DNA of 31,820 nucleotides from a virus, in IMG/VR virus record IMGVR_UViG_3300009504_000003, positions 1-31,820 of that record. One strand, given 5' to 3'. The notes under the pieces were generated by a model. The model saw only the letters and a list, made by a program, of their open reading frames with translations, did no database searches and had not been told where the DNA came from. A program made the position numbers and the translations under genes. Below are positions 1 through 31,820 of the stretch, piece after piece (position 1 is the stretch's first letter; each line of letters opens with the position of its first letter).

Positions 1-123
1 CAACTGTTACAATACCAGGGCATAAGCGGCACCCGTATGGCCAACCTGTTTGTACCCCTTGGCACCATACTTGCTGTTGGTGATGGCGTGACAGCGGGCG
101 AATCTGCTTGGGTGGTTGTAACC
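1..123. repeat. Direct terminal repeat, left copy
   Basis: The first 123 bases are identical to bases 31698-31820. The two copies fuse one reading frame (head-closure protein, frame 1 here), so the repeat is best read as the overlap of a circular assembly rather than a duplicated gene. A true short terminal repeat of the virion DNA is the alternative, but it would lie inside a coding gene far from the terminase genes. Confidence 0.95.
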
Positions 124-177
124 ACCCGCAGCACCAGCTTCCAGCTGGAAACAGTTTTACGGGAGGCGGTACCATAG
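1..177 (+). CDS. Head closure / head-tail connector protein (C-terminal part, split by window end)
   Basis: This is the 3' end of the gene that begins at 31539. It reads in frame from base 1 and ends at TAG 175-177, with the C-terminus LETVLREAVP. Bases 1-123 repeat the end of the window, so only 124-177 add new residues. The whole protein is 111 residues, the usual size of SPP1 gp16-like head-completion proteins that plug the connector after DNA packaging. The assignment rests on size and on position between the connector (30908) and the tail terminator (174), with no diagnostic motif. Its stop overlaps the likely ATA start of the next gene. Confidence 0.7.
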   Translation, partial: QLLQYQGISGTRMANLFVPLGTILAVGDGVTAGESAWVVVTTRSTSFQLETVLREAVP

Positions 178-608
178 GCATACCCGATGTGCCGCCGGCC
201 ATAGATGCCGAAGAATTGTTGTACAACACGCTTGTGTTGTGGTTTGATGACGACCACCCCGATTGGCAAGTAAAGGTGGCCCGTGCAAGCAGCAACCGTG
301 GCTTTGAGCCGCCATTGGTAACAGTACGGGAGTTAAGTGTAAACACCAAAGTGTTGGGCAGCTTGGGCGATATGGACGAAATCGAGCACTTGTGCGAGGT
401 GCGGGTGTTTACGCACACGGTTGCACAAAAGCACCAGGTTACTGAATACTTGCGTGGCAAGCTTGATGCTAACCAAAAGTTGTCTTGGGCGTGTTGGCTT
501 AAAATCGGCCAGGTTGTAAACAACGACAGCCTATCGGTGGCGGAAGATATATACCAGGATACCATTAACATTACACTCACCAGGTTTAAAACCACAGGAG
601 GCACATAA
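174..608 (+). CDS. Tail terminator / tail completion protein
   Basis: About 144 residues, read IGIPDVPPAIDAEELLYNTL... to TAA/608. It sits between head closure and the tail tube protein, the usual place of the tail terminator that caps the tube and docks it to the head. The best start by ribosome-binding-site geometry is ATA 174: GGGAGG (161-166) is 7 bases upstream, and ATA overlaps the previous stop TAG. TTG 108 would add a poorly conserved-looking 22 residues and a 70-base overlap, and GTG 189 is too far from the binding site. Function is by synteny and size, since no catalytic motif is expected. The exact start is uncertain. Confidence 0.65.
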   Translation: MGIPDVPPAIDAEELLYNTLVLWFDDDHPDWQVKVARASSNRGFEPPLVTVRELSVNTKVLGSLGDMDEIEHLCEVRVFTHTVAQKHQVTEYLRGKLDANQKLSWACWLKIGQVVNNDSLSVAEDIYQDTINITLTRFKTTGGT

Positions 609-611
609 ACG

Positions 612-1586
612 ATGACATGCGAATACATACGAGGCGCAGACGGCGCAATACACATAATACCGGAGGCAACGCCAGGCGTAACACCCACAGCCACGGACGC
701 TTGGGTACCCCTTGCGATAAACAAAGGCTTCCGGCCCGTGTTTGCACCAAACGAGATTGAGGTTACGGGTGTTGGCAGCCGCCGATATTTGGCACGGGTT
801 GATGGCAATCGCACCATAACGGTGCCGACTACCATACACCCTGTGGCACAATCGGTGTTTTTGCTGTTGCTTACAATGGCTTTGGGCAGCAACACCGGCA
901 CAACCGAGGGCAAGTTGCCAACTGCAAGCATTGAGGCAACAGCAACCAACAATGGAACACATGTGGGCAACCTGTACAACATGCTTAAACTCCGCAACCT
1001 ATCCTTGGCTTATGAGTGGGGGCAGCCGCTTACCATGGAGGCCGAGTTTATGGGCCAGGCGGTACAGGAAACCGATGTGCCACAAACATATACGGGCTTC
1101 CAAAACATAAGCATTGGCGGGTACCAACCGTTGGCAGCTGATGCCAAACCGTACAGTTTTGCAAACATGGAACGGCCAACTGTGGATTATGGCAGCGGGC
1201 CGGTACAACTGCCAAGCGTGGGAGATTGGCGGCTTGCCATAGAAAACACGCTTGTGGAGGTGCCTGGTGCCGTGGTTGGTGCGGATACCGTAACATATCC
1301 TTGGCCCGAGTGCATAGCCGAGGAGGGCCAAACCATAACGGTGGAGGCTACGATAACACCACGCACCCTGGAGATTTACAAGCGCATGTTGGCCAGGACG
1401 CACCGCATAACCAGCATGGTTGTGGCCATAAACCACCCCGTTGGCAGCGGCGGGTTCGCGAAAACCACGCTTACCTTGCAAAACGGTGGTTGGGTGTTGG
1501 GCGACTTCACCCTGGAAGAGTTGGTGCTGATGCGCCAACCATTGCGTGCCACCTTCCAAAGCGTGGTTATGGCATCGGTGGTGTAA
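612..1586 (+). CDS. Major tail tube protein
   Basis: 324 residues from ATG 612, with GGAGG at 597-601. The protein starts MTCEYIRGADGAIHIIPEATPG and contains repeated beta-strand-like segments (for example NKGFRPVFAPNEIEVTGVGS and ITVPTTIHPVAQSV), consistent with a long tube protein of the lambda gpV / HK97 type. The following gene pair has the frameshift arrangement of tail assembly chaperones and is followed by the tape measure gene, which strongly marks this as the tail tube subunit. It would polymerise around the tape measure to form the non-contractile tail. Recognition is mainly from order and composition. Confidence 0.75.
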   Translation: MTCEYIRGADGAIHIIPEATPGVTPTATDAWVPLAINKGFRPVFAPNEIEVTGVGSRRYLARVDGNRTITVPTTIHPVAQSVFLLLLTMALGSNTGTTEGKLPTASIEATATNNGTHVGNLYNMLKLRNLSLAYEWGQPLTMEAEFMGQAVQETDVPQTYTGFQNISIGGYQPLAADAKPYSFANMERPTVDYGSGPVQLPSVGDWRLAIENTLVEVPGAVVGADTVTYPWPECIAEEGQTITVEATITPRTLEIYKRMLARTHRITSMVVAINHPVGSGGFAKTTLTLQNGGWVLGDFTLEELVLMRQPLRATFQSVVMASVV

Positions 1587-1588
1587 TC

Positions 1589-2059
1589 ATGGTGGAACAT
1601 TTGGTTGTAATAGATGGCGAAGACGCAGGGCAAACGCCGTTGTTGGATTTGCACCGGTTGATAAACGAACACAAGGAAACCACAACATTGGTGTTCCAAC
1701 CCCAGGGGTACCGTGTTGTGTTGTGCCGGCCCTCGTTTATGGCGGTGCTATCGGTGAACGAACACTATGGCGATATGTTAAACCAGCTAACACCCGAGGT
1801 GGAAGATTTGTTGGCCAAGCAAACCACGGGCGTGGTGTTAAGCGAGGACGAGTTGCGGTTGGCAAACGCTTGGAACAACCGCCTCATGCCCTTATCCAAC
1901 CACATGGTAGCATTGTGCTTGCACGAGCCAAAGCTTAAACCGGACGAGGTTGCGAGTTGGTTGGCTACGCTGGCACCAAACCAGCTGGAAAAACTGTACG
2001 ATGTGGTAACGGGCTTTGTTAAGCCTGACGATGCGGAGATATCCGATTTAAAAAACTGA
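1589..2059 (+). CDS. Tail assembly chaperone (gpG-like), upstream frame
   Basis: 156 residues from ATG 1589 (MVEHLVVIDGEDAG...) to TGA 2057-2059. It lies between the tube and tape measure genes, where long-tailed phages encode a chaperone made in two forms by -1 frameshifting. The last sense codons are TTA AAA AAC before the TGA, and the heptamer A AAA AAC (2050-2056) is a canonical slippery site in the correct phase. Slipping reads through into the next ORF (2059-2226). The helical, charged C-terminal half (SEDELRLANAWNNR, KPDEVASWLATLAPNQLEKLYD) fits a chaperone that coats the tape measure protein. Confidence 0.75.
   Translation: MVEHLVVIDGEDAGQTPLLDLHRLINEHKETTTLVFQPQGYRVVLCRPSFMAVLSVNEHYGDMLNQLTPEVEDLLAKQTTGVVLSEDELRLANAWNNRLMPLSNHMVALCLHEPKLKPDEVASWLATLAPNQLEKLYDVVTGFVKPDDAEISDLKN
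2050..2056 (+). other. Programmed -1 ribosomal frameshift site (A AAA AAC)
   Basis: Bases 2050-2056 read A AAA AAC, with the upstream gene's codons being TTA AAA AAC TGA. A -1 slip re-pairs both tRNAs on AAA AAA and continues with CTG ATG TTG in the downstream frame, giving a fusion of about 211 residues ending at 2226. This heptamer is a classical slippery sequence, and the gene position (tail chaperone G/GT) is the best-known phage site for such a shift. I did not identify a clear downstream stimulatory hairpin by eye. Confidence 0.75.
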
Positions 2060-2226
2060 TGTTGGCCGGTGAAACCGAAGCCCTTGTGCGCCACATGGGG
2101 GCGTTTACCGGCCTCGACATGAACACGGCAACACGGCGGCAAGTAATGGCCGTGATACTGTACGCCAACATAGAACAACGGCGTGCGTTACAAGGTGGTG
2201 GCAACACATGGCAGACGAAGAGTTAA
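2059..2226 (+). CDS. Tail assembly chaperone, -1 frame extension (gpT-like)
   Basis: This 55-residue frame starts at ATG 2059, overlapping the previous stop as TGATG, and ends at TAA 2224-2226, inside the first codons of the tape measure gene. Residues include MLAGETEALVRHMGAFTGLD, then a helix-like stretch ATRRQVMAVILYANIEQRR. It can be reached by a -1 slip at 2050-2056, which would attach it to the upstream chaperone as the long G-GT-like form. Independent initiation at the overlapping ATG is also possible, so both products may exist. Overlap with the tape measure start is the normal arrangement for this module. Confidence 0.65.
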   Translation: MLAGETEALVRHMGAFTGLDMNTATRRQVMAVILYANIEQRRALQGGGNTWQTKS

Positions 2227-3074
2227 TCGTGGAAGCACGGTTTGATGACGATTACACGCAAAAGGCCAAGGCGGCAACAGCTGCAACACATGATATGGCA
2301 GACGGGTTAAATAACACACAAGCAGCGGCCCAGGCGGCCAATGTTAGCTTCCTTGCCACCATGAAAAGCCTTGATGGCCTCAAAAGCGGTTTTGATGCGA
2401 ACATAAGGGGTATGAGCGAGCTGGGCATCATAGGCGAAGATACGGTAATGAAGATGCGCCAGGTTTCCGCCGCCCTGGATATTGTAACGGGCTCCACCAA
2501 GATGGCGATTGCTGCCAAAAAGATGTTGGCAACTGTAAACTTTACCGAGGTGTTGCCAAGCCTGGTTGCGGTTGGGTTGGCAGCTGCAAGCCTTGCAGCA
2601 GCATACCTGGCGGTTAATAGTGCGAGCAAAGAGCAGCGGATTGTATTCAGCGCACTCACAGGTGTAACAATGGGCCTTGCTGTTGCCAAGTTTTTGTTGG
2701 CCACGGCGGAAATATCATACAAAACGGCTTTGACGGCAGGGGTGGCAGCGGCCACGATTGCCGCAGGCATCACTTATGCGGTCGCAAGCATGAACTCTGC
2801 CAAACAAAGTGCCATGGACTTGCCAGCTGCGCAAACCAGCGAGGGCGAAGGGCGGTTTGTACGCCGCACCGGCCAGGCCGTGGTACACGAGGGTGAGGTA
2901 ATAAGCAGGGCTGATGTTTCCTCGCCTATGGCAGCGCACCGGCATAAAACCCAACCCGAAACAACCATAATACTTACGGGCACGCATGTTGTGACCGATG
3001 CAATCGGGTTGCGTGCCTTGGCCGACACATTGGGCCGGCATGTAACAACCAGACAAACACGGGAGGTGGCATAG
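2208..3074 (+). CDS. Tape measure protein (short)
   Basis: 288 residues from ATG 2208. It has a helical, Ala-rich N-terminal region (KAKAATAATHDMADGLN), a middle with long hydrophobic stretches (SLVAVGLAAASLAAAYLAV at about residues 120-138, and a second near 165-195) and a C-terminal VVHEGEVIS segment common at the ends of tape measure proteins. It follows the frameshifted chaperones, as tape measure genes do. The length is far below lambda gpH (853 residues). At roughly 0.15 nm per residue it predicts a tail of only about 40-45 nm. The hydrophobic segments may insert in the host membrane during DNA entry. Confidence 0.8.
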   Translation: MADEELIVEARFDDDYTQKAKAATAATHDMADGLNNTQAAAQAANVSFLATMKSLDGLKSGFDANIRGMSELGIIGEDTVMKMRQVSAALDIVTGSTKMAIAAKKMLATVNFTEVLPSLVAVGLAAASLAAAYLAVNSASKEQRIVFSALTGVTMGLAVAKFLLATAEISYKTALTAGVAAATIAAGITYAVASMNSAKQSAMDLPAAQTSEGEGRFVRRTGQAVVHEGEVISRADVSSPMAAHRHKTQPETTIILTGTHVVTDAIGLRALADTLGRHVTTRQTREVA

Positions 3075-3075
3075 G

Positions 3076-3459
3076 TTGGCGTGGACACTAACTGATGGCT
3101 CCAACAATGTGGTGTTAGATTACCCGACAATCTATGACCAGGGTAAAACGCCCAGGCGGGTGGAGGTGCCGGTTATAGGCCGGAATTGGAACCGGTTACA
3201 TCACGATGGCGCAAGCGCATTAAGGGTGGAGGTGGAGGCGGTGTTGTGTGATACCACCCCAAGCGTGTTGGAAGACCGTGTAAACCGGTTGCGATTGTGG
3301 CAGGCTGCTGGCACCCGTTTAACCTTATCTGCGCCAGGCGAAGCCTATTACAACGGGCTCGCCCAACTCACCATACTTGGGTTGGCTGCGCCACGGGAGA
3401 TTGGCCGGCTAACTAACAGGCGGGTGAGCCTGGTGTTGGAACGCATGCAGGAGGATTAA
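3076..3459 (+). CDS. Distal tail (Dit-like) protein
   Basis: 127 residues from TTG 3076, with GGGAGG at 3061-3066. No nearby ATG fits the frame, and homologous-looking content begins immediately (MAWTLTDGSNNVVLDYP). A central segment RRVEVPVIGRNW resembles the beta-rich N-terminal region of small distal tail proteins. The gene lies between the tape measure and the large baseplate protein, the standard place for the ring that joins tube and tip. A member of another small phage tail-protein family would look similar, so the call is by position and size. Confidence 0.55.
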   Translation: MAWTLTDGSNNVVLDYPTIYDQGKTPRRVEVPVIGRNWNRLHHDGASALRVEVEAVLCDTTPSVLEDRVNRLRLWQAAGTRLTLSAPGEAYYNGLAQLTILGLAAPREIGRLTNRRVSLVLERMQED

Positions 3460-3461
3460 TT

Positions 3462-5777
3462 GTGGCGGAGCCTTGGGTGCGTATTGTGGTTGGTGGCATA
3501 TCGTATGCGCCTGGTTCCCGTTTGGTAGATTACACCATGAGGGAGGCGTTGCATGAAACGGGCATGTTGGTGTTGGTTTTGGAACGCCAATCTACCCCTT
3601 ACCCACATGTTGTTGGCACAAGTGTGCGGTTGTTTGAGGGTGTAAGCCAGGCGGCGGAGGAGGAATCTTGGCGAGGTCTGGTGCGTACTGTAACAACTGA
3701 TGGCGAAGGCAACACGGTGTTGTACTGTTACGATGCACTCGCACATCTTGATGCGCACACAATGCCAATGCTGTTGTACAACAAGCTGGTACAAAAAGCG
3801 TACATACCCTTGGATAATTATCTCACCGGCCCGTTTTACCCCGATATAAGCGCAAAGTTGCCACATACCGATTTCATACGCCCGTTGCGTGATGTGCGGC
3901 TCATAGATAGTTTTGCCAATCGTACCACGGAGGATATTAACAACATCTTTTGGTCGGAGGGCGGGCCGCCCGTATCACCAGCCTCGTTTATGCTGGCTGT
4001 TTGGATAACGGGCAACACCAGCCACCGTGGTTTCCGGCTTAACTTTCGCCCTAACAGCACAGCTGTGGTTAGTGGATTGCAGTTTTATGCCAATATACGC
4101 CACGAGGGTGCTGGTGGCATTGACATAAACTATCGTGTACACCGGTTAGATGCGCCAACCGGCGACCCTGCCGAGGGTACGGTACCAGCTGATGCGGAAA
4201 GCATCATTTGGGAAGGCAACAATTTGCGCATATTTGGCCCGTTAAACGACACATGGGGGTGGTTTACGGTGCCTTTTGCTATCGACCAGCTGCGCACGCT
4301 TGACCCCAACCAAATATACCAATTACAGGTGGAATGGGGTCCCACACAAATGGTGCGTGCCAGGATTGCCACCCAACTAATGTTTCCCGTTGGTACCGCA
4401 CGGCCTTGGAGTTGTGCTTACCGCCGTATTGGGGGCACATCAGCTTATGAGTGGTTTAAAGATGTGGCTGTTTTTACCCGTACAAGGGTGTTGCCTGCGG
4501 TAAAGGATTTGGTGGAACAGCGTGATTTTACGATTAAAGAAAATGCTGGCAACCAACACATTGTGTTTGACCGTGGCGTATATCCTGTTTGGGATATTAG
4601 CCCCGAGTTTTTACAAACCATTGAGGCCACTTATTTGCGTGGTAATGTTGCAGCTGGTGCGATTGCAGATTTGTTGCTGTTAATTGCTGGCGTGCCGGTT
4701 GCATCGGTGCCGGACGCAAACCTGGTTCCAGCCGTGGACACCCAGGGCACAACATTGGCCGAGGTTGTGTACAGCATCATGCAGCAAACCAACCAACAAT
4801 ATTTGCTCGACCGCACAACCTGGTTGTTTGCCCGCAGGCCGTTGCCCCCAATCGGCGTTGCAGTTGCCAGCTTTGACACGGGCGAAAGTGGCGACCCTGG
4901 TGTACATCTTATTGTTTCACACACGCTTGCCAAGTACACGCCCGATGTTGCAACCAGGCAGCTGGTTACAAGCAGCACGCCTGCCGAGGAAGAAATATTT
5001 TACATGCGCAACGATGAGTTACAAACCAGGCTTAACGCCGGTGGCCCAACCGCAAAAATGGTGAGCGACAACCAAAGCAACCGGCGGTTTATGCCTTTGA
5101 GGGAAGCAATCTTGCTTGCAAATACTTTGCACGATATACAACAGGCGGAGGAGTGGCGTGGCACCGTTACGGTTGATGGCCAAGCCATGACGCTGCGCCC
5201 TGGTGATGTTGTAAATATCCGCATAGATAAGCTTGGCATCAACGATGACATGAGGTTGTTGGCTGTGGAGCGCAGCCGGTACACCAACACTTTGCACCTT
5301 TCCAAACAACCAACCGCCTTGTATGATACTTTGCACAACATTGACCGGCGGCTACAAAACCAGGAGCGTACCAGCTTGCCCCAGGATTTTAAGCGTACAG
5401 CAAACTATTATGTGTTTGCACCAACGCCGGCTGTTAATCCACCATACTCGTACACGGTGCAACAGTACAAAGACCACATTTGGCACCGGTTGGAAACCAG
5501 CACGGGCCTGCCTGTTACCGATTGGGTGAGGGCGGTTGATGTACATGACACCGGCGTGTTAGGCTTGCCTGGGTGGCGGCGTGATGTTGCCCTCGAGTTT
5601 AAAGCCAGCATGGAAAACACCCGTATGCCCACAACTTGGAGCCGTGTGCGGTGGAAGGCGTATGGTGCCCCAACACTCCCGCTTGCAAACCATGTGGTGA
5701 ACTATCCTGGCGGCGGCGACACCAAGGACTTTGGCGAAACCGTGCTTTTACACCTACAACACGAAAGATTAGTATAG
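3462..5777 (+). CDS. Tail-associated / baseplate hub protein (Tal-like)
   Basis: 771 residues from GTG 3462, with GGAGG at 3449-3453. It is the last gene of the tail module and the largest tail protein. Three zones can be seen: an N-terminal hub-like region (about 1-140); an inserted beta-sandwich-like zone (about 165-330, with GFRLNFRPNSTAVVSG and WFTVPFAIDQLR) that resembles a carbohydrate-binding module; and a long C-terminal hub region containing GTVTVDGQAMTLRPGDVVNI, typical of gp27-like hub domains. It would form the tail tip and contact the host surface. I see no clear peptidoglycan hydrolase motif. The C-terminal ~110 residues could carry a trimerisation or receptor-contact part. Confidence 0.65.
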   Translation: MAEPWVRIVVGGISYAPGSRLVDYTMREALHETGMLVLVLERQSTPYPHVVGTSVRLFEGVSQAAEEESWRGLVRTVTTDGEGNTVLYCYDALAHLDAHTMPMLLYNKLVQKAYIPLDNYLTGPFYPDISAKLPHTDFIRPLRDVRLIDSFANRTTEDINNIFWSEGGPPVSPASFMLAVWITGNTSHRGFRLNFRPNSTAVVSGLQFYANIRHEGAGGIDINYRVHRLDAPTGDPAEGTVPADAESIIWEGNNLRIFGPLNDTWGWFTVPFAIDQLRTLDPNQIYQLQVEWGPTQMVRARIATQLMFPVGTARPWSCAYRRIGGTSAYEWFKDVAVFTRTRVLPAVKDLVEQRDFTIKENAGNQHIVFDRGVYPVWDISPEFLQTIEATYLRGNVAAGAIADLLLLIAGVPVASVPDANLVPAVDTQGTTLAEVVYSIMQQTNQQYLLDRTTWLFARRPLPPIGVAVASFDTGESGDPGVHLIVSHTLAKYTPDVATRQLVTSSTPAEEEIFYMRNDELQTRLNAGGPTAKMVSDNQSNRRFMPLREAILLANTLHDIQQAEEWRGTVTVDGQAMTLRPGDVVNIRIDKLGINDDMRLLAVERSRYTNTLHLSKQPTALYDTLHNIDRRLQNQERTSLPQDFKRTANYYVFAPTPAVNPPYSYTVQQYKDHIWHRLETSTGLPVTDWVRAVDVHDTGVLGLPGWRRDVALEFKASMENTRMPTTWSRVRWKAYGAPTLPLANHVVNYPGGGDTKDFGETVLLHLQHERLV

Positions 5778-5805
5778 TTACAACCATTGTGCCAATATTT
5801 ATATA
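5778..5805 (+). promoter_or_regulatory. Possible early promoter
   Basis: This lies in the 49-base gap between the tail module and the first early gene. TTACAA (5778-5783) and TATATA (5800-5805) are separated by 16 bases. The -35 match to TTGACA is weak, but the AT-rich patch is exceptional in this tightly packed genome and stands at the border between structural and early genes, where a promoter is expected. Confidence 0.3.
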
Positions 5806-5826
5806 CCCGCCTGCGAATAGGGTGCC

Positions 5827-6177
5827 ATGGATAGGTGCAGCATTATGCAACACCAACTTTATGGCCACCATGCGCCCGTGGTGGAGGAAGCTGGAAACAG
5901 GGTGGAGGAACAAACAACGCCCATGCAGGCAAGCATTTTTGCGCCGGATTTGCAACCGTACAAGGTGGTTTTTGATGGCCCAACGGTGGTAAATGTTGTG
6001 GCGGAGTGCCCGCAAGATGCCATACGGCAGGCAAGCGGGTACACCGAGGAATATTTGCTTGCGCACCTGGAGTTATGCCCAGGCAGCAAGGCAAACAGCT
6101 ACCGGTTTAAGATTGAAACCCCTGGTGGCTGGCGGCTTGGCAAAGTGATATGTGGCACAGTAACAAAGGTGGTGTAA
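5827..6177 (+). CDS. Small protein of unknown function, first gene of early block
   Basis: 116 residues from ATG 5827. Internal ATG codons at residues 7 and 33 are alternative starts, and the ribosome binding site at 5827 is weak. The C-terminal half (YKVVFDGPTVVNVVAECPQDAIRQ...) looks like a compact beta-alpha-beta unit and resembles the 69-residue protein at 6410 in pattern: a hydrophobic strand with K-V, a Gly, then an Ala-x-Cys segment followed by DAI/DAV. I do not recognise the family. It begins the run of small genes after the putative early promoter. Confidence 0.6.
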   Translation: MDRCSIMQHQLYGHHAPVVEEAGNRVEEQTTPMQASIFAPDLQPYKVVFDGPTVVNVVAECPQDAIRQASGYTEEYLLAHLELCPGSKANSYRFKIETPGGWRLGKVICGTVTKVV

Positions 6178-6183
6178 TTACAC

Positions 6184-6429
6184 ATGGCTTTTTACTTTTG
6201 CCCCGACAAGGCACACATTGCCATAATTGAGTGCCAGGTAGATGGCACAGCCGCCGAAAACGGCAATCCCAAGTGCCCCGTATGCGGGCACCCAATGTTT
6301 AATGGCCGGTGGACAGGCACGGTACACTATGGCGACCCTAGCCCTATTGTGCATAAAATCCTTGGCCAAGCAAACCGATGTTGCAAGCCCAAAAACGGAG
6401 GCGGTATAGATGCCACGGTACTTTTTTAA
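6184..6429 (+). CDS. Small zinc-ribbon-like protein
   Basis: 81 residues from ATG 6184. A first Cys pair is spread (FYFCPDK, IIECQVDG), and a CPVCGHPMFNG segment in the middle is a classic zinc-knuckle half, with a CC pair near residue 67. This suggests a small metal-binding protein of unknown role. It overlaps the next gene by 20 bases. The last residues after the Cys pair are encoded within the overlap and may not be important. It is one of several CxxC proteins in this block. Confidence 0.6.
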   Translation: MAFYFCPDKAHIAIIECQVDGTAAENGNPKCPVCGHPMFNGRWTGTVHYGDPSPIVHKILGQANRCCKPKNGGGIDATVLF

Positions 6430-6619
6430 GGTGCTTGGCATCAACGGCCACGATTGCAGCATAGAGGCCGACTGCATGTACGATGCTGTTAAGCAGCTGC
6501 AAGCCAAGCGCAAGTTGGCCGGCGTGATAACGCACCCTGCCGGCCCTGGGCTTTGGGAGATTGAAAGCGATATCACACACAAGATAATTGCAACCATAAC
6601 AGGGCCGGTGGTGGTATAG
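6410..6619 (+). CDS. Small protein of unknown function
   Basis: 69 residues from ATG 6410, preceded by GGAGGCGG (6399-6406). The sequence MPRYFFKVLGINGHDCSIEADC, then YDAVKQLQAKRK, suggests a beta-hairpin followed by a helix. Its pattern echoes the C-terminal half of the 5827 product, so the two may be distant paralogues. It ends exactly before the next ATG. Function unknown. Confidence 0.6.
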   Translation: MPRYFFKVLGINGHDCSIEADCMYDAVKQLQAKRKLAGVITHPAGPGLWEIESDITHKIIATITGPVVV

Positions 6620-6868
6620 ATGGCCCGTGAAGCCGAGCGGTGGACAAACCCAACATGGAAGGGCAAGCAAGAGCCTGGCATGTTTGTGTACATACCTGGC
6701 GAGATAATAGCCCAAGCGTTTATGGGTGCCACTTGTGAGTACCCCGATTTAAGCGACGAACAGGTGCGTTGCACCATACGGGTTAAACGCATGCCTTTGC
6801 AATCTAACAGGCGCAGCGCAAAAATAGTGCTTGAGTTGGCAATCGACCCCAACGAGGAGCGTGTGTAA
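6620..6868 (+). CDS. Small protein of unknown function
   Basis: 82 residues from ATG 6620, starting directly after the previous stop. It is charged at the start (MAREAERWTNPTWKGKQ) and ends in a beta-like stretch (SAKIVLELAIDPNEERV). Two Cys (ATCEYP, QVRCTIR) are present, too far apart for a CxxC knuckle. I recognise no family. Tight spacing on both sides shows co-translation with its neighbours. Confidence 0.6.
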   Translation: MAREAERWTNPTWKGKQEPGMFVYIPGEIIAQAFMGATCEYPDLSDEQVRCTIRVKRMPLQSNRRSAKIVLELAIDPNEERV

Positions 6869-6869
6869 G

Positions 6870-7541
6870 ATGCCTTTTGACCCCGACGATTACAGCGAGG
6901 GTGTAATAGATTGCCTTGAAGATGCTGGCGACCGCAACTTGTGCCGCAGCTGCCTGAACCGGCCACATTGCCGTGGTGCAAGAACCTTTGTTGAGGATTG
7001 CGAAAATTACAGGGCCGAAGCAGCAAAGCCAAAGCCTGGCAAAAGGCGGGCGAAACAGGTGCGCAAGCACATTGCCAAGCCAAGCACACAACCATGCAAA
7101 GCATGCAGGGGGTACGGGCGTGGTTGGGGCAAAAATGGCTCCTGTACCGTGTGCAACGGCCTTGGCCGCCACCAGCTGGTGCATGTGGAGCCAAAAGATG
7201 TGTTGGCAGCACAAGCCACCTCGCCCAACATGGTTGCCACCTTGCGCCAACTGTTTTACCAGGCTGTACAACGGTTTATACACGACAACCCTGGCGTGCA
7301 AGCATACCACCCATGCTCCGTATGCAAGCACGGTGTTTTACACGGTGGCAAGTGCCGCACATTTGTTACCACCCAAGATTTGGAAGATTTGCCAGCTGCA
7401 AAGTACCGGCACCCCAAAAAGACGGGTTGCACCCATGTGTGCCCTGGTGGCATACCTTGCACCCGTGCCAAGCACGACAAGGGTGTACACGAGTATGCGG
7501 CTGGTGGCAAAAGCATTGTGCGGTGGCGGGAGGTGGAGTAA
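6870..7541 (+). CDS. Cys-rich multi-zinc-site protein with DnaJ-like CxxCxGxG pair
   Basis: 223 residues from ATG 6870. The N-terminal part has C15, C25, C28, C34 and C44. A central pair, C76-K-A-C79-R-G-Y-G and C92-T-V-C95-N-G-L-G, reproduces the CxxCxGxG repeats of the DnaJ zinc-binding module without any J domain. A further CSVC plus C lies around residues 152-165, and two more Cys and a His group near the C-terminus. At least three zinc sites are likely. Such modules bind proteins or nucleic acids, but the phage role is unknown. Its stop overlaps the next start (TAATG). Confidence 0.7.
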   Translation: MPFDPDDYSEGVIDCLEDAGDRNLCRSCLNRPHCRGARTFVEDCENYRAEAAKPKPGKRRAKQVRKHIAKPSTQPCKACRGYGRGWGKNGSCTVCNGLGRHQLVHVEPKDVLAAQATSPNMVATLRQLFYQAVQRFIHDNPGVQAYHPCSVCKHGVLHGGKCRTFVTTQDLEDLPAAKYRHPKKTGCTHVCPGGIPCTRAKHDKGVHEYAAGGKSIVRWREVE

Positions 7542-7723
7542 TGTACCAATGCGTAGATTGCGCCGGCAACCATGGCCACGACCACTTTTTTACCACCAGG
7601 GCCATGGTGCCACGGTGCCCCAAGTGCAAGCGTGAGCCCGTTGTTGTTGCCTTCCCAACGCCCAAAGTACCATACCATGTGCGGGCAGCACGGTTGCTTG
7701 CACAGCACAAGGAGGGCGTGTAG
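7541..7723 (+). CDS. Small zinc-ribbon protein
   Basis: 60 residues from ATG 7541, sharing an A with the previous stop. Two knuckles, CVDC (residues 4-7) and CPKC (residues 27-30), form a standard four-Cys zinc ribbon, with a His cluster between them (NHGHDHF). The basic C-terminus (KVPYHVRAARLLAQHK) could contact nucleic acid. Function unknown. Candidate roles include modulating host transcription, which is inference only. Confidence 0.65.
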   Translation: MYQCVDCAGNHGHDHFFTTRAMVPRCPKCKREPVVVAFPTPKVPYHVRAARLLAQHKEGV

Positions 7724-7963
7724 ATGATACCAACAGCGGTACAGGTTGGCCTCGACCGGTATGTACAAGCCAAGATACGGCCAGGCGGCTTCCTTTATGC
7801 CGTGCTAACCAACGACCTGTTTGGGGCATTGCACCGTGCCGATAACGAAAGCCGGTACCACCTTGACGAGATTGTGCGGCACATTTGGCACCAGCTGCCT
7901 GGCGAGTGTTGGGGCAGCGTTGCCAAGGTAGAGGCGTGGTTGGATACCAAGGAAGGCGGGTAA
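7724..7963 (+). CDS. Small phage protein of unknown function
   Basis: 79 residues from ATG 7724, directly after the previous stop. It reads MIPTAVQVGLDRYVQAKIRPGGFLYAVLTNDLF, then ADNESRYHLDEIVRHIWHQLP and a Trp-containing C-terminus. The pattern, 'RPGGFL.AVL.NDL..A..RAD', looks like a small family I have seen in phage early regions, without a known function. All-helical appearance, no Cys pairs. Co-translated with the neighbours. Confidence 0.65.
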   Translation: MIPTAVQVGLDRYVQAKIRPGGFLYAVLTNDLFGALHRADNESRYHLDEIVRHIWHQLPGECWGSVAKVEAWLDTKEGG

Positions 7964-8698
7964 ATGTACTGTTGCAACTGTGGCGAACCCGACCCAACAC
8001 CGGAGGCCGTGGTGGTTCCACCCGATTGGGAAAAGCACACTATTGGCACCACCTTCCCCATTACCGTGGTATTTACTTGCCCTGCATGCACGCTTGACAT
8101 TGAGGTAAACATGCCCAAACGGTACAGGCGGGCCTCCAGCTTGCGCCCCCTGTACGATTGCATAGCTTGCACTTATAGCACACATCACAAACGGGAAATG
8201 GATACGCACCTTACCAACAACCACCGGTTTGAGTATGGTGTACGCACCGATAGCAAACGGCCATGGTACAGGTGCCAAGTGTGCGGTATTGAAACAGGTA
8301 ACGCACATTACATGCGTATGCACCTGGAAACGCACGAATTAACGGCTGTTGGGTACACGCCCGGAACCAGGGGTACCAGGCGCAAGCTCAAGCAACAACA
8401 GTTTAATGGTTGGTTGCGGCAAAGCCTCATACCACATTACAAGTGCCAGCTTTGTGGCATCGTGTTGGAGGATACCGCAGCCATGGTGGAACACTATTAT
8501 GACCACCACCCTGCGGCCATTACCAAACCACCGCTTGAGATAATAGGTAAAGATGGCAACGCTTTTGCTATCCTCGCCCAAGCCAAAGCAGCAGCGTTGG
8601 ACTATGGGCTACCATGGGCCGAAATGAAGCCCGTGCTTACAAGCGGCGATTACAACCACATGCTTGCCAAACTGTGCGATTACTTTGAGGTGGTGTAA
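7964..8698 (+). CDS. Three-finger C2H2 zinc-finger protein with C-terminal phage domain
   Basis: 244 residues from ATG 7964. After an N-terminal zinc ribbon (C3/C4, C6, C39, C42) come three C2H2 fingers: C66-x2-C69-x12-H82-x4-H87; C104-x2-C107-x12-H120-x3-H124; C161-x2-C164-x12-H177-x3-H181. Finger linkers hold basic residues (RRKLKQQQ at 139-146). The C-terminus, DGNAFAILAQAKAAALDYG... then SGDYNHMLAKLCDYFEV (about 197-243), matches the pattern of a short domain common in phage hypothetical proteins. A sequence-specific DNA-binding or RNA-binding regulator is plausible. Canonical C2H2 fingers are typical of eukaryotes and archaeal viruses and uncommon in phages. Confidence 0.75.
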   Translation: MYCCNCGEPDPTPEAVVVPPDWEKHTIGTTFPITVVFTCPACTLDIEVNMPKRYRRASSLRPLYDCIACTYSTHHKREMDTHLTNNHRFEYGVRTDSKRPWYRCQVCGIETGNAHYMRMHLETHELTAVGYTPGTRGTRRKLKQQQFNGWLRQSLIPHYKCQLCGIVLEDTAAMVEHYYDHHPAAITKPPLEIIGKDGNAFAILAQAKAAALDYGLPWAEMKPVLTSGDYNHMLAKLCDYFEVV

Positions 8699-8700
8699 AG

Positions 8701-8931
8701 GTGTTGGCTTACAGCGTACACGATTGGTACACTAACAGCACCAACAGCACCATGGCACCCAACCACGAAGAAGCCGCAAAAACTATAATATCCGGCTGTT
8801 ATGACAGGGTGGAGCCGTTTACATGGTTGGAAGGCATGTGGTATGTGTACCACCAAGATAATTGCGTTGGATTAATCCACCGCCGTTCCGCTGAACACAC
8901 GCCAAGCAAGGAGTGTTTAATACATGAGTGA
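8701..8931 (+). CDS. Small protein of unknown function
   Basis: 76 residues from GTG 8701, a few bases after the previous stop. It is polar and Trp/Tyr-rich (SVHDWYTNSTNSTM, WLEGMWYVYHQ), with an even mix of short strands. No motif is recognised. It overlaps the next gene by 8 bases, so it belongs to the same transcript. Confidence 0.55.
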   Translation: MLAYSVHDWYTNSTNSTMAPNHEEAAKTIISGCYDRVEPFTWLEGMWYVYHQDNCVGLIHRRSAEHTPSKECLIHE

Positions 8932-9301
8932 GAAAAACGAACAGGCACCTGGGGCGGGTGCCATAAACCCCAATATGCCCACGGAAGAACTGAACAAAGT
9001 ATTGTTGGAAGCCAACCAACAGTTGCTCGCACAGCTGCGGGAAACCAGGGCCATGGTAGCCAAGCAAAACAGCGTTGAAATAGCTTGGGATACCAAAACC
9101 GCCGATGTGAAAAACATCGTGGTAAAGTGCTATGGCGCAACGGGCAGGCATGCTGCCAACGACAGCATAAGCACCCTGGTGGCAAGCCTTGTAACTTGCC
9201 AAGAGCTTGGGTTTTTGGCCCAGGTGGACACCACCGTTGCCAAGGCAGCGTTGGACAAGGTGGAAGCAGCAAAAGCCGAAGCGAACCAGGCGGGTGAGTA
9301 A
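8924..9301 (+). CDS. Protein of unknown function, helical, precedes winged-helix protein
   Basis: 125 residues from ATG 8924, with AAGGAG upstream at 8908-8913. An N-terminal acidic, Pro/Gly-rich tail (1-20) is followed by a likely coiled coil (ELNKVLLEANQQLLAQLRE, about 22-55), a small central domain (KNIVVKCYGATGRHAANDSI) and a C-terminal Ala/Lys/Glu helix. It ends directly before the GTG of the 572-residue protein, so the two are probably made together and may interact. Family not recognised. Confidence 0.55.
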   Translation: MSEKNEQAPGAGAINPNMPTEELNKVLLEANQQLLAQLRETRAMVAKQNSVEIAWDTKTADVKNIVVKCYGATGRHAANDSISTLVASLVTCQELGFLAQVDTTVAKAALDKVEAAKAEANQAGE

Positions 9302-11020
9302 GTGCCAAGCATGCCCGAATTGGAAAGGCGGTTGCTTACCAAGATGGCACCAAGTGAGCTGCAACAGGCTATTGAGCAACAGCTGGCCAAGGGTGCCCGC
9401 AACCGGTACAGCGCATTGAGCAAGCTGGCCAAAGAGTTTGGCAACACAATCTTGGAGGAGGACATGGTGGTGGAAGGCGTGTACTTGCACAGCTACCACT
9501 CCAGGCGCAGCAACAGCTTCAACATTGTGGTGCTAACACCCGATGGCCCAACAAAGCTCAAGGTAGATGCTGCAACAGCAGAACCCGAGATGGCACTAAC
9601 GCCCTTGCTGCCAATCGCCATAACAGGCGTGCAGCGCATGCAGGGCAGCGAGGAAACCATAACCTGGTTGCAAACCACCAGGAACACCAAGGTTGAAAGC
9701 AGCAAAACTGTTTCCAGGCTTGATGTGTACAAGTGGGCCAAGCGCATGCCCGTAAACCCCGACGAAGATGGCGGGCGCATTTGCCTGGTGGCACCGGTAA
9801 TGTATGTAAACGACCAAGCAACCTGGGAAGGCGGCCAAAAAGGCGAGGCAAACCCCATAATCGACCCACAATCCGACAGGGTAAACCTTTCCATACAGTT
9901 TGGCAACCGTGATGACCCCGAAATGGGCACCATACGGGTGTACATACCCAACACGGCCACCCTCAACCGGCTAATATCCGAGGACGACATTGCCTGGTTG
10001 GAAAGTATGGAGCGTGATGGCCGCCACGAAGATGCCATGCGGGAGCTATCCGATATGTTCCGCAGGCGTGACCTGTTGGTGTTGGGCCTGTTGGACGGCT
10101 ACCGTTGGGTACCGCCAAACGATGAGCGGGCCAACCAAGCTGTGGAGGCTGCTGGCAGGCGGCCAAAGAAGGGCCAGGAGGATTATGTGCTCATACCCAT
10201 GGCCACGCCCACAATACGCATTTGGGAGGACGGCACCCTGTTTGCCACCGACGATTACCTACAAAGCACCTTGGACAAATGGGTTGCGGATACGCCCGAC
10301 ACCAAAGCGGTGGACGCAATCAAAACACGCTTGAGCCAAGGCCCATGCGCCGTTGCAGATTTGCAAAAGGCGTGCAAGGCTGCTGGCGCAGGCAGCAAGG
10401 CGGTTGTGGACAAGGCTTTGGCATACTTGGCCGACATCGGCGTGATTTTTGAGGGCAAGGATAACAAATGGCACCTTGTGGCAGGCACCCAACCGGAGCC
10501 GCCGGCAGCAGCCGCCCCAACAACGCCGGACAAACTATCCAAGGTAACGCCCAGGGCAGCCGTGCCAGCTGGCAAGGTGCTTACACCAACCGGCGAAATA
10601 ACGGCATACCTTGAACAGCAAGACGGTGGCGAGGCATCAATCGTGGATTTGCGCAACGCCATGGCAGGCAAGATGAGCACGGACAACTTTGAGGAAACTG
10701 TGGGCATATTGCTTGCAGCCGGCACCCTCAAGGAACCAACGCTTTCAAGCATCAAACTCGCAACCGTTGCAAGCACCGATGCCCAAGACACCGCCGAGAA
10801 CGCCGACACAGCCCCGCCGGAGGGTGAGGCTGGTGTTGATGCCCTGCTCGCAGAACTGCGCAACCGGCACAGCGACAGCAGCTTCAGCCGCAACGATGTG
10901 CTTGAAGCAGCTGGTGCCCTGGGCATACCAAGCACCGAAGCACGCAAGATGTTCAACCAGGCGGTTGATGCAGGCGACATAATCAAGGAAGGCACCCGTG
11001 GCCCGTACACGCTGTTTTAA
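9302..11020 (+). CDS. Large protein with three winged-helix-like C-terminal repeats
   Basis: 572 residues from GTG 9302, immediately after the previous stop. The N-terminal 300 residues form an unrecognised domain with beta-rich patches (SFNIVVLTPDGPTKLKV, ETITWLQTTRNTKVE) that might be OB-like. Then three helix-rich units of roughly 50-60 residues follow: about 330-391 (DAIKTRLSQGPCAVADLQKA... KWHLV), 427-480 (ITAYLEQQDGGEASIVDLRNA...) and 510-572 (DALLAELRNRHSDSSFSRND... GPYTLF). Each has the helix-turn-helix-plus-wing rhythm, with Pro/Ala linkers between. This suggests a DNA-binding replication or single-strand-handling protein. No polymerase or nuclease motif was seen. Confidence 0.6.
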   Translation: MPSMPELERRLLTKMAPSELQQAIEQQLAKGARNRYSALSKLAKEFGNTILEEDMVVEGVYLHSYHSRRSNSFNIVVLTPDGPTKLKVDAATAEPEMALTPLLPIAITGVQRMQGSEETITWLQTTRNTKVESSKTVSRLDVYKWAKRMPVNPDEDGGRICLVAPVMYVNDQATWEGGQKGEANPIIDPQSDRVNLSIQFGNRDDPEMGTIRVYIPNTATLNRLISEDDIAWLESMERDGRHEDAMRELSDMFRRRDLLVLGLLDGYRWVPPNDERANQAVEAAGRRPKKGQEDYVLIPMATPTIRIWEDGTLFATDDYLQSTLDKWVADTPDTKAVDAIKTRLSQGPCAVADLQKACKAAGAGSKAVVDKALAYLADIGVIFEGKDNKWHLVAGTQPEPPAAAAPTTPDKLSKVTPRAAVPAGKVLTPTGEITAYLEQQDGGEASIVDLRNAMAGKMSTDNFEETVGILLAAGTLKEPTLSSIKLATVASTDAQDTAENADTAPPEGEAGVDALLAELRNRHSDSSFSRNDVLEAAGALGIPSTEARKMFNQAVDAGDIIKEGTRGPYTLF

Positions 11021-11032
11021 GGTGGCATGCAC

Positions 11033-11311
11033 ATGGCAAAGAAGGAAATACCTTGGCAGGGCGTTTTCACCGTGGAAAAGCTAACGCTTACCACAAGCAA
11101 CGCCGATGGCGAGCCCGTGGAACAACACAAGGCAACCCTTGTGTGCGGGCACGAGCACGAAAAGATGGTAATAACCATTACCGTGGCCACCCCAACATTG
11201 TTGGAGCGCATATTGGACAAACCTGGCACCCCTGTTGCCGTTGGCAACAAATACACCTTTGGGGTATTGGGCCGCCAATCCAGATTGGGCGAAATACCTG
11301 GGGGCGGGTAA
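11033..11311 (+). CDS. Small beta-rich protein of unknown function
   Basis: 92 residues from ATG 11033. An upstream in-frame ATG at 11027 is only one base from the GGTGG motif (11021-11025), whereas 11033 has the 7-base spacing usual in this genome. The sequence MAKKEIPWQGVFTVEKLTLT, then VCGHEHEKMVITITVATPTLLER, looks like a small beta-barrel, possibly OB-like, which would fit a neighbour of replication proteins. That fold is only a guess. Confidence 0.55.
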   Translation: MAKKEIPWQGVFTVEKLTLTTSNADGEPVEQHKATLVCGHEHEKMVITITVATPTLLERILDKPGTPVAVGNKYTFGVLGRQSRLGEIPGGG

Positions 11312-11313
11312 TC

Positions 11314-12306
11314 ATGCAAAAATACAACGACATACGCATACCCCAGGGCACCCGTGTGAACATCTTCCGGTACCGTGACGACCACGGCCTGTTGGTACAC
11401 TTTACCAAGCTGGTGTTCCCCAACGGCCAAACCTACATGCTGGCAGCTGGTGCCGAGAGCCAGCTGTGGAACCTGGTTGGCGAGAGCATACGCACCTTGC
11501 GCAGCGCACCAATAGATGTACGCAACCAGCGTGCGCAAAGCATGCTTTGGGAGCGATTGGGTGATGAGCAAAAGCAGCCGCTTTACTTGCGATACCACAA
11601 CACCACCCACAAAGTTGAGGGTGTTGTAAGCGGCTTGTACGCCGAGATATTGCACGAACAGGTGTTTGATGTGTTGGAAACCGTGTTATCCAACCGTGGC
11701 CACGAATGGGTGGTAAAGCAAAAGTGCGAGACACCGCAAAAAGCATATCGCCGGTACTTGCTGCCCAACATCACCTTTGGCGAGGGCATGGAAAAGCATA
11801 CGGTTGGCCTCCATGTTGCCAACAGCGAGGTTGGCCGTGGCAGCGTGCGCATATACCTATACCTGGAGCGCATGGTATGCACCAACGGCCTCATGGCATA
11901 CGAAGGGGTGTACCAAGCTGGCATACGGCACATAGGCGACAAACAGGCTATACACGCCAAGCTTGGCGAAATGGTGGACATCACCCTGGCAACCGCCGAC
12001 GCCATGGGCGAGCACATAGGCATAACCAGCAAGCAACCGCTTGTGGTGGACGAATTGCACCGGTGGTTGTACAAACGCCGTGGCTACCCGTTGCACCTGG
12101 TTGCAGACATAGCCACAAACTTGCGCAAACACCCCAAACCAACCGTGTACAATGCCATTGTGGAGTTATCGGCACAATCTGTGCATGGTGGCGACAGGGT
12201 GGCAAACAGCTACATACACCGCTTGCAACAGGACGCATACCGGTTGCTAACCCTGGGCAACGAAGCAATAGATTTGGCGGAATCAACGGAGGCCGCAACA
12301 GCATGA
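11314..12306 (+). CDS. DUF932-like phage/plasmid protein
   Basis: 330 residues from ATG 11314. The central segment NSEVGRGSVRIYLYLERMVC, followed by TNGL, is the hallmark of the DUF932 family ('RxxCTNG' after a strand and helix), which is widespread in phages and plasmids and often lies near recombination or DNA repair genes. Length and arrangement fit. The role is not established. Neighbouring genes here (winged-helix protein, RecA-like ATPase) suggest DNA metabolism. The next gene starts inside its stop codon (ATGA). Confidence 0.75.
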   Translation: MQKYNDIRIPQGTRVNIFRYRDDHGLLVHFTKLVFPNGQTYMLAAGAESQLWNLVGESIRTLRSAPIDVRNQRAQSMLWERLGDEQKQPLYLRYHNTTHKVEGVVSGLYAEILHEQVFDVLETVLSNRGHEWVVKQKCETPQKAYRRYLLPNITFGEGMEKHTVGLHVANSEVGRGSVRIYLYLERMVCTNGLMAYEGVYQAGIRHIGDKQAIHAKLGEMVDITLATADAMGEHIGITSKQPLVVDELHRWLYKRRGYPLHLVADIATNLRKHPKPTVYNAIVELSAQSVHGGDRVANSYIHRLQQDAYRLLTLGNEAIDLAESTEAATA

Positions 12307-12473
12307 ACAAGGGTTGTGGCAGCATGGGTATAATGGCAATTTTTGGTGGCAAGCCTGTTTTATTCGCACCTATCCAACCAGCGAAGAAAACAACCAACTC
12401 CCCTCCTGGGCAATGCCCCCGATGCCATACCAAACATGCTGCCACAATCCTACCCAAACACGGAGGAACATAA
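12303..12473 (+). CDS. Small Cys-containing ORF, uncertain
   Basis: 56 residues from ATG 12303, overlapping the previous stop as ATGA. It reads MNKGCGSMGIMAIFGGKPVLF, then a Pro/Lys stretch and CPRCHTKHAATILPKHGG. One knuckle, CPRC, plus two Cys/His would allow a zinc site. Codon use is slightly unlike the neighbours and the GGAGG for the next gene is inside it, so it could be a leader rather than a real protein. Confidence 0.45.
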   Translation: MNKGCGSMGIMAIFGGKPVLFAPIQPAKKTTNSPPGQCPRCHTKHAATILPKHGGT

Positions 12474-12474
12474 C

Positions 12475-12612
12475 ATGACAAACAACCAGCAAGAGTGTGC
12501 AAACTGTGGCCATGCCGGCGAAACCGATGCTGACGGCATGGTGTATTGTGCCTTTTACAAGGAAAGGCGGCATTGGTTCATGGCAGCCTGCCACAACTAC
12601 AAGGCGGTGTAA
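12475..12612 (+). CDS. Small zinc-ribbon-like protein
   Basis: 45 residues from ATG 12475, with GGAGG at 12462-12466. It contains CANCGHAGETDADGMVYCAF and a later C, a pattern seen in many small phage ribbon proteins ('CxxCGH...YC......W...C'). Four Cys can bind one zinc ion. Function unknown. Confidence 0.65.
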   Translation: MTNNQQECANCGHAGETDADGMVYCAFYKERRHWFMAACHNYKAV

Positions 12613-12615
12613 CCT

Positions 12616-12957
12616 ATGGAACCAACATTGTATGAGCAAGATTTGGATACGGCCAAGGCAATAAACCAGCTGGCTGCCGAGGTGCATCAAACGGCCCTTG
12701 AACACGGGTGGTGGCGTGATGCCACAACACCCGACACTTTTCCCAGGTGCGTTATGCTTATCTGCTGCGAGGCAGCGGAGGCGGTGGAAGCGCACCGCAA
12801 GCGCAACTTTGAACAGGTAGCCGAGGAATTGGCGGACATCATACTGCGAACGCTTGATGTGGCCCAGGCTTTTGAATTGGATATTGGGCTCGAGGTTGTG
12901 CGCAAGGCTGCCAAAAATGTGAACCGGCCTTACAAGCACGGCAACAGGTTGTATTAG
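12616..12957 (+). CDS. MazG-like NTP pyrophosphohydrolase
   Basis: 113 residues from ATG 12616. The helical metal-binding core is clear: E52-A-A-E55 in the helix after CVMLICC, and E70/E71...D74 in QVAEELADIILRTLDVAQ, the ExxE...ExxD arrangement of all-alpha NTP pyrophosphohydrolases (MazG/dUTPase-like). Such enzymes remove nucleotides such as dUTP, modified dNTPs or ppGpp-like alarmones, releasing pyrophosphate. The C-terminus ends RPYKHGNRLY, common in phage members. A role in cleaning the nucleotide pool or countering host starvation signalling is inferred. Confidence 0.85.
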   Translation: MEPTLYEQDLDTAKAINQLAAEVHQTALEHGWWRDATTPDTFPRCVMLICCEAAEAVEAHRKRNFEQVAEELADIILRTLDVAQAFELDIGLEVVRKAAKNVNRPYKHGNRLY

Positions 12958-12966
12958 GTGGTAACT

Positions 12967-13137
12967 ATGACACAGCTAATATGCCCCAACGCACGATACT
13001 GCAAAAGCAACAGTTGCCCCCACAGCAAACCGCACACGCCGGAGCGGGTGTGCCACATATCCGGTGTAAGCGATAGGAACAAGCTATGCCACGACCCATG
13101 TGTAGATTACACGCCACCAACGGACGGTGGTGCTTGA
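12967..13137 (+). CDS. Small Cys-rich protein
   Basis: 56 residues from ATG 12967 to TGA 13135-13137. Seven Cys occur (residues 6, 12, 17, 29, 41, 45), with His residues at 19, 23, 30 and 42, for example CPNARYCKSNSCPHSKPH. The spacing CxCx(n)C with histidines suggests one or two zinc sites. The stop overlaps the next start (TGATG), so the protein is co-translated with it. No family recognised. Six of the Cys positions given are certain from translation. Confidence 0.6.
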   Translation: MTQLICPNARYCKSNSCPHSKPHTPERVCHISGVSDRNKLCHDPCVDYTPPTDGGA

Positions 13138-13301
13138 TGCTGACAATAAGCAATGGTACTAACCCATGGCCCAAGGGCCACTTGTGGATACCCGAAGAAG
13201 GCGGCTGGTATTGCATGTGGTGCAACAAACACATTACCGACGCACAACTTGCAAACGCAACAGAAGAAGAAATAGGCTCCTGCAACGGTGGTGGTGCATA
13301 A
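13137..13301 (+). CDS. Small protein with WYCMWC knuckle
   Basis: 54 residues from ATG 13137, overlapping the preceding stop. It reads MLTISNGTNPWPKGHLWIPEE, then GGWYCMWCNKHITDAQLANA, ending CNGGGA. CxxC plus a later C and H could form a small zinc site. Its stop TAA overlaps the ATG of the RecA-like gene (TAATG), so it sits as the leader gene of that ATPase. Confidence 0.55.
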   Translation: MLTISNGTNPWPKGHLWIPEEGGWYCMWCNKHITDAQLANATEEEIGSCNGGGA

Positions 13302-14308
13302 TGCCATGGGCAGATACCAAACAAAAGACAAGCACCCTGGGCCGTGTAACCAACACCGATGGCAGCCAATACACCGGCACGGGCCAAATGGCAACACCAC
13401 CACGCACCAACACAAACAAAGACGCCGTACATGGGTGGATTGAACCCAAAGCCACCACCAACGATGGCATACCCTGCCAAATACAAGGCTTGGAAGCATT
13501 GCTCGAGGGCGGGTGGCCACAGGGCAGCATAATTGGCCTCACCGGCGTTGGCAAAACCGGCAAAACATCTTTTGCATTGCAGGAGGCAATCTTGCAAGCA
13601 CGGGCCAAGCGCAGCGTAACATATCTCTACAACGAGAGCCCCCAAGCCAGGTTTATGGCCATAGCACACAAACACCGCACCGCCCTGGACATACCTACCA
13701 ACCAGCTGGAAACCATGCGCTTTTTCAACATGCACGGCAGCACGCTTAAAGACCCCAAGCCGGCAAGCATAGAAAAGTATGCAGGGTGGCTGGTAAACAC
13801 GCTGCGGGACGACATACAAGCCAACAACACCGAGTTTGTGGTGTTGGATAGCCTAACCAAGTTCTGCCGCCTGTGGCCGGCCCAAGCATATTATTATGTG
13901 CAACAGTTTACACAAGGCTTGTGGAAGGCCATGGCTGCCATGGATAAGCACCCCGTGGTGCTTGCGATTGCGCAAAAATCCGGTGGCCATTGGGAGGAAC
14001 AAGATGCAACGATGCTTGGCGGCCATGGTGTTGGCCACGAATTGGACGGTACCATTGTGTTTGTACGCCGTGCTGTGGACACTTGGGTACATCGTGAGCT
14101 TGGGTTGCCGCTTGGCGGCAGCCTGCGCACCATACGCATTGACAGCTTGCGTGACCGTGATACTGACGACAGCAGCCACCTGTTAGTACAACACAATGGC
14201 CGGCTATCTATCGGCAGCACCGAGGAGGATATACGCACCAGGTATGAGGCGACACAGGATAAGAAGCCCAAAGCAAAAGGTGGTGGTAAACAATGGGGTG
14301 GCCAATAA
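13301..14308 (+). CDS. RecA/RadA-superfamily ATPase
   Basis: 335 residues from ATG 13301. The Walker A motif is G82-V-G-K-T-G-K-T89, a glutamate follows strand 2 in YLYNE112, the Walker B is FVVLD183 with S184, and later IRIDSLRDRD fits a RecA-fold core. An N-terminal tail (1-55) is low in structure. ALLEGGWPQGS just before the P-loop is the typical lead-in of RadA/Sms/KaiC-type proteins. It should hydrolyse ATP while acting on single-stranded DNA in recombination or as a helicase loader or helicase. Which of these cannot be decided here. The next gene begins inside its 3' end. Confidence 0.8.
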   Translation: MPWADTKQKTSTLGRVTNTDGSQYTGTGQMATPPRTNTNKDAVHGWIEPKATTNDGIPCQIQGLEALLEGGWPQGSIIGLTGVGKTGKTSFALQEAILQARAKRSVTYLYNESPQARFMAIAHKHRTALDIPTNQLETMRFFNMHGSTLKDPKPASIEKYAGWLVNTLRDDIQANNTEFVVLDSLTKFCRLWPAQAYYYVQQFTQGLWKAMAAMDKHPVVLAIAQKSGGHWEEQDATMLGGHGVGHELDGTIVFVRRAVDTWVHRELGLPLGGSLRTIRIDSLRDRDTDDSSHLLVQHNGRLSIGSTEEDIRTRYEATQDKKPKAKGGGKQWGGQ

Positions 14309-14784
14309 ACGCCACCCAAGCAAGCGAAGCCGACCACCGGCTGTTTGCCCGCTTGGACAAGCTGTTGGTAAACGGCCAGCTGGAAACCCATGGTGTAAGG
14401 AGCCTGGTGGCATATTACATGCCCTGGGTTTACTCCCAAGTTGTTTTGTATGGCAAAACCGGTTGTGTGCAAGCCATGGAACACACGCTTGGGCTTATGA
14501 TGGCGGGCGACCTACGATGGGCAAACGATTCATGGGCCTGCCTTACACCATTAGGCCGTGAAACCCTCTTGGGGTACATGGAAGTACACCGGATTGGCGA
14601 ACGGGCCGTAACGGCGTGGACAACGCTCATGGTTATAACCAACATGCGTGTTGGGCTGCCCGCAAACACAAACCCAAACCAATGGCCGCCTTATGCAATG
14701 GACATGCTGCGCACCGAGTGCCAACGGGTGGAACAAGATTTGTTGCAGCACATCAACCAGCGGAGGAAGCTGCTTGCCCACTAA
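14293..14784 (+). CDS. Helical protein of unknown function between two ATPases
   Basis: 163 residues from ATG 14293, overlapping the RecA-like gene by 16 bases. It reads MGWPINATQASEADHRLFARLDKLLV, followed by amphipathic helices and a C-terminal helix ending CQRVEQDLLQHINQRRKLLAH. No catalytic motif was found. Its location between two P-loop ATPases suggests a loader, adaptor or primase-accessory role, which is only inference from position. Confidence 0.6.
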   Translation: MGWPINATQASEADHRLFARLDKLLVNGQLETHGVRSLVAYYMPWVYSQVVLYGKTGCVQAMEHTLGLMMAGDLRWANDSWACLTPLGRETLLGYMEVHRIGERAVTAWTTLMVITNMRVGLPANTNPNQWPPYAMDMLRTECQRVEQDLLQHINQRRKLLAH

Positions 14785-15964
14785 CAACATATACCAGCTT
14801 ACCATGAAATACCTGGTGGACATGCGCATGCTATGGCCAAACATCTATGCACCATACTATGTGGCAAGCGTTGGTTGCCACCTGTTAAACTTACGCAACC
14901 GGCGGCAACTATCCGGCAAAGGCTGGAACTTTCATGTGGAAGGCGGCATGATACCTGACATGAGGCTCCACCTGTTGATGACCTGCCCAAGCGGCTTTGG
15001 CAAAAGTTACACGCCAAGGCGGTTTATCAGCAACAACGAAACAGGATTGTTGGATAAAAGCAGCATACACGCCGTGTTTAAAGGCTACATGACGGAAGCG
15101 GGCCTGGTTGGCACCTTTAAAGAAGGTGTAATGGTGCGTGGCCTCGCACACACGCACCGTGACAGCATCTTGTGCCTTAACGAATTAAGCGCAATCCAGG
15201 GCGAAGGCGAGGGCTATGCCAAGCTTGGCGACGCCCTGTTGGATTTGTTGGACGATGGCCATGTACACAAAAACCTTGCCGGCGGCGAGATTGATTACAC
15301 CAGCTATGTTACCCTATGGGCAGGCACACAACACGCCAGGTTTCGCCTATCCAGCGGCCACGGGCGCAGGCTTATGCTGTTGGAGTTTTTGCCCGATAAA
15401 GACCAGCGCAGGCAACTGCGATTGGCCAAACGGGCTGCCAGGGGTGTAACCGTAAACCATGCCAAGTTGCAACATATTTGGCAAGCCTGGGCCGAGCTTA
15501 AAAACGGGCTTGATGTAAAAACCGTGGATATATCAGAAGATTTGTACGATTTCTTTGACACCGTGCCAAACTGTAACCACAACGACGAAGAATTGTACAC
15601 CAGGCTGGCCATGGGGTATGCGCTTGTGCGGTACTATCGGCCAGGCGACAAAACCCTGGTTGTAGATGTGGACGAAACTATACAAACACTTGTACTGCAA
15701 GCGCACCGGTGGCGGGAAAGCCTGTTGGGCGATAGTGCAGGAGCACAAGTGTTGGCTTTGCTGCGGGAGCAGCCTGGCGGCATGACTACAACAGATATTA
15801 AACGGGCAGCACAAACCTTTGGCCTCACCTATGGCGACACCACCGATTTGCTGACGACACTAATACAACAGGGTGTTGTAGTTGGCAGGCGCATGAAAAC
15901 GAGGGGGCGGCCCACAACGCTTTACCAAGTGGTTGATATGATGGACGGCGGTGGTGCGGAATGA
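14774..15964 (+). CDS. P-loop ATPase with C-terminal winged helix (DUF3987/helicase-like)
   Basis: 396 residues from TTG 14774. GGAGG at 14762-14766 is 7 bases upstream and the first in-frame ATG (14804) has no binding site. Walker A is C71-P-S-G-F-G-K77-S78, where Cys replaces the usual first Gly/Ala. A Walker-B-like strand is SILCLNE (131-137), followed by a TLWAGTQHAR segment and GHGRRLMLLEF near residues 193-205. The last ~90 residues resemble a winged helix (DAGAQVLALLREQ... TTTDIKRAAQTFGLTYGDT). It may be a replicative helicase or ATPase and ends at a probable terminator. Confidence 0.7.
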   Translation: MPTNNIYQLTMKYLVDMRMLWPNIYAPYYVASVGCHLLNLRNRRQLSGKGWNFHVEGGMIPDMRLHLLMTCPSGFGKSYTPRRFISNNETGLLDKSSIHAVFKGYMTEAGLVGTFKEGVMVRGLAHTHRDSILCLNELSAIQGEGEGYAKLGDALLDLLDDGHVHKNLAGGEIDYTSYVTLWAGTQHARFRLSSGHGRRLMLLEFLPDKDQRRQLRLAKRAARGVTVNHAKLQHIWQAWAELKNGLDVKTVDISEDLYDFFDTVPNCNHNDEELYTRLAMGYALVRYYRPGDKTLVVDVDETIQTLVLQAHRWRESLLGDSAGAQVLALLREQPGGMTTTDIKRAAQTFGLTYGDTTDLLTTLIQQGVVVGRRMKTRGRPTTLYQVVDMMDGGGAE

Positions 15965-15979
15965 TACGCCGCCTTTTTT
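15947..15979 (+). terminator. Likely intrinsic terminator
   Basis: GGCGG (15947-15951) pairs with CCGCC (15969-15973) around a 17-base loop and is followed at once by six T (15974-15979). It overlaps the end of the ATPase gene. This is where the early block ends and the radical SAM cassette begins, the place one expects a terminator. The stem is short and the loop long, so strength is uncertain. Confidence 0.5.
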
Positions 15980-16221
15980 CCTCCACTCCTCAACCAAATA
16001 AGCGGTTTTGTGCCCCCTGGCTTATTTTTAACTTATTTTTGGCAGGCACGAAAATAAGCCATAAAAAAGGTGGTGCAACGGTTACAACCAACATCAACAC
16101 ATACCCCGACATGCAGTTGGTAATCTTGGAGGTATGCTTGGAAACCAATGATGTGCAGGCGGGCCGGCGGTGGCTTGAACGCAAAGCAAAACAGCTTGTG
16201 CAGGGTGGTGAACGCCTATGA
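15961..16221 (+). CDS. Small ORF ahead of radical SAM gene, start uncertain
   Basis: The frame is open for 86 residues from ATG 15961, which overlaps the previous stop as ATGA. But its first ~37 codons span the terminator T-run and the paired hairpins of a regulatory region and read unlike a phage protein (MIRRLFSSTPQPNKRFCAPW). From about 16072 the coding looks normal, ending MQLVILEVCLETNDVQAGRRW. Starting at ATG 16111 gives a 36-residue protein. Its stop overlaps the radical SAM start. Function unknown. It could be a translational leader. Confidence 0.45.
   Translation: MIRRLFSSTPQPNKRFCAPWLIFNLFLAGTKISHKKGGATVTTNINTYPDMQLVILEVCLETNDVQAGRRWLERKAKQLVQGGERL
15996..16060 (+). promoter_or_regulatory. 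Two mutually exclusive ATAAGC hairpins (attenuator or operator)
   Basis: AAATAAGC (15996-16003) pairs perfectly with GCTTATTT (16020-16027), while GGCTTATTTT (16019-16028) pairs perfectly with AAAATAAGCC (16051-16060). Both stems use the same central strand, so only one can form. A further copy, ACTTATTTTT, lies at 16031-16040. In DNA the same repeats could be operator sites. They separate the early block from the radical SAM cassette. Confidence 0.55.
16039..16067 (+). promoter_or_regulatory. Possible promoter for radical SAM cassette
   Basis: TTGGCA (16039-16044; five of six matches to TTGACA) and TAAAAA (16062-16067; four of six matches to TATAAT) are separated by 17 bases. The second hairpin arm AAAATAAGCC lies in the spacer, so a protein bound there could block RNA polymerase. 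It fits a new transcription unit after the terminator at 15947-15979. Confidence 0.45.
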
Positions 16222-17846
16222 AGGTGTTGTTTATCATACCGCCCTATCGCACCACCGACAGCCTCACCAACCAAGCATACCCGATGCCATACGGCCAAGT
16301 GATACTTGGCACAATCTTACAACAGCATGGCCACCAAGTAACCATAAAAGACTTTTTGTTGCCCAGGCAAGAGCATGGTGGCATTAAAACACCGTGGCCC
16401 AAGGGTAGCCATGGCCCAAGATACCGCCACTATGGTGTACCGTTGGAAGAGTGTGTTGAGTGGGTGTTGGCCAATGCTGCCAACTTTGATGTGGTTTGTT
16501 TGGCCATGGCCCAATGTAACATTTGGGAAACGGGTGTTGTAATCGGCAGGGTTGTGCGTGAAATGGGGGTGCCGCTTGTAATCGGCGGCCCGTATGTAAC
16601 CACCTGTCCCAACGATGCCATAGCACAAACCGGCGCAAATGTAGCCGTTACAGGCGAAGCCGAAGATGTAATCTTGGAAGCGTGTACAGCGGCGTTGGGT
16701 TGGCCCACAACCCCGTTGGTGATACCAGGCACATTGGTGGACATTACCCGTACACCATTGCCCGATTGGAATCTTGCGCCACCGGCCAACTATCCCAAGT
16801 ACAACGGCAAGGTGCGTTGTGTGCTTACTGTAACCCGTGGTTGCCCACAAGCATGTGCGTTTTGTTGTGTACACACGATTATGGGCCGCAACCACCGGCG
16901 GCAAAACCGCCAGCGGATAACAGCCGAGTTAGTAAACCTGGCCCAACATGGTGTACAGTATATGTGCTTCCTGGACGACAACCTGTTTATTAGCACGCAA
17001 GCGGTGGAAGATGTGCTTGGCGGCATAAACGATGCCAACCTTAAACACACACGGTTTTACATGGAGGAAGGCTTGGAAATACGGGTGGCAGCACAACCAG
17101 GTGTTGTGGAGCGGATAGCAAGCGCAGGCTTTGATAACATCGGCATAGGATTGGAGAGTTTAAACCAAACCAATCTTGAAACGGTGAAAAAACCATACAA
17201 CCACCAACAATTTACACAAGCCATAAACAACTTTGAGGCGGCTGGCGTGGTACCCCGTGCGTTTTACATCATAGGCTTCAAACATGACACCTTGCAAAGC
17301 GTGTGCCACGATATTGTACAACTTGCCACAATGCCCGTGGCAGTACGGCCCAACAACCTTAAACTATACCCAGGCACCACCGTTTACAACGAGTACAAAG
17401 CAGCTGGTATGGTGCCGGAAGGCTACGACTGGCGGTGGAGCAGCTGGCACACAATACACCCAACCTTGGACATGGCTACCATTAAACGCCTCAAAGCCGT
17501 GTTGCGCACTATCGGCCACTTTTACGAGGAGTACAGGGTGTTAGTGGCAAGCGACGGGTTTTACACCATAAAGCACAAGTTGCGTGCCCGCAACCACGAC
17601 TTACAGTATGATGGCAACACTTTGGTGCTAACCGGTAACATTTGGCGGGACACCCCTTACAGGCAGTTCCTCGAGTTGTTACTGTTACGGTTGGGGGCAG
17701 CCGGAGCAGTTGCACGGGTAACGCCAACAGGCGTTGAAGCCGTGCCGGCTTCCAGGCCCAAGGACAGGGTGCAAGCATGCTTGCGGGTGGCCCTGCAAAC
17801 AGATACCAAACCAGCAATGGACAACTTGGACAGGTGGTTGAAATGA
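16218..17846 (+). CDS. B12-binding-domain-type radical SAM protein
   Basis: 542 residues from ATG 16218 (ATGA overlap with the previous ORF). An N-terminal Rossmann-like domain (MKVLFIIPPYRT..., about 1-155, with GVPLVIGGPYVTTCPNDAI) matches the layout of B12-binding radical SAM enzymes, although the classic DxHxxG cobalamin ligand is not evident. The [4Fe-4S] site is C209-P-Q-A-C213-A-F-C216, the CxxxCxxC signature that cleaves S-adenosylmethionine. FLDDN (251-255) and GIGLESLNQ belong to the TIM barrel. The C-terminal ~140 residues are unassigned. Target unknown: methylation or rearrangement of nucleic acid, peptide or metabolite are all open. Confidence 0.85.
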   Translation: MKVLFIIPPYRTTDSLTNQAYPMPYGQVILGTILQQHGHQVTIKDFLLPRQEHGGIKTPWPKGSHGPRYRHYGVPLEECVEWVLANAANFDVVCLAMAQCNIWETGVVIGRVVREMGVPLVIGGPYVTTCPNDAIAQTGANVAVTGEAEDVILEACTAALGWPTTPLVIPGTLVDITRTPLPDWNLAPPANYPKYNGKVRCVLTVTRGCPQACAFCCVHTIMGRNHRRQNRQRITAELVNLAQHGVQYMCFLDDNLFISTQAVEDVLGGINDANLKHTRFYMEEGLEIRVAAQPGVVERIASAGFDNIGIGLESLNQTNLETVKKPYNHQQFTQAINNFEAAGVVPRAFYIIGFKHDTLQSVCHDIVQLATMPVAVRPNNLKLYPGTTVYNEYKAAGMVPEGYDWRWSSWHTIHPTLDMATIKRLKAVLRTIGHFYEEYRVLVASDGFYTIKHKLRARNHDLQYDGNTLVLTGNIWRDTPYRQFLELLLLRLGAAGAVARVTPTGVEAVPASRPKDRVQACLRVALQTDTKPAMDNLDRWLK

Positions 17847-18001
17847 CAAACGAAACAATACCAACATTGGTGCGAGTAACCGTTATATGTGGCGATAGCC
17901 AGCACCAAGCTTATGTGTGCAACGAGGGCATAATCCACAGCGAATGCCATATATGCAACGGCATGTTACTTGGCGATTGCCAACAACAGGAGGACGAGTA
18001 A
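17843..18001 (+). CDS. 52-residue Cys-containing peptide between radical SAM and methyltransferase genes
   Basis: 52 residues from ATG 17843, overlapping the radical SAM stop (ATGA). Five Cys occur: one in VTVICGDS and four in CNEGIIHSECHICNGMLLGDC. ECHIC plus a preceding and a following Cys could hold zinc. Tight translational coupling to a radical SAM gene makes it a candidate accessory protein or modified peptide substrate. A simple zinc ribbon is the more conservative reading. No leader or recognition motif is evident. Confidence 0.6.
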   Translation: MTNETIPTLVRVTVICGDSQHQAYVCNEGIIHSECHICNGMLLGDCQQQEDE

Positions 18002-18002
18002 G

Positions 18003-19133
18003 ATGCCCACACAAGATGTGTTACGCCAACGGTTTGGCGAACCACCATTTACCATACTTAACACACGCACCGGCACATGGCAGGAACGCCGCCAAGGCTG
18101 GCTATCGTTAGGTTTGCAAAGCGACGAAGGCAGGGCCGAAGATTTGTTAAGCGGCGGCACCATAGCCACCCTCAACGAAAATTATGGCAAAAACATGGCG
18201 GGCACCAGCATATTTGACCCTGTACTGTGCGAGCTTGCATACACCTGGTTTGCCAACCCTGGCGACATAGTTATCGACCCGTTTGCAGGCGGCAGCGTGC
18301 GAGGCGTGGTAGCCGCCAAACTTGGGTTACAATACTATGGCATAGATTTGCGCAAAGAACAAATACGGGCCAACCAAACCCAATGGCGCAAGATACGCCA
18401 AAACTTGCCAGCGGATACGCCACCACCCCAATGGTTTGTGGGCGACAGTACCAACATAACCACCATACTTGAGGGCATACAAGCCGACTTTTTGTGGACA
18501 TGCCCGCCTTACTACGATTTGGAGGTTTACAGCAGCCTACCAGGCGAGTTAAGCGCAGCACAAAACTACCGCAAGTTTTTGGAAATGTACGGCACCATAA
18601 TAAGCCAAGCAGCCACCCTGTTACGCCAAGACCGGTTTGCCGGCATCGTGGTTGGGAACATACGGGACAAACACGGGTATGTACTCGACTTTGCAGGCGA
18701 CACCACCCAACTATGCCAACGGGCCGGCCTCCGCCTGTACAATGATGCAATACTCGTAAACTGTGCAGGCACCCTGCCCATAAGGGCCGCCAACCTAATG
18801 CGCAACCGCAAACTTGCACGAGCACACCAGAACATACTAATCTATTACAAAGGCAACACCAAAAATATACAACGCCGCCACGACATGACACCATTTGACT
18901 TACAACAACACACACTTGCCGATTGGATAACAGGCCCACAACCAACCGCACCAACAACACCCACAAACACATGCGAACCACAACCCGAAGGCATAGATTG
19001 GGATACCTGGGAGGCTGATGAGCCCACAGAAGAACCACCACCACCACCCAAAACACCAACACCAGGCGCATGGAAAGAACGCACCACCTACAAAGCCCAA
19101 CGCAACCACATAACAAAAGGTGGTAGCCGGTGA
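18003..19133 (+). CDS. Phage DNA methyltransferase-like protein (N4/N6 type)
   Basis: 376 residues from ATG 18003. SAM-binding motif I is D92-P-F-A-G-G-S98, and motif IV is T166-C-P-P-Y-Y-D-L-E174, a CPPY variant of (D/N/S)PPY that is usual in a phage-borne family with the flanking patterns SIFDPVLCELAY and GTLPIRAANLMRNRKL. It would transfer methyl to the exocyclic amine of adenine or cytosine. Target unknown. The C-terminal ~65 residues are Pro/Thr-rich, low complexity and A/C-rich in DNA. The stop overlaps the next start. Its place between two radical SAM enzymes suggests a shared DNA- or RNA-modification role, which is inference. Confidence 0.8.
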   Translation: MPTQDVLRQRFGEPPFTILNTRTGTWQERRQGWLSLGLQSDEGRAEDLLSGGTIATLNENYGKNMAGTSIFDPVLCELAYTWFANPGDIVIDPFAGGSVRGVVAAKLGLQYYGIDLRKEQIRANQTQWRKIRQNLPADTPPPQWFVGDSTNITTILEGIQADFLWTCPPYYDLEVYSSLPGELSAAQNYRKFLEMYGTIISQAATLLRQDRFAGIVVGNIRDKHGYVLDFAGDTTQLCQRAGLRLYNDAILVNCAGTLPIRAANLMRNRKLARAHQNILIYYKGNTKNIQRRHDMTPFDLQQHTLADWITGPQPTAPTTPTNTCEPQPEGIDWDTWEADEPTEEPPPPPKTPTPGAWKERTTYKAQRNHITKGGSR

Positions 19134-20143
19134 AAGAAATATTGCTAATAGATGCGGACCACATGGGCGTGGACACGGCCAAAAATGATTACCCAAACCT
19201 GGCCCTCATCAAGTTATCCGCATGGCACAAACAACAGGGCGACAATGTAACACTATCCACGGGCCACACAAATGTGGCAACACCCGACAAAGTGTACATC
19301 GGCGTGGTATTCACCTGGAACGCACACAAAGCCTTACAAATATACCAAATGTACAAAGCACGCAATATACCGGTACGCCTGGGCGGCTACCCCGTGGCAC
19401 CAACCACAAACCTACCACAACACATTGAACACATAATGCCCGATTACAACCTATACCCGACACCATATAGCCTTGGCTTCACAAGCCGTGGTTGCATACG
19501 CAAATGCAGCTTTTGCATAGTACCCCTAAAAGAAGGACACATACACCATGTTGCCAGCATACACGAATTTTTACACCCACAACACACAGAATTGCGCATA
19601 TTAGATAACAACCTGTTAGCATCACCAAAAGCACACGAAACACTCGAAGAAATAGCACAAGCACCCGTAACCGTGGACTACAACCAAGGCCTCGACATAC
19701 GCCTTGTAACACCACAAAACGCCAAACTATTACACGCAACAACACCAACCACCTATTACCGCTTCAGCTACGATACGCCAAACATAACCAAACAGGTGGA
19801 AAAAGGCATACAAACACTAATACAAGCCGGCATAAGACCAAGACAATTATCTTTTTACATGCTAATAGGCAAAGACACAACCTTCGAACAAGATATGTAC
19901 AGGTTTAAAATACTAAAAAAACACCGTGTAAACGCCTACCCCATGATATACAAACCCATTGGCAACATGGAACCACCAATAACAAACTACCCAACAGCCA
20001 ACATGGAAACCTTCAAAAAGTGCGTATCACAAACACCACTATCCAGCATCTTTAAACTTGCCCGCTGGTACAATATTTATGAAGAACGCCGCAAAACACC
20101 CACAAAAACACCCTTAACAACCACCCTAACAGCCTTTAAATAA
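19130..20143 (+). CDS. Second radical SAM protein (phage-type)
   Basis: 337 residues from GTG 19130 (GTGA overlap). The [4Fe-4S] motif is C122-I-R-K-C126-S-F-C129, inside GFTSRGCIRKCSFCIVPLKEG. The N-terminal 110 residues (NLALIKLSAWHKQQGDNV and YIGVVFTWNAHKA) keep a reduced B12-domain-like fold. Downstream, ILDNNLLA and VDYNQGLDIRL continue the barrel. This layout recurs in phage and gut bacterial genomes with unknown substrate. Base use is strongly A/C-rich, poorest in G and T of the whole window. It is the last gene before the terminase and ends the cassette. Confidence 0.85.
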   Translation: MKEILLIDADHMGVDTAKNDYPNLALIKLSAWHKQQGDNVTLSTGHTNVATPDKVYIGVVFTWNAHKALQIYQMYKARNIPVRLGGYPVAPTTNLPQHIEHIMPDYNLYPTPYSLGFTSRGCIRKCSFCIVPLKEGHIHHVASIHEFLHPQHTELRILDNNLLASPKAHETLEEIAQAPVTVDYNQGLDIRLVTPQNAKLLHATTPTTYYRFSYDTPNITKQVEKGIQTLIQAGIRPRQLSFYMLIGKDTTFEQDMYRFKILKKHRVNAYPMIYKPIGNMEPPITNYPTANMETFKKCVSQTPLSSIFKLARWYNIYEERRKTPTKTPLTTTLTAFK

Positions 20144-20187
20144 CCAAACAGACAATAACCATACCAAGCAAACAACAGGTGGAACAC
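20144..20187 (+). other. Noncoding gap at strand-composition switch, upstream of terS
   Basis: A 44-base, A/C-rich gap between the radical SAM gene and terS. On the left the + strand is C- and A-rich, on the right G- and T-rich. Packaging starts (cos or pac) usually lie next to the small terminase gene, so this or the early part of terS may hold the genome end or replication landmark. No inverted repeat or iteron was found by eye. A GGTGG ribosome binding site lies at 20178-20182. Confidence 0.4.
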
Positions 20188-20676
20188 ATGGCTAAAAAAC
20201 ACAAAACTTGCAACCTGGAAGAAATCCCAATACCCGACCCAAGCACCAAACCATACAAGCGTTGGGTGCGCAAGGAACGGTTGGCATACCTGGTGGCGGA
20301 AACCATGCGGTTGGGCAGCAGCCGCCTAATATCACGCACCAACATGGCCCAACAGTTTGGTGTAAGCATACCGGTGATATGCACCGATATTAAACAGGTT
20401 GATGCGTACATTGGGCGCAGCATGAGTGGCGAGCGGGCCACCAGCATGTTGTACACCAGCTTCCAAACCGCACATGCCGAGTTGGTGGCTGGTGGCCAGC
20501 ATGCTGCTGCTTACAAGCTTGCACGAGATTTTTGTGATTACCTCCAAACCCTGGGTGTTATCACCAAGGCGGCTGACGAGTTGGTGGTGGACTTTAAGGC
20601 TGGCAACATCAACATAGTTTTCACCAACACCGATGCAACCGCCTGTTTGCAACCACCCGAAGAAGAACAGGATTGA
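20188..20676 (+). CDS. terS: Terminase small subunit
   Basis: 162 residues from ATG 20188. GTG 20179 is in frame, but it overlaps the GGTGG binding site, so ATG is preferred. A helical N-terminal half holds a helix-turn-helix-like stretch (RLISRTNMAQQFGVSIPVICTDIKQ, about 46-70) suitable for binding the packaging site. The rest is helical and ends in an acidic tail. The gene immediately precedes terL, the normal order. Identity rests on position and HTH character, as small terminases diverge strongly. Confidence 0.75.
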   Translation: MAKKHKTCNLEEIPIPDPSTKPYKRWVRKERLAYLVAETMRLGSSRLISRTNMAQQFGVSIPVICTDIKQVDAYIGRSMSGERATSMLYTSFQTAHAELVAGGQHAAAYKLARDFCDYLQTLGVITKAADELVVDFKAGNINIVFTNTDATACLQPPEEEQD

Positions 20677-20683
20677 AGGCACG

Positions 20684-21886
20684 ATGGCAAGCACTTTGGA
20701 ATACCCTGCAACCCCATACCAGCAACGGTTTTTGAGTTGCAAATATCGGTATCCGGCTTTTATCGGCGGAGTGCGCAGCGGCAAAAGCCATGCGGGCACA
20801 TTGTGGGCGTTGCTGCAAACCATGCGGCAGCCAGGCCAAACGGGCCTTATTGGCGGCCTCACATATCCCATGCTGCGAGATGTGGTATTGCCCTTGTGGC
20901 AAGATTTGGTGCCGGAACAGTTGGTAATCGACCACGATAAAACCGCAGGCATAACCTACATGGCCAACGGCAGCAAGGTGTTATGGCGCAGCTTGGAAAC
21001 ATTGCGGCAGATAGACCGCATAAGAGGCCTTACACTATCTTGGGCTTGGGTGGACGAAGGCCCGTACTTGCCGGAGTATGCGTGGCGTGTACTGTTGGCC
21101 CGTGTGTGCCGTGGCAATCGGCAAATAGGCTTAACAGGCACGCCCAAGGGCATGAATTGGGTTTTTCGGCGTTGGGGCGAGCGCAAGTATGGCAAGCATT
21201 ATGGGGGCGTGTTTGGCGTATCCTCCGACACCAATCCGGCGTTGGATAGGGCGTATTATGATAACTTGCGGTTGGAGTACACGGGCGAATACTTGCAACA
21301 GGAGTTCCATGGGTTGTGGGTAGCCTTTGAGGGCCTGGTGTACAAGGAGTTGGGGCGGGCCAATATCATTACCAAAGCCATGGCGGACACCCTGCGGTAT
21401 GACGGGTATGTGTATGGTTACGACAGCGGGTACACTAACCCAAGGGTGTTGTTGCAGTTTGGCCATACAACTTGTGGGCGTTGGGTGTTGTTGGGCGAGT
21501 GGTACCAAACACAAACATTGTTGGAAGATGTGTTACCCGTTTGGCAGCGTGATGTTTTCGCGAATCGGCAAGGGCCGGTGTTTTGTGACCCAAGCGCAAA
21601 AATCGACATAGTTGCGATGCAGCGAGCCGGTATTGATGCCAGGGCGGGTAACAACAATGTGGTGGAGGGAATACAATATATCAAGGGCTTGCTATCCAAG
21701 GCGGTGTTGTTGGTGGTGGAGGAGTTGTGCCCGCATACGATGGCGGAGTTTAATATGTACCAATGGGTTGATGACCAGCGGAAAGATGAGCCTGTTAAGT
21801 TAAACGACCATGCTATGGACGCCATGCGGTATGGGTTGTTGCCTGCAACCGCACGGCGTGTTGGCATTATTGGGGGCAGGCTATGA
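20684..21886 (+). CDS. terL: Terminase large subunit
   Basis: 400 residues from ATG 20684. ATPase: Walker A G28-G-V-R-S-G-K34-S35, Walker B WAWVDE (D124, E125) and coupling motif LTGTPKG (150-156). Nuclease: YGYD247 and CDPSA (D302), and NDHAMDAMRYG (D375, D379), the acidic triad of the RNase H-like domain. Together they pump DNA into the procapsid and cut it. The short length (400 against 450-600) comes from a compact nuclease. The next gene begins inside its stop (ATGA). Confidence 0.93.
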   Translation: MASTLEYPATPYQQRFLSCKYRYPAFIGGVRSGKSHAGTLWALLQTMRQPGQTGLIGGLTYPMLRDVVLPLWQDLVPEQLVIDHDKTAGITYMANGSKVLWRSLETLRQIDRIRGLTLSWAWVDEGPYLPEYAWRVLLARVCRGNRQIGLTGTPKGMNWVFRRWGERKYGKHYGGVFGVSSDTNPALDRAYYDNLRLEYTGEYLQQEFHGLWVAFEGLVYKELGRANIITKAMADTLRYDGYVYGYDSGYTNPRVLLQFGHTTCGRWVLLGEWYQTQTLLEDVLPVWQRDVFANRQGPVFCDPSAKIDIVAMQRAGIDARAGNNNVVEGIQYIKGLLSKAVLLVVEELCPHTMAEFNMYQWVDDQRKDEPVKLNDHAMDAMRYGLLPATARRVGIIGGRL

Positions 21887-22101
21887 ACAAGGCTATGCGG
21901 GAGTATAGGGTGCGGCTTGCGCTTGCTATGTGCGGGCCTGGGGTGCCAAGCGTTGTGTTGTACGACTGGATTGTAGATAGTTGGCCGTGCCACCCTGGGT
22001 TTAAGAGTGTGCGGGCGGTTGGTATGGTGCGGCGGCGTGTGCAGCCTGGTTGGCGGCGGGTGCCTGGGAAGGGTATTTGGGTGCCGCCGGTTTGTGACTA
22101 A
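21883..22101 (+). CDS. Small basic protein between terminase and portal
   Basis: 72 residues from ATG 21883, overlapping the terL stop. It is highly basic (RRRVQPGWRRVPGKG) with Val/Trp/Cys-rich patches and no recognised motif. A DNA-contacting packaging accessory is possible, but only by position. A 146-base noncoding gap follows. Confidence 0.5.
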   Translation: MNKAMREYRVRLALAMCGPGVPSVVLYDWIVDSWPCHPGFKSVRAVGMVRRRVQPGWRRVPGKGIWVPPVCD

Positions 22102-22247
22102 AAACCGTTTTTGTTGTAACCACGACGCCGGTAAACGCTGTTGTGGGCCTTTCGGGTTGTTGCGGGTGGTTTGATATTTGGCAATGCTTCCGGTGGCGAC
22201 AGGCCCGTTACCACCCCGTTTGCCGGATAAAGCTTATAAACTACGCA
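22102..22247 (+). other. 146-base gap before the portal gene
   Basis: The longest stretch without a supported gene. It starts with a palindrome, AAAAAC-C-GTTTTT (22100-22112), whose one-base loop makes it a poor RNA hairpin but a possible protein-binding site. The portal frame is open upstream from 22143 with 35 additional codons, but those read unlike a portal N-terminus. No SD was found close to ATG 22248. No promoter is convincing. Confidence 0.4.
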
Positions 22248-24512
22248 ATGCCATTGTTACCCTCACCTATGGTGGCACCTGTTGCACGCTTTAAAAATTG
22301 GTTTGCTAATCGCAAAACCACGCCTCGCTCACAAGTGGACAGGCAGCGTTATACCAAGGGGGCACCGAGGCAATGGGCTGTTGGCCGGCTTACGGCACAA
22401 CAGGTGTACAATATTTGTGAATCCAACTATACTGTAAGCACGGTGTTGGACGCTGTTTGTGCGGATAGCACACAAGTTGGTTGGGAGTGGCGGGTGGAAA
22501 ACCCCGACAAGCCCATACACTTGGACGATATGTTAGCACAGCACAACGCCGAGGCTTTGTTGCGCAACCCGAACCCACAGGATAGTGGCAAGGATTTGCT
22601 CGCCCAAATACGGTATGAGTTGGAGGCGGGTGGCGACGCCTTTGTGGAGGTTGTTTGGGGCACGGTGTACAACGATATTGGCGAGGCCATAGGCCGGCAG
22701 CCTGCGGAATTATGGGTTGTGCCGTGTTGGACAATGGAGTTGTTGCCTGTTGATACCACCGGCGTGTTGCCTGCATGTGGGCCGGCATACCAACAGCGTG
22801 TTGGTGGCAAAGTTGTTGCAACCTTTACAGCTGACGAGATTATACACATAAGGGGTGGCAGCAAGGGTGGCCGTTTGTATGGTACCCCAAAGTTGTTGAG
22901 TGTGCTGGCCCTTATCGCAATCCAAGCAAAAAGCATATCCTACAATGTTAAGTTGTTTGCTGATGGCCGGCCACCCAATGCTATTGTTAGCTTGGACGCC
23001 AGCATTGAGGATATACAACGGTTGTTGGACGAAAACGAAAAGCGCATGGCCCACAATCCACATACCATACCGTTTTTGGCTGCCAAGGGTGCCAATGTGT
23101 TGCGTGTTATGGATAGCATAAAAGATATGCAAATGTTGGACATGCTCAAGTTTTGCGAGCGCACTATCTTGGCCCGTTGGCGTACACCACCGGTTAGCAT
23201 CGGCATAAGCGAGGCTGGTGGTGCTGGTATTGTGGTTGGCGAAACCCAGGTGGACAAGTATTGGGATATGGTGGAGGAGGGCAACGAAAAAATATCGGAG
23301 GCCTTCACCAAATACTTGCGCCGGTACATGGGTTTGGAAAACCATTATTTGCACATCTTGAGTGCAAGGCCGGACAAGGCTGTTGAACAAGCAACGGTGG
23401 ACGCTGCTTATCTCGACCGTGGTGTTTACACCATTAACGAGGTGCGGAATAACATGGGCCTTGCACCTGTGGATTGGGGCGCAATACCATGGCAACCAGC
23501 TGTGCCCGCCAACCAACTTTTTAACGCTCACTCCTCTTCTATGCTGCCCAACGCTGGCAACATGGTGCCTGGGTTGTTAGGCAGCAAACACACTCTTGCC
23601 CAGGCACCGCCTTCTTATACACCAAAAGTGCAACCTATCCATGCCGGCAACGGCGGGTGCGTGCCGGCGCAAAAAGCCGCACCCGCCACCTCCGGCATGG
23701 ACAAGCTGGTTGCGCCTTTGGTTGTTGATATGGTAAACAGCATGTTGGCTGTGGCTGATGAGATGCGGGCCGATGTGCTGCGCCTGGTAAAATCTGTGGA
23801 CATCATAACCAAGGCTGAGGGCATCGACCAAGAGAGTTTGGTGCAAGAGGCCACCAAGATTATGCAAGCTTACACGGGCGATATGGACGCTGCCACGGTG
23901 CGTTACTTTGCGGAGGCGTACATAGGTGGCAAGGGTGAGCAGGCGGAAGATTTGTTGTATAACATGGCTTGGGGCGAGGACGATTACAAACGCTTGGACG
24001 CCATGCGTGTTGCGTGGAGTAACACGGCGATACGCACCTTCCAGGCTGACCAAGTTAAGATAATACAAGATAGCCTCCAAGCTGTTGCTGCGGAGCCCGA
24101 TTTGTACAAGTACCGTGTGCTGGTGGAGGAACAGTTGGAAACCAACTTGTGGCGTGAAGATTACAAGCTGGAGCGTATTGCACGCACCAGCCTCAACCGT
24201 TCATACAATCGTGGCAGGGGTACCCAAATGCAAGAGGTGCTTGGTGTTAGCGACCCCGATGTGGATTTTATCACCGCTGGCGACGAACGGGTACGGGCCT
24301 CGCATCGTGATGCGGGCGCAAGGAGCCCAATCCCATTAAGCGAAGCCATGCGGTTTATTGAGGGCGACATAAACTGCCGGTGCCGGATAGTACGCACCCT
24401 TACGGAATTGCCGCCTGGCGTGCCAAGTGCAAGCCAGCTGGTGGAGGACATAACCCAGGCCCGCCAAGATGCGTTGGCGGAGGCCATAGCACGATACCAG
24501 GAGGCGGCATAG
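22248..24512 (+). CDS. Portal protein fused to MuF-type head morphogenesis domain
   Basis: 754 residues from ATG 22248. Residues 1 to about 440 read as a HK97-type portal (KNWFANRK, then QQVYNICESNYTVSTVLDAV, DEIIHIRGGSKGGRLYGTP, TILARWRTPPVSIG). Pro-rich and helical spacers follow. From about 642 a MuF/SPP1-gp7-type domain is clear: RIARTSLNRSYNRGRGTQMQ, DERVRASHRDAGARSPI, and INC710RC, the end signature. In most phages these are two genes, and one fused chain is unusual. The portal forms the dodecameric DNA gate, and the MuF part is a minor head protein carried inside. An alternative start at GTG 22143 is less likely. Confidence 0.9.
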   Translation: MPLLPSPMVAPVARFKNWFANRKTTPRSQVDRQRYTKGAPRQWAVGRLTAQQVYNICESNYTVSTVLDAVCADSTQVGWEWRVENPDKPIHLDDMLAQHNAEALLRNPNPQDSGKDLLAQIRYELEAGGDAFVEVVWGTVYNDIGEAIGRQPAELWVVPCWTMELLPVDTTGVLPACGPAYQQRVGGKVVATFTADEIIHIRGGSKGGRLYGTPKLLSVLALIAIQAKSISYNVKLFADGRPPNAIVSLDASIEDIQRLLDENEKRMAHNPHTIPFLAAKGANVLRVMDSIKDMQMLDMLKFCERTILARWRTPPVSIGISEAGGAGIVVGETQVDKYWDMVEEGNEKISEAFTKYLRRYMGLENHYLHILSARPDKAVEQATVDAAYLDRGVYTINEVRNNMGLAPVDWGAIPWQPAVPANQLFNAHSSSMLPNAGNMVPGLLGSKHTLAQAPPSYTPKVQPIHAGNGGCVPAQKAAPATSGMDKLVAPLVVDMVNSMLAVADEMRADVLRLVKSVDIITKAEGIDQESLVQEATKIMQAYTGDMDAATVRYFAEAYIGGKGEQAEDLLYNMAWGEDDYKRLDAMRVAWSNTAIRTFQADQVKIIQDSLQAVAAEPDLYKYRVLVEEQLETNLWREDYKLERIARTSLNRSYNRGRGTQMQEVLGVSDPDVDFITAGDERVRASHRDAGARSPIPLSEAMRFIEGDINCRCRIVRTLTELPPGVPSASQLVEDITQARQDALAEAIARYQEAA

Positions 24513-24513
24513 T

Positions 24514-25005
24514 ATGGCCATAAGCATGGAGGTTAAAGGTTTGGACAAGCTAATGCGCCGCATGGAGGGCTTGCCCGCTGGCATAGATGCTGCGGTAAAG
24601 CATACGGTGCAAGAATGGGGCGAGTATTATTACCAGGCTACCCAACACGCTTGCCCTGTGGATAAGGGCACGCTTGCTGCGAGTGGCATTAACGAAACTG
24701 ATGTTGAAAACAAAACCGTGCGCATTGTGTACCAGGCAAAGCATGCCAAGCCGGTGGAGTATGGTTGGCAGCGTACCCAACCCATATTTCCGGTACGCAA
24801 GCGGGCGTTGGCTTGGGAGGCCGATAGGGTAGGCCGTTTATCGGTTGGCGGGCGGGCTCCTGGCAATCGTGTTGTGGTAAAATATGTGCTTACGCCGGCA
24901 CGACACCAGGGTACAAGTTACATACGGGTGCCGTTGCAGCGGGCAAAACCACTTATCCACGACTTTTTCCGCCAAGGCATGCAACTACATGGAGGCGCAA
25001 CTTGA
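24514..25005 (+). CDS. HK97 gp10-like tail completion / head-tail joining protein
   Basis: 163 residues from ATG 24514. It has the pattern of the HK97 gp10/putative tail-component family: MEVKGLDKLMRRMEGLPAG, a helix, then CPVDKGTLAASG, VYQAKHAKPVEYGW and late basic residues before a helix. It normally lies after the head-tail connector, but here it stands between portal and protease. It may join the tail or serve in the capsid. Its 3' end overlaps the protease start by one base. Confidence 0.75.
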   Translation: MAISMEVKGLDKLMRRMEGLPAGIDAAVKHTVQEWGEYYYQATQHACPVDKGTLAASGINETDVENKTVRIVYQAKHAKPVEYGWQRTQPIFPVRKRALAWEADRVGRLSVGGRAPGNRVVVKYVLTPARHQGTSYIRVPLQRAKPLIHDFFRQGMQLHGGAT

Positions 25006-25898
25006 TGGCAGACATAACATTTGTGGAGATAGATTTTTACAAGGCAATGGACACCGATGCTGGCGTAATCGTGGAGGGGTATGCCAGCACCAACCGTAAA
25101 GACCGCCAAGGCGAGGTGGTTGATGTTAGCACCCTGCGGTTGGAGGATTTTATGCACAATCCTGTGGTGTTGTACCAGCATAACCAGGACAAGCCTGTTG
25201 GCCGTGTGCTATCGCACAAGTTTAAGGAGGAAGATGGCAAACAGGTATGGTGGATACGGGCATTCATAGATGGCAGCACCATGCTTGGCCGTGAGGTTGT
25301 GCGGTTGGTGCGCAATGGGGTGTTGCGTGCCTTCAGCGTTGCAGGCAAACCCAAACGGGTTGCAGACAACACCTTATACGACTTTGATGTGTTTGAGGTT
25401 AGCATTGTAAGTGTGCCCGCAAACCCCGATGCGTTGTTCACTATGGCCAAGGCCCATGGTTGGGACGATGACATAAAAATGTGGGTAGATTTGGGTATTG
25501 CTGCCACAACACAAGAGGCCATGGTTTACAAGGCCATGGAATTACATCACGCTCCTAAAAAGGAGGTAAAGCCTATGGAAAACAACAAAGAGGCCCTTGA
25601 TGGCCAGGAAAAACAGGAGGCCCCGATAACACCGGAAGCCGTGCTTGCCCGCATCGAAGCGGTGGAAGCCAAGGTTGCCGTGTTGGAGGAACAAGTGGCC
25701 TCTATGCAAGCACCAGCGGAGCCCGCTGATGCGGAAGGCGAACCACAGGAGGCAACGGCACCCAAACGGGCCAAGCCCGATGCCAAAAAGTCTGTGGTGG
25801 CAGACAACACCAGCAAGCCAGGTGCCGAACCAGCTGACCGGTACAAGGCGGCTGAAGATGCGTGGCGGGCACGCAAAAAGGCAATGGGGTGGTTGTAA
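25005..25898 (+). CDS. Prohead protease (S78/HK97-like) with scaffold extension
   Basis: 297 residues from ATG 25005 (TTG 25002 is an alternative). Protease core: VEGYASTN (23-30), LYQH59N, then S111 in LRAFSVAG and FEVSIVSVPANPDA (130-143), fitting the His-Ser layout of the HK97-type S78 protease that matures the head. The C-terminal ~107 residues are charged, coiled-coil-like (PITPEAVLARIEAVEAKVAVLEEQ) and probably serve as scaffold. A strong internal start at 25575 would make that half separately. Confidence 0.88.
   Translation: MADITFVEIDFYKAMDTDAGVIVEGYASTNRKDRQGEVVDVSTLRLEDFMHNPVVLYQHNQDKPVGRVLSHKFKEEDGKQVWWIRAFIDGSTMLGREVVRLVRNGVLRAFSVAGKPKRVADNTLYDFDVFEVSIVSVPANPDALFTMAKAHGWDDDIKMWVDLGIAATTQEAMVYKAMELHHAPKKEVKPMENNKEALDGQEKQEAPITPEAVLARIEAVEAKVAVLEEQVASMQAPAEPADAEGEPQEATAPKRAKPDAKKSVVADNTSKPGAEPADRYKAAEDAWRARKKAMGWL
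25552..25567 (+). promoter_or_regulatory. SD sequence partly sealed in hairpin before nested scaffold start
   Basis: AGGAGGT (25561-25567) lies 7 bases before ATG 25575. CTCCT (25552-25556) pairs with AGGAG (25561-25565) over a four-A loop, so the SD would be masked until a ribosome reading the protease gene opens the stem. This is the strongest SD match in the window and sits inside a coding gene. Confidence 0.6.
25575..25898 (+). CDS. Nested in-frame scaffold protein
   Basis: 107 residues from ATG 25575, in the same frame and with the same stop as the protease. It reads MENNKEALDGQEKQ, a coiled-coil-like EAVLARIEAVEAKVAVLEEQ, a low-complexity Ala/Glu/Lys stretch and a C-terminal basic helix (WRARKKAMGWL). 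A near-perfect SD with 7-base spacing supports independent initiation, as in lambda C/Nu3. The C-terminal basic helix would bind capsid. It would give extra scaffold copies relative to protease. Confidence 0.65.
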   Translation: MENNKEALDGQEKQEAPITPEAVLARIEAVEAKVAVLEEQVASMQAPAEPADAEGEPQEATAPKRAKPDAKKSVVADNTSKPGAEPADRYKAAEDAWRARKKAMGWL

Positions 25899-26828
25899 AT
25901 GCGTGACTACCAGGCAACCATAGACCCCGAGGTGCTCAAGGCCGTTACCGAAACGGCTGATGTGGCCGGCATCGTGCCACAGGTTTGGAGCAGCGAGGTG
26001 GAAAAGGCTGCGAGGCCCAACAGGGTTATGCGTGGCCTCATCGTGCTGAACACGGAGCTCAAGGAAACGGGCGGTGATGTGGTAAAGATACCCAAGCTTG
26101 GCACCCTTGTGGCGCAAAAGCTGACGGAGGCCACCCCAACCGTGCCACAAAAGTGGGACGCCAGCACAACCGTGGACATAACACCCGAGGAAGGCGGTGC
26201 TGCGGTGGAGGTAACATGGCGTGCGCTCAACAGGGCATACCGCAATGTAATGACCGATGTTACCACCGAGTTGGGTGAGGCCCTGGCACAAATGGAAGAT
26301 TTGGAGATTATCGAAACCATGGTGGCCGCACCTGGTACCGAAATCTTCAGCAACGGCACCGGCGTGGACGATATAACCGCCGACGATGTGTTCACCGTTG
26401 GCTTGTTCAAAGATGCCCTTGAGGCATTGCGAACCGCCAATGTGAAAAAGCCGCATGTGTGTGTTATACACCCTGCGGTGGAGCGCAGCCTGTTGGACGA
26501 CGACCAATTTGTAAACGCCAGCGAGTACGGTGACCCAAGCATCGTGCAAACCGGCGAAATTGGGCAGTATCTTGGCGTGCGGGTGTTCACAAGCACCAAC
26601 ATGCCGGTGGCGGACAACACGGGTGGCGTGCCCGTGTACCAAAGCCTGTTCTTTGGCCCCAGGGCCGCAGCCATGGCCCTCAAGCACGACCCCGACTACC
26701 GTGAGGACGAACAGATACTTGACAGGAGCAGCATCTTGGCATCATACATAGATTATGGTGTTGCTGTGCTGAACGACTACCAAATAGTACTCCTGTACAG
26801 CGCAGGCGGCGGAGCCCCAAGCCCGTAA
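25899..26828 (+). CDS. Major capsid protein, HK97 fold
   Basis: 309 residues from ATG 25899, directly after the protease stop. It reads MRDYQATIDPEVLKAVTETA, then a spine-like AQMEDLEIIETMVAA, an A-domain PHVCVIHPAVERSLL and IGQYLGVRVFTSTNMP, with a conserved Ala-rich FFGPRAAAMAL region near the end. That matches the N4-gp56/P22-like branch of HK97-fold coats, lacking a long N-terminal delta domain, in agreement with a separate scaffold. It makes the icosahedral shell. A hairpin (26860-26884) follows. Confidence 0.88.
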   Translation: MRDYQATIDPEVLKAVTETADVAGIVPQVWSSEVEKAARPNRVMRGLIVLNTELKETGGDVVKIPKLGTLVAQKLTEATPTVPQKWDASTTVDITPEEGGAAVEVTWRALNRAYRNVMTDVTTELGEALAQMEDLEIIETMVAAPGTEIFSNGTGVDDITADDVFTVGLFKDALEALRTANVKKPHVCVIHPAVERSLLDDDQFVNASEYGDPSIVQTGEIGQYLGVRVFTSTNMPVADNTGGVPVYQSLFFGPRAAAMALKHDPDYREDEQILDRSSILASYIDYGVAVLNDYQIVLLYSAGGGAPSP

Positions 26829-26859
26829 GGGCGTGGTAAAACTACCATACCCCGACAAT

Positions 26860-26884
26860 GTTGGGGGCACCGATTGCCCCCAAC
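26860..26884 (+). terminator. Strong hairpin after major capsid gene
   Basis: GTTGGGGGCA (26860-26869) is a perfect 10-base complement of TGCCCCCAAC (26875-26884) with a five-base loop. It lies 32 bases after the capsid stop. There is no T-run, so it may be a partial terminator, an RNA processing or stability element, which would raise capsid mRNA over downstream genes. A smaller stem (TGGTA...TACCA, 26834-26847) precedes it. Confidence 0.6.
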
Positions 26885-26959
26885 CAACCCTCTTCCCCAA
26901 TATCGCCGGCGTTGGCTTAAACTGCTGTGCTGGCGCAAAAACTGCGAGGTGAAAAAAAC

Positions 26960-27217
26960 ATGCGTACTGTAAGGAAGCGTGGCGAAGATGGTTGGGACTG
27001 GGTGTACGGCAAGGCCGGCAACACCAAGCCCGAACCGGTTGAGGATACTGCCCAGGCTGTTGTAACCTTTGAACAGGTTGATGCCATGACGGTTGCTGAT
27101 GCTGCCAAAGCGTTGGTTGGTGTTGGTGATGTGGAGCTTTTGCACCGGTTGGTTGCGGAAGCCAGGCTCAAGGGCACGGCAAGGGCTGCGAAGGAGCGAT
27201 TGCGCCAGGTGGTGTAA
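26960..27217 (+). CDS. Small structural-region protein of unknown function
   Basis: 85 residues from ATG 26960, with GAGGTG 9 bases ahead. It reads MRTVRKRGEDGWDWVYGKAGN, then a Glu/Val linker and helical AKALVGVGDVELLHRLVAEARLKG, ending basic. Its position after the major capsid and its size fit a decoration or head-internal protein, which is not proven. An in-frame upstream ATG is absent, although TTG-type alternatives exist at 26927. Confidence 0.55.
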   Translation: MRTVRKRGEDGWDWVYGKAGNTKPEPVEDTAQAVVTFEQVDAMTVADAAKALVGVGDVELLHRLVAEARLKGTARAAKERLRQVV

Positions 27218-27220
27218 GCT

Positions 27221-27346
27221 GTGGATAGCACACAAGTTGCGGCTAATCGCATAATGTTGGCGGTTGCTGCGCCACCGGTTGCCACAAGGCAAAGCACGCA
27301 AATGGCAGCTAACCGCTGGCTTGGCGTTATTGAGGGGGTGGTTTAA
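27221..27346 (+). CDS. Very small ORF, probable co-translated protein
   Basis: 41 residues from GTG 27221 to TAA 27344-27346. It reads MDSTQVAANRIMLAVAAPPVATRQSTQMAANRWLGVIEGVV. It fits exactly between neighbours, with AGGTGG upstream at about 27206-27211, and no other explanation for this stretch was found. The twice-seen pattern QxAANR suggests a small repeat. Function unknown. Confidence 0.5.
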   Translation: MDSTQVAANRIMLAVAAPPVATRQSTQMAANRWLGVIEGVV

Positions 27347-27348
27347 CC

Positions 27349-28527
27349 ATGCGCATGGTGAGTACACAAGAGGCCATGAATCGCATTGCCGAGTTGGTTG
27401 TTAGTGGTGGTGGTTTGGTGCCGCCCCAAACATCTAATGTGCAAGTGGTGTTTTGCGATAGCAACGCCACCATGCCCGCTGGTGTTGTGGCTGATGGCAC
27501 CATAAACAAACCGTTTGGCCGCACAATCGAGGCGTTTAATTGGGCGGTGGAAAACGGTGTAACCGATTTGCACATTGTGTATGGCCCAAGGCACCAAGAT
27601 TGGACTGGGGGCATACCATTGCCATACAAGGTGCCGAGCACTATAACCAGCCTGTACATGGGTTGTTTGGGTGCTTGGGATAACGAACAACGCATACGGC
27701 CATTGGACTTTGTTGATGCTACCAACATCTCAACCATACAAATGGTTGATGTGAAAGCACCACAATGCACCTTTGTGACTGAGGGCGTGTTTGTTGGGTA
27801 TTGGGGTGGTATGTATGGTGGCATAGCACGCAAGTTTGGCGATTTGGGCCAGGTTGTGTGTTACTTTGACGGGCTGTTGGTTACACAAGCACAACTAACA
27901 GCCTTGCAAGATACCGATGTGTTCTTATGCTTGGGCGGCGTGTATGTGCTCGATACCGGTTATAAGCACGAGTTTGGCTTCTTATCCTGGGAAGATGGCG
28001 TTGATTATGTAGCCATTGGTGCAGAGGCCGTGTACATATCCAAGTTGCCAACTGACCCGGATAGTGCCACTAACAAAGCGTATGTGGACGCCAAAGTGTT
28101 TGGCAACGAGGTTGGCAACAGTACCCGTGGCCCGTTTACAACCAGCCAAGTGCCACCCGCAAGTGCTTCCAGCTCTTTATCTCCAAACTTGGGCAATTTG
28201 CCGCCTGGCAAATACCTTATCATGTGGGCAGCCAATGCTCGCACCGATGTTGGGCCAAACCGTGGTGGTTTTGTGCGCATCGGATACGGCCAAAACCCGA
28301 CCGACATCGTGTACAACCAATACCATTGTGGTTGTGACCTTGTGCAGATAGGGCCAGCAACTTACAAGGAGCGCAGGACGGCCATTAGTGGTTTTGGCAC
28401 CTTCGAGGTGTTGGAGGGCCAAACGGGCAATTACTTTTTGTGGGTAAACGCCTCGTTGCGTGATGCTGCCAGCCTTGGCACGCTTACGGTGGACAATATC
28501 CGCATATCATGGTGGAGGTATGAATGA
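27349..28527 (+). CDS. Fibre/receptor-binding-like structural protein
   Basis: 392 residues from ATG 27349. N-terminal 1-30 is helical. Residues 60-220 repeat short beta strands with Gly turns (HIVYGPRHQDWTGGI, VDVKAPQCTFVTEG, FVGYWGGMYGGIARK), as in beta-helix proteins. LPTDPDSATNKAYVDAKV (about 234-251) is a typical fibre motif before a distal domain. The C-terminal third, ending ISWWRYE, is a beta-sandwich-like tip. Head fibre or tail fibre cannot be distinguished: the position is in the head block. Confidence 0.6.
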   Translation: MRMVSTQEAMNRIAELVVSGGGLVPPQTSNVQVVFCDSNATMPAGVVADGTINKPFGRTIEAFNWAVENGVTDLHIVYGPRHQDWTGGIPLPYKVPSTITSLYMGCLGAWDNEQRIRPLDFVDATNISTIQMVDVKAPQCTFVTEGVFVGYWGGMYGGIARKFGDLGQVVCYFDGLLVTQAQLTALQDTDVFLCLGGVYVLDTGYKHEFGFLSWEDGVDYVAIGAEAVYISKLPTDPDSATNKAYVDAKVFGNEVGNSTRGPFTTSQVPPASASSSLSPNLGNLPPGKYLIMWAANARTDVGPNRGGFVRIGYGQNPTDIVYNQYHCGCDLVQIGPATYKERRTAISGFGTFEVLEGQTGNYFLWVNASLRDAASLGTLTVDNIRISWWRYE

Positions 28528-28787
28528 TGCCAACAACAACCTATGACTACAACATAGCCGAAGGCAAGGTGCCGGTAATATGGCGGAGCACAATGGTGGA
28601 GCCCGATGTTTGGGAAGATACGGGCATACACCCCGACATATTACAATCTGATATTGTGCCGCCTGTACACGGGTGTACATACGATTATGACACACGGGTG
28701 TTGGTGGCGGAGTTTGAAGGCGAGATATCCACCGCCGAAAAAACCACTTTGGACAACATCGTGGCTGCAAACCTGGAGGACGCCTAA
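28524..28787 (+). CDS. Small structural protein of unknown function
   Basis: 87 residues from ATG 28524, overlapping the previous stop (ATGA); ATG 28527 is equally possible. GGAGG is at 28514-28518. It reads MMPTTTYDYNIAEGKVPVIW, then acidic and ending GEISTAEKTTLDNIVAANLEDA, a helix like those found in small fibre-accessory proteins. Its partner is likely the fibre just upstream. Confidence 0.55.
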   Translation: MMPTTTYDYNIAEGKVPVIWRSTMVEPDVWEDTGIHPDILQSDIVPPVHGCTYDYDTRVLVAEFEGEISTAEKTTLDNIVAANLEDA

Positions 28788-29065
28788 TGACCAATACGCC
28801 CTTGTGGTTGTTAGATGTACAGCAAGATTTGGGCAGCATCAAAGCCACGCTTGCTGGACAAGGGCGTGAAATAGGCGAGATAAAATCCAAGGTGGATAAG
28901 ATTGAAACACGCATGGGCAAGGTGGAAAGGTTTGTGCCCTGTAACAGCAAACCCAATGGTGTTGCTGGTTGGGTGGAGGGCCACCCGAAGGCGAGTACTG
29001 CCAGCATACTTGTGGCGGCTGTTACATTGTTGCGCATCGTGGACAATTTGTTGGGAGGCTTGTAA
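28787..29065 (+). CDS. Holin-like small membrane protein
   Basis: 92 residues from ATG 28787 (TAATG overlap). Residues ~8-50 form a coiled coil (LDVQQDLGSIKATL, IGEIKSKVDKIETRM). A hydrophobic segment, SILVAAVTLLRIVDNLLGGL, occupies 72-92 at the C-terminus and can span a membrane. This coiled-coil plus terminal TM layout is seen in XhlA-like lysis-associated proteins, so a holin or holin helper is possible. No endolysin is adjacent. Confidence 0.55.
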   Translation: MTNTPLWLLDVQQDLGSIKATLAGQGREIGEIKSKVDKIETRMGKVERFVPCNSKPNGVAGWVEGHPKASTASILVAAVTLLRIVDNLLGGL

Positions 29066-29067
29066 GC

Positions 29068-30906
29068 ATGGTAAACGAGATTGTTGTTGTAAATCGTGGT
29101 TTGATGCGTGTAACCAAAAACACCAACCAAGTGGTGTTTGGGCCTGGTGTTGCAAAGTATGAGGGGGTGAAAGGCTTGGCGGAAGTTGATGCCATACGCT
29201 TTGACCAATTTGTGGAGCCTGTACAGTTAAGCAGCTTGCGCAAGCGTGTTGCGGGCCATAGTGCAACGGGCCACAAGCGCATAACCAACATTGCCATGGT
29301 GAAGGGTGATGTTGTAAGCATCGAGGTGGTGTTGTTTAACCTACAAGATAGGGATACCAGCCCCAGGAGTGTTGTGGTAACAATACATAATGGGCCGGAT
29401 AGTGACAGCCCAATAATCTATGAGGGCGAGTTTGTTGATGCGGTGCAACCTGTAAGGTTGGGCGAGTTTGATACGGACGCCAACCATAGCAATGTATTGT
29501 TTGATACCGGCTTCATAATCCCAACTGACGGCACTTATTGTGTTGCTTTTTGGGCAACGGGTACCACGCCCCCGAACACGGGCGAGCCTTCCATAAGCAT
29601 TGTGCCCGATACTGAAACGCCAGCTGCAAGGGTGTATGGTGGCCAAACGGGTGGCCGCCTATATTTCCAGGGCGAGCCATATTTGGTTGGGGCACCAGCT
29701 CAATGGAATCCTACCATGGTTTTGCCGCTTACCAGGTTGCATGCTTTTGTTGCATACAACCAGCCGCCCGCAGACGAAAACTTGGGCAGCATGTTGTATA
29801 AGGTGGCGGCGTTGTTGCCAAACTTTGTTGGTTGTGCCAGGCTTGGCGTGTACAACAAAACGGCCAACACAATGGAGTTGGTGGACTTTGCGGTGGCTGA
29901 TGCTGCCGGCGAAGCGGGTGCAACCGCTGAGGAGGTTTGGGCATACGCTTTGGCGGGTACTGCTGCGGGCACCAGGTTGGCACGGGCTGACGATAACATC
30001 GAAGACGGCGTGTTTGGGCTTGATGCTGCAAAGGTGCAGCGGGACGGTATTGCGGGCAGTATTGCTGGCCTCAATGATATAACGCCGGAAGATGTTTGGG
30101 CGTTGGAGGTGGTGGATACGCCGGTTTACGATGCCAAAGCAGCCCTCAAGGAGTGTGTGCTCCAGATTATGCACCCAAGCCACGGTTTGGTTAATGCACA
30201 AGCTTCACGGGTGGAAATCTTGGCGGCTATTAACCAGCTTAACAACATATCTGTGGACGATGTTTGGAACAAGCTGGTTGGTGGTACACAAGTAACCATG
30301 GAAGAGCATCTTATTTGGATTGGCGATTATATCTCCTCGCCTACCTGGGGGCTCGTACAAGCGAAAAGCCAGCGTGATGGCATACAAACCGGTGTTTTGA
30401 CAATAATTTCACAACCGGATTGGGGTATGATTGCCGCCCAGACACAACGGGACACGATAGAGGCCAATATGTTGGCATACCACAATGCTGTTATGGCATT
30501 GCTTGGCAACCCAACCGTACCAACCGATACCGTGTTTACCCTGTTGGAAACGATAAGCAGCGAGGTTGCAATCGGCCTGGGCGAAAGGGTTGTAAACCAA
30601 GACGGGTTTTATGATGCCAGCGACATCTTCCACCCTAACGGCAGCGGGCCTGTAACCGACGGCACTTTGCCCTTGGACGATGTACAAGTTTATGTTTATG
30701 CAGAACTACCAGGCACAGGCAAATGGACGCACCTGTTTGCCCGTACCACAACCACGGCCAATGGCAAATGGGCAACCAAGCTGGACGACGGCATATACAT
30801 CTTGTGGTTTTACCGTGCTGACCGGCTTGATATATTGGAATGGCGGGCCATAAGCCCTGACGGCAGCGTGGAAAATCCAACCACCGACCCAAGGGGGTAT
30901 ATCTGA
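29068..30906 (+). CDS. Tail/head appendage protein with ~55-residue internal repeats
   Basis: 612 residues from ATG 29068, with GGGAGG at 29053-29058. N-terminal ~260 residues are beta-rich (VSIEVVLFNLQDRDTSPRSV, GTYCVAFWATGTTPPN) like a sandwich or jelly roll. A middle zone has tandem units: EEVW (W291), EDVW (W344), DDVW (W400), each followed by G(L/M)xxAxxxRxxI motifs at about 317, 373, 428 and 453. The C-terminal ~90 residues (DDVQVYVYAELPGTGKW... ISPDGS) resemble an Ig-like/carboxypeptidase-regulatory domain. It probably is a receptor-contact appendage. No enzyme motif. Confidence 0.55.
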   Translation: MVNEIVVVNRGLMRVTKNTNQVVFGPGVAKYEGVKGLAEVDAIRFDQFVEPVQLSSLRKRVAGHSATGHKRITNIAMVKGDVVSIEVVLFNLQDRDTSPRSVVVTIHNGPDSDSPIIYEGEFVDAVQPVRLGEFDTDANHSNVLFDTGFIIPTDGTYCVAFWATGTTPPNTGEPSISIVPDTETPAARVYGGQTGGRLYFQGEPYLVGAPAQWNPTMVLPLTRLHAFVAYNQPPADENLGSMLYKVAALLPNFVGCARLGVYNKTANTMELVDFAVADAAGEAGATAEEVWAYALAGTAAGTRLARADDNIEDGVFGLDAAKVQRDGIAGSIAGLNDITPEDVWALEVVDTPVYDAKAALKECVLQIMHPSHGLVNAQASRVEILAAINQLNNISVDDVWNKLVGGTQVTMEEHLIWIGDYISSPTWGLVQAKSQRDGIQTGVLTIISQPDWGMIAAQTQRDTIEANMLAYHNAVMALLGNPTVPTDTVFTLLETISSEVAIGLGERVVNQDGFYDASDIFHPNGSGPVTDGTLPLDDVQVYVYAELPGTGKWTHLFARTTTTANGKWATKLDDGIYILWFYRADRLDILEWRAISPDGSVENPTTDPRGYI

Positions 30907-30907
30907 T

Positions 30908-31555
30908 ATGACAAGCATGCCGCCTGTTACACCGGCTGGTTATGTGAGCGTGGAGCGTGTGCGACAGTTTACAGCTGCGCCACTTGATGCAGTAAGCGAC
31001 GCCATGATATTGCGAGCAATCCTTGCGGGCGACAGCCTGTTGGATAAGATGACGGGCCGGCATTGGGGGCAAACCCAGGTTGTTGGCGAGTACCATGATA
31101 TGGACAAAACTTTGCGCACGCTGGTTTACCCTGTGATAAGTGTTGAAACCATGGAGGGGTATCGTGGCGGCAGTTGGGAGCCGTTGCTGGAGTGGAATCC
31201 AGATACCCGACAGGGTGTTTGGCGTTTCAAAGCCCGTTATGCGGGTATAATCGAGTGGGTGCAAACACCAAGCGTGGCGGGCAGGGGTGCAATCCGCATG
31301 AATTATACTGCTGGTTATGCAGCTGTGCCGGAGTACATACAAGACATAAGCATGCGGTTGGCTGCGATTACCACTTTGCAAACCATGGCCGGCTTTGTTT
31401 TGCCCGATTATGCCAGCGTTACCGAGGGTGCTTTGAGCATAAGTTGGGGTGGTTACACGGGCAAGTATGGCAGCCGTGTTGCCGAGTTGCAAAAAGAGGT
31501 GGAGGCCATGGTGCAAATGTTAGGCGGGAGGCTGGACTTTGCGTTTCAAGGTTGA
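30908..31555 (+). CDS. Head-tail connector (gp6/gp15-like)
   Basis: 215 residues from ATG 30908, directly after the previous stop. Features fit the HK97 gp6/SPP1 gp15 connector: an N-terminal helix pair (SVERVRQFTAAPLDAVSDAMIL... LDKMTGRHW), an extended middle with VYPVISVETME, a Gly/Tyr turn IRMNYTAGYAAVPEYIQD and a C-terminal helix. It would form a ring beneath the portal. Next comes the head-closure gene (31539). Confidence 0.75.
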   Translation: MTSMPPVTPAGYVSVERVRQFTAAPLDAVSDAMILRAILAGDSLLDKMTGRHWGQTQVVGEYHDMDKTLRTLVYPVISVETMEGYRGGSWEPLLEWNPDTRQGVWRFKARYAGIIEWVQTPSVAGRGAIRMNYTAGYAAVPEYIQDISMRLAAITTLQTMAGFVLPDYASVTEGALSISWGGYTGKYGSRVAELQKEVEAMVQMLGGRLDFAFQG

Positions 31556-31820
31556 CTTTCCAGGGTTGTTGAGAGCATACCAAACACCTGTGGTTATACA
31601 CCACCGTACCGAAACGGGTAAAGATGCGTATGGCCAACCTGTTTTTACCGTTGTGGATTATGAGCTTAATGCCCATTTCCAGGAGATGCCCGTTGAACAA
31701 CTGTTACAATACCAGGGCATAAGCGGCACCCGTATGGCCAACCTGTTTGTACCCCTTGGCACCATACTTGCTGTTGGTGATGGCGTGACAGCGGGCGAAT
31801 CTGCTTGGGTGGTTGTAACC
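31539..31820 (+). CDS. Head closure / head-tail connector protein (N-terminal part, runs off window end)
   Basis: The frame opens with TTG 31539 (MRFKVDFPGLLRAY...) and runs to the window end, continuing at base 124 on the circle. TTG is chosen because GGGAGG at 31526-31531 lies exactly 7 bases upstream, the spacing seen at other starts here, and because no ATG exists near the beginning of the frame. The start overlaps the preceding connector gene by 17 bases. The sequence contains PVVIHHRTETGKDAYGQPV, followed by beta-rich segments typical of small head-completion proteins. The role (sealing the portal-connector and joining the tail) is inferred from gene order and length. Confidence 0.7.
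   Translation, partial: MRFKVDFPGLLRAYQTPVVIHHRTETGKDAYGQPVFTVVDYELNAHFQEMPVEQLLQYQGISGTRMANLFVPLGTILAVGDGVTAGESAWVVVT
31698..31820. repeat. Direct terminal repeat, right copy
   Basis: Exact copy of bases 1-123. Removing one copy gives a 31,697-bp circle. The junction continues the open frame of the head-closure gene without a stop, which supports genuine circular closure. Confidence 0.95.

Follow-up and report, generated by a model that had tools for sequence, protein, structure and literature searches.

Do four adjoining genes of a small virus, coding for a radical SAM protein, a short cysteine-containing peptide, a DNA methyltransferase-like protein and a second radical SAM protein, form one dedicated modification system, as a sequence-only reading of the locus had proposed, or does only a part of this arrangement recur elsewhere? 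The window, i.e. the whole stretch of DNA which was analysed, is the IMG/VR virus record IMGVR_UViG_3300009504_000003 with a length of 31,820 bp. As the same 123-bp stretch is present at each end as a direct terminal repeat, the record represents a complete genome, and its size of about 31.7 kb agrees with the one assumed earlier. The gene order starts with tail genes, small early genes, MazG, a KaiC-like ATPase, a 438-aa gene and an 86-aa open reading frame, and continues with the first radical SAM gene (rSAM1), the gene of the 52-aa peptide, the methyltransferase (MTase), the second radical SAM gene (rSAM2), a gene in the position of the small terminase subunit, the terminase large subunit (TerL), portal, protease and major head protein. 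All features located here and below are on the plus strand. TerL (20684–21886) was assigned by its match to phrog_2 (E = 3e-41) and by synteny, and the gene in the small-terminase position (20188–20676), which lies directly 3' of rSAM2 after a gap of 44 bp, has a weak match to a PHROG of unknown function. No close relatives of the phage turned up in the viral and genome collections scanned, and a scan of viral contigs with TerL gave no match. The host is probably a microbe that avoids oxygen. Chloroflexota were considered as a lead to the host and were rejected, as the prophages with the nearest TerL in a genome search (33–39% identity) share no other window protein nearby.

The four reading frames, their motifs and their junctions were confirmed as originally read, down to the exact residues of the CxxxCxxC motifs (209–216 in rSAM1 and 122–129 in rSAM2). 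The radical SAM or methyltransferase nature of the three larger products is beyond chance, with E values of 4e-14 for rSAM1 (Pfam Radical_SAM), 4e-69 for rSAM2 (phrog_9298) and 5e-97 for the MTase (phrog_12517). The junctions are of the ATGA type at 16218 and 17843, leave one nucleotide at 18003, and are of the GTGA type at 19130, with a Shine-Dalgarno-like site at each of the four. The tight coupling on which the original proposal was built is therefore real, but it is not special to these genes. Touching or overlapping junctions (−4, −1, 0, +1 and +2 nt) are spread over the entire genome. The run of coupled genes also starts ahead of rSAM1, at 15961, with the 86-aa open reading frame (15961–16221), which has ATGA couplings on both sides, with rSAM1 and with the 438-aa gene preceding it. 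As coupling is found genome-wide and the run starts before rSAM1, it provides no evidence for a four-gene unit.

A survey of homologues in other genomes gave a clear answer on the set as a whole. It was found in none of about 88 rSAM2, 80 MTase and 80 rSAM1-like loci. Of the approximately 88 rSAM2 loci, taken from phage genomes and viral contigs, only two (L037 and L089) had a gene closely related to the window MTase, and only one (L036) had a full-length B12-type radical SAM gene nearby. The 80 rSAM1-like viral loci contained rSAM2 in no case and a weak MTase match in one, and within 6 kb of the 80 closest MTase-anchored viral loci no relative of rSAM1 or rSAM2 was found. The homologues thus largely occur apart from each other, and the four genes as one conserved system are not supported. 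What stands of the proposal is a pairwise link of rSAM2 to DNA methyltransferases, which arose in many independent events.

The MTase gene (18003–19133, ATG start) codes for a DNA methyltransferase-like protein of 376 amino acids belonging to the phrog_12517/phrog_498 family; in addition to phrog_12517, it matches the profiles phrog_498 (E = 3e-75) and N6_N4_Mtase (8e-13). Its motif I, DPFAGG, fits the FxGxG type of the DNA N6-adenine and N4-cytosine amino-methyltransferases, but its motif IV, TCPPYYD, fails the [DNS]PP[YFW] pattern usual in these enzymes. The CPPY variant is shared by 73 relatives, with SPPY in one relative (L037). As CPPY stands in place of the usual D/N/S-PPY, the target base of the enzyme cannot be stated. 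The family motifs PPF-LD-R-G-WQ-R, FDPVLCE and CPPYYDLE are all kept. The phage ParB-MTase family to which this protein is related (phrog_498 and phrog_12517, including gp77 of Listeria phage B054 and gp36 of Enterococcus phage phiFL3A) is 40–50% identical to it in the MTase half; the ParB-like N-terminal domain of the aligned relatives is absent here and the window protein begins at the MTase half. The usual place of these genes is just upstream of the terminase genes, with TerL at most 3.5 kb downstream in 44 of the 63 phrog_12517/498 loci that had enough sequence. The window keeps this order from MTase to terminase and has rSAM2 sitting between them, so that its MTase, unlike those of the family, is flanked by radical SAM genes.

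The second radical SAM gene, rSAM2 (19130–20143, GTG start), codes for a protein of 337 amino acids. Its match to phrog_9298 (E = 3.8e-69) extends over residues 14–287 and was counted as full-length; its score is below the Pfam Radical_SAM cut-off, but family and fold are clear nonetheless. The CxxxCxxC motif is present in 165 of 166 members of the family, the family invariants Q186, D189, R191, D215 and R258 are all found in rSAM2 in the alignment, and the only invariant cysteines are C122, C126 and C129. A confident AlphaFold2 model (pLDDT 89.7, pTM 0.86) gave MtaB (5e-10) and MiaB (3e-9) as Foldseek matches with TM scores of 0.57–0.59. These methylthiotransferases are the nearest solved folds and share with rSAM2 the radical SAM core and a CIVPxxEG-type loop following the CxxxCxxC motif. 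In contrast to them, rSAM2 lacks the three N-terminal cysteines for a second [4Fe-4S] cluster, has a reduced N-terminal domain and, with its 337 amino acids, shows no TRAM match in Pfam. Fusions of rSAM2 with a length of roughly 700 amino acids also exist, but as their N-terminal domain has no Pfam match, they do not point to a function. phrog_9298 is a large phage family labelled "radical SAM domain protein" in PHROGs with no assigned function, and in the literature searched neither a function nor a link to methyltransferases is described for it. In the genome scan, the hosts of the family were overwhelmingly anaerobes (Clostridia, Bacteroidales, Desulfobacterota, methanogens, Thermoplasmatota and Dehalococcoidia), with possible exceptions, among them a Nitrospinaceae metagenome-assembled genome.

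The neighbourhood of rSAM2 was then analysed by an adjacency test. Among 138 non-redundant rSAM2 loci, which were the best-scoring ones from viral and genome collections, with genes of at least 130 amino acids taken from simple longest-ORF calls and gene order shuffled within loci, a C5-MTase adjoined rSAM2 in 23 loci versus 10.1 expected (p ~0.001), an N6/N4-MTase in 13 versus 8.2 (p = 0.04), and a PAPS-reductase-like gene in 11 versus 6.3 (p = 0.02). No significant excess beside rSAM2 was obtained in this test for XerC, helicase, TerL, DnaC, Rep, RecT or resolvase. A cruder earlier version with a weak null had also flagged XerC; the final one was restricted by gene length and had more controls. 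Irrespective of adjacency, a C5-MTase was present in 36 of the 138 rSAM2 loci versus 5 of 79 viral loci anchored on the ParB-MTase (Fisher p = 0.0003), while a control scan anchored on DnaC yielded 11 loci only, which is too few. On a tree of 112 rSAM2 sequences, 28 of them MTase-adjacent, the state of having an MTase next door requires at least 24 changes, from which it follows that the association arose many times. Examples are a bacterial genomic locus in which a C5-MTase, rSAM2 and an N6/N4-MTase follow one another, with a 4-nt overlap between the C5-MTase and rSAM2, the Oscillospiraceae phage NatCom_21982 with an MTase immediately upstream of rSAM2, and the Methanomassiliicoccales virus vir215, in which MTase and rSAM2 are both upstream of TerL. 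In the majority of the rSAM2 loci, however, no MTase is adjacent.

The reading tentatively favoured, to which we give somewhat less than an even chance, is that rSAM2 is an oxygen-independent modifier paired with DNA methyltransferases in phages of anaerobes, acting most likely on DNA bases and serving anti-restriction or marking. In such a scheme the MTase would methylate phage DNA at packaging or before, and rSAM2 would act on the methylated base or its neighbourhood, with a 5'-deoxyadenosyl radical abstracting hydrogen from the base or the methyl group. The group added or altered in this way would protect from restriction without a need for oxygen, and in the window rSAM2 would have been inserted between the packaging-linked MTase and the terminase genes. 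Shared function would here follow from adjacency, and DNA as the substrate as well as the radical chemistry are likewise parts of what this reading presumes; a functional MTase-rSAM2 pair is plausible. Besides the recurrent adjacency, the proximity of its fold to the nucleic-acid-modifying MtaB and MiaB and the overwhelmingly anaerobic hosts in the genome scan count for this reading. The mixed partners of rSAM2, C5-MTases on the one hand and N6/N4-MTases on the other hand, fit poorly with one defined substrate, and the fact that the window MTase family manages without radical SAM genes in all 80 loci likewise counts against it.

Site statistics limit what such a modification might do. The avoidance of GATC pointed out in the sequence-only reading was borne out, with no site in the whole window versus 56 expected, 6.9 of these expected within the four genes. 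ACGT is likewise absent from the genome, which furthermore has 2 CGCG versus 94 expected, 1 CTAG versus 16, 3 CTNAG versus 56, and 11 GANTC versus about 20. This pattern suggests that virion DNA can be restricted at GATC, ACGT, CGCG, CTAG and CTNAG. Because these five sites are so strongly depleted, protection of the bulk genome by hypermodification is doubtful, and any modification of the phage DNA would be sequence-specific or incomplete.

A quite possible alternative, also short of even chances, is that the genes are simply stacked, with an MTase in its usual place in the packaging region and rSAM2 and rSAM1 as unrelated cargo of a compact operon with no functional link. It accounts well for the 44 of 63 loci in which the MTase-terminase synteny occurs without a radical SAM gene, for the highly diverse neighbours of rSAM2, for rSAM1 relatives lacking both other genes and for coupling all along the genome. 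What it does not account for is the statistical excess of methyltransferases beside rSAM2 with its multiple origins, though the same adjacency statistics could also result from a common insertion hot spot for anti-restriction cargo.

Two further ideas on rSAM2 are both unlikely. The first is that it modifies RNA, tRNA or rRNA, as MiaB and MtaB do. These two are its best fold matches, and in the Bacteroides phage LoVEphage a gene annotated as tRNA splicing ligase is located a few genes downstream of rSAM2. Against this, the restriction of invariant cysteines to the three of the radical SAM motif leaves no auxiliary cluster for sulfur transfer, a TRAM match is lacking, no tRNA genes were found in the window, and the neighbour bias favours DNA methyltransferases. 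The second, to which a similarly low probability is assigned, takes rSAM2 as an anaerobic counterpart of TET/JBP. In the base-hypermodification systems of phages with TET/JBP and an MTase, the MTase has a radical or oxidative enzyme as its partner. By analogy, the MTase would write a methyl group and the radical of rSAM2 would attack this methyl group or the base, resulting in a hypermodified base which blocks restriction. Different from the TET/JBP systems, the window yielded no 2OG-Fe(II) dioxygenase gene when its proteins, from all but the smallest open reading frames, were compared with Pfam or PHROGs, and a radical SAM enzyme would need no oxygen.

Concerning the other half of the arrangement, rSAM1 (16218–17846) codes for an orphan radical SAM protein of the cobalamin type (class B-like), which has 542 amino acids with a Rossmann-type B12-like domain (residues ~1–160), a core (~200–400) and a C-terminus (445–542) which is unmodelled. 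The match to the Pfam B12-binding domain PF02310 (E = 1.4e-6, 28.6 bits) is under the cut-off of 32.1, and the scores for all B12-radical SAM families of NCBIfam are far under their cut-offs, with no equivalog among them. The AlphaFold2 model (pLDDT 76.8, pTM 0.78, with residues 445–542 unreliable) matched AprD4 (1e-19), MgmA, TsrM, CysS and TokK in Foldseek. The protein resembles these cobalamin-dependent class B enzymes in its fold, in RGCPxxCxFC and in FLDDN, and differs from them by the C-terminal 100 residues without assignment. The modelled fold thus fits a cobalamin-type radical SAM protein, with cobalamin use and methyl transfer being predicted. Its identity is at most 28% to viral relatives (best 80 found) and 19–28% to the plasmid relatives listed, and the sole phage match in GenBank is from Streptomyces phage SF3 (22%). 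Single-sequence scans of viral and genome collections with rSAM1 gave no match. Its family and that of rSAM2 are interrelated (hhalign probability 99, E = 7e-18).

The frame of the 52-aa peptide (17843–18001) overlaps rSAM1 by ATGA, has a Shine-Dalgarno-like site and contains five cysteines (C16, C25, C35, C38 and C46). This direct overlap, together with TIGR03975, a RiPP C-methyltransferase, among the weak matches of rSAM1 (1.4e-6), might suggest that both form a small RiPP-like peptide-modification pair independent of the DNA genes. We consider this very unlikely. The best NCBIfam matches of rSAM1, all below cut-off, are lipid, phosphinate or tetrapyrrole enzymes, and no SPASM domain was found in it with Pfam. 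The longer reading frame containing the peptide gave no Pfam or PHROG match, no relatives of the peptide were found in phage genomes, and its CxxC looks more like that of a small metal-binding protein. In the reading favoured above, rSAM1 and the peptide would have entered the genome as separate cargo, upstream of the same MTase, and would not be a required part. Least probable of all is the original idea of one dedicated four-gene system, which can draw on the overlapping order in a single transcript-like run and on the recurring MTase-rSAM2 adjacency but was met as a set in none of the loci surveyed.

The main interest of this locus is therefore in the rSAM2 family and less in the four-gene arrangement. 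The oxidative DNA-base modification known in phages depends on dioxygenases which use oxygen. A large phage family of radical SAM proteins centred on anaerobes and found repeatedly beside DNA methyltransferases is a testable candidate for oxygen-free DNA modification, and as phrog_9298 is carried by cultured Bacteroides phages, the test may be made by nucleoside mass spectrometry.

The record carries a direct terminal repeat of 123 bp in identical copies at positions 1-123 and 31698-31820 and is therefore a complete genome, even though its classification may be that of a linear one. Several short palindromes are strongly avoided simultaneously across the whole window (1-31820): GATC and ACGT are absent against 56 and 89 expected occurrences, CGCG is found twice (94 expected), CTAG once (16 expected), and CTNAG three times (56 expected). 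The terminase large subunit (20684-21886) is closest to prophage terminases from the phylum Chloroflexota with 33-39% identity (10 of 251), the best phage record reaching 30%, and the host of the virus may lie within this phylum. Around these nearest terminases, the Chloroflexota prophages had no further gene in common with the window. The zinc-finger-like protein at 7964-8698 gave weak matches to DUF7128, DUF7560, and ZNF451-type models.

Relatives of the phrog_9298 radical SAM protein rSAM2 (19130-20143) occur in varied contexts. In Deltaproteobacteria-type and Aminicenantes genomes it is fused to an N-terminal domain without a Pfam match, yielding proteins of 635-731 amino acids (loci L119, L124, L145, L153, L157, L165, L170, L172, and L177). 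Two rSAM2 paralogues in one phage were seen in L024 (8644-9762) and in L060 (5008-6705). A coupled operon of Ruminiclostridium hungatei (L431:705-5637) comprises a HerA-like ATPase, a GHKL/Hsp90-like ATPase, and an rSAM2 relative of 559 amino acids, and looks like an undescribed locus for defence or modification. In a viral contig (L036:1468-10185) glycosyltransferase-like genes, a SPASM radical SAM gene, rSAM2, a gene resembling those of aldo/keto reductases, and a B12 radical SAM gene follow each other consecutively, a possible modification pathway.

In the family of the DNA methyltransferase-like gene (18003-19133) motif IV is CPPY throughout, and the order methyltransferase, small terminase, and large terminase is conserved (loci L178-L257); in 44 of 63 loci the large terminase gene is no more than 3.5 kb away. 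Croceibacter phage P2559S (L456:2045-3686) carries a methyltransferase of this family with an overlapping gene annotated as S-adenosylmethionine decarboxylase directly downstream. A distinct kind of radical SAM gene, spore-photoproduct-lyase-like, is found near genes of ParB-domain methyltransferases in 11 of 79 viral loci (L342, L344, L350, L351, L358, L365, and others). In 14 of the 80 closest viral loci a gene for a PLP-dependent, PALP-like enzyme is located near the methyltransferase relative; examples near or in such relatives are L231:4657-5370 and L017:3482-5971. In Pseudanabaena phage Pam4 the PALP-like domain is fused inside the methyltransferase, where residues 462-591 (Pfam PALP, 9e-9) separate its two halves. 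Together the PALP-like enzymes and methyltransferase relatives possibly serve a DNA modification derived from an amino acid.
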